Part shown: piece after piece, positions 1 through 38,201 of the stretch
Numbering within the stretch: the stretch's first letter is position 1
Layout of the letters: every line of letters begins with the position of its first letter
Source: a virus
Virus record (IMG/VR): IMGVR_UViG_3300044970_001442
Coordinates: 1 to 38,201 of that record
DNA: 38,201 nucleotides
Direction: 5' to 3' (one strand)
Notes under the pieces: generated by a model
The model's database searches: none
What the model was told of the DNA's origin: nothing
What the model saw: only the letters and a program-made list of their open reading frames with translations
Program-made: the position numbers and the translations under genes

Positions 1-1171
1 TATTATTTTCAATACTCCAGTAGATATTACTAGAATTCTCAGATCCAACAGACTCTTCAATATATTTTAAGATTTCTTTTAGAATTCTAATCTGTCCTTG
101 TATAGGTGTATAATTGTGCTGCCATTCAGCTACTTGAACAAAGTTAGGTAATTCAAATACCTGTATACCTGCACTATTTCCTCCGGTTCCTAATGCAGGA
201 TCTAAAGCTACAGCATAGATAAAGTCTTTGCTAGGTTGTTTATACCATCGAGTTTGCCCCATGTTCATAATAGGAGCTTTACCTTCTAACCCAGCTAAAC
301 AGATGCTATTAACTAATGTCTCGTCATAAACTAAAAATTCGCAATTGTATTCTCGTCTAAATCTTTCTTCGCCAATTCTACTTCTTTCCTGTGTTGCCCA
401 TGCGTCATCTCTATCTGGATGCTCGCTCCAAAGACATGTGAACGGAAAGAATCCATTAATTCCTACTTCTTGTTCATTGCCGTATTCGTCAAATTTTTTA
501 TTTGCTTCTTTCCATATATTAGCAAACGTATCTTCATCGCTATTAGGTGTACTGGTAATAATTGCCTTACCACCTGTTGCCAGTGTCGGCGATATAGAAG
601 TCCAAAACTCATCAGCGATGTTTGGAGGAACAAACGCAAACTCATCACAATACAGTAGCGAGATACTCATACCACGACCAGTATTACCAGTAGTTGTAGT
701 TGATATAATACGACTACCGTTGTCGAACTCAATGCTGCCTTTGTTATAATTAATTACGCCGCAGCGAATATGGTCCGGACACAGCTCATATGCATAACGC
801 ACACGTTGCATGATTTCCTGCGAGCCTGTATATTTGTGTGCAGAGATTAGAATGGTCTGGTCCGGGTGAAACATTGCATACCACAATAAGTATCCTGCTG
901 CACAAGTTGTCTTACCCATCTGACGGGGTAACATATTAATATTAAACCTGTGTCCGTGATATGCATCTAGTAATCTATTTTGATATTCAAAAGGCTCGAA
1001 CAGCATCTTACCTTTTACAGGATGCTGAATATAAAAGAAATTATTACAAAAATAATGATATCCCTGGCTGTCATCAGCACACTGTAGCAAATCTTGAATT
1101 TGCAATTCAGTAAAGGATTCTTTTGTATGTGCCTTTTTAGTTAAGACACCATCTAAACTTTTACTTGCCAT
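1..1171 (-). CDS. 17: Terminase large subunit gp17 (3' end beyond window)
   Basis: Motor ATPase and nuclease that packages DNA into the prohead. My own translation of the minus strand from the ATG at 1169-1171 gives 390 residues open to the left edge. Seen: Walker A RQMGKTT at about residues 83-89, Walker B LLYCDEF at about 172-178, coupling motif TSTPN at about 206-210, and the first acidic residue of the RNase H-like nuclease in VALDPALG (Asp near 324). This is the T4 gp17 order; the N-terminus is shorter than in T4, where the equivalent Asp is near 401. The start follows an intrinsic terminator, and a TGTAAATA box lies 5 nt before the ATG with only a weak AAGAG upstream, so the message may be leaderless. 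The end of the nuclease domain is outside the window. Confidence 0.96.
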   Translation of the reverse strand, partial: MASKSLDGVLTKKAHTKESFTELQIQDLLQCADDSQGYHYFCNNFFYIQHPVKGKMLFEPFEYQNRLLDAYHGHRFNINMLPRQMGKTTCAAGYLLWYAMFHPDQTILISAHKYTGSQEIMQRVRYAYELCPDHIRCGVINYNKGSIEFDNGSRIISTTTTGNTGRGMSISLLYCDEFAFVPPNIADEFWTSISPTLATGGKAIITSTPNSDEDTFANIWKEANKKFDEYGNEQEVGINGFFPFTCLWSEHPDRDDAWATQERSRIGEERFRREYNCEFLVYDETLVNSICLAGLEGKAPIMNMGQTRWYKQPSKDFIYAVALDPALGTGGNSAGIQVFELPNFVQVAEWQHNYTPIQGQIRILKEILKYIEESVGSENSSNIYWSIENN

Positions 1172-1176
1172 ACTCT

Positions 1177-1184
1177 TATTTACA
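1177..1184 (-). promoter_or_regulatory. Putative T4-type late promoter for gp17
   Basis: TGTAAATA on the minus strand, one mismatch from AATAAATA, exactly 5 nt before the gp17 ATG and directly after the upstream terminator. Since gp17 is cut off from upstream transcription by that terminator, it needs its own promoter, which supports this call. With T4 late spacing the transcript would start at or next to the ATG. Confidence 0.5.
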
Positions 1185-1186
1185 AT

Positions 1187-1211
1187 AAAAAAGCGGGCTC
1201 AGGGCCCGCTT
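1187..1211 (-). terminator. Rho-independent terminator upstream of gp17
   Basis: Perfect 8-bp GC-rich stem (1191-1198 with 1204-1211, core GCGGGC/GCCCGC) and a 5-nt loop. On the minus strand it is followed by six T residues (complement of 1187-1192). It ends the minus-strand transcript after the 206-residue gene and separates it from gp17. Confidence 0.9.
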
Positions 1212-1229
1212 TGAATGCACGAATGCATA

Positions 1230-1850
1230 TTATTGATTCTTAATATTATTATAAAGAGTGTCTAGTCTATTTTTGATACCTTCTAATGCCATAGGATTAT
1301 CGCCCCTGTAAGGTTTGTCACTATAGCTATCTTTAGGCTTGTGTAAATCGTCGCCCGTATCTATTGGGAAATTATCTGTGCCCATTGCTACGTCTGGACT
1401 ATTGGCATATTCATCGCCTAACATCGGCTCTTTTTTCATTATGGATAATCCAGGCATTACGATATCATCGTCATCATGTGAATGATCATGATCGTCAGCA
1501 CCTTGCTCTAAATTGCGAAGAATGTTCATTAAATCTCTGATGCCGCCACTACCTGAACCATTCATGCTGACATTCATACTGACATTGTCTTGTTGTTTGC
1601 TCATAGAAGGCATACTCATAGGACCCATGCCGCATTCGTCCATTTCTTGTTGAACTTCGTCTGCGAGCTGATCTAAAGACTCATCTTTTTTATTCATAGC
1701 TTGTTTGATAGCCTTATCTCTTGAACCCATGTATTCATCTTTACCTGATTCAATTTCGCCATCGCCGTCATAGTCTTGTTTTGCTTTTTCTGACTCTTGT
1801 ACTGGCTGATCTAATTCAGCTATGCGAGCCATTAATTCTTGAAAGTTCAT
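1230..1850 (-). CDS. Unknown acidic protein with EF-hand-like loop; possible internal head protein
   Basis: 206 residues, not recognised as a named family. The N-terminus MNFQELMARIAELDQ is a short amphipathic segment with IAE, a possible T4 prohead-protease (gp21) cleavage motif of the form (I/L)-x-E. Residues of about 27-41 (DYDGDGEIESGKDEY) read as an EF-hand/dockerin-like calcium loop, followed by GSRDKAIKQAM. The middle is rich in Met, Ser and Gly, with an Asp/His run (DDHDHSHDDDD) that could bind metal. SD AAGGAAAATAAC precedes the ATG, 1 nt after the stop of the upstream gene. Last gene before a terminator. The head role is inferred from the N-terminal motif and position only. Confidence 0.75.
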   Translation of the reverse strand: MNFQELMARIAELDQPVQESEKAKQDYDGDGEIESGKDEYMGSRDKAIKQAMNKKDESLDQLADEVQQEMDECGMGPMSMPSMSKQQDNVSMNVSMNGSGSGGIRDLMNILRNLEQGADDHDHSHDDDDIVMPGLSIMKKEPMLGDEYANSPDVAMGTDNFPIDTGDDLHKPKDSYSDKPYRGDNPMALEGIKNRLDTLYNNIKNQ

Positions 1851-1851
1851 G

Positions 1852-2478
1852 TTATTTTCCTTTTCTTGGGTCAGGATTACCTTTTTGACCGGTTAATACA
1901 CTTTTAGATGTTTCACTTTTAGCAGATGCTGCTACTTTTTCTTTAGGTGCAGATTTAGCTAAAATTTTGTCATTAACACCTTTGTATTGTGTAGGTTGCG
2001 AATCTTTACTTGCTTTAGATAACTCTTTTAAAAGACTGCTAATTTTTTTATCACCTACTGTATCTTGATAATTTTCTTTTTGATAATCTTGATTTAATAA
2101 TGCTTCTTTTTTATCAGAATTTAAATGCTCAGTGTTTAATTCAATTTCGTCTTCTTCTTTAAGACTTCTGACTCTGATACAACAAGCATCTAGTCCAGTC
2201 TGCTCTGACATATAAGCAGTTAGTACTTGACTAGTAGTTGGATAATCTAGCTCAACATCAAATACAGTCATTTGAGTGTTTTCTAATGTAGGGAAATCTA
2301 ATAATTTAGGCTGAATAGGAGTAGTTTTGCCCTTGTTAAAACTAGAAACTTTGTACTTTTCTAGTGCGGCTTTCATAGTGTCTTCAATGTGCTCGGGAAG
2401 ATCACCCGCAATTTTTATCTTAAAAGGATACTTCTTTTCTTCTAAACTTTCAATTAGATAGTCTTTAAATGATTTCAT
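1852..2478 (-). CDS. Probable internal head protein with T4-like capsid-targeting N-terminus
   Basis: 208 residues, unknown family. The first 11 residues, MKSFKDYLIES, line up position by position with the T4 capsid-targeting sequence MKTYQEFIAEA of internal proteins and Alt, with Glu10-Ser11 at the place of the gp21 cleavage site. In T4 that peptide directs proteins into the prohead core and is then cut off. The middle is mixed alpha/beta with CCIRVRSL; the tail (about 150-208) is Lys/Ser/Ala-rich and basic, as expected of a DNA-associated internal protein. Start chosen at the ATG with AGGA 8 nt upstream and a late promoter at 2497-2504. Sits between the gp16 and gp17 genes. Confidence 0.8.
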   Translation of the reverse strand: MKSFKDYLIESLEEKKYPFKIKIAGDLPEHIEDTMKAALEKYKVSSFNKGKTTPIQPKLLDFPTLENTQMTVFDVELDYPTTSQVLTAYMSEQTGLDACCIRVRSLKEEDEIELNTEHLNSDKKEALLNQDYQKENYQDTVGDKKISSLLKELSKASKDSQPTQYKGVNDKILAKSAPKEKVAASAKSETSKSVLTGQKGNPDPRKGK

Positions 2479-2496
2479 GTTCGATTCCTGATAATA

Positions 2497-2504
2497 TATT
2501 TATT
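2497..2504 (-). promoter_or_regulatory. T4-type late promoter for the internal-protein pair
   Basis: AATAAATA on the minus strand, overlapping the stop codon region of the gp16 gene, with 18 nt to the next ATG, enough for an SD-bearing leader (CAGGAATCGAAC). Confidence 0.65.
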
Positions 2505-2973
2505 TCATATTCTTAAGTTTTTCAATTAGGCTATTGCGATCTGAAATAATTACACCGGTACCAGTTATGTCGGCATCTGTATCATTTCTAGAATCTTGGT
2601 CAATTTTTTGCTTTTTCAACTGCAATTCAACCATTTTAAGCTTCTTGTCAATTTTAGCTGCTTTGGCATCAATAGCATTTTTAAGCATAGTGCTAGCCAC
2701 TTCAAAAACACGCCCACTGTAACGTGCTTCTACATTCATACCTAAATCCATAAGATCATCAAAGGCATCTGTAGCACGTTGAGCTAATGCATCAAATTCT
2801 TCATCACTAACATCCCCTAAGCCCTTTACTTGAGGAAGTGCGGCAGCAATTTTATCGAACTCGCTAATATCTCTTAACAAAGGAGCCGCTGATTCAGTAG
2901 CTTTTGTTTTTTCTTCTTTTTTGATAATCTTTTTACTTTCGGGCAAGTTCAGAATTTCTTCTAATTTTTTCAT
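2500..2973 (-). CDS. 16: Terminase small subunit gp16 (probable)
   Basis: 157 residues. The small terminase recognises DNA and stimulates the gp17 motor; in T4 it is 164 residues and forms rings through a central helical pair. Here residues of about 60-135 are a long helical stretch (DAFDDLMDLGMNVEARYSG, then heptad-like Lys/Leu repeats MVELQLKKQK), resembling the T4 gp16 core in which an aligned DD..G precedes a coiled coil. The N-terminus is Lys/Glu-rich and probably disordered. It lies between gp4 and gp17 on the same strand. No SD is seen; GATAAGTA lies 5 nt before the ATG. Assignment rests on size, helical pattern and context, so it is less sure than gp17. Confidence 0.7.
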   Translation of the reverse strand: MKKLEEILNLPESKKIIKKEEKTKATESAAPLLRDISEFDKIAAALPQVKGLGDVSDEEFDALAQRATDAFDDLMDLGMNVEARYSGRVFEVASTMLKNAIDAKAAKIDKKLKMVELQLKKQKIDQDSRNDTDADITGTGVIISDRNSLIEKLKNMK

Positions 2974-2978
2974 ATACT

Positions 2979-2986
2979 TACTTATC
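2979..2986 (-). promoter_or_regulatory. Weak late-promoter-like box before gp16
   Basis: GATAAGTA on the minus strand, 5 nt (AGTAT) from the ATG: the same geometry and spacer as the tube-fold gene at 4854, but with two differences from the AATAAATA box. Confidence 0.3.
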
Positions 2987-3419
2987 TTAGATTTCCATTG
3001 TGAAACAAATCTTGCTCGTTTAGCACTCTAAATTTTATGCCTTGTCTGCCACACCATGCTTGAGCAGCTCTCCATTTGACTTGGTTTTTGGCCCACTGTA
3101 ATTGATTATTGCGATTCTTTCCTGCTTTTTCTAATAATGTTTGACTCTGGGGTTTGACTTCAATTAACTCAGCTTTCATGATACCGTTTTTATCTGCATA
3201 TTGAATAAAAAAGTCAGGCACATATACTGTTTGACGTCCAGTGAACGGATCTTTATAAGGAATTTTTACGGCTTCACTAGCCCATTTTATAATACGAGGA
3301 TCTTTATCACAGAAATTCATGAAATACCACTCCCAACTACTTCTGTAAGTTGGCAGATGGTTCCCTACATATTTGTCAGGATTTTTAATTTGAAATTTGC
3401 CACGTGCCCAGCGACTCAT
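2982..3419 (-). CDS. 4: Head completion protein gp4 (TnsA-like nuclease fold)
   Basis: 145 residues, close to T4 gp4 (also called gp50, 150 residues), which acts on filled heads before tail attachment. The sequence shows a PD-(D/E)xK nuclease pattern as in TnsA: Glu30 in RSSWEWYFM, Asp69 in VYVPDFFI, and Glu87-Val-Lys89 in ELIEVKPQ. The Trp-rich N-terminus (SRWARGKF, SSWEWYF) is typical of this family in marine T4-like phages. The ATG overlaps the stop of the preceding gene as ATGA, implying translational coupling. Catalytic residues look intact, so nuclease activity is plausible but not shown. Confidence 0.88.
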   Translation of the reverse strand: MSRWARGKFQIKNPDKYVGNHLPTYRSSWEWYFMNFCDKDPRIIKWASEAVKIPYKDPFTGRQTVYVPDFFIQYADKNGIMKAELIEVKPQSQTLLEKAGKNRNNQLQWAKNQVKWRAAQAWCGRQGIKFRVLNEQDLFHNGNLR

Positions 3420-3790
3420 TGTGCAATATTACGACTTTCAAATGTCTCGTCATTTACAATTAATCTAAAACCTAAAGCACTACTTTTTTCTCTGTACAAG
3501 TTTAAGACTTCTGCTACTACTTGACTAAGTTGAACATCTGACAGACCTTCTAAAGTGTCTATCAGTCTCATAGGAGGAACACTGTCGATCCTGGCTTGAT
3601 TTAATAAAACAATGGCTGTGCTTTTTGCTGCTTGTTCATCGAACCCTCTTTTGAGAAAGAATCCTAATACAGCATCTATTTGATTGCTAGGAAAGGTTAT
3701 CTGATGAGTAAAATATTTGTCAAAAAAACTGCGAACTTCATCTGCTGTATCTGTACTAGCAGCCGTGGGTAAATTAGTTCTTGTATTCAT
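3416..3790 (-). CDS. Unknown protein, likely virion assembly factor
   Basis: 124 residues, no named family recognised. Mostly helical; contains a stretch FPSNQIDAVLGFFLKRGFD and a second LNQARIDSVPPMRLIDTLEG, with no membrane segment, Cys pair or catalytic signature. Start overlaps the upstream stop (TAATG) and its own stop overlaps the gp4 start (ATGA), so it is translated as a unit with the tube-fold protein and gp4. That context suggests a virion or assembly role. The function is not identifiable from sequence alone. Confidence 0.8.
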   Translation of the reverse strand: MNTRTNLPTAASTDTADEVRSFFDKYFTHQITFPSNQIDAVLGFFLKRGFDEQAAKSTAIVLLNQARIDSVPPMRLIDTLEGLSDVQLSQVVAEVLNLYREKSSALGFRLIVNDETFESRNIAQ

Positions 3791-4854
3791 TATCTACCTA
3801 AATTTCTAGCCGAAGCTTGAGTTGAATTATTTTGATTTATATCGCTGATAGGGAATCTTGTATTATTAACGCCACTTACATATTGATTACTAGCTGCTGT
3901 TAAACCCCTAACAGTCATATTTTGTAACTCTTGATTAATACCTGTATTAGATAATGCTCTAGTATTCTGATATGTATTCACAGCTCTAATTGCAGTTGCA
4001 ACAAAATTTTCTGGGCTTGAAAATGCTTGTCCGCTGCTTACTGCTCCAAATACATTTTCCACACCTGCAAGTACACCGCCGGCACCAAATAGTGTCCTTG
4101 TACCACCACCACCTAAGCTTATCGGACTAGGTGTTCTGTCATAATGATCAGTAGCAAAACCAGTTGGACTATTAACTGAAACTCTGCCGTTATCATAATA
4201 AACAGCTTCATATGCCAAGGTCATCGTTTGCTCAGCCGGAGTATTATTACTATAGTCCAAACTATCGTGATTCCATGCTGTGATAATAGGGTTCACTAAA
4301 GTATAGCTGTTCCAGTAACGTCTTGCCATTTGGTAAATTACAATCTTATCAAAAAATGGAATGCTGCTATTATTGTCCAAACCATACGGTGCTTTATGAA
4401 AAGAACTGTTAAGCATGGCATTTCTTGTATAGGTACTAAACACTCTCGATGTTATAGGATCTGCATAGTAATAACTAAAATAATTTTCCCATAACTGTCT
4501 GGTTACACCTAAATTATCATCATGAAACTTAATAGTAATAGGTTGATAGTCAACCTTAGTTTGTACAACTTTTTTTCTATTATATTGATTAAGTGTTTCC
4601 GATGTAATAGTATACTTTGGCAAATCAGCACTTTTAACTAAAACATTAATTTCGTTTTGATGTTGATATTTAAAATTTAAACTTTTTAAACTATTTGTGT
4701 TGATATGAAAACTAACGTGAAATAAAAACTTATGCTTAGGCATCAGCCTGAAGCTGTCGTCAACGAATGTTCGTGCGGCGTGTCTAAAATCCCCTAAGTT
4801 ACCTTTAGGATTTAACAAGCCGGTGGTAAATTGTCTAAGTGCTTTACTAGTCAT
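3790..4854 (-). CDS. Tube-fold baseplate/tail protein, gp54- or gp48-like
   Basis: 354 residues. Residues of about 55-130 (PKYTITSETLNQYNRKK, then VDYQPITIKFHDD and a Tyr-rich helix) follow the same beta-strand order as the gp19 tube protein next door. T4 gp48 (364 residues) and gp54 (320 residues), which cap the baseplate and start the tube, share this fold. Residues of about 195-230 (TMTLAYEAVYYDNG) match the last tube strand. The C-terminal third is Asn/Ser/Gly-rich, low complexity. Which of gp48 or gp54 it matches, or a separate tube-like paralogue, cannot be settled here. AATAAATA lies exactly 5 nt before the ATG and there is no SD. Confidence 0.7.
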   Translation of the reverse strand: MTSKALRQFTTGLLNPKGNLGDFRHAARTFVDDSFRLMPKHKFLFHVSFHINTNSLKSLNFKYQHQNEINVLVKSADLPKYTITSETLNQYNRKKVVQTKVDYQPITIKFHDDNLGVTRQLWENYFSYYYADPITSRVFSTYTRNAMLNSSFHKAPYGLDNNSSIPFFDKIVIYQMARRYWNSYTLVNPIITAWNHDSLDYSNNTPAEQTMTLAYEAVYYDNGRVSVNSPTGFATDHYDRTPSPISLGGGGTRTLFGAGGVLAGVENVFGAVSSGQAFSSPENFVATAIRAVNTYQNTRALSNTGINQELQNMTVRGLTAASNQYVSGVNNTRFPISDINQNNSTQASARNLGR

Positions 4855-4859
4855 ATACT

Positions 4860-4867
4860 TATTTATT
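4860..4867 (-). promoter_or_regulatory. T4-type late promoter, predicted leaderless start
   Basis: AATAAATA on the minus strand, followed by AGTAT and then the ATG of the tube-fold gene. It lies about 37 nt downstream of the gp19 terminator, so it is needed to restart transcription. Confidence 0.65.
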
Positions 4868-4902
4868 AGTAAAGATTATATACGTAGTTTATAAAAACTC
4901 AT

Positions 4903-4929
4903 AAAAAAAGCAGCGAAAGCTGCTTTTTT
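4903..4929 (-). terminator. Rho-independent terminator after gp19
   Basis: Perfect 11-bp stem AAAAAAGCAGC (4904-4914) with GCTGCTTTTTT (4919-4929), loop GAAA on the plus strand. On the minus strand it is followed by a T run and begins 2 nt after the gp19 stop. It probably ends the strong gp18-gp19 transcript. Confidence 0.9.
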
Positions 4930-4931
4930 AA

Positions 4932-5558
4932 TTATACACCAGCACCTGTTGCTAATACACCAACAGTTCTGCCAACGACTGTGCCAAGACCAGTACCAGT
5001 AGGAGTTTGAACACAATTATCTGGCTGAATAGTTAAGTCAATTGTTGCAGGAGTCTGCTCACTGTATGCTAATGACTGATAGTTAACAGCAGTTAAGAAG
5101 CATCCGTAGCACTCCCAAGTTTCTAAAATTGAAGGAGTGTTAACACCGTTACCACCGTCTAACATTTCAATACGTAAATTGAATTTGTAGTCAATAGCAC
5201 TAGCTGCTGAACTTTGCTCTAAGAAGTCAAATTGTTTCTGTAACTGTTCGCCTACAAGTTTTTGTACGCTACCACTAACATCGTCACGTAAGGTAATAGC
5301 CATGGTCGCCCAAGTATGCTTACCAGCGTAATTAATCTTACTGTTATAAATTTCAATTGTCTGAGGCTGAAAAGACAAGTTTGGTCTAGCTGCGGACTGT
5401 ACTTGTTTTGTCAACTCGGTTGTTGGAGTTGATACTCCAAAATTTTCAAACATCACTCTAAAGCGATATTTTAATTTTGGCATTAACATACCTTGTGCTG
5501 AAGCTGATTGATCGCTAGCTAAAGGTACTGTAAATTTAGATAATGATGAAATTGCCAT
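4932..5558 (-). CDS. 19: Tail tube protein gp19
   Basis: 208 residues (T4 gp19 has 163). It forms the inner tube of the contractile tail. The pattern KLKYRFRVMFENFG at the N-terminus, the PQTIEIYNSKINYAGKHTW region, ITLRDDVSGSV, a helix (LVGEQLQKQFDFLEQ) and ECYGCFLTAVNYQSLAYSE is the usual tube fold of T4-like phages. It directly follows the sheath gene (stop at 5574) with SD AAGGAAAAAC before the ATG, the usual gp18-gp19 pairing, and is followed by a terminator. The C-terminus has a short Gly/Thr-rich extension. Confidence 0.93.
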   Translation of the reverse strand: MAISSLSKFTVPLASDQSASAQGMLMPKLKYRFRVMFENFGVSTPTTELTKQVQSAARPNLSFQPQTIEIYNSKINYAGKHTWATMAITLRDDVSGSVQKLVGEQLQKQFDFLEQSSAASAIDYKFNLRIEMLDGGNGVNTPSILETWECYGCFLTAVNYQSLAYSEQTPATIDLTIQPDNCVQTPTGTGLGTVVGRTVGVLATGAGV

Positions 5559-5573
5559 TTTGTTTTTCCTTTA

Positions 5574-8500
5574 TTAACCTAACGAAGCGATTTCGCCAGT
5601 ATTCTTTAAGCGTAGTGGAATATAAATGAATTCAACTGCCTTAACTGGTTCAATAGCAATGTCGATGTATAGTTCGTTACGATCAATTCTACTTGGAGTA
5701 TTGTTACTTTCGTCACATACTACAATGTAATCGTAAATTGCTCTTTGTCCTACTAGTTCTAGTAATAGACTTTCTACTTGAGCTTTTATTTCGTCTCTAG
5801 TAATTTTGTCATTGGGTTCAAAAATGTAAGGCTTAGCCAATGCATTTAACTGTCTACGTAAGTAAACTACTAAACGTGCAACATTGATCCTGTCTAATGA
5901 ACTAGCACCTCTTGCACGGGTCTTCTGTCCATAGTTTACAAGTCCAGTACCTGTGAAGAATGTAATAGGATTAATTTTTTGTTCATAAAGAGTGTCACGT
6001 TGTCCAGTGTTTAATGCTACACTGCTGAACTCTCCTTCGGAATCAATATATCCTACTGCTGTTGCATTTGTAATTCCACCACGACGAATACCTGCTGGTG
6101 CAAACCAAGGATAAGCAACTTGGTCATTAAGAGCAATAGTTCTTAACATCATGTGACTTGGAGGTACAGCGATGTTGTTACCGAAGTTGTCGCTGCTGAA
6201 TCCCCATGGATAAAACATACCCATATATTCGTCAAAGCTTGCAGCACCGATGTCATTGTCTTCTAATGCACCGTTTTGATTGCTACCCCATGCTAATAAA
6301 CTAGTAGCATCTGCTGTTAGACGAGCTGGAGTGTCGCCTACTACGAATGCTGTTAGTCCTCTGTCGTAGTTTAGAGTAATCATTTCGCCAATTAGTTCTG
6401 AATATCCTGGGCAAGCTATTAGATTAAACACACGACTTTCTTCGTCTCTAATTTGCTGATTGCTATTTGCCACTGCTTGGAGAGCTTTAACTACAACAGC
6501 TCTTTGAGCTTTACGTCCAAAACTACCTGAACCATCTGCTTGATTAGGACTTTCTGTAACCCAACGATGTGGATGATAGCTAGTCATAGGTTGGCCACCT
6601 GCACTTTCTTCGGCAGGGCTTGTAGCGAATCTGATATTTCTATCTGTTACATCAATATAATTTCTTTCAAAACGCTTAACGTTAAATCCGCTACGACGTA
6701 AGTTCCATAATAGCATACCTCTTGGATATAATGCTGGATCAGGTGCATCTGGATCTACATAGCCGCTTACTATTAAAGCATCAATAGCTCCTGCTTCGTC
6801 ACTATTAGCACCAGAGGTGTTGTAACGTGCATCTGCAAATAATACGCCGTCTTCAGTAGTTTGATCTGTCTTATCTACTAATACCCACTTGTTTACTGGT
6901 TGTCCTGGAAGATCATTGTTAAATTTGTAGATAATAGGATAATTTTCAATATCGCTAGTATCAATCCAGATATCTCCAGTGGCTAAAGCAGTTCCATCGC
7001 TTTGTAGTTCTGGTGTAGTAGCACTAACGATAGGTCCTGCTGGATCTGTACCGTTAGCATAAAAAGGACTTGTAGCTGTTCTATATCCAACCCAGTCACT
7101 TCCATCATGAATCAATAGGTCTACTTCATCAACTACACTGCTATACCATAATTGACCGTCTTCAGTTAAGCTTGCAGGTGCATCTGTATCTGCAACATAA
7201 ACTAAAGGATGCCATAAACTTGCAATGAAATCTTGATTTAATTCATCTTCGGCCGGTGCTGTTCTTAAGTTAGCAGTACCTGTACCGTAACTACCGCTTG
7301 TTGGTTCAAAAATAAATGCTGCAAATCCCATGTCGCTTAAAGGTGTACTAGTACCGTCGTTGAGTCTAAAATCTCCACCTTTCTTATGAGTAATTACGAC
7401 TCTATTCGAGCTATCAACACTTGCTTCAATATTAGTAAATCCAGCTGCATTAATTGCAGATACAACTCGATCTGCATCGCTTGCTGATGGAGGATCTGGC
7501 ACGCTAAATGATACAGTTTTAGCTGTATCTAAACTTCCGCTACCTACTAGACTTTCTGCAATGGTAAAAGTGTTAGTTCCTGAAGTAAATGTACTAGCAG
7601 TAATTGCACTAGAACGAATAATTGTAGGTCCTACAGCTGATCTACGGAATAGTTTGAAGTTTGCTCTTAATACATTACCAGTATCGCCTACTCTTTCATT
7701 GTAATTGCTTTGAACATAAAGAGCACCGACTGAAATGTTCGCTCCGCCGGCACTAGCGTCTAAACCATAAATTGCAGCATGTCCATTAGCATAGATAGGA
7801 GCCGCTAGTGCTTCCCATAGCAATGTTGTGCCATTCCAACGTTTTACGCTCCAGTCTGCTCCGTTGTTAGGATTAGTTGTTTTAATCCATACTGAACCTG
7901 TTGGGCGAGGTGTAGTGTCATTTGTTTTCCATGTAGGAACTTCGGTGTGTTTGCTGATTTGTAGTTTAGGAACAAAATAAGTTCCTGCTGTAATACCTAA
8001 ATCAGTTAAAATTGTACCTGCTGGACCAGCACTGATTGTAACACGTGATGCTGGAGTTAATAAAGTACTGTCCCCGGCATCTGTATCGTCGTGCTCGTAA
8101 CCATAAATTTCTAATTTGCCATTTACTACAGCAGCCTTAACACCGTTCACTCCAATATTGATTTTTGTAGCAACATCTTGTACAGTACTGCCGCTTGGGC
8201 TGATTAAGTTATTGTTAATAAAAAATGTGTGTCCTGGAGTGACTGTAGGGTTAGCAACACTTCCTGTAACTGTTGGCCAACTTACTGACCATTCTTCGCT
8301 TCCTACTTCTACCCAGTCGCCGCCGTCTTGGCCGGGAGCAACTCCTCTACTTTTATACCATAAAGTTCCAGGATGTAATGTAGTTAGTGCTGCACTTGCA
8401 GTAGAATCCACTGCTACATATGCGTAGTCACCGATGGATCCAATATTATTTTTTGGTTGATTACCTGAAAGTAAACTAGTATCTGTAATAACTGTCGGAA

Positions 8501-8996
8501 CTTTATTAACAAATTTTTGTCCGCTACTAGCAGTAATAGGATTGCCGTTCCACTCGAAGATACCAAATGTAGTATTAGCTACATCTAGCCAATGGGTGCC
8601 ACCTGCTGGGTTAGCTGTTGGCTCTGTAGCACTTGCTGACAGCTCGTCTAAGTCTACGTCTGCACGTACAACATATGCACGATTGCTCACACCTAGTAAG
8701 CTATATGCAGCTTGTAGACCATATTCGTTCTGCTCGCCAGCATGAATAGGATTATTATTAGCGTCAGTTTTGAAAACTGGATCGCCGAAAGTATCAGCCA
8801 AATCTTTTTGGCTGGTTAATAGATAAACTTGTCCAGCATTAGCTTTCGTAGTGCCAGGAGCTGTGCCTGTGCCGCTACCGTTAGCTTTATCTTGGGCCGA
8901 TGCTACAATAATTAAAGGTACTGTACCCGGCTCAGCTGGTGTGTAAAATGACTCGTCAATAACTTTGACTTCTACGCCTGGTGAACTTAATGCCAT
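5574..8996 (-). CDS. 18: Tail sheath protein gp18, greatly enlarged
   Basis: 1140 residues against 659 in T4. Contractile sheath subunit. The N-terminus (LSSPGVEVKVIDESFYT, then the ILLTSQ-type LLTSQKDLADTFGDP and YGLQAAYSLLG) and the C-terminal region from about residue 755 (PRGMLLWNLRRSGFNVKRF, NIAVPPSHMMLRTIALND, LVNYGQKTRA, ARLVVYLRRQLNALAKPYIFEPND) are standard sheath. Residues of about 125-740 are a long insertion carrying at least five G-x-x-W/W-x-x-x-W modules, near residues 133, 210, 367, 612 and 674. SD AAGGAGAAT precedes the ATG and two late promoters lie upstream. The insertion should project from the outside of the sheath. Confidence 0.96.
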   Translation of the reverse strand: MALSSPGVEVKVIDESFYTPAEPGTVPLIIVASAQDKANGSGTGTAPGTTKANAGQVYLLTSQKDLADTFGDPVFKTDANNNPIHAGEQNEYGLQAAYSLLGVSNRAYVVRADVDLDELSASATEPTANPAGGTHWLDVANTTFGIFEWNGNPITASSGQKFVNKVPTVITDTSLLSGNQPKNNIGSIGDYAYVAVDSTASAALTTLHPGTLWYKSRGVAPGQDGGDWVEVGSEEWSVSWPTVTGSVANPTVTPGHTFFINNNLISPSGSTVQDVATKINIGVNGVKAAVVNGKLEIYGYEHDDTDAGDSTLLTPASRVTISAGPAGTILTDLGITAGTYFVPKLQISKHTEVPTWKTNDTTPRPTGSVWIKTTNPNNGADWSVKRWNGTTLLWEALAAPIYANGHAAIYGLDASAGGANISVGALYVQSNYNERVGDTGNVLRANFKLFRRSAVGPTIIRSSAITASTFTSGTNTFTIAESLVGSGSLDTAKTVSFSVPDPPSASDADRVVSAINAAGFTNIEASVDSSNRVVITHKKGGDFRLNDGTSTPLSDMGFAAFIFEPTSGSYGTGTANLRTAPAEDELNQDFIASLWHPLVYVADTDAPASLTEDGQLWYSSVVDEVDLLIHDGSDWVGYRTATSPFYANGTDPAGPIVSATTPELQSDGTALATGDIWIDTSDIENYPIIYKFNNDLPGQPVNKWVLVDKTDQTTEDGVLFADARYNTSGANSDEAGAIDALIVSGYVDPDAPDPALYPRGMLLWNLRRSGFNVKRFERNYIDVTDRNIRFATSPAEESAGGQPMTSYHPHRWVTESPNQADGSGSFGRKAQRAVVVKALQAVANSNQQIRDEESRVFNLIACPGYSELIGEMITLNYDRGLTAFVVGDTPARLTADATSLLAWGSNQNGALEDNDIGAASFDEYMGMFYPWGFSSDNFGNNIAVPPSHMMLRTIALNDQVAYPWFAPAGIRRGGITNATAVGYIDSEGEFSSVALNTGQRDTLYEQKINPITFFTGTGLVNYGQKTRARGASSLDRINVARLVVYLRRQLNALAKPYIFEPNDKITRDEIKAQVESLLLELVGQRAIYDYIVVCDESNNTPSRIDRNELYIDIAIEPVKAVEFIYIPLRLKNTGEIASLG

Positions 8997-9029
8997 CTGG
9001 ATTCTCCTTGGAGTTTTTTGTTCTACATA

Positions 9030-9037
9030 TATTTATT
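9030..9037 (-). promoter_or_regulatory. T4-type late promoter P1 of gp18
   Basis: AATAAATA on the minus strand, giving a leader of roughly 30 nt that contains the strong SD AAGGAGAAT of gp18. Confidence 0.7.
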
Positions 9038-9056
9038 GAGAAATACCAAAATTGGC

Positions 9057-9064
9057 TATTTATA
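9057..9064 (-). promoter_or_regulatory. T4-type late promoter P2 of gp18
   Basis: A perfect TATAAATA on the minus strand, 27 bp upstream of P1. Tandem late promoters would fit the high demand for sheath protein. Confidence 0.65.
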
Positions 9065-9094
9065 TAACCAAGAAAAGGGGCAGAAAAGGGCAGC

Positions 9095-9102
9095 AATAAA
9101 TA
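9095..9102 (+). promoter_or_regulatory. T4-type late promoter of the HNH gene, predicted leaderless
   Basis: AATAAATACTATT, which matches the extended T4 late consensus TATAAATACTATT at all but one position, followed at once by the ATG at 9108. Confidence 0.65.
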
Positions 9103-9107
9103 CTATT

Positions 9108-9449
9108 ATGAATAGACCTTTATGTATTTGTGGTTTCAGACCTGCTGCGGTGAACTATATCAAGAATGGTAAAACTTATTATCGTAAAAAATGCGAAACA
9201 TGTTTACGATACAATGGAACAACTGTTGGTATACCCAAATGGTTCAGAGAAGGTTATAGGCAAAAATTAAGTTGCGATAAATGCGGATTTAAAAGCAAAT
9301 ACAAAGAGCAATTCAATGTTTACCACATTGACGGCAATCTTAATAATTGCCGTACTGCTAATCTAAAGACGGTGTGTGCAAATTGTCAGCGAGTCCTACA
9401 TAAAGAGCACGGTCAATGGCGTCAAGGGGATCTTCAACCTGATTTCTAA
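9108..9449 (+). CDS. HNH endonuclease
   Basis: 113 residues from the ATG at 9108, preferred over an upstream ATG at 9018 because a late promoter lies between them. Zinc-type Cys pairs: CICG (residues 6-9), CETC, CDKCG and CANC; the catalytic block is FNVYHIDGNLNNCRTANLKT, an HNH pattern with His-Ile-Asp and conserved Asn residues. Such small HNH proteins are free-standing (homing-like) nucleases in T4-like phages. It is on the strand opposite its neighbours, and its last 92 nt overlap the 3' end of the dNMP kinase gene tail to tail, suggesting insertion into this junction. The target is unknown. Confidence 0.85.
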   Translation: MNRPLCICGFRPAAVNYIKNGKTYYRKKCETCLRYNGTTVGIPKWFREGYRQKLSCDKCGFKSKYKEQFNVYHIDGNLNNCRTANLKTVCANCQRVLHKEHGQWRQGDLQPDF

Positions 9450-10059
9450 GCTGATTATATAAATCGTCTATAGTGCCGTCATTGTCAATTTCTAAATCTA
9501 TTCCTTTGTTGCCTACCCAACTGCTCTCACTAGCATGAACTTTGGCTTGATCTAAACGCATTTTGCTAATAGCCCAAGTCATATTTGTAGGACCTTGATT
9601 AAAATTAATAGCATCTTGATACCACTCTGGATCGAGACCTCTTTTAATTCTAAAAACCTTGCCTCCAGAATTTTTAATTGCAGCTATTTCGTTAGGAAAT
9701 CTTACATCAGTGATGACTACATTGTCGTTAGTTTTACGAATTTTATTCTCTAAACTAGCGATCCAAATGTCATTATGAAAACCGTTACGACAAACTTCCG
9801 TACCCCAGTGTTGAAGTATCCATCTAGGTGTGATAGGTTGGCCCAGACGTTCTGTCCACCAGTCGTCTTGCTGTTCTCGCCATTCTCTGCTTTCTTTAGT
9901 ACGACCTTCTAAGAGGGTGCGGTCCCAGCCGAATACACAAGCAACTGCATCTTTAAGGGTAGATGCAAAGCTGTCTCTTCTAAAACCATGGAAATTTACA
10001 AGATAGTCCGCAGCAGTGTCTTTACCTGAACCGATGAATCCAACAAAACCAATAATCAT
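9358..10059 (-). CDS. 1: Deoxynucleoside monophosphate kinase (T4 gene 1 type)
   Basis: 233 residues; T4 gp1 has 241. Phosphorylates dNMPs to dNDPs for phage DNA synthesis, and in T4 also handles the modified nucleotide. P-loop GFVGFIGSGKDTAADYL at residues 4-20; ITDVRFPNE is the conserved acidic/Arg segment of the family; WILQHWGTEVCR is also typical. I place the start at the ATG reading MIIGFVG, because AGGAGA lies 5 nt upstream. An in-frame ATG 15 nt earlier lacks an SD. The last about 30 residues overlap the HNH gene on the other strand. It sits in a structural block, an unusual place for a nucleotide-metabolism gene. Confidence 0.9.
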   Translation of the reverse strand: MIIGFVGFIGSGKDTAADYLVNFHGFRRDSFASTLKDAVACVFGWDRTLLEGRTKESREWREQQDDWWTERLGQPITPRWILQHWGTEVCRNGFHNDIWIASLENKIRKTNDNVVITDVRFPNEIAAIKNSGGKVFRIKRGLDPEWYQDAINFNQGPTNMTWAISKMRLDQAKVHASESSWVGNKGIDLEIDNDGTIDDLYNQLRNQVEDPLDAIDRALYVGLADNLHTPSLD

Positions 10060-10110
10060 AGTGTCTCCTAACACTATAATTTATTATAATTTTGTTACTA
10101 TGTCAAGAAA

Positions 10111-10464
10111 TTAGACGCCGTATTTGTTACGCTTTGGTTTAGCTACAGGACTTGTTGTGTTCACTATATCAATTTCTGAACTAGGTCCTTTGGCAACTAT
10201 GGTAGTGCTTTTGATGCCTTGGTTTTTAGCAGCTCCATCCACTTTCTTAATTTCAGCATCGGTATACATCCAAACTGTGGGCATATCCTTAGCTGGTCCT
10301 TCTTTAGGTGCAGAATGTTCAGGCTCTCCTGCCATAGCAATACCGAATCTATACATTCCGTAATATTGATCTACATGCAATTGTTTTGCATATGAAGCTG
10401 CTTCCCTAGAAGTTTTAGATAATTTTTTTGCTGCATCTTCAGTAATAATTTCGTATATTTTCAT
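10111..10464 (-). CDS. Small protein with capsid-targeting-like N-terminus
   Basis: 117 residues, unknown. The N-terminus MKIYEIITEDAAKKLSK resembles the T4 capsid-targeting peptide MKTYQEFIAEA (MK, aromatic at 4, acidic, hydrophobic pair, then x-E), one residue shorter, with ITE-D as a possible gp21 cut. The rest has MYRFGIAMAGEPEH, a hydrophilic segment, and a basic C-terminus (KPKRNKYGV). Starts 1 nt after the gp13 stop, so it is co-translated with gp13. A packaged internal protein is one reading; a neck-associated protein is another. Confidence 0.75.
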   Translation of the reverse strand: MKIYEIITEDAAKKLSKTSREAASYAKQLHVDQYYGMYRFGIAMAGEPEHSAPKEGPAKDMPTVWMYTDAEIKKVDGAAKNQGIKSTTIVAKGPSSEIDIVNTTSPVAKPKRNKYGV

Positions 10465-10465
10465 A

Positions 10466-11248
10466 TTAACCTATTACGAATGTATATCCAGTACCGCCTG
10501 GGATATAAAGTTCTAATTCTTTTTCTAATTTTTCTATTTCTTCTTTACCAGAGCTTTTTAAATCGGCTCCATTTAATTGTCCGCTGCCGCCTGGTCCGGC
10601 AATAGCTCCAAACTTACTACGTGCTTCCCCTAGCATTAATTTACAAGTTGCTAGAGTATAATCTTTGATCCACTGATTAGCATAAAGATCTTGAATAATA
10701 ACATAATCAGGACGTTTATTTTGACAGCGTAACATTAAAACTTCGCCCTCTGTAAAAGGACGCTGTAAAATACGTAAGGTTCTACTGTACTGAATCCATT
10801 GAAATTCTATATAACTTCCGAATATTTTACCTACCATTTCTTGATAACTGGCAAACATATAATATGTTGCAATACCACCTAACATAGTACTGTTTAACAA
10901 ATATGTATTTGTATATGCTAAGTTAAAAGGTTCAAAATTAGTACCAGTTCCGCCACCAGTTCTTGATCCTAATGTACGCCTAAAAACACTCTGTACATTG
11001 ATAATTTCTTCTGGTAAAATATAATCGTTTTTGTCTTTTTCTAGGGTAAGAAATGTATAACTTTCTTCTACACTATTAGGACTACGCTGTTTAAATTTAT
11101 TAAGAGCTTTGTCTAGAGCTACTTCGTAATGTGCTGGATCTAGTTCAACATCAATCATTCCATCGCCCAACATTAGTCTAACATAATCAAACACTGTTTG
11201 TTTAACTTGTTGCGGATTGTTAGGTAAATTGGTTTCATTAACAGCCAT
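10466..11248 (-). CDS. 13: Neck protein gp13 (head completion)
   Basis: 260 residues. gp13 with gp14 closes the portal and joins head to tail. Family marks: VFDYVRLMLGDGMIDVELD and ALDKALNKFKQRS at the N-terminus, a middle with IEFQWIQYSRTLRI, and the C-terminal signature WIKDYTLATCKLMLGEARSKF, GPGGSGQLNGADL, EEIEKLEKELELYI ending in FVIG. I recall the same order in gp13 of marine T4-like phages. The ATG at 11248 (MAVNETN) has GGGAG just upstream; a GTG 15 nt earlier is less likely. A divergent late promoter (11265-11272) drives it. Confidence 0.85.
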   Translation of the reverse strand: MAVNETNLPNNPQQVKQTVFDYVRLMLGDGMIDVELDPAHYEVALDKALNKFKQRSPNSVEESYTFLTLEKDKNDYILPEEIINVQSVFRRTLGSRTGGGTGTNFEPFNLAYTNTYLLNSTMLGGIATYYMFASYQEMVGKIFGSYIEFQWIQYSRTLRILQRPFTEGEVLMLRCQNKRPDYVIIQDLYANQWIKDYTLATCKLMLGEARSKFGAIAGPGGSGQLNGADLKSSGKEEIEKLEKELELYIPGGTGYTFVIG

Positions 11249-11264
11249 AGCGATCTCCCACACT

Positions 11265-11272
11265 TATTTATC
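11265..11272 (-). promoter_or_regulatory. T4-type late promoter of gp13
   Basis: GATAAATA on the minus strand, 16 nt before the ATG, leaving room for the SD GGGAG. It directly abuts the plus-strand gp14 box. Confidence 0.65.
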
Positions 11273-11280
11273 GCTAAATA
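11273..11280 (+). promoter_or_regulatory. Putative late promoter of gp14
   Basis: GCTAAATA on the plus strand, 7 nt before the gp14 ATG; no SD is present. It abuts the gp13 promoter head to head, so two polymerases could not bind both at once. Confidence 0.5.
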
Positions 11281-11287
11281 TTGTACT

Positions 11288-12586
11288 ATGCCACGTATAT
11301 CACTTTACCGCCCCGAAAAAGGGCAAGATTACAAATTTATAGATCGCCAAGTCAGTGAAATGTTCACAGTTGGCGGAACGGACGTCTATCTGCACAAGTA
11401 TCTTGGGCCAAAAAACCCTAGTGACGAAAATGCAACAGCAGATCAGCCCCAATATGATATTCTAAAAGAAACTAATATACAAGATTTACTATTTTTAGAA
11501 AATCGAGATAGAAAATACAGCGAAGATATTTACAGAATACGCGGGCATTATCAAGTTCAGGACATTGATTTTAATCTAAGCCAATTTGGTCTGTTTTTAG
11601 ACAACGATATGGTTTATATGACTGTACATATAAACGACTTTGTAACTGTAGTGGGCAGAAAACCCTTAGCAGGTGATGTATTAGAATTACCTCATTTAAA
11701 AGACGAATATGCCTTGAACGAATTTGACACAGCATTGCCTAGATATTTTGTTATTGAAGATGTCGGCAGAGCCGCTGAAGGATTTAGTGTAACGTGGTGG
11801 CCACATCTTTATAGATTAAAGCTTAAAAAAATAGCAGATTCTCAACAATATGCAGATATTTTAAATCGACCATCTGACGAGGATGCAAATTTTACTGGCG
11901 AGTACGATCCTAATAGGACATATAATCCAGGCGAAATTGTAAAATATCAAGGAATTTTATATACTGTGACTGCTACAACCACAGGCAATGTTCCACCAAA
12001 TACTAGTTATTATAGTGTTTATAACGGTAATACAATTCAAGATATTCTAAGCACTTATAATAAGAGTTTGGAAATTAATGATGCAATTGTTAATCAAGCA
12101 GAAGCTGAGACTCCACTAAGCGGTTATGCAACTGAACAGTTTTATACTCTTGCAGTAGACGAAACAACTGGGAGACCTGCACTAAAAACTGTAGACGAAA
12201 CAGAACCAGATGCTAGTATGACAGGGTTAGATGTTAGTAGAATTCATGAACGTCCTAAGAGATCGGGATACACTGGTTATCTTTTAGGAGATGGTATACC
12301 AGAAAACGGTGTTGATTTTGGTCACGGTATCGCATTTCCAGCAAATGCCGTCGATGGAGATTACTTTTTAAGAACAGATTTCATGCCAAACAGATTATTC
12401 AAATTTAATGGAACAACTTGGGTTAAGAGAGAAGATGCTGTACGTCATACTTTAACTAATACTGATACAAGAAATACTCAAAAAACAGGATTTATCAATA
12501 ACACTAACACAACTACTGTGGCAGGTGACGAGATTGCAGAACGTCAGAGTTTAAGTAAAGCTCTAAAACCTAGAGCAGACTTGTAA
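11288..12586 (+). CDS. 14: Neck protein gp14, with C-terminal extension
   Basis: 432 residues against 256 in T4. Residues 1-200 have the gp14 pattern: EMFTVGGTDVYLHKYLGPK, DLLFLENRDRKYSEDIY, FNLSQFGLFLDNDMVY, KPLAGDVLELPH, a hydrophobic YFVIEDVGR, and WWPHLYRLKLKKI. Residues of about 208-245 (YNPGEIVKYQGILYTVTAT, GNVPPNTSYYSVY) resemble a small carbohydrate-binding module of the CBM5/12 type. Residues of about 357-384 contain a GDYFLRTD..FKFNGTTWV module like those in the sheath. The C-terminus (DEIAERQSLSKALKPRADL) is a short basic tail. First gene of a plus-strand unit with gp15. Confidence 0.8.
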   Translation: MPRISLYRPEKGQDYKFIDRQVSEMFTVGGTDVYLHKYLGPKNPSDENATADQPQYDILKETNIQDLLFLENRDRKYSEDIYRIRGHYQVQDIDFNLSQFGLFLDNDMVYMTVHINDFVTVVGRKPLAGDVLELPHLKDEYALNEFDTALPRYFVIEDVGRAAEGFSVTWWPHLYRLKLKKIADSQQYADILNRPSDEDANFTGEYDPNRTYNPGEIVKYQGILYTVTATTTGNVPPNTSYYSVYNGNTIQDILSTYNKSLEINDAIVNQAEAETPLSGYATEQFYTLAVDETTGRPALKTVDETEPDASMTGLDVSRIHERPKRSGYTGYLLGDGIPENGVDFGHGIAFPANAVDGDYFLRTDFMPNRLFKFNGTTWVKREDAVRHTLTNTDTRNTQKTGFINNTNTTTVAGDEIAERQSLSKALKPRADL

Positions 12587-12594
12587 GGAAAAAC

Positions 12595-14181
12595 ATGCAA
12601 CATTTTTATGACGGCCAGATAAGAAGATACTTAATACAAGTTATTAGATTATTAAGTAACTTCACTGTAAAATACAGCGATGGAACTTTAGCTAGAGTAC
12701 CTGTTGTCTATGGAGATTCTGATAGACAAGCTGCTAATATCGTAAATCAAAATAGTGAAAACACATTATCTAGTACTCCTAAAATAGCTGTATACATTGC
12801 AGATTTAGATTTAGATAGAAATAGGTTGGGTGATGCTACCTATGTAGGCAAAGTTCATGTAAGAGAAAGAGATATAGAAGGAAATAATTATACTAGTAGT
12901 CAAGGTACAAACTATACTGTAGAAAGACTGATGCCTACTCCTTATAATTTAAGTCTTAAAGTTGATATATGGAGTAGTAGCACTGAACAAAAGTTACAAA
13001 TTTTAGAACAAATCTTAACACTGTTTAATCCAAGTTTAGAAATACAAAGCACAGATAATTACCTTGACTGGACTAGCCTTACAGTTGTAGAACTTGATGA
13101 TGTAACTTTTAGTAGCAGATCTATTCCCCAAGGAAACAATATTAGTATTGATATTGCTACTATTAATTTAAAAACACCAATATATCTAACTCCTCCTGCT
13201 AAAGTTAAAAAACTTGGTGTGGTTACTAATATTATAATGAATATTTTTGGTAATGTAGGAACAGTAGATGGTGGATATATTGAAGGACTCGGAGTCGATG
13301 AAAACGCAGGTAGCACTTTTATTTCTGACCTAATGGCCGTAGAAAAAGTAAACGTCAGCGGGTTTGAACTAGAAGTCCTCGGCAGTAACATTAAATTAAA
13401 GACAGGCGATGGTTCTGGAATCTATAAAAATTGGTTAGAATTATTGGATCAACATCCTGGAAAATATAGATCAGGATTAAGCAAAGTATATCTATATCAA
13501 AATGATGGAACAGAAGTAGTAGGTTACATAAGTTTAAGTCCTTTAGACAACAGCATTATGGTATCCAATTGGGACGAAGATACTTTCCCTACGAATGATA
13601 CAATAGCAGGACCTAGTAGAGCACAAGCTAGTTGGGGATCATTTGATGCTGTTATAGATCCTACTACTACAGGGCCTAACAGTGGGTTAACACCTATAGC
13701 AGGATCAAGATATCTAATATTAGAAAATATTGGCGGCGGAATAATAGATACCTTTGCTGCTACTGCTCGTGTGGCTAGAATTAACACAGGAATAGAGTTT
13801 GATCGAGTGTATGAATTTTCTTTGTACGTGAATGGTGTAGAAGTAGCAGCCAGCAGTTTAAACAAAGATGACAGTTTTTACATAGTTCCGAGCAGTGTCA
13901 TTTCTGTAGGGTCTACAATCACATATACGCTAAATTTAAATGACGATGGTCCTGACGCATGGAAAAACTCTGACAATTCGGAATTTATAGCATTTGCCAA
14001 TGATATCATAGAATGGGATGGATCGAATTGGCATGTAGTATTTTCGGCCAGAGAGTCTGCTGAAGAATTAATTTGGCAAACTAATTTATATACATTAGCA
14101 CAGTATAAATGGAATGGTATAAGTTGGGTTAAAAGTTTTGAAGGCGAGTATAAAGAAGGCGAATGGAGACTAGAATTGTAG
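12595..14181 (+). CDS. 15: Tail completion and sheath stabiliser gp15, with C-terminal extension
   Basis: 528 residues; T4 gp15 has 272 and forms the hexamer closing the tail top. Residues 1-215 match gp15: HFYDGQIRRYLIQVIRLLSN, a core with RVPVVYGDSDRQAANI, PKIAVYIADLDLDRNR, ERLMPTPYNLSLKVDIWS, LQILEQILTLFNPSLEI and LKTPIYLTPPAKV. The remaining 310 residues are extra and contain beta-rich segments ending in IIEWDGSNWHVVF and YKWNGISWVKSF, the same W-x-G-x-x-W type found in gp18 and gp14. SD AAGGAAAAAC, 8 nt after gp14. The last 19 nt overlap the Nudix gene. Confidence 0.87.
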   Translation: MQHFYDGQIRRYLIQVIRLLSNFTVKYSDGTLARVPVVYGDSDRQAANIVNQNSENTLSSTPKIAVYIADLDLDRNRLGDATYVGKVHVRERDIEGNNYTSSQGTNYTVERLMPTPYNLSLKVDIWSSSTEQKLQILEQILTLFNPSLEIQSTDNYLDWTSLTVVELDDVTFSSRSIPQGNNISIDIATINLKTPIYLTPPAKVKKLGVVTNIIMNIFGNVGTVDGGYIEGLGVDENAGSTFISDLMAVEKVNVSGFELEVLGSNIKLKTGDGSGIYKNWLELLDQHPGKYRSGLSKVYLYQNDGTEVVGYISLSPLDNSIMVSNWDEDTFPTNDTIAGPSRAQASWGSFDAVIDPTTTGPNSGLTPIAGSRYLILENIGGGIIDTFAATARVARINTGIEFDRVYEFSLYVNGVEVAASSLNKDDSFYIVPSSVISVGSTITYTLNLNDDGPDAWKNSDNSEFIAFANDIIEWDGSNWHVVFSARESAEELIWQTNLYTLAQYKWNGISWVKSFEGEYKEGEWRLEL

Positions 14182-14606
14182 AAATAGACTGTTCGGGTGC
14201 ATTGATATGTGCTAAAAGTACTCACAGGTTTATTTTTTTACAAAAAAAGCAAGGTAAGCATAAAGGACACTGGGGATTAGTCGGCGGTACTAATATAACC
14301 GGTGAAACAGCTTGGCAGGGATTACAGAGAGAGATACACGAAGAATTAGGATTTATTCCGGATATCAAAAAAACAATCCCATTAGAAAAATTTGTCAGTA
14401 ATGACAGTCTTTTTCAATTCCATACTTTTTTTTGTGTTGTAGAAGAAGAATTCATACCAAATTTAAGTGACGAGCATTTAGGTTGGGGGTGGTTTTCTTT
14501 AGATTTGCCGCCTAAACCTTTACACAAAGCACTAGATTTAAGTCTACGTAACAAAATAATTCAAACTAAAATTCAAACTATGTTAGATATTATTGATAGT
14601 CTTTAA
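14163..14606 (+). CDS. Nudix hydrolase
   Basis: 147 residues. Complete Nudix box: G-x5-E-x7-REIHEELGF within residues of about 42-64 (GTNITGETAWQGLQ then REIHEELGF), the signature for hydrolysing nucleoside diphosphates linked to another group. GHWGLVGG precedes it as usual. Substrate not readable; in phages, Nudix enzymes act on nucleotides, NAD/ADP-ribose or RNA caps, and GDP-mannose-type Nudix enzymes clear sugar nucleotides. The ATG lies within the end of gp15, with GAAGG just upstream, so it is translated from the gp14-gp15 message. It converges on the amidinotransferase gene with 4 nt between. Confidence 0.9.
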   Translation: METRIVEIDCSGALICAKSTHRFIFLQKKQGKHKGHWGLVGGTNITGETAWQGLQREIHEELGFIPDIKKTIPLEKFVSNDSLFQFHTFFCVVEEEFIPNLSDEHLGWGWFSLDLPPKPLHKALDLSLRNKIIQTKIQTMLDIIDSL

Positions 14607-14610
14607 AGTT

Positions 14611-15597
14611 TTATTCTCTGATTAGATCTAACGTAACACAATGAAATCCGCCGCCTAAGGTTCTTTGTTGTCTTCCAGGCAGCATAGCACAGTCAATTCC
14701 GTGCTTTTCTAATTGTTTTCTTAAATTGTGTTGACCGTCTAAAAGAGCAACAAGACGAGGATTAACACTAAACAAGTTTATGTTTAACCACGGACTTGCA
14801 TTGCAGTATCCTGGGTAGTGTCCAATATTTTCAGGTTCAGCTGCCCATATTACATCCCAAGTTTGTAATTTTTTAGGCAATTGATCAATGCTTTTTATGC
14901 GACTAGGATTTAACAAAATTAATCCTTCTCTCAAAAAGGCCATAGTACTATCTAAGTGCATAAAACTATAGATATCTTTTAGTTTATGAACAGTTGCTTT
15001 ATTTCCAACTAAATCTTGTAGATAATCTGCTCCTAGTTCATTACCACTATTACTCACGAGATAATAAAGATCGTCATTAGCACGTAAAATATTTGCTGCA
15101 TCAAAACAGGGTTCGGCTTCTGTTAGAGCAAGTATATTTTTATTACCAATACAATTTGTATTGTATAACTCATCATTTCTATTAATTGTTTTTGAAAGGT
15201 ATTTGATACCAAATTTCGTATAATCTTTGAATATATTATCCATTGCCAGATACTCATCTTTTCGAGATCGCAATGGTTGAGGAGTTGCTAATATTAAATC
15301 ATCATATATTAATACACTATCTCTTGGACAATAATTATAATATAAAGGCTTGACAGTTTTGTCAGGGCGAATAACTTCTACATTTTCTTTCTTTAGAAAA
15401 TTACAAAAAATTTCTAAATCTTCATTCGCTTCGTCTATCACTTGTTGAGGGTAAGCACCTTGAGGAATTAACGATTCGCTTTCGAAGTGTGCATAATTTA
15501 CTACTCTTAGACTAGTATCAACAAGTGGAATTGTAGCATCGTCTGCTACACCAACTATTACTTTTTTAAGTGTACTCCACTCGTTCTTAGAAAGCAT
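14611..15597 (-). CDS. Amidinotransferase 1 (glycine amidinotransferase/StrB family)
   Basis: 328 residues. Family enzymes move an amidino group from arginine to an amine, giving a guanidino compound and ornithine. The catalytic residues of human AGAT (Asp254, His303, Cys407) appear at Asp166 in CFDAANILR, His214 in FMHLDST and Cys320 in GGGFHCVTLD. The conserved NYCPRDSVLIYDDLI and PLRSR segments are also present. The start overlaps the end of the DegT-like aminotransferase by 11 nt, so both are coupled. Streptomycin clusters pair an aminotransferase (StsC) with an amidinotransferase (StrB1) in the same way. The acceptor here is unknown. Confidence 0.9.
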   Translation of the reverse strand: MLSKNEWSTLKKVIVGVADDATIPLVDTSLRVVNYAHFESESLIPQGAYPQQVIDEANEDLEIFCNFLKKENVEVIRPDKTVKPLYYNYCPRDSVLIYDDLILATPQPLRSRKDEYLAMDNIFKDYTKFGIKYLSKTINRNDELYNTNCIGNKNILALTEAEPCFDAANILRANDDLYYLVSNSGNELGADYLQDLVGNKATVHKLKDIYSFMHLDSTMAFLREGLILLNPSRIKSIDQLPKKLQTWDVIWAAEPENIGHYPGYCNASPWLNINLFSVNPRLVALLDGQHNLRKQLEKHGIDCAMLPGRQQRTLGGGFHCVTLDLIRE

Positions 15598-16183
15598 GTT
15601 TAAATATATCCATTTTTCTTAAATCAGGATAATTTTTATACGACCATTTTGTCGGCGCCCTAGATTTAGCTTCAGGAAATTTTTCTAGCCCAAGCTGTGC
15701 TGTTTCGGGAGTCATATAGTAATGAAATCCTATAGTGTTTATATTTTGATCAGCCCAAGGAACTCCTCTTTCTCGGCCATCGTGAGCTATTTTTATCAAA
15801 TGTTTATGTGCATATTGATCGTTTAGTAGAATCATTCCTCCACGACCAAGACTTAGATGTTTTTGGTGTTGAAAACTTAGACACATAAATTTTCCGGCAA
15901 TGTAACTGTTAGCATTCCACAAAACTGCTGCATCTATAATGTCTGTATTGCCTAATTGATACCAATCTTTCCAGAGTTCATCGGTCCAATTCCACTTTAT
16001 ACCTAATTTTCTAAAAGTCATTGGAATTGACAAATAGGTATGACTAGGACAAGTTGATTCCCTAGTACCGTGCAATCGCAGACATAATTCGATGGCATGT
16101 GTGCAAGAATCTGTGGCGACTGCATACGGAGCACCAAACCACTTAGCTATTGTTTCTTCAAATTGAGTAACTGTATTAAACAT
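15587..16183 (-). CDS. Compact DegT/StrS-type PLP aminotransferase
   Basis: 198 residues, about half the usual 370-400 of the DegT/DnrJ/EryC1/StrS family of sugar and cyclitol aminotransferases. Seen: ATDSCTHAIELCLRL (residues 23-37, phosphate-binding turn), IIDAAVLWNA with Asp84 for the PLP pyridine nitrogen, and FQHQKHLSLGRGGM with Lys108 for the Schiff base. The C-terminal small domain is missing or reduced to about 60 residues; no frameshifted remainder follows, since the amidinotransferase starts within its last codons. It may be a shortened active enzyme or need a partner. AATAAATA lies 8 nt before the ATG, with no SD. Confidence 0.85.
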   Translation of the reverse strand: MFNTVTQFEETIAKWFGAPYAVATDSCTHAIELCLRLHGTRESTCPSHTYLSIPMTFRKLGIKWNWTDELWKDWYQLGNTDIIDAAVLWNANSYIAGKFMCLSFQHQKHLSLGRGGMILLNDQYAHKHLIKIAHDGRERGVPWADQNINTIGFHYYMTPETAQLGLEKFPEAKSRAPTKWSYKNYPDLRKMDIFKHAF

Positions 16184-16191
16184 ATCAGGTA

Positions 16192-16199
16192 TATTTATT
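16192..16199 (-). promoter_or_regulatory. T4-type late promoter of the aminotransferase-amidinotransferase pair
   Basis: AATAAATA on the minus strand, 8 nt from the ATG at 16183, so the mRNA leader would be only a few nucleotides. Confidence 0.6.
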
Positions 16200-16215
16200 T
16201 TAAAATATTAGTAGT

Positions 16216-16223
16216 AATAAATA
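16216..16223 (+). promoter_or_regulatory. T4-type late promoter of the 92-residue gene
   Basis: AATAAATA on the plus strand, diverging from the box at 16192-16199, followed by a leader with SD GGAGG at 16232-16236. Confidence 0.65.
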
Positions 16224-16241
16224 ATCGCAACGGAGGATTAT

Positions 16242-16520
16242 ATGCAACTTATGAACAGCGAAAGATTTGTAAAAGAATATAATGAATTAAAAACTAGAAT
16301 AGCTGCGGTAACAGATATCAATGTGCATGATCAACTCAATAACTACTTGTCTCAACTAGTTAATGCAGTTAGAACACTTGACAGTCAACACCAAGAGTTG
16401 GTTTTTAATCCGAAATTGCCTGATTCGATTAACATCTTAAGGGAGACTATAAGAGACAATCGAAGAAAAATTACTCAAATGCTAGATTCATGGGAAAGAA
16501 AGTCTAAAAATAATGTATGA
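16242..16520 (+). CDS. Small helical protein of unknown function
   Basis: 92 residues, nearly all helix, probably coiled coil (ERFVKEYNELKTRIAAV, QLNNYLSQLVNAVRTLD, SINILRETIRDNRRKI). No catalytic motif, Cys or membrane segment. Strong SD GGAGG 5 nt from the ATG and a late promoter upstream. Its end overlaps the following oxygenase gene by 8 nt, so the two are coupled. Function not identified; an assembly chaperone or a partner of the oxygenase are both possible. Confidence 0.8.
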   Translation: MQLMNSERFVKEYNELKTRIAAVTDINVHDQLNNYLSQLVNAVRTLDSQHQELVFNPKLPDSINILRETIRDNRRKITQMLDSWERKSKNNV

Positions 16521-17094
16521 GCATAAGATAAATTATACAAATCTTTTTTTAGCGGGTTGGTATAATCCTGATATTACTATATGCGATGAATTGATAGAAT
16601 ATTATAAAAATTCTGAGTATAAAGCACCAGGAAAATCGTTTTATATTAATGAAAAGATCGTTGACAAGTCTGCCAAGGATAGTATCGATTGTATAATATC
16701 AGACAACGCACTTAAACAAAAATATATAGAATATCTTCAAAAAACAGTCGACTTATACATAACAAAATATCCTTATTGTAATTACTACGATCCATGGACT
16801 ATTGTCGAAAATATACAAATACAACATTATCCTATTGGCGGAGCATTTTTTTCTTGGCACACTGAACGTGGGACAGGAAAACGCTATTTAGATAGACATT
16901 TAGTTTTTATGACTTATTTGAATGATGTGACAGATCAAGGTGAAACAGAATTTTATCACCAAAATATTAAAATTAAACCTGAAAAAGGGTTAACTATAAT
17001 TTGGCCTGCTGATTGGACTTTTACTCACAGAGGGCTACCATCGCTTACACAAGAAAAATTTGTTGTAACTGGGTGGTTTAGTTATGTGTCTTAA
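16513..17094 (+). CDS. 2OG-Fe(II) oxygenase, prolyl-hydroxylase-like, HxE variant
   Basis: 193 residues. Non-haem iron oxygenases of this class hydroxylate peptides or small molecules with 2-oxoglutarate. Iron ligands: His116 in FFSWHTERG, with Glu118 where the family usually has Asp (HxE rather than HxD), and His172 in FTHRG; Lys182 is the likely 2OG anchor. The strands VFMTYLNDVT, GETEFYHQ and KPEKGLTIIWPADW are the usual P4H jelly-roll core. Convergent with the minus-strand operon; the two stop codons overlap. The substitution of Glu could alter metal binding. Confidence 0.88.
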   Translation: MYEHKINYTNLFLAGWYNPDITICDELIEYYKNSEYKAPGKSFYINEKIVDKSAKDSIDCIISDNALKQKYIEYLQKTVDLYITKYPYCNYYDPWTIVENIQIQHYPIGGAFFSWHTERGTGKRYLDRHLVFMTYLNDVTDQGETEFYHQNIKIKPEKGLTIIWPADWTFTHRGLPSLTQEKFVVTGWFSYVS

Positions 17095-17804
17095 TCAAAA
17101 GACTTTTTATTCCAAAATAATTTCTTATAGCCACCATACATAAACTGTTTAATAGCCATTGTAATTTTAAGTTGATTTTTTTCGTCGTGTTCCGATGCTT
17201 CCGATTGCCACGATTCTCGCTTAAACGGAATGATTTGATACATCGGTGTTCCTTTTTTAATTAGTCCAGAGAAATTTTCTTGTAAAAGGAATGGCAAATT
17301 AGACCCGGCTTCTGATTGCTTAAATCCATCTGCATCAACTACACCAGCAAGTGTTTTAAATGGTAAAAGATCATGATTGAACGGATGAGTAATTATACAA
17401 CTATATCCCGGGGGTAGTTCAGGAAACCAAGGAGGATGCCAAGTAAAGTGATTCGTTAAATACCCATCAATTTTTGGATAAGAATTTGATACATGTTCTG
17501 AGCGTTCACTCATTATTTTAGGACCTGAGGCATAATAAAAAAGAGTCTTATCTTCTTTCTTTTCAATAACGATGTCGCACCATGTTTCTTGTATGTACCC
17601 CATATGAAAAGAATCTAAAAAAGGCATACACAGTTTAAATGTAGCATTCGGTTTTCCATTCGCTGGGTTGAACTCTGGTTTTTTGGTGTAGAAAGGTGTT
17701 GCACTTTTATACCAATCTGGTATGTATTCAGAGGCGGGTTTTGGCGGATTAACCGTGTATTCAGATAGTTGATCTACAGGATTAAATTTTATTTTCTTTC
17801 TCAT
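17091..17804 (-). CDS. Unknown protein, last gene of the modification operon
   Basis: 237 residues, cytosolic, no named family securely recognised; it resembles phage proteins of unknown function that share a proline-rich start (VNPPKPASEYIPDWYKSA), a middle with WHPPWFPELPPGYSCIITHP, and LIKKGTPMYQIIPFKRE. The aromatic/proline clusters and beta-rich middle suggest a cupin or jelly-roll-like fold, but the His/Asp metal triad of oxygenases is not evident. ATG directly follows the stop of the SGNH gene. Its position suggests a role in the same pathway. Confidence 0.8.
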   Translation of the reverse strand: MRKKIKFNPVDQLSEYTVNPPKPASEYIPDWYKSATPFYTKKPEFNPANGKPNATFKLCMPFLDSFHMGYIQETWCDIVIEKKEDKTLFYYASGPKIMSERSEHVSNSYPKIDGYLTNHFTWHPPWFPELPPGYSCIITHPFNHDLLPFKTLAGVVDADGFKQSEAGSNLPFLLQENFSGLIKKGTPMYQIIPFKRESWQSEASEHDEKNQLKITMAIKQFMYGGYKKLFWNKKSFD

Positions 17805-18713
17805 TTAAAATCCGATTGTTATACTTTTATCTTGTAAAGTTATTAGTTTATCTTCTTGTATTTTTTTCATTAAAATATTAGATAATGTAAAAAATTCTTC
17901 GGAAGAGTATTTTCCACTGTGTTTAAGTTTTTTAAATTTTTCAATTATAAAACTTCTAGAAGAGTCATGATTATACACGATATCGAGTAATGGTTTCAAC
18001 TTCTCATTTAACCATAAATTGTGCATATAAGGAGTAGGATGCAAATCTACATAATTGTCTTTTTCGAATGTCCATATATCATTTTTATTTAATTTTACAA
18101 ACTCAAATAACGGATCGACCCATTTAGAATTTTCCCATATATGTTTTTCATAAATTCTGAATTCAGGAAATAGTTTCCAAATAGGCCATTCTTCAGAATT
18201 TTTAATTATTTCAATTGCTGACTGATCTGACACTCCTATGTGTTCTCGTTTAGAAAATACTGTGTCATATCCTAAATTTCTAATATCCCCCAAGCTAGTC
18301 ATAAGCCACGTGCAGCCAGCTGATTTAAGCAGTTCTTGAGCTAATATTATCATATTCAGAGTATGGAGTACAAACCCTCGTTCTGAAAATAATGCATTTG
18401 CATGTTTTTTATTTTTATTGTAAAAACTTGAATCGTGATAAACAGCCCACCCATCTATTGCATTTTCTTTTTTGTTGAAGGTGTCTTTGTACCAATCATT
18501 ACGTATATGGCTTGACCATTGTATTATGACAACATCATCTTTGTTTATAACATTACGTGCATGACATTCTGATAATCTTTCTGCTATAGCTCTATTACCT
18601 ATCCCTGGTAATCCCCAATTTTGATATTCTTCGAACTCAAGAGATAAAAGATCTGCCCACGTTGGCCAATCGTAGTTTGTAAAACTACAACCAAAAACAA
18701 ATAACCTACTCAC
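17805..18713 (-). CDS. SGNH/GDSL-type hydrolase or acyltransferase
   Basis: 302 residues. Block I is FGCSFTNYDW with Ser10 as nucleophile; block II is GLPGIGNRAI (Gly34, Asn40); the third block is atypical (VVIIQWSSHIRND); the C-terminal Asp-His pair lies in VDLHPTPYMHNLW. SGNH enzymes remove or transfer acyl groups on sugars and other polymers. No signal peptide, so it acts inside the host cell or on the virion. The start is a GTG overlapping the end of the upstream oxygenase by 8 nt. A role in trimming or acylating a sugar or peptide decoration is inferred from neighbours. Confidence 0.8.
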   Translation of the reverse strand: MSRLFVFGCSFTNYDWPTWADLLSLEFEEYQNWGLPGIGNRAIAERLSECHARNVINKDDVVIIQWSSHIRNDWYKDTFNKKENAIDGWAVYHDSSFYNKNKKHANALFSERGFVLHTLNMIILAQELLKSAGCTWLMTSLGDIRNLGYDTVFSKREHIGVSDQSAIEIIKNSEEWPIWKLFPEFRIYEKHIWENSKWVDPLFEFVKLNKNDIWTFEKDNYVDLHPTPYMHNLWLNEKLKPLLDIVYNHDSSRSFIIEKFKKLKHSGKYSSEEFFTLSNILMKKIQEDKLITLQDKSITIGF

Positions 18714-19218
18714 CTAATACTCCAGTTATCTGCATAGCATATCTCTTTTGAGTACTAAAATTGTAAAATGCATGAGGTGTATGGCCTGTCCACCCAAAAC
18801 AATCACCTGCTTTCCAGAACGAATATACTTTATTTTCTATTTCTAATATTTGTCCTTCTATACCATCTTCTAACATCACAACTATTCTTATAATATTGTA
18901 ATCGAAATTTAAATTATGAAGTTCTCTATATCTATCATATCTATCACTGTGTTTTGGAATAAACTGGCCTGGATTGAAAAGGTTGATTGCAATGCTTATG
19001 TTTTTTAAGTACTGAAAACAAGGTTTGATATTTTCATACACACCTGCTGGCATAGGATTTGGTTCAAAATAATTATAAAGTGTTAAGGACTCGATAGAAT
19101 GTCCTGCATCTACATATTTCTTGAGTAAATCCGATCCTCGGTATTCGGCACGTTTATAGTTTAAACTTTTGAAATCATCGATATTCCAAGCAGGGGATAT
19201 ATGATTAAAAATTATCAT
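18706..19218 (-). CDS. 2OG-Fe(II) oxygenase, AspH-like (1)
   Basis: 170 residues from the ATG at 19218, which overlaps the stop of amidinotransferase 2 as TAATG; a longer reading to 19272 would run into that gene and has no better start. HxD at His90-Asp92 (FIPKHSDRYDRY), distal His149 (HTPHAFYN), Arg159 (QKRYAMQITG) for 2OG. The spacing and the run IIRIVVMLEDG..GQILEIENKVYSFWKAGD resemble aspartyl/asparaginyl beta-hydroxylase-like proteins. Paralogous in layout to the oxygenase at 21149-21736. Likely hydroxylates the product of the neighbouring enzymes or a protein; not decidable here. Confidence 0.87.
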   Translation of the reverse strand: MIIFNHISPAWNIDDFKSLNYKRAEYRGSDLLKKYVDAGHSIESLTLYNYFEPNPMPAGVYENIKPCFQYLKNISIAINLFNPGQFIPKHSDRYDRYRELHNLNFDYNIIRIVVMLEDGIEGQILEIENKVYSFWKAGDCFGWTGHTPHAFYNFSTQKRYAMQITGVLGE

Positions 19219-20273
19219 TATGAAAAGTAATCTTGTAACTCGCCGGTACGTTTTACATCTAAAGTAGCACAATGGAATCCTCCACTCATTGTCCTAGCTT
19301 GGCGGCAAGGCAATCCAATAGTTTCAATTCCGTGCTTATCTAGAATACGGCGCAATTCATTTTGTTCAATGTCGCATATTACTAGGTTTTCATTCACGCT
19401 TAAAAAGTTTAAACCAATATATGGACTGCACGGAGCTACTCCAGTATTTGCGGCAGGCACATGTAATTGATCTCCAGTAACCCAAATTTTATCCCAATCT
19501 TTAAAAATTGGTGGGTACCAATTTTCGTTTAATCTATCCGCATTAAACAACACTAATCCTGGTCGTAAAGGTAAAACAGTAGAATCAAAATGTGCAAAAC
19601 TATAATATCGTTCAGCTACATGTAATTTATATCCTCTTGGTTCAAGTATACTCTTCAACCATTTAAATCCTAGCAGATTTCCGCTGTTAGATACTTGACA
19701 TAATAAATCTTTTCCTAATCTTACAACATTTGGCGCATCAAAAATAATTTCTTTATCAACTAAAGTTGCTTCGGTTCTGTCTTCTAACTGATAATTATCG
19801 TCAGTTAAAATAGGTTTAGGAGCACAAATCCATTCTGTACCTTCCTGCATCCATTCGTATAAATGTTTATAGTATGCTCTAGTTTCAAAATATCTAGCCC
19901 TCATTGGACTTGGACATTCTATAATTAAATTGTCAAGGGGTAACAACAAATCTCTAGGACAGAATGTATACCACCCTGTAGTCTCCCACTCCGGGGTACT
20001 GAATTTTTTCCTATGATCTATACTATCTGGTCGTCGTACTTTAACTCCTAGAGTTTTTAGAGTATCGGACAATCTTTCTAAATCTTCGTTAGCTTCGTCT
20101 TTTATCCACTGTTCGTGTTCAATGCCGTCAAATTGTTTTATGTCGTCATACTTTTCTCCGCCATAGATAAAACTGTGTGTGCTTTTATTCATTGTAGGAT
20201 GCATACTAAAATCAGCAGTTCCTATTATGATTTCCTCAAGTGGATCCCAATCATTATGTGATTGTACGGGCAT
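19218..20273 (-). CDS. Amidinotransferase 2 (glycine amidinotransferase/StrB family)
   Basis: 351 residues. Triad: Asp179 in IIFDAPNVVR, His228 in FAHFDST and Cys335 in SGGFHCATLD; YTFCPRDLLLPLDNLI and SPMRARYFETRAYYKHL match family arginine/substrate-binding segments more closely than copy 1 does. It should transfer an amidino group from arginine to a primary amine. Clearly homologous to copy 1 but quite diverged, so different acceptors are likely. The start overlaps the end of the PLP aminotransferase gene by 20 nt, and AAAGGA precedes the ATG. Confidence 0.92.
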   Translation of the reverse strand: MPVQSHNDWDPLEEIIIGTADFSMHPTMNKSTHSFIYGGEKYDDIKQFDGIEHEQWIKDEANEDLERLSDTLKTLGVKVRRPDSIDHRKKFSTPEWETTGWYTFCPRDLLLPLDNLIIECPSPMRARYFETRAYYKHLYEWMQEGTEWICAPKPILTDDNYQLEDRTEATLVDKEIIFDAPNVVRLGKDLLCQVSNSGNLLGFKWLKSILEPRGYKLHVAERYYSFAHFDSTVLPLRPGLVLFNADRLNENWYPPIFKDWDKIWVTGDQLHVPAANTGVAPCSPYIGLNFLSVNENLVICDIEQNELRRILDKHGIETIGLPCRQARTMSGGFHCATLDVKRTGELQDYFS

Positions 20274-21156
20274 AATCTAGTCCTTTAATAAATTGTTTAT
20301 GAAAACTTAATCTGTTAGTAGTGCTGCCACGATTGTATTGATTCCATTCTTCGCCGCCGATTCCAAACAAAACTGTTTTAGTAGGCTTTACAGATAAGAC
20401 ATTACAAAAATCGAGCTGTTTCTGCATGTATTTAGACGAAATATAATCTGGAGAGAAATTTTCTAGAAATTTCATACCTAAAGAAGCACCAATTTTATTA
20501 TTGTAACTTATTTTATGGTAAACAAACATAGTGTCGTCGTCGTCAATGCGTGTATATCTCATACCAATTCGGGCATATGCTACTGGAAATGTTTTACTTA
20601 AACTAAAAGTTATGTCTGTAATACACGAATATGCAAAATCAAATTCAATATTTCTACAAATTCCAAAATATGCACAATCTACTAGTACAGGTACATTAAG
20701 TGAATTGCATTTTCTCATCAATTCGTGATAATTGAGATGTATGTCTCCTGTATCTGCAAATGGTAGACTAATAATTACTGCATCGTTAGGAAGAATATCG
20801 TCGTCTTCTAACCATGCCCAATTATATTCCGCTCGCCATGCCAATTTATGATACATATATTCGCCTTTAAAACATCTAAATCTGCGATTATGATTTCTTA
20901 AATAAAATTTATCAAACCCTTCAGTTGTTCCATTACTGTAACACTTAAATTGAAACTGATCCAATCCAATCAAAGTGTTAGCTGCTGTGCTACGAATCCA
21001 ACGATCGTAGGTATGTAAGTATTCGTCAATAACAGTATTATTATGAACACATCGTAAGTCAAATGGCTCTCTTAAAATTTTTAAAGTTTCTGGATCTTCG
21101 ATAGCGAATGCACTACCAAAGTCTAAGCTTCTTTTATCGTTAGGTATTTTATTCAT
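20254..21156 (-). CDS. PLP-dependent aminotransferase, class I/II (HisC-like) fold
   Basis: 300 residues. Fold-type I marks: YSNGTTEG (residues 73-80, phosphate-binding turn), VPVLVDCAYFG with Asp160 for the pyridine nitrogen, and FSLSKTFPVAYARIGMRY with Lys188 for the Schiff base and an Arg for PLP phosphate. Somewhat shorter than the usual 350-400. It probably creates the amine that amidinotransferase 2, whose gene overlaps its 3' end, then converts to a guanidine. ATG overlaps the stop of the upstream oxygenase by 8 nt. Confidence 0.85.
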   Translation of the reverse strand: MNKIPNDKRSLDFGSAFAIEDPETLKILREPFDLRCVHNNTVIDEYLHTYDRWIRSTAANTLIGLDQFQFKCYSNGTTEGFDKFYLRNHNRRFRCFKGEYMYHKLAWRAEYNWAWLEDDDILPNDAVIISLPFADTGDIHLNYHELMRKCNSLNVPVLVDCAYFGICRNIEFDFAYSCITDITFSLSKTFPVAYARIGMRYTRIDDDDTMFVYHKISYNNKIGASLGMKFLENFSPDYISSKYMQKQLDFCNVLSVKPTKTVLFGIGGEEWNQYNRGSTTNRLSFHKQFIKGLDYARTIT

Positions 21157-21736
21157 CTAAATATGATATTTGCATAGCAATTATATCGGATTTACCAAAA
21201 TTACAAGTTCCATGCCATGCAAAACTTTCCCATGTATATACATCTCCGGCAGTCCAATTTCCTAATAATTCATTTCCTATCTGTATTACTTGTCCTACGT
21301 CCCAGTCATTCATTAAAATTACAGACCTTTTAATCTTCTCAGCGTATTCAATCGTAAGATTTTTTCTATGAACGAATGTAGCATATGTATCAAAGTGCCA
21401 CACTAACATATGCCCTGGAGTAATTTTTATAAAATTATAGCTCAATGTCTTATAAGGAAATTTGTCTAATATAGTTTTTAAATTTTCATTTAATGACGGG
21501 CAGTGTGACATTAAATGCCAAGTACTTTGATCAGGAATTTTCCATTCTTTATGAATTTCTTCTAGGTCACGCTTCATATCAGTAGTAAAACTATCCCACG
21601 GATCGTCATCAGGTACTTCCTTAGTTTGGACAGTTTCTATCCAATCAAAATTTAAATCGTTACTGGTCCATGTACAATCTATTCTAAATTTGACTGCATT
21701 GTATTTTGTTAAATCTTTAAACTTCTCTAAGTCCAT
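21149..21736 (-). CDS. 2OG-Fe(II) oxygenase, AspH-like (2)
   Basis: 195 residues. HxD at His114-Asp116 (PGHMLVWHFDTYATF), distal His175 (FAWHGTCN), Lys182 as possible 2OG anchor. The core KRSVILMNDWDVGQVIQIG and LLGNWTAGDVYTWE matches the 170-residue oxygenase at 18706-19218 strand by strand, so the two are paralogues. Start overlaps the end of the twitch radical SAM gene by 20 nt; AAGG lies 9 nt upstream. Confidence 0.87.
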   Translation of the reverse strand: MDLEKFKDLTKYNAVKFRIDCTWTSNDLNFDWIETVQTKEVPDDDPWDSFTTDMKRDLEEIHKEWKIPDQSTWHLMSHCPSLNENLKTILDKFPYKTLSYNFIKITPGHMLVWHFDTYATFVHRKNLTIEYAEKIKRSVILMNDWDVGQVIQIGNELLGNWTAGDVYTWESFAWHGTCNFGKSDIIAMQISYLDE

Positions 21737-22667
21737 ATAAATGCCTTAAAATATATTCTTTATTTGGAATAGTTATATCATTTAATAATAATGAAAATTG
21801 TGTCTTTTCCATTTCTGATAAATTTACAACATCTAATTTCTTAGGATATGTCAGTATATTGGTGTTCCAAACGTATTGATTTTGATTAATAAAATTGGCT
21901 AGATCTTTAACTCCGTGCCAATTATTGACATGTAATACTGAATTTATCTCTAAGGAAAAACTCGTCGACTTTAATTGTTCTAGGAACTTAATTATGTCAG
22001 ACCATTTACTGCCTTTTCTTACTTTTTCATTTAGGTCTGCAACTCCATCAATACTTACGTAAATTTTAACGCTCTTGAATGCGTTTAAAACTAAAATTTC
22101 TTTCTCGCTCAAAAGAAAAGTTCCATTAGTATAATAAATTACTGATACATTTTCAGGATTAGATATTTCTTTGAGAAAGCGGATATGCTTGTTAGTCATT
22201 AACGGCTCTCCCCCTAAAAATAAAATTTTATCTATACTTTTAGGAAGATTTATAAACTCCGTCGTTGTTAAAATATTAATTTTTTTATTGGTAGGATTTT
22301 TAATGTTAGCCCATGTAGAGCTCCATTCTTCCCAACATCCATCGCATGCCAAGTTACATATATTGTCAAAACCAATTTCTAAAAATTTTAATTCAACTTT
22401 ATTAGTAGAATATTCTTTATTAAATTTTTGTCTTAAACTTTCTTTTCCTTGATTTTCTTCAGTATAACATTTTTCGCATTCTGGAAATCGAACTCCATTT
22501 AAAGAACCTTCTCTAAGTTTATTATATTCTTCAATATGTAAGACAGCACTTACATCTCCCGTAAAGGTAGCTATGGGTTGTTTAAATCGGCAACAAGGAA
22601 AAATACGATTTCCAGGGCGAATGTTAGTATGCACCCAAAATGCTGAACATTTACTCATGTTGGCCAT
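21717..22667 (-). CDS. Radical SAM protein with N-terminal SPASM/twitch-like Cys cluster
   Basis: 316 residues. The radical SAM core has CNLACDGC (Cys104, Cys108, Cys111) for the 4Fe-4S cluster, then LFLGGEPLM (SAM-binding GGE), VIYYTNGTFLL and KIYVSIDGVAD. A further Cys set precedes it: PCCRF (25-26) and CEKC (64, 67), placed N-terminally rather than in the usual C-terminal SPASM position. Such permuted twitch proteins are known in phages and in peptide-modifying enzymes. Start: MANMSKC at 22667, or the internal ATG forming ATGA with the upstream stop 9 nt later. Substrate unknown. Confidence 0.9.
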   Translation of the reverse strand: MANMSKCSAFWVHTNIRPGNRIFPCCRFKQPIATFTGDVSAVLHIEEYNKLREGSLNGVRFPECEKCYTEENQGKESLRQKFNKEYSTNKVELKFLEIGFDNICNLACDGCWEEWSSTWANIKNPTNKKINILTTTEFINLPKSIDKILFLGGEPLMTNKHIRFLKEISNPENVSVIYYTNGTFLLSEKEILVLNAFKSVKIYVSIDGVADLNEKVRKGSKWSDIIKFLEQLKSTSFSLEINSVLHVNNWHGVKDLANFINQNQYVWNTNILTYPKKLDVVNLSEMEKTQFSLLLNDITIPNKEYILRHLYGLREV

Positions 22668-23965
22668 TTCTCTGTAAGTGTTTTTATTACACGATAGTTA
22701 TGTTCTAGTATAGGAGTCATTGATTGATACAAATTCCGAAGTGTCGTTATAGGTAAATTATCGATAAAATCAATAACTTTAAAAATTTTAATCAATCGCT
22801 TTTCATGATTTTCTTCTCTATCATACCCTTCATCCCAAAAATTTTCAAAGGTTTTAAAACCGTATTTTTTTAAGTATTCTAATGTATAAGGAGGAGCAAC
22901 TAGTATAAAAGGTTTATGTCTATAAATTGCGTTTAATGTTTTCTCGCTAAATGTAGAAATCGGATGACTATATTTTGTTTCGTTTATAACGGCACAAAAA
23001 CAACTATCATACTCGCTATTAGGAGCATAATCGAAGGACATTTCAAAATTAGGATTTGGGATAGCAGAATTCATTCCTATGACTAAAGACCCCATATTAT
23101 CTAATTTTTGTAAATTTGTTATCAACTTATTAAAAATTTTAAAATTATTTTTATGCCAGGACGATAAATCAAACCATAATTGATTTTTTAGGGATCCGTA
23201 AATAGATTTTTTTTGATCAAAAGACATTATTGAATTTTTATCTAATAGATATGCAGCGATTAAATGTCTTACTGCTTTATATTTTCCATTAGCAGATAAA
23301 AATTTATGAGTTATTTGATTAGCAGTTCTTGGATGAATATAACTTATTGGTTTATCCAGTATTCTTTTAGCTACACTTACAACATACATATTCCTAACAG
23401 CTAAATTCATTGTTGGATATTGTTTCTGTAAATATTTTTGAACATTATAATCTCCACAATAAACAGTGACATTATTGAGATTATTTTTGTCAATAAACTG
23501 TTTTATACTGTCTAGTTCAAATGAATAAATTGTTTTTAAATTTTCTTGAGTGGATTCAAATCCTCTAATACTTGAACCATATTTTTTGTAATATTCATTT
23601 GTACTTGCTTTTGTAGGAGGGCCTTCGAGATAGTTTTTTATTGTTGGACCTGTATTAAGATACAGATCCTCAAAGAGATAAATGCATAGGCCTTGTGTAT
23701 TAAAAATCTTAATATGATCAGGTTCGCAAATTAAATCTTCTATTTGTTTTAAAGAACCGCATCCTGTACAAACAAAATGTGGTTTTGATTCTTCTGCCAA
23801 ACATGTATCTTTAAAAATAGTATTATAAAAGTCAATAAAACTGTTTACTCCAATTACACTCAATGAAGATTCGCTGAAAATAGAACCGTTTTTTAACAGT
23901 AACCTATTTTCAATAGCAGGATTCATAAAATTTTGAAAGACTACGTGACTAAAAAACTCATCCAT
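22655..23965 (-). CDS. Glycosyltransferase-like protein, copy 2
   Basis: 436 residues, clear paralogue of the preceding 459-residue protein. Both share YxGDYN near residue 170, a NxLWFDL segment, and a C-terminal block SEKTLNAI...PFILVAPPYTLEYLKKYGF..F..FWDEGYD...NHEKRLIKIF. The E-K-T...P-F-(I/V)...GF-x-(S/T)F pattern recalls the nucleotide-sugar site of GT-B enzymes such as fucosyltransferases. That is my inference; the activity is not proven. Asp/Glu of the putative site (GYDREENHE) are kept. Overlaps copy 1 by 8 nt and the radical SAM gene downstream by 13 nt. Confidence 0.65.
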   Translation of the reverse strand: MDEFFSHVVFQNFMNPAIENRLLLKNGSIFSESSLSVIGVNSFIDFYNTIFKDTCLAEESKPHFVCTGCGSLKQIEDLICEPDHIKIFNTQGLCIYLFEDLYLNTGPTIKNYLEGPPTKASTNEYYKKYGSSIRGFESTQENLKTIYSFELDSIKQFIDKNNLNNVTVYCGDYNVQKYLQKQYPTMNLAVRNMYVVSVAKRILDKPISYIHPRTANQITHKFLSANGKYKAVRHLIAAYLLDKNSIMSFDQKKSIYGSLKNQLWFDLSSWHKNNFKIFNKLITNLQKLDNMGSLVIGMNSAIPNPNFEMSFDYAPNSEYDSCFCAVINETKYSHPISTFSEKTLNAIYRHKPFILVAPPYTLEYLKKYGFKTFENFWDEGYDREENHEKRLIKIFKVIDFIDNLPITTLRNLYQSMTPILEHNYRVIKTLTEKWPT

Positions 23966-25337
23966 TATACTTAAACTTTGAAATATTTTGTATTATACGA
24001 TAATTATGTTCTAAAATAGGTAACATCTTAATATATAGTTCTTTTAATTCGTCTATTGAAAAACTATCAATGTAATCTATAATACGAAATATTTTGATTA
24101 GACGAGATTCGTGATTTTCTTCTTGATCATAACTTTCGTCCCAAAATTCGTCAAATGTTTGTATTCCGTATGATTGCATATATTCTAAAGTGCGTGGAGG
24201 TGCTACTAATATAAAAGGCCGAAACGATTTTATAGCATTTAATGTTTTTTCACTAAACTGCCCCATAGGGTATGCAAATCTTGCTTCCGTTATCACCGAA
24301 CAAAAGCATTGTTGATAACTACTAACTGGCACTGGTAAAGATTCTAATGCTACTTCGCTTTCTATGTTTGTATCTATAGACAAAGAGTTTGGCATTATAT
24401 TAAGTTGATGTCTTATTTTAGAATAAATTTCAGGGCAATCAGTCTTCCATTTGTCTAAATCAAACCATAAATAATTTTCTAATTTACCCCAAATTGGTAT
24501 AGATTTATCTTTCCTGTCGTCAAAAATAACAAATGGCGAATCTTCAATTTTAGTTTGATACGAGCATAATGCAGACATATTTAATAGATAGGCTGCTACT
24601 AACTGACGATAACCGTCATACCTTCTATTTCCGCACCAAAATTTGTATAATATAGTTTCCGATGACGGTGGTGTGCTATAACTGTTATATTCGTATGATG
24701 TAAATCTACTATCCGAATGTCTAAATAGCGAAGTTAGAAATATGTCTTGAGTAGCAAGTGTCATTTCTGGATACGAATTTTTGAAATGTTTTTCGATATT
24801 ATAATCTCCAGTATACACAGTTACTTTTTTTAAGTTGTTTTTAATTATAAATTTTTTTAAATTTTCAAATTCGAAACAATACATTTTAGAAATGTTATCA
24901 TAAGTTGATTCAAATCCAACAACACTTGGTTTAATTATATTAAAAAGCTCTTCTCGAGAAGAATCAAATTTTAAAGAATTTACAAATGGACGTTTACTAT
25001 CGCTGATATCTATAAAAATAGTTTCATAAAGATATATTTCTAAACCGACTGTATTAAGATAGTTTTTGATATCTTCAGAATACATAATTTTGTCTAAGTG
25101 CGGCCAGCTTCCGCAGGCTGTAATAATTAAATAAGGAACATTATAATTTTTTAAAAAAGAATCAGAGTAATAATCTTTATAATAATCAAAAAACGTATAC
25201 TTGGGGTACCTATGATTATTTGATTCAGATAAAAATTTTCCGTCATGAAATATAATACGGTTTTCTCGGTCAGGTAATGACAAATTTTCGTATACGATTC
25301 CAAAACAACTTTCTTCTTTTGTATCAAATATTTTCAT
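23958..25337 (-). CDS. Glycosyltransferase-like protein, copy 1
   Basis: 459 residues, paralogue of the next gene and of similar domain order: an N-terminal alpha/beta half (ITACGSWPHLDK, LYETIFIDI, VTVYTGDYNIEKHF) and a C-terminal half with FSEKTLNAIKSFRPFILVAP and WDESYDQEENHESRLIKIF. In GT-B enzymes a similar EKT-P-F segment contacts the sugar nucleotide. Two nonidentical copies in tandem suggest either a heterodimer or two different acceptors. ATG lies inside the last codons of radical SAM 4 (14 nt overlap). Confidence is high that it is a gene, moderate for function. Confidence 0.65.
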   Translation of the reverse strand: MKIFDTKEESCFGIVYENLSLPDRENRIIFHDGKFLSESNNHRYPKYTFFDYYKDYYSDSFLKNYNVPYLIITACGSWPHLDKIMYSEDIKNYLNTVGLEIYLYETIFIDISDSKRPFVNSLKFDSSREELFNIIKPSVVGFESTYDNISKMYCFEFENLKKFIIKNNLKKVTVYTGDYNIEKHFKNSYPEMTLATQDIFLTSLFRHSDSRFTSYEYNSYSTPPSSETILYKFWCGNRRYDGYRQLVAAYLLNMSALCSYQTKIEDSPFVIFDDRKDKSIPIWGKLENYLWFDLDKWKTDCPEIYSKIRHQLNIMPNSLSIDTNIESEVALESLPVPVSSYQQCFCSVITEARFAYPMGQFSEKTLNAIKSFRPFILVAPPRTLEYMQSYGIQTFDEFWDESYDQEENHESRLIKIFRIIDYIDSFSIDELKELYIKMLPILEHNYRIIQNISKFKYNG

Positions 25338-26238
25338 TTTTTATTGCGATAACATTTTCTTTAGAATGTTTTATTGAAAAAAGTTTATTGTTATTACACA
25401 TATCGCAAAGATCAATGTGTTTATTAGAAGTTTCTACAAAGTGTTTTAATTCAGTTACAGTAGGATTTTTTAAATTAAGTGCTTTATAATTTAAATATTT
25501 TGACCAGTCGTTATCGTCGAGTTGATTTTTTATTTTTAAAATTTTAGGAAGAATTGCAAACCACGAACACTTGTATAATTTAGATTCGTATAGTAAATGA
25601 CAATTTGGCATCGAACATCCATTTTTATAAGATCCTTCGGGGTCATTTGTTGCAAAAGGTTTTATTTTATTTTCATTATTTGTATAATAACAGCTATAAA
25701 AATATTCTGCGTCTGCTATTCTAACATTGAATGTGCTAGAAGAATATAATTCTACACTGTCTTGAACTACACCCCATTTAATTGTACTCTTTTTATTCAT
25801 ATGATTAGTTTCGAGGAATTTCTCTAGTGTTTTATGAAATTTCTTAGCTATGATGTCGTCTGAGAACAATTTAAAATGATTGGTGATATCAATCACGCAA
25901 GGGTGAAAAGTTTTGCAAAATTCTATTAGTTTATTCTGAAATTTATCTAGCAGTAGTCCGTTTGTACAGATTCCGATAGTGCTATTAGGAAATTTTATTC
26001 TTATATGTTCGACAATCTTTTCTATAGAATCCCAATATAAAAATGCTTCTCCTCCCATCAGATCAAACTCATTTACATCGGCATAATTGGAAAGATCATC
26101 GATACTTTCAAATATCGAATCTAATGTTGGATCGTGCTCGTAATTTTTTATAATGTCTGACGCCGAAGTGCATCCATTACAGGATAAATTGCATCGATGT
26201 CCATAAAAAATTTCCACCATTGGCAGTGATATTTTCAT
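25324..26238 (-). CDS. Radical SAM enzyme 4, SPASM-like
   Basis: 304 residues. CNLSCNGC at Cys16, Cys20, Cys23, then DLMGGEAFLYWDS and IGICTNGLLL. C-terminal Cys residues CSMPNC, LYKCSWFA and CDMC are arranged like a SPASM/twitch auxiliary cluster. More diverged than enzymes 1-3 but the same plan (cluster spacing, GGE, TNG, C...C...YKC...CxxC). TAATG links it to the upstream stop. Substrate unknown; family members make carbon-carbon, thioether or epimerised bonds in peptides, or modify small molecules. Confidence 0.9.
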   Translation of the reverse strand: MKISLPMVEIFYGHRCNLSCNGCTSASDIIKNYEHDPTLDSIFESIDDLSNYADVNEFDLMGGEAFLYWDSIEKIVEHIRIKFPNSTIGICTNGLLLDKFQNKLIEFCKTFHPCVIDITNHFKLFSDDIIAKKFHKTLEKFLETNHMNKKSTIKWGVVQDSVELYSSSTFNVRIADAEYFYSCYYTNNENKIKPFATNDPEGSYKNGCSMPNCHLLYESKLYKCSWFAILPKILKIKNQLDDNDWSKYLNYKALNLKNPTVTELKHFVETSNKHIDLCDMCNNNKLFSIKHSKENVIAIKNENI

Positions 26239-27095
26239 TAAAACTTTACCTTACTTTTTGACAATGGCCAAATTGGCTTAATAATTTTTCTTTCTGCACA
26301 TAGTTGACATTGTTTTATATAAGTTTGTATTTCATTAAAAAATTGTACCAGTTTATCTTCCGAATCAAATGGATCAGCGGGCACATATGAATTTAAAAGG
26401 TCTGCTCCTTCTTGTTCAAATTGAAATTGATTTGTCAGATCTGAAGCGATTGCGGTCAAATAGCATTTATATATTTTACCTTTCATAAAAAAGTGCGATG
26501 GTCCACATTCTTGCATACAGAGGTCGTGTGCTTTAACTGGATCACTTCTTCTAAAGAAGGTTATTTTATTTTCTATTTTTTCTGTTGATGCTTTAAAAAA
26601 AACATAAGTGTTATATAGTTTTATTACATTTCGATCATTTAAAATATAATTTGTTACTGATCCATTGACAACTTTAGTTGCATTAATGAGGGCGGATATC
26701 TTGTTTATAGATAGTTCTATGCTATTTCTTAATGCAGGATCATGTACACATACATCAAAAGAAAATCCTTTGTTAATTATTTCTATAGCAAGGTCAATAT
26801 TATTCTGAATGTACGTTCCATTGGTGCTTATTCTAAAATTTTTAGTAGAAGTAAAGTATTTCGAAACTTGATTGACCCAATCAATTAATTTTGGATTTGC
26901 AAAAGGTTCGCCTCCTATTAAATTTATAGTATCTACATCTAACTTCTTACTCCATTCTATATAATAATCTTCATAATCTTTCCAAAATAAATGACCCTTA
27001 AAATTTCTATTGTTATAAGAATCACAATTTTCACATGTTAAATTACATACATGTGTTACATGAAAAAACATTTCTTTTAAGTAAATTTTTTTCAT
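26238..27095 (-). CDS. Radical SAM enzyme 3, SPASM-like
   Basis: 285 residues. CNLTCENC at Cys17, Cys21, Cys24; NLIGGEPFANPKLIDW; RISTNGTYI; VCVHDPALRNSIE. C-terminal auxiliary set: LCMQECGPSHFF, IYKCYLTA, CQLC. Ends in PIWPLSKSKVKF, a tail shared with enzymes 1 and 2. Start forms ATGA with the stop of enzyme 2. Confidence 0.92.
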   Translation of the reverse strand: MKKIYLKEMFFHVTHVCNLTCENCDSYNNRNFKGHLFWKDYEDYYIEWSKKLDVDTINLIGGEPFANPKLIDWVNQVSKYFTSTKNFRISTNGTYIQNNIDLAIEIINKGFSFDVCVHDPALRNSIELSINKISALINATKVVNGSVTNYILNDRNVIKLYNTYVFFKASTEKIENKITFFRRSDPVKAHDLCMQECGPSHFFMKGKIYKCYLTAIASDLTNQFQFEQEGADLLNSYVPADPFDSEDKLVQFFNEIQTYIKQCQLCAERKIIKPIWPLSKSKVKF

Positions 27096-27952
27096 ACTAA
27101 GTTAGTTTTCAATTTAGATAATGGCCATATTTGTTTGACTGTGTTTGTCTCTGTACATAATCTACATTGTTCTATAGGATTTGGTAAATTTTCTATCCAT
27201 TCTTTAATAATATGTTCTTCGTCGAATGGTGAACACGATTTGTATTTTAATAATAATTCTTTTGCTCGAGGTTCGACCTCGAATTGATTACATAGTGGTT
27301 TTGAAACTGCGGTTAAAAAACATTTATATAATCTTCCTTCCATAAATGTGTAACAATATCCACACTCTCCATGAGATTTAGATGGATCACTATCATGCAT
27401 ATAGATTATATTATTTTTTAAGCTACGAAGACTTTTTTTAGAAAACACATATTTTTTATCTAATTTTGCTATTTTTCGAGAGCCTATGTAAAAAATATCA
27501 CAATACTCACTACTTTTTTCTTTTCTGATATTTTTAAAAATTGAAAATATTTCTTTTAAATTTTCTTCTATTTCATGAAATAAGCTAGGATCGTGTACAT
27601 TAATGTCTAGCCATATATTTTGTCTTAATAACTCTTGACATTCTTTAATTTTGTGTTTTAGATATGTACCATTAGTTGCAATGTCAATTTCTTTAAGATT
27701 GGGCCATAAGGATTTTATTGACATAGTCCAATCAATTAATTTTGGATTTGTAAATGGCTCGCCGCCTATAATAGTTAAACTGTTCAGTTCTAGTTTTTTA
27801 CTCCACTTTTTAAAATATGCTTCGTAATCTTTGAAATAATAATGCCCTTTAAATTTTAAATTATTATAAGTAATACAATTTTCACATGTCAGATTACACA
27901 CATTTGTTATGTATATTTGAACGTTTTCATCTAAACGATACATTGTTGTCAT
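27092..27952 (-). CDS. Radical SAM enzyme 2, SPASM-like
   Basis: 286 residues. CNLTCENC at Cys19, Cys23, Cys26; TIIGGEPFTNPKLIDW; DIATNGTYL; INVHDPSLFHEIE. Auxiliary Cys: GECGYCYTF, LYKCFLTA, CRLC; C-terminal QIWPLSKLK. It is the most diverged of the three paralogues in its middle. Start forms ATGA with the stop of enzyme 1. Confidence 0.92.
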   Translation of the reverse strand: MTTMYRLDENVQIYITNVCNLTCENCITYNNLKFKGHYYFKDYEAYFKKWSKKLELNSLTIIGGEPFTNPKLIDWTMSIKSLWPNLKEIDIATNGTYLKHKIKECQELLRQNIWLDINVHDPSLFHEIEENLKEIFSIFKNIRKEKSSEYCDIFYIGSRKIAKLDKKYVFSKKSLRSLKNNIIYMHDSDPSKSHGECGYCYTFMEGRLYKCFLTAVSKPLCNQFEVEPRAKELLLKYKSCSPFDEEHIIKEWIENLPNPIEQCRLCTETNTVKQIWPLSKLKTNLV

Positions 27953-28809
27953 AACTCAATCTTCTTTTTAGCCAATGGCCATATCGGTACTATTATTTCT
28001 TTTTCTGGACAAAGTTGACAAGCATCGATATGATTGTCTAACTCCCTAAAAAATCTGTCTAGATTTTCTGTTGTATCAAAAGGATCTGCAGAATTATATT
28101 TTTTTAGCAAATTAATACCGCGTGTTTCGATTTTAAATTGTGACATTAAGTCTTTAGAAATAGCAGTAAAACTACATTTATATATTTTTCCTTTGTGAAA
28201 AACTACGTTAGGAACGCATGTACTCATGCAATATGTATGTGCTTTAACAGGGTCACTTCTTCTAAAAAATGTTGTTTTATTTTCTATTTTATACATAGAA
28301 TTTGAGCGGAATACAGTGGCTTCCCAAATTCTTGCTATCTTTTTACCGTTCGCTTCAAAGATTATCGTTGTATTTGTTTTATATTTTTTAAAGTTAAAAA
28401 CTGATAAAATATTTTCTAAAGTTTCTTCTATCTCATTTCTAAATGACGGATCGTGAATACTAATATCTAACCAGAATCCTTGTTTTATAATTTCTCTTGA
28501 TAAATCTATATTGTGTTTTAAGTATGTGCCATTTGTGCTTATATTAAAATTTTCTACATCTTTAAAATGTGTTTTTAATGATTCAACCCATGTCATTAAA
28601 TCAGGATTAGTATATGGTTCGCCGCCAAAGATGTTAACTTCATTTAATCGAATTTTTTTTGACCATTCGATATACATGTCTGCGTGATCTTTCCAATAAA
28701 AATGATTTTTAAAATTTCTGTTACTATATACATCACAATTATTACACGTCAAATTACAAACATTTGTGATATGGAACACACCTTGTGTTCTGAAATATTT
28801 TTTTATCAT
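27949..28809 (-). CDS. Radical SAM enzyme 1, SPASM-like
   Basis: 286 residues from the ATG at 28809, chosen because it forms ATGA with the stop of the upstream gene; a start 15 nt earlier would overlap it further. CNLTCNNC at Cys18, Cys22, Cys25; NIFGGEPYTNPDLMTW; NISTNGTYL; ISIHDPSFRNEIE. Auxiliary Cys: CMSTCVPN, IYKCSFTA, CQLC; ends PIWPLAKKKIEL. Very close to enzyme 3 (shared FFRRSDPVKAH), so the pair probably arose by recent duplication. Confidence 0.92.
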   Translation of the reverse strand: MIKKYFRTQGVFHITNVCNLTCNNCDVYSNRNFKNHFYWKDHADMYIEWSKKIRLNEVNIFGGEPYTNPDLMTWVESLKTHFKDVENFNISTNGTYLKHNIDLSREIIKQGFWLDISIHDPSFRNEIEETLENILSVFNFKKYKTNTTIIFEANGKKIARIWEATVFRSNSMYKIENKTTFFRRSDPVKAHTYCMSTCVPNVVFHKGKIYKCSFTAISKDLMSQFKIETRGINLLKKYNSADPFDTTENLDRFFRELDNHIDACQLCPEKEIIVPIWPLAKKKIEL

Positions 28810-29303
28810 TTTTTGTAAAAACAAAAAATAGGAGAATCGGCATATGTTGCATTTATTTTTACAGAGTTTCCTGCCGCAATTCTTGTCGATGATAATTGAT
28901 TTATAGAGATATCATTTATTGTTATTCCTGGAATCAAAGGTATAATTATTTTTTCGTTGTCGTCTATGTCTAATTTTTTTTCTGTTGTTACAGTTATTAT
29001 ATCTGCTTCATATATGCTCTCGTCACTCGCTGCAAATGTAACTGCATAAAAATCTTCGGCGCCGGCTGTCCACTTGGTATCAATTCCTTTAATTGGTCTA
29101 AGGTCTGCTAAAACGTCTACAAAAATATCATAATTTCCTTCATACCCATTCATTGTATATTCTATTTTAACATTACCTGCTAATAAGTATAACCATTGTA
29201 TTTCCTGTCTTTCTCCAGAATTTAAATATCCTGTTACTGTGTTTGCTGTTCCATGTATAAAAGAAACAGTGAAATCTCTAGCATGTTTTTTTGATAGTTT
29301 CAT
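28806..29303 (-). CDS. Cupin-like beta protein A, first gene of the modification operon
   Basis: 165 residues, beta-rich. WLYLLAGNVKIEY and a later IAAGNSVKI are the kind of G-turns seen in cupin barrels, but no His-rich metal site is evident. It is a paralogue of the neighbouring protein B (29339-29842): both have W-x-Y-(L/I)-L-x-G-x-x-x-I-E, D-L-R, an I-x-P-L segment and G-x-S-V-K. Its stop overlaps the start of radical SAM enzyme 1. Late promoter at 29330-29337; the leader of about 20 nt has no clear SD. Function not known: enzyme, accessory or protein substrate of the operon. Confidence 0.75.
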   Translation of the reverse strand: MKLSKKHARDFTVSFIHGTANTVTGYLNSGERQEIQWLYLLAGNVKIEYTMNGYEGNYDIFVDVLADLRPIKGIDTKWTAGAEDFYAVTFAASDESIYEADIITVTTEKKLDIDDNEKIIIPLIPGITINDISINQLSSTRIAAGNSVKINATYADSPIFCFYKK

Positions 29304-29329
29304 AATAAATTTAAGTTAAAAATCCAAGA

Positions 29330-29337
29330 TATTTATT
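29330..29337 (-). promoter_or_regulatory. T4-type late promoter of the 14-gene modification operon
   Basis: AATAAATA on the minus strand, just after the stop of protein B and 26 nt before the ATG of protein A. No other clear TATAAATA-like box in a gene gap was seen between here and 17091, so this is the best candidate for the whole unit. Confidence 0.6.
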
Positions 29338-29338
29338 C

Positions 29339-29842
29339 TTAAGTGTTTATCAATAGAATGTGATGAGAATTATTGTCAAGATTTTTAAACTTGACTGATT
29401 TTCCTTTTGGTAGAATTACTATATTTTTAGTGCTTAATGGCTTGTCTGAATTTGTAAATTCTAAATTTTTGACCAGAGGCAGAATATACGAAATTGATGT
29501 ATCCGAAGAGATAATATTTGTATCTTTTAAATTTTTTACTGAGCAACAACATTTTGAAGAAAATATTAATAAGCAAGCACACCCAGTAATACCAGCGGTT
29601 ATCTTAATAAATCCTTCCGAAAACGCTCTAAGATCGTTTAATTTATTATTAGTTACAAAACTTGTTAAATTTTTAGATTTTGCACTTTCTATAAACAACT
29701 CACCTTCTAAAATATAAATCCAGGATAATTCTCCTTCGTCTATATCATCGATATTTAAAGCATTAATTTCTAATGATTCTTGTGAAAATAAACATATACG
29801 CTCTACTCGAATATTATCAATCTGATTTCTTTTGCGTATCAT
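29339..29842 (-). CDS. Cupin-like beta protein B
   Basis: 167 residues from the ATG at 29842 (MIRKRNQIDN); a TTG 18 nt further upstream is also possible. Paralogue of protein A: WIYILEGELFIE, LNDLRAFSEGF, YILPLVKN and LPKGKSVKF align with the same segments there. Contains an unusual triple Cys, SSKCCCSVKN, near residue 100. The first 26 nt overlap the end of the 136-residue gene. No metal motif is evident. Function unknown; its place between fibre genes and the modification operon makes it a candidate partner or substrate. Confidence 0.68.
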   Translation of the reverse strand: MIRKRNQIDNIRVERICLFSQESLEINALNIDDIDEGELSWIYILEGELFIESAKSKNLTSFVTNNKLNDLRAFSEGFIKITAGITGCACLLIFSSKCCCSVKNLKDTNIISSDTSISYILPLVKNLEFTNSDKPLSTKNIVILPKGKSVKFKNLDNNSHHILLINT

Positions 29843-30227
29843 CGATATTGTCAATAACAATTTCTTCTAGAATTTCATCTACTATAGATGCATATTCTAC
29901 TCTATGTTCTACTATTTGATCTGCTGTTTGTAACAACGTATCAACGTCAAATACTAACTCTTTTCCTATGTATTCTTGGTATTTTTTTGCCAAATCTGGA
30001 TTATTTTTAAATTGTTCGTCTTTATCTTGTTTTTGTGTAACAGATATACCTGCTCTTGCAATATGTTCTATCACTTTTGCTGGATCTTGAGTATCAAACA
30101 TAGTTGGCTGAAATGCGGCAATAGGATATTCATCAATAGATTTTTGAGAATTTTCTGACGCAAATACTACAATTAAAGAATTACTTTCTTCTTCATATTT
30201 TAAAATTTTCATTTTGATTAATGACAT
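29817..30227 (-). CDS. Unknown protein downstream of the glycine-rich adhesin
   Basis: 136 residues. Starts MSLIKMKILKYEEESNSLIV, a beta-hairpin-like N-terminus, then a helical acidic C-terminal half (DLAKKYQEYIG, VDEILEEIVIDNIDD). I recall similar small proteins beside fibre genes of marine T4-like phages, where fibre-assembly helpers are common, but I cannot name the family. AAGGAG precedes the ATG by 7 nt, 9 nt after the adhesin stop. Confidence 0.75.
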   Translation of the reverse strand: MSLIKMKILKYEEESNSLIVVFASENSQKSIDEYPIAAFQPTMFDTQDPAKVIEHIARAGISVTQKQDKDEQFKNNPDLAKKYQEYIGKELVFDVDTLLQTADQIVEHRVEYASIVDEILEEIVIDNIDDTQKKSD

Positions 30228-30236
30228 GCTTTCTCC

Positions 30237-31229
30237 TTAACCTACATTTCCAAGTCTTGAGCCGGTAGCAGGGAAAGTAGCAAACGGATTCCCTACTATG
30301 TATGCTCCTGCGCCGCCAGCACCACCACCAGCTGAAAAGTTGTTGGACGAAAGTGTATTTTGTCCGCCACCGCCGTTAGCACCGGCTCCACCGCCAGCAC
30401 CTCCGCCACCGCCGGTGGCTGTACCGCCAGCACCTGTGGTTGATCCTCCGCCTCCGCCACCGCCATTCGTAGGAACGGAGCCTGCGCCGCCTGGGCTTCC
30501 TCCAGAAACGTTGAACGGGCCAAAGGCGCCGCCGCCTGCACCCCCGTTAGATATTCCTCGGCCGCCGCCGCCGCCACCACCACCAGAACATCCGCCATTG
30601 GTGAAAGATGGAAAGGTATATGAACCGTCGCCTCCAAAGAACGAAGAGTTTACTCTAGCGCCTCCGCCTCCGCCGCCTCCTCCTCCTCCGCCCCACAGGT
30701 TTCCATTATTAGTTATAGTTGTCGGACGAGAAATTTGTAAAGCAGTTGAGCCGCCACCTCCAGTATTGCCATTACCTACGCCGCCTGGATTGCCATCACC
30801 GCCTGGGCCTCCGTCACCGCCTCGTCCGAGAATTGTTCCGTTATTAACGATTCTTACAGTATCGCTAGCATTAAATTGGTTCGGAACTGTGAATGCTGCC
30901 GCAGTGCTGCCACTACTTATAATTACTCCTGGATTTATAGTAAATGTTATATCTGTTTTTCCTGGAAAATAAGTTGGCTGTCTATTATCCCATGCATTAT
31001 AATTTGAAGTACTGCCAGTAATTGTGACACTGATTACGTTTCGATTATTAGTTCCGTAAAAATTACCAATCGCTATTTGATTTGCTGTAGGAACTCCGGC
31101 GTTTGCTGGATAATTGCTAACTAACGGTCCTCCCCTATAAAATTCGTTTAGGGCGTGGGGTCTAGAGTCTCCGAATTCTACTCCAATCTGATCCATCGAT
31201 AACGATGGTCCTGGTCCTGGTAATGCCAT
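30237..31229 (-). CDS. Glycine-rich tail-fibre adhesin-like protein
   Basis: 330 residues. The N-terminal 100 residues (MALPGPGPSLSMDQIGVEFG, GGPLVSN) probably attach to the fibre; ITFTINPGVIISSGST starts a beta region; residues of about 130-320 hold many Gly runs, including one of 11, with Asn/Thr/Ser spacers. This is the composition of polyglycine-II adhesin tips (such as gp38 of phage S16), where Gly helices pack and loops bind the receptor. SD GAGGAG before the ATG. High GC there reflects Gly codons, not transfer. Two oxygenase genes lie directly upstream. Confidence 0.82.
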   Translation of the reverse strand: MALPGPGPSLSMDQIGVEFGDSRPHALNEFYRGGPLVSNYPANAGVPTANQIAIGNFYGTNNRNVISVTITGSTSNYNAWDNRQPTYFPGKTDITFTINPGVIISSGSTAAAFTVPNQFNASDTVRIVNNGTILGRGGDGGPGGDGNPGGVGNGNTGGGGSTALQISRPTTITNNGNLWGGGGGGGGGGGARVNSSFFGGDGSYTFPSFTNGGCSGGGGGGGGRGISNGGAGGGAFGPFNVSGGSPGGAGSVPTNGGGGGGGSTTGAGGTATGGGGGAGGGAGANGGGGQNTLSSNNFSAGGGAGGAGAYIVGNPFATFPATGSRLGNVG

Positions 31230-31245
31230 TTTATTTGCTCCTCAA

Positions 31246-31860
31246 TTACTTAAAAGGTGGTCCGCCCACCCATAATACTAATGATTTACGTACACCCTTT
31301 GTCACAGGAGTAACACGATGTAGTGCCCAGCTTGGAAAAAACCATGCTCTTCCTCTTTTTTGTTCTAAATTAATCGGAATGTCGCTATCGGTTTTTACTT
31401 CAAACTCTCCACCTTCAAACTCTGAAGGATCACTTAACAACAATGACATACTGAGTTTTCTTGGAACATGCCTATCCATCATAGACATATCTGTATGCCA
31501 CGTATAGTGTCCTTGATTAATCTTTTCTGAATCATATAAAGATAGCTGCATAGGCTCATACATTCCAGTTAAATCAAATTGAAAAAACTGGCTATTTACT
31601 TCTGCAACTACTTTAGAAATAACATCCCATAATCCTGCATTACTTTCATTTAGATGCATCCATGCAATTTGACTCGTTCTTATTTCTGGTCTATTTGCTG
31701 CTGTATTGGGATCATTCTGACCACCAACAACACCATCTGCTAAATTATTCCATTCAGGCATTTGCAAGATAAGATCGATATGTTCTGGTTTGAGAAAATC
31801 ATCCCAGTATGCAACTAAATCTTTTCCTTTTGGATTTCTTGGAGGTATTGCGTAAATCAT
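31246..31860 (-). CDS. 2OG-Fe(II) oxygenase, PiuC/P4H-like
   Basis: 204 residues. HxD at His122-Asp124 (YTWHTDMSM), distal His181 (WALHRVTPV), Arg191 for 2OG (VRKSLVLWV); strands LSMSLLLSD and EGGEFEV are the P4H core. Intact active site. Its start forms ATGA with the oxygenase upstream, and the adhesin starts 16 nt downstream. Related oxygenases sit among fibre genes in many T4-like cyanophages, and hydroxylation of a fibre or host protein is the usual but untested proposal. Confidence 0.92.
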   Translation of the reverse strand: MIYAIPPRNPKGKDLVAYWDDFLKPEHIDLILQMPEWNNLADGVVGGQNDPNTAANRPEIRTSQIAWMHLNESNAGLWDVISKVVAEVNSQFFQFDLTGMYEPMQLSLYDSEKINQGHYTWHTDMSMMDRHVPRKLSMSLLLSDPSEFEGGEFEVKTDSDIPINLEQKRGRAWFFPSWALHRVTPVTKGVRKSLVLWVGGPPFK

Positions 31861-32441
31861 TTACTCTCCATTAGATAAGTTCGATTTTTCATAAAAGCCG
31901 GAGGTCGTCTATTCATAGCATCTCCAGCATGATTAGAATGTTCTCCATTTTTTCTTACATAATGTAAAAATAATTGTCCTGAATAATATCCTGGAGGACC
32001 ATCACATTTTTCCCTCCAATGTTCTACATCGCAGCCATGATACAAAACTCCGTCGCCTTCTGCTAAATCATAACGATCATTACCAACATAAATTGGCCAT
32101 GAGTAGTGATGAGACCGACCTAATTGTATGGTTACACTTACTTCACACGCTGGCCTATCTATATGTTTTTCTAGTATATTTCCATTAGTGTATAATCTAG
32201 AAAATGCATACGTTGGTAAGAGCTCTTCGCCGACGATTGATTCCATAGTAGGCCATAATCTTTCTAACACAGTATCGAACATTATTTCATGATCTAACCT
32301 AGCTAAACAATCCGGAACCTGAGGATCATGTTTTTTTGGTTTTAAACTTTGCATCATTAAAACGTGTGTGTAAAATTGACAAAATTCTTTTGGAAGAAGA
32401 TTTGTTATCTTTGCCGAAAGTGCTTTGTTATTTCCGTTCAT
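31857..32441 (-). CDS. 2OG-Fe(II) oxygenase, second fibre-linked copy
   Basis: 194 residues. HxD at His93-Asp95 (LEKHIDRPACEVS), distal His141 (DVEHWRE), then YSGQLFLHYV. Different subfamily from its neighbour: the distal His sits in a GDGVLYHGCDVEHW context. The C-terminus is basic with AGDAMNRRPPAFMKNRT. It shares TGATG with the stop of the S74 fibre gene, so fibre and both oxygenases are coupled. Confidence 0.87.
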   Translation of the reverse strand: MNGNNKALSAKITNLLPKEFCQFYTHVLMMQSLKPKKHDPQVPDCLARLDHEIMFDTVLERLWPTMESIVGEELLPTYAFSRLYTNGNILEKHIDRPACEVSVTIQLGRSHHYSWPIYVGNDRYDLAEGDGVLYHGCDVEHWREKCDGPPGYYSGQLFLHYVRKNGEHSNHAGDAMNRRPPAFMKNRTYLMESK

Positions 32442-33424
32442 CAGTTGCCTTTCAATACATCTATTTCTTTTTTCAATTCAGCTATTGCAGCAAAAGCTAA
32501 GGCACTTAGTTTAGCATAATCAACAGCCAAACTGTCGTCATCACGTTTTCTTACAGCTTCTGGAAATGCGGATAACACATCCTGAGCTATTACACCGTAA
32601 TCGTCTTTTAGAATAAAATATCCGTCAGCACCGCCTTTAGATTCTACATATTCGTCTGTCCAAGAAAATAATTTTCCGCCAATACTGCAAACTTTATCTA
32701 GTGCATTTGGAATATCTCTAATATTTTCTTTAAATTTGGCGTCCGATGAAAAATACGCTACTACGTTGTTCGTTGCACGTACTTCTCCAGATGTACCTGA
32801 TGCAGCAGTGCCTACACCTAATGAAGTAATTTGAGAGTTTCCGCTGTTAAGTGTATTAGCACTAAGCTGTCCTCCAATGCCTGCGCCTCCGGTAACTATA
32901 AGAGCACCAGAACCTGTCCCGCTTGACGCAGTACTAGCTGTTACAGAAACTCCAGAAGCAGAAAATATACCGCTACTTGGTATGAATGATAACTTAGTCG
33001 ATGCACGATAAAGTGTCTCAGAGGTTGTATTTGTTGTTACTTCCGTAAACAATGGATAATGTACACTTGTAGAAGACGTTTGATCTTGTACTCCTAAGTT
33101 CGCTGAAATCCAGGATAAATTACCGGCTCCATCAGTTGACAAAAATGTGTTATCGGAACCGTCAGCAGAAGGTAATGTCCATGTAACATTAGTCGAAACA
33201 GTAGCAGGGGCTTTAAATCCTACCCAATTTGTAGAGTCGTTATCGGCTAATCTAAGTCTCGATCCTGCCTCTATTTGAAAATCTTTAGAAGATCGTGTTA
33301 TCCCTGTACCGACTGGAGTTATAGTAATGCTGTTGTTGGTTCCACCAACTGTTAGAACACTACCATTAATAGATAAATCTCCAAAACCGGTTGGTAGAAT
33401 ACCCGCTGTTACTCGTCTTGACAT
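32441..33424 (-). CDS. Tail fibre with C-terminal S74 intramolecular chaperone
   Basis: 327 residues. The N-terminal two thirds are Ser/Thr/Gly-rich beta fibre (e.g. WTLPSADGSDNTFLSTDG, SSGTGSGALIVTGGAGIGG). From Ser227 the peptidase S74 chaperone domain begins: SSDAKFKENIRDIPNALDKV, DDYGVIAQDVL and a helical end KLSALAFAAIAELKKEI. In the endosialidase family the domain trimerises the fibre, then cuts itself off at a Ser with help from a Lys five residues on; Ser227 and Lys232 fit. AAGGAA before the ATG. Confidence 0.92.
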   Translation of the reverse strand: MSRRVTAGILPTGFGDLSINGSVLTVGGTNNSITITPVGTGITRSSKDFQIEAGSRLRLADNDSTNWVGFKAPATVSTNVTWTLPSADGSDNTFLSTDGAGNLSWISANLGVQDQTSSTSVHYPLFTEVTTNTTSETLYRASTKLSFIPSSGIFSASGVSVTASTASSGTGSGALIVTGGAGIGGQLSANTLNSGNSQITSLGVGTAASGTSGEVRATNNVVAYFSSDAKFKENIRDIPNALDKVCSIGGKLFSWTDEYVESKGGADGYFILKDDYGVIAQDVLSAFPEAVRKRDDDSLAVDYAKLSALAFAAIAELKKEIDVLKGN

Positions 33425-33436
33425 TTTTATTATTCC

Positions 33437-33760
33437 TTAAGCTAATGTTGTAGTTTCGATACCAAATGCCACAGCGGAAACTCCGCTTGTATTGGTTCTA
33501 ACTACAATTCTTTTACCTGCATCTAAAACAAGACCAGTTCTTTCAACCACACCGTTTGCTTGTAATAGAACATCATATTCTATCCATTCTGCATCTGTAG
33601 GTGCATCTAAAGCTGATATAGCTATTCTTGCCCTAATCTCGGTGCTGTTTCTATTAACTAAGTTTACTGTAGCTACCGTAAATGTTGTTGTTGGGCAAGT
33701 ATATAACACTACATTACTTGTAGTTGTTAAATTTTGTGCCCCTAATCTTCCTGATGCCAT
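33437..33760 (-). CDS. Small conserved virion protein
   Basis: 107 residues: MASGRLGAQNLTTTSNVVLY, VATVNLVNRNSTEIRARIAI, EWIEYDVLLQ, ERTGLVLDAGKRIVVRT and AFGIETTT. A single beta-sandwich-like unit; I recall near-identical small proteins next to fibre genes in marine T4-like phages, usually called structural. GGAGAAATAAA precedes the ATG. The exact position in the virion is unknown. Confidence 0.87.
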   Translation of the reverse strand: MASGRLGAQNLTTTSNVVLYTCPTTTFTVATVNLVNRNSTEIRARIAISALDAPTDAEWIEYDVLLQANGVVERTGLVLDAGKRIVVRTNTSGVSAVAFGIETTTLA

Positions 33761-33779
33761 TTTATTTCTCCATGTTGTA

Positions 33780-33787
33780 TACTTATA
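33780..33787 (-). promoter_or_regulatory. Weak late-promoter-like box before the small virion gene
   Basis: TATAAGTA on the minus strand, one mismatch from TATAAATA, overlapping the stop of the giant fibre gene; leader of about 19 nt with SD GGAGAAATAAA. Confidence 0.3.
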
Positions 33788-36700
33788 TTAAAAAGTAATT
33801 TAATGCGATTGGAACTCCGATAATGCCGCCGCGGAAATCGAAAGTTGCATTCATTTGTATCGCGCCGCTAGTAATAGTTGTAATTTGATTACTATTAATC
33901 AATATGCTACCTGCTGTTACACTATTTACATTTAACGCTGCACCACCTCCACCAATTTGTGATGCAATATATGCCTTAATAGCACGTTGTGTTGGTACTA
34001 CATTATCTGAGTCTGCACTAAAGAATGGATCTGTACTGAATTCAGTAATTGTTGCAGATCCGCCGCCTAATGTTACGTTACCCAAATTAAGTTCATTCAA
34101 GCCCGAAATGTTAAATGCATCCGCATTTAGTGTTGCAATACCAGTGCTTTGTTCAACTGCAAACAAATTACCTACTCTAAAGTTTCCGTCCTGGTCTGTA
34201 CTTGTAAAGAATACTCTTCCACCGCCGTTTTCAACAACTTCGTCTGCCGGGTCTGGTGCTATTAAAGGTGTTCCTGGGTAGTTGCTACTAGTAAATCCGC
34301 CGGTGCCAATATCTAAGAAATCGTGTCCTGTTAATCGAACTTGCGAATATCGAATCCTTGTTTCTAAACTTACACCGTTTTCTGGTGCTTCATCTATAGA
34401 GAATGTCGGACTTATTTGGAAGAACGCCTTATAAGATCCGTCAATTTCTCCCAAGAATGTCAACACATTGACTAGCTTAAACACTCTATCTGGTAAGTGC
34501 GAGAATACAATGTTTGAACCAGCTACAGGTCTTTGTGTTAATCTTCTAATCGCAATGACACCGGTTGCTTGATAATTATCAGCGAAACCGTCAAGGCCTG
34601 ATAGATTAGCCGATCCTGTAACATACGACGATCCTCTATTTGTAAAGGTAGGATTGGCTAATACTCCGCTGCCTACTCTTACTGTGTGCGGAACATCATA
34701 AATTACACTAGGATCTGTTACAGTCATAGTAGGCACAGTATCATAACCTGACCCTGGCTCAGTAATAATAATCTGGAACACTTTTTCGTCTGCTACAGAC
34801 GCTCTGCCTTTTGCAGTCGCTCCAGTTCTAACACGCACAGTATGTGAACTAACTTGCTCACTTAGAACTGCCCAGTACCCGTTACGGTCTGGAGTTCCAA
34901 AAGCAAGTGCATTATATCCAGCGACGACTGCTGCACTAGGTCCTGGAAGACCTCTAGCAGTCCAAACTATACCGTCTTCGCTAGTAACTACGAAAGAATA
35001 ATCTTCAACTGCTGAATTATATACCGTGGCCATAAATAATCCTTGGCCATAACTGACTTTTTCGTAACCGGCCACAGAACTACCATCTGGCGATGTAGTA
35101 GTCATCGAGCTCCATGTTGTTCCGTTTAAGCTGTAAGCACCATCGTTTGAATTACTAGCTAAGGCAACAAACTTATTATTACCATATGTCACCGTCGTCC
35201 ATGTTGATGCTGCTGGCAACACTCTTGTTGCCCAGGTTTCTCCGTCAGTGCTCGAAGCTGCTACTGTAGTTCCGCTTCTTACAGCTACAAATAATCCTTT
35301 TCCATAAGTTATAGCATTGTAACCGGTAGTAGCCAATGTACCGGTTATATCCCAAGTGATTCCGTCTAAGGACACTGCGACTGTAGTCGTATCCAATGCA
35401 ATTGCTACCCAGCGGCCGTTTCCGTATGTAACACTGATCCAGTCAGCTGATTCTGGCATTGTGGTTGCATCCCAATTTATGCCATCTTCTGAATATGCTG
35501 CTTGATTTGTTCCGGATGCTACTGCTACAAATATTCCGGTGTTTTGAATAGAAGAAACATCGTCTACTTGTGCCGCTGCTACTGAAGTCCAAGATTGGTT
35601 ACTTGGCATAGACATACTAGTCCATGTTATACCATCGTTACTATATGCACCCGAAGCTGCTGTTCGTATAGCAACATATCTTCCGCTGAATCCTGTACCT
35701 ACAAAATCAAATGGCACCGCTGGATTGAGTTCTTCGTCTTGTAATAATAATTCTCCGGTTATCGGATCTACGCTTGTAATAGTAATTACAATATCGTTCG
35801 CAGGACTTGCACCGCCTAAATCTGTTCCTGCTATAGTGATAGTTTGAAGACGCTCATAGCCGCTGCCGCCAGTTACTCCTGTTACTATATACTTCCAACC
35901 GTTTCTGATTACATTAAAAGTAGCAGGTGTTACATTACCGTCACCGCTGTACGTTCCAGTTACATTAATATAAGTGCCTGTAGTTTGTCCGAACACTGCA
36001 TCTGTCCATTGTGAAGATGCAATACTTGTTGATACAGTAGTAGTAAATCCTGGTGAACTAAATTCTACAGTTGGTTCAATAGTATAAGTTGTAGATGCAT
36101 CCGGAGACACAATAGCAGTCCCAGGAACAACATGATCCCAGCCAGCTGCACCAGTGCTAAACTTTTCTACAGTAGCTATCTTAGTACCAGAAGAGTATGC
36201 TGTGATTCTTCCAATTTGGCCTGCACCAGTTCCTCCAGTTAATAAAACAGTCATCCCAACATACTGATCATCTGGGCTACCATCTGTTGCTGCAAGTGTT
36301 ATCGAAGTTGAATCTCCAACCTGTGCTGTACTAGAAAAAGTTACGTAACCTAGACCTCCAAATTGCTCTGATTCTGCTTCGCCTTCTATTAATCGTACTT
36401 GATATACACCGTCATCTCTGAACTCATCCTGAACAGCAGCTCCGTTGGAACCACCACCAGTAATTGTCCAAGTTGCAGTAGTATGATCGATACCAGCATT
36501 GAGATATTCTGCACGTAACAATGAAGATCCGTCTGTTAAAATTTGAAACAGTTCTGGACTAAATCTAGTGATATTATCTACAATAGCAGTATTAGGTGTT
36601 TCTGTTAAATCTACACCTTCTGCTATAGCACCAAAAGAACCATAAGAATTGTTACCGTTAGTACCTCTAATACGGCCACCGTTTTCTGACAAGTATCCAA

Positions 36701-38201
36701 TATGAGAATAATAAGTGAATACTGAAACTAATTCAGCACGACCGTTGTTAGTTACCCACGCACCAATACCATCGCTAATGACTTGAGTAAAGTCGTTAGA
36801 CGTTATAGAATCGTTTCCTCCGTTGTGCAATGCTCCGTCGATTTTTTGTCCGATAGCAGCATTACCAAATGTAGTTAACCCTTGTACATAAGGAGAACGG
36901 CTAATAATCCATGTTGTAAAGTCGGCTGGACCCCAACCTGGATCTAAGCTTGCATATGCACCAGCAGTTACTCTACTTGTTCCGTATGCATTAGGCGGTG
37001 TTAAGTCTCCGAATAATCCATCAAGAGTCATGTCTCTTAAACCAGTAGCATCTCTTAGATAGAACATATCTTCTTCTAAACTGCCTGTAACTGCATTTAT
37101 ATAATACCTTGCTGCATAACGAGATCTATAATTACCTGGATATCTTAAATCATATTTTAATGCATCGATGTAAGTATTCACATCTCTTAAACATAATGCA
37201 CTATCATATGCCAGCGACACACTCATGCTTCCTGACGATGAATTTAAATTAAAAATGGCACCAAATCTTGATTCTGATACCGAGAACTTAGTTGAACTAA
37301 TAATGTCTCGAACATAATATATTCTACCTGCTGTAATCCCTCCAAATACTGTTCCTGTAAATTTAATCCCAGCGTTTCTAGTTAACCAAGAAGTGCTTGA
37401 AATAGTAAACGAATCGTCGACAGTGTCTGAGGCTGTAGCTGTATCACTGAATGTCACGTCAATGTATGCTGTGGCTTCTGCAACTAAAAACTCTCTATTG
37501 AGTTCTAATAAAAGTTCAGCATAATATCTGTTTCTTTCTTCTGTTTGGCAAACAGATCCTTCATTCGATGCACTAAAAATAATATTATTAATTAAGGGCA
37601 TCAATACATTAATTCTAGTAATAGCAGTCGCGTTTGATGAGACATTTGCAATTGCTTGAGTTCGTACATATTCTAGTGCTGCTCTTGTAGCTGCTTTTTG
37701 ATTTAAAGTATAAACTTCAGTTGCAGTTAGTCTCAAATACGAATGAGCAGCTTTAATAGACTGATAGTTACTGTTGAACATGAAATCATATCCAACTGCT
37801 TTTAATATTATACCAACATCTCTAGAGCATTTAGCATGATCATAAACTAAGCTACTATAAGTGTTTGTAATAAACTGTAAAGTTCCTTTAACAATGTCTG
37901 TTTTATTAGAAGCAATTATACCTGCTGCCGCTTGAATATCAGCAGCAGCCCATGTAATACTAGGAGCACTTTCTGCAACTAATCCACTTAAACTATTTGC
38001 GGTGATAACATTTTCGATATTACCTGCAAGAGTTGTCATTCTACCGCCTTCTGTTGCGGTAGCTGCTGTGCCACTAGTGTTCTGTCCTGGGTATAATTCT
38101 TGTACAATGTCTGCACAAACTACACCAATTTGGGTATACATTGCTGCTGATGCTGCTTGTTGGCCTACAGGATAAACTGATACACCAGTTATATTATTGA
38201 A
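33783..38201 (-). CDS. Giant virion/tail-fibre protein with beta-propeller (5' end beyond window)
   Basis: At least 1472 residues; the frame is open to the right edge, so the ATG at 38141 is probably internal. The first part has repeated helical units (SLVYDHAKCSRDVGIILKAV, SLAYDSALCLRDVNTYIDAL) followed by YDLRYPGNY-type segments. About 835-1070 (counting from that ATG) is a repeat region with six Asp-box-like motifs (S-x-D-G-x-x-W: SNDGITW, SEDGINW, SLDGITW, STDGETW, SLNGTTW, SEDGIVW), about 40-70 residues apart, as in a sialidase-type beta-propeller. The C-terminus (GRVFFTSTDQDGNFRVGNLF, ADSDNVVPTQRAIKAYI) matches large virion proteins of marine T4-like phages. Confidence 0.87.
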   Translation of the reverse strand, partial: FNNITGVSVYPVGQQAASAAMYTQIGVVCADIVQELYPGQNTSGTAATATEGGRMTTLAGNIENVITANSLSGLVAESAPSITWAAADIQAAAGIIASNKTDIVKGTLQFITNTYSSLVYDHAKCSRDVGIILKAVGYDFMFNSNYQSIKAAHSYLRLTATEVYTLNQKAATRAALEYVRTQAIANVSSNATAITRINVLMPLINNIIFSASNEGSVCQTEERNRYYAELLLELNREFLVAEATAYIDVTFSDTATASDTVDDSFTISSTSWLTRNAGIKFTGTVFGGITAGRIYYVRDIISSTKFSVSESRFGAIFNLNSSSGSMSVSLAYDSALCLRDVNTYIDALKYDLRYPGNYRSRYAARYYINAVTGSLEEDMFYLRDATGLRDMTLDGLFGDLTPPNAYGTSRVTAGAYASLDPGWGPADFTTWIISRSPYVQGLTTFGNAAIGQKIDGALHNGGNDSITSNDFTQVISDGIGAWVTNNGRAELVSVFTYYSHIGYLSENGGRIRGTNGNNSYGSFGAIAEGVDLTETPNTAIVDNITRFSPELFQILTDGSSLLRAEYLNAGIDHTTATWTITGGGSNGAAVQDEFRDDGVYQVRLIEGEAESEQFGGLGYVTFSSTAQVGDSTSITLAATDGSPDDQYVGMTVLLTGGTGAGQIGRITAYSSGTKIATVEKFSTGAAGWDHVVPGTAIVSPDASTTYTIEPTVEFSSPGFTTTVSTSIASSQWTDAVFGQTTGTYINVTGTYSGDGNVTPATFNVIRNGWKYIVTGVTGGSGYERLQTITIAGTDLGGASPANDIVITITSVDPITGELLLQDEELNPAVPFDFVGTGFSGRYVAIRTAASGAYSNDGITWTSMSMPSNQSWTSVAAAQVDDVSSIQNTGIFVAVASGTNQAAYSEDGINWDATTMPESADWISVTYGNGRWVAIALDTTTVAVSLDGITWDITGTLATTGYNAITYGKGLFVAVRSGTTVAASSTDGETWATRVLPAASTWTTVTYGNNKFVALASNSNDGAYSLNGTTWSSMTTTSPDGSSVAGYEKVSYGQGLFMATVYNSAVEDYSFVVTSEDGIVWTARGLPGPSAAVVAGYNALAFGTPDRNGYWAVLSEQVSSHTVRVRTGATAKGRASVADEKVFQIIITEPGSGYDTVPTMTVTDPSVIYDVPHTVRVGSGVLANPTFTNRGSSYVTGSANLSGLDGFADNYQATGVIAIRRLTQRPVAGSNIVFSHLPDRVFKLVNVLTFLGEIDGSYKAFFQISPTFSIDEAPENGVSLETRIRYSQVRLTGHDFLDIGTGGFTSSNYPGTPLIAPDPADEVVENGGGRVFFTSTDQDGNFRVGNLFAVEQSTGIATLNADAFNISGLNELNLGNVTLGGGSATITEFSTDPFFSADSDNVVPTQRAIKAYIASQIGGGGAALNVNSVTAGSILINSNQITTITSGAIQMNATFDFRGGIIGVPIALNYFLI

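Follow-up and report, generated by a model that had tools for sequence, protein, structure and literature searches.

Gene neighbourhood and the N-terminus of the 208-residue protein

The window, a record of 38 kb (38,201 nucleotides), derives from an uncultivated phage, a T4-related myovirus whose relatives include giant phages. A minus-strand run begins with genes for a gp13-like neck protein, a 117-residue protein, a dNMP kinase, the tail sheath and the tube. It continues with genes for a T4 gp4-like head-closure protein (2982-3419; phrog_218, E 9.6e-43), a terminase small-subunit-like protein (2500-2973; phrog_445, E 1.1e-4; phrog_16202, E 6e-15) that is the upstream neighbour of a 208-residue protein, and a 206-residue protein. 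The gp17-like large terminase comes last; only its beginning is present (1-1171), cut by the window end, and it was recognised from its MLPRQMGKTT Walker A motif by eye and from synteny with relatives. This gene order was largely kept in 121Q, PA5oct, Vibrio 2.275.O and IMG/VR relatives. Neither a protease gene nor a capsid gene was present within the 38 kb fragment. It was also noted that the tail-side half of the window holds several radical-SAM-like frames (25324-28824 and 21717-22667), identified by eye from CxxxCxxC-type motifs.

The 208-residue protein is encoded at 2478-1852 on the minus strand, with AGGA upstream of its ATG, and its N-terminus translates as MKSFKDYLIESLEEKK. Codons 1-10 (MKSFKDYLIE) occupy exactly 2478-2449, or 2478 to 2446 with S11, and were taken from the translation and homologue conservation as a capsid-targeting-like propeptide with a predicted cut after E10. 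The predicted mature part (1852-2448) is described from the structural model, a match to phrog_14802 and the homologues. MKSFKDYLIE-S aligns gap-free to MKTYQEFIAE-A, the N-terminus of both ipII and ipIII in the T4 record, and scored 27 against MKTYQEFIAEA (BLOSUM62, ungapped). This was the top score among the 42 window proteins, the 117-residue protein being second with 19. The preliminary description had pointed out this resemblance, which stands with identical or positive residues at 10 of 11 positions; its wording that all substitutions were similar was a slight overstatement, because I/A at position 9 scores -1. Across nine phage genomes, only 2 of 13,876 internal methionines reached 27 or more, so about 0.006 chance matches would be expected per 42 genes. 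The resemblance is real, and stronger than could be seen in the preliminary description.

A tag on the neighbouring 206-residue protein (MNFQELMARIAELDQPVQES; 1230-1850, minus strand) is doubtful. Its N-terminus, MARIAE-L, does contain the IAE earlier put forward as a tag, yet relatives differ there (MARMAE, SRLNTL, RKIEAL), and IAE was rejected as a conserved cleavage site, which leaves the suggestion weak. What the relatives have in common is V[QSK]E-[SEA] around residue 20, and this conserved V-x-E-[SEA] is a possible alternative site. The protein also has DYDGDGEIESGKDEYMGSRDKAIK, an acidic EF-hand-like motif, and similar EF-hand-like stretches were encountered in cyanophage and marine virus records.

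Conservation of the tag and its predicted cleavage site

A homologue search with a six-member alignment confirmed 334 relatives, and the best 80 of these 334, together with copies from other contigs, gave 51 distinct homologues. Hydrophobic or aromatic residues at positions 4 and 7, within about ten N-terminal residues as in the T4-type signal, were found in all of them, position 4 being F, Y or L and Y7 being invariant (51/51). K2 and E10 were likewise invariant, and position 8 was always L or I. Serine was found at position 11 in 46 homologues, asparagine in four and valine in one, so that all 51 carry [LI]-x-E with a small residue next to it, as at a gp21-type site; the site was lost in PA5oct, and 121Q has K11. 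Positions 5 and 9 were variable, with nine different residues each. Among the 70 four-position subsets of positions 3-10, the set {4,7,8,10} was the most conserved. Mutational work on T4 IPIII has shown that targeting depends on residues 4 and 7 and processing on residues 8 and 10, with Asp at position 10 blocking processing and not targeting (PMC9026906), and the four most conserved homologue positions coincide with these determinants. One of the two homologue search patterns spanned residues 10-17 and overlapped the tag site; nine homologues that matched only the other pattern (residues 19-26) still keep [LI]8, E10 and S/N11.

The PF03420 prohead protease was found in the related contigs G001-G004, G006, G007, G016 and G017 and in PA5oct, 121Q and 2.275.O, showing that close relatives encode a gp21-family protease, and its gene lies near the capsid gene. 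No PF03420 match was obtained in phiKZ. Seven related contigs, of which two are near-identical, encode major capsid proteins with a common motif, KYL[AS]E-SA, ahead of the conserved mature start. The motif is predicted to end the capsid-protein propeptide, by analogy with the T4 gp23 site FLTE-A. The P4-P1' residues of this site (Y-L-x-E-S) are those of the 208-residue tag; elsewhere the capsid-protein site reads LME-S (Vibrio 2.275.O), LVE-N (PA5oct) or LTE-S (121Q). The E-S cleavage pair proposed earlier is supported by its conservation, by the capsid-protein site, by the gp21-type protease of relatives and by recurrence of the tag on other proteins. These comparisons support the tag as a putative T4-type capsid-targeting sequence with an E10-S11 pair.

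The 117-residue protein and other tagged proteins

The 117-residue protein starts at 10464 with MKIYEIITE-D, and the alignment of its homologues places a tag one residue shorter at 10438-10464 (minus strand), with a predicted cut after E9. The earlier reading of this N-terminus as MKIYEIITE-D was confirmed, and E9 is invariant in 23 homologues. These aligned members also keep K2 and most of the tail SPVAKPKRNKYGV, which ends a body (10111-10437) with a variable centre. At least two copies of the gene were found in 17 of 54 contigs. The 117-type domain also lies at the C-terminus of 14 larger proteins, several of them cytidylyltransferase-like, with N-termini such as MKLRELFES; the tag is doubtful on some of these fusion proteins because their starts (MLLRELFV, MLLREFLN) are without a site. 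It was noted that the domain with the tail KPKRNKYG[VI] is fused C-terminally in L067, L072, L076, L078, L080, L045 and others. The model of the 117-residue protein (mean pLDDT 57) was too poor for use, and a Pfam search with the 208-, 206- and 117-residue proteins found no domain. Duplicated, variable and with a conserved tag, the 117-residue protein resembles the T4 internal proteins and is plausibly the better cargo candidate.

We then assessed N-termini more widely with the pattern M[KR]x(2,3)[DE]hhxE, a regular expression written after the candidates had been seen, with gene starts outside annotated records taken from a simple script caller. It matched 79 of 1935 non-redundant N-termini, compared to 6 of 9102 internal methionines and 0.63 in shuffles. 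The majority of these tagged proteins belong to the two queried families (208- and 117-type); after clustering, ten families had a tagged member against 0.68 expected. Three contigs of 330-383 kb (G001, G002 and G017) held 14 tagged proteins against about 0.44 expected, and eight matches in at least seven families remained, against 0.44, once the 208- and 117-type families were set aside, so that the tag is also found on otherwise unrelated proteins. The pattern occurred in 3 of 257 proteins in T4 and in 1 of 356 in phiKZ, an outgroup without a PF03420 match. The strict pattern misses cyanophage look-alikes such as MKSFKQFLEEA in P-SSM2, so the numbers given for other T4-like phages are minima. 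Besides MKSFKQFLEEA, the P-SSM2 N-termini (L277-L289) include MKSFSQFLTET and MKSLSQFIIET, likewise close to the T4 tag. PA5oct EST35_0150 (MKINDIITE-G) lies in the head-gene cluster and is annotated ESI-MS/MS. Similar tags on several unrelated proteins of relatives point to a putative shared loading signal.

A tagged protein of 328-440 residues was seen near the portal and protease genes of several relatives (G017:92342-93328; G006:34307-35383; G003:67455-68582; G002:174604-175926), with hydrophobic stretches in some copies. Separately, small tagged proteins were found to resemble the capsid protein across the cleavage site, with examples in T4 gp61.1 (NC_000866 18966-19130; L164), G017 (174115-174372; L262:14115-14372), G002 (272732-272971) and L053 (8139-8396). 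Within the T4 proteome, gp61.1 (KTFKEFIKE-DMVAGDSGGN...TTSGAVVNKGP) matches gp23 57-93 best (score 82), and its post-tag score against gp23, 69, was reached by 0 of 1000 shuffles. The 85-residue G017 protein aligns with its own capsid protein as ETATAGATSAGNIAS / ESATGGATSAGNVAT (0 of 1000 shuffles); for the small G002 protein, the capsid protein ranked only third among the matches. One tentative possibility is that in these jumbo phages the tag acts as a general loading code for changing cargo, accompanied by small capsid-site mimics like T4 gp61.1. Such cargo would include the cytidylyltransferase-like enzymes joined to the 117-type domain, and the small proteins, copying the capsid cleavage site and mature N-terminal arm, would perhaps tune protease activity or shell assembly.

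Predicted role of the 208-residue protein

The 208-residue protein matches phrog_14802, 'virion structural protein', over residues 5-158 (E 2.9e-6), and its homologues include PA5oct EST35_0202 (tblastn E 3e-10), 121Q 557 and Vibrio 2.275.O 386. EST35_0202 is annotated as an ESI-MS/MS structural protein; the virion labels for PA5oct, 121Q and PBECO4 are record annotations. The model, of moderate confidence (mean pLDDT 62, core 70-78), places a weak helix at residues 4-13, carrying the tag, ahead of a folded domain of about residues 17-105, a beta-alpha-beta-beta-alpha-beta arrangement that is predicted to be ferredoxin-like; the C-terminal half is of low confidence. Searches of solved structures returned general ferredoxin-like folds (ribosomal S6, PII, CutA; best E 1.1e-3), which are uninformative about function. 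In relatives the gene invariably lies between the small and large terminase genes, and it is single-copy, also in distant jumbo phages. This conservation and constant position make a role in head building likelier than one as a host effector and speak against the gene being dispensable; the conserved protein probably belongs to the head interior or the packaging vertex.

T4 IPI and Alt are packaged effectors that are ejected with the DNA and act on the host. The preliminary description had suggested the same for its tagged proteins; for the 208-residue protein, the capsid-targeting part of that suggestion agrees with our results, and the effector part does not fit a syntenic, widely conserved gene with the marks of a core head protein. 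A tagged, packaged effector ejected with the DNA to act on the host overlaps our explanation as regards the tag, whose class is that of the ejected T4 internal proteins (PMC3012670, PMC9026906). We regard it as unlikely, since the gene is so constant in distant jumbo phages, whereas internal proteins are variable and accessory, and since no host-target domain was found in the Pfam and solved-structure searches.

The tag might alternatively stay uncut and serve in assembly as a helix by which a minor structural protein docks, perhaps at the portal or packaging vertex, the likeness to T4 reflecting core docking only. The invariant gene location would suit this, as would the PA5oct homologue (MKSFRDYYDAS), which keeps F4 and Y7, has lost L8 and E10, and is still annotated as a virion protein; cleavage therefore appears unneeded for incorporation across the family, a pattern that fits targeting without cutting, as in the T4 Asp10 mutant. 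Across the 51 homologues, however, positions 8, 10 and 11 are fixed and only position 9 between them varies freely, as an [LI]-x-E-[S] protease site would lead one to expect, and the capsid-protein site has the same P4-P1', which makes the uncut helix quite improbable. It is very improbable that the resemblance arose by chance or from the composition of lysine-rich amphipathic N-termini: the peptide is short and the 117-residue tag alone scores just 19 against T4, but rates at internal methionines and in shuffles are tens of times lower and the conservation is position-specific.

From the sequence comparisons, we consider residues 1-10 likely to be a T4-type capsid-targeting propeptide, carried by a probable conserved head protein, with the 117-residue protein as plausible cargo. 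Targeting, cleavage, location and any ejection are what we infer here. Residues 4 and 7 of the amphipathic tag helix would dock the protein on the scaffold core as it assembles, a gp21-type protease would cut after E10 during head maturation, and the mature protein, starting at S11, would stay inside the head; the 117-residue protein would use the one-residue-shorter form of the same signal.

The tag shares with that of T4 IPII and IPIII its length of ten residues, K2, aromatic residues at 4 and 7, [LI]8, a free position 9, E10 and a small residue at 11, and the prohead protease of relatives belongs to the same Pfam family as that of T4. It differs in that it sits on a conserved syntenic protein, has mostly Ser at P1' and has a predicted role in targeting and cleavage. 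T4 gp24 (MAKINELLRE-S) and Alt (MELITELFDE), whose N-termini were confirmed in the T4 record, also carry short N-terminal propeptides, which are removed by gp21; gp24 is a shell protein, and the likeness is drawn on the propeptides. The members of phrog_14802 (121Q gp557, PBECO4 gp016, PA5oct EST35_0202) are homologous to the 208-residue protein and have the same gene neighbourhood, but K follows E10 in 121Q, and L8 and E10 are missing in PA5oct. Ejection proteins of SPN3US and phiKZ-like phages are likewise jumbo-phage head proteins with protease-removed N-termini (here predicted), but their propeptides are long, mostly of more than 100 residues (PMC5694885), and phiKZ gave no PF03420 match.

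No prior report of the tag in this phage group was found in the open-access literature searched, which is weak evidence of novelty. The tag provides a sequence rule, tied to residues already tested in T4, for predicting the head-carried proteins of uncultivated T4-related giant phages, many of which are of unknown function, and it could serve for loading foreign proteins into large capsids.
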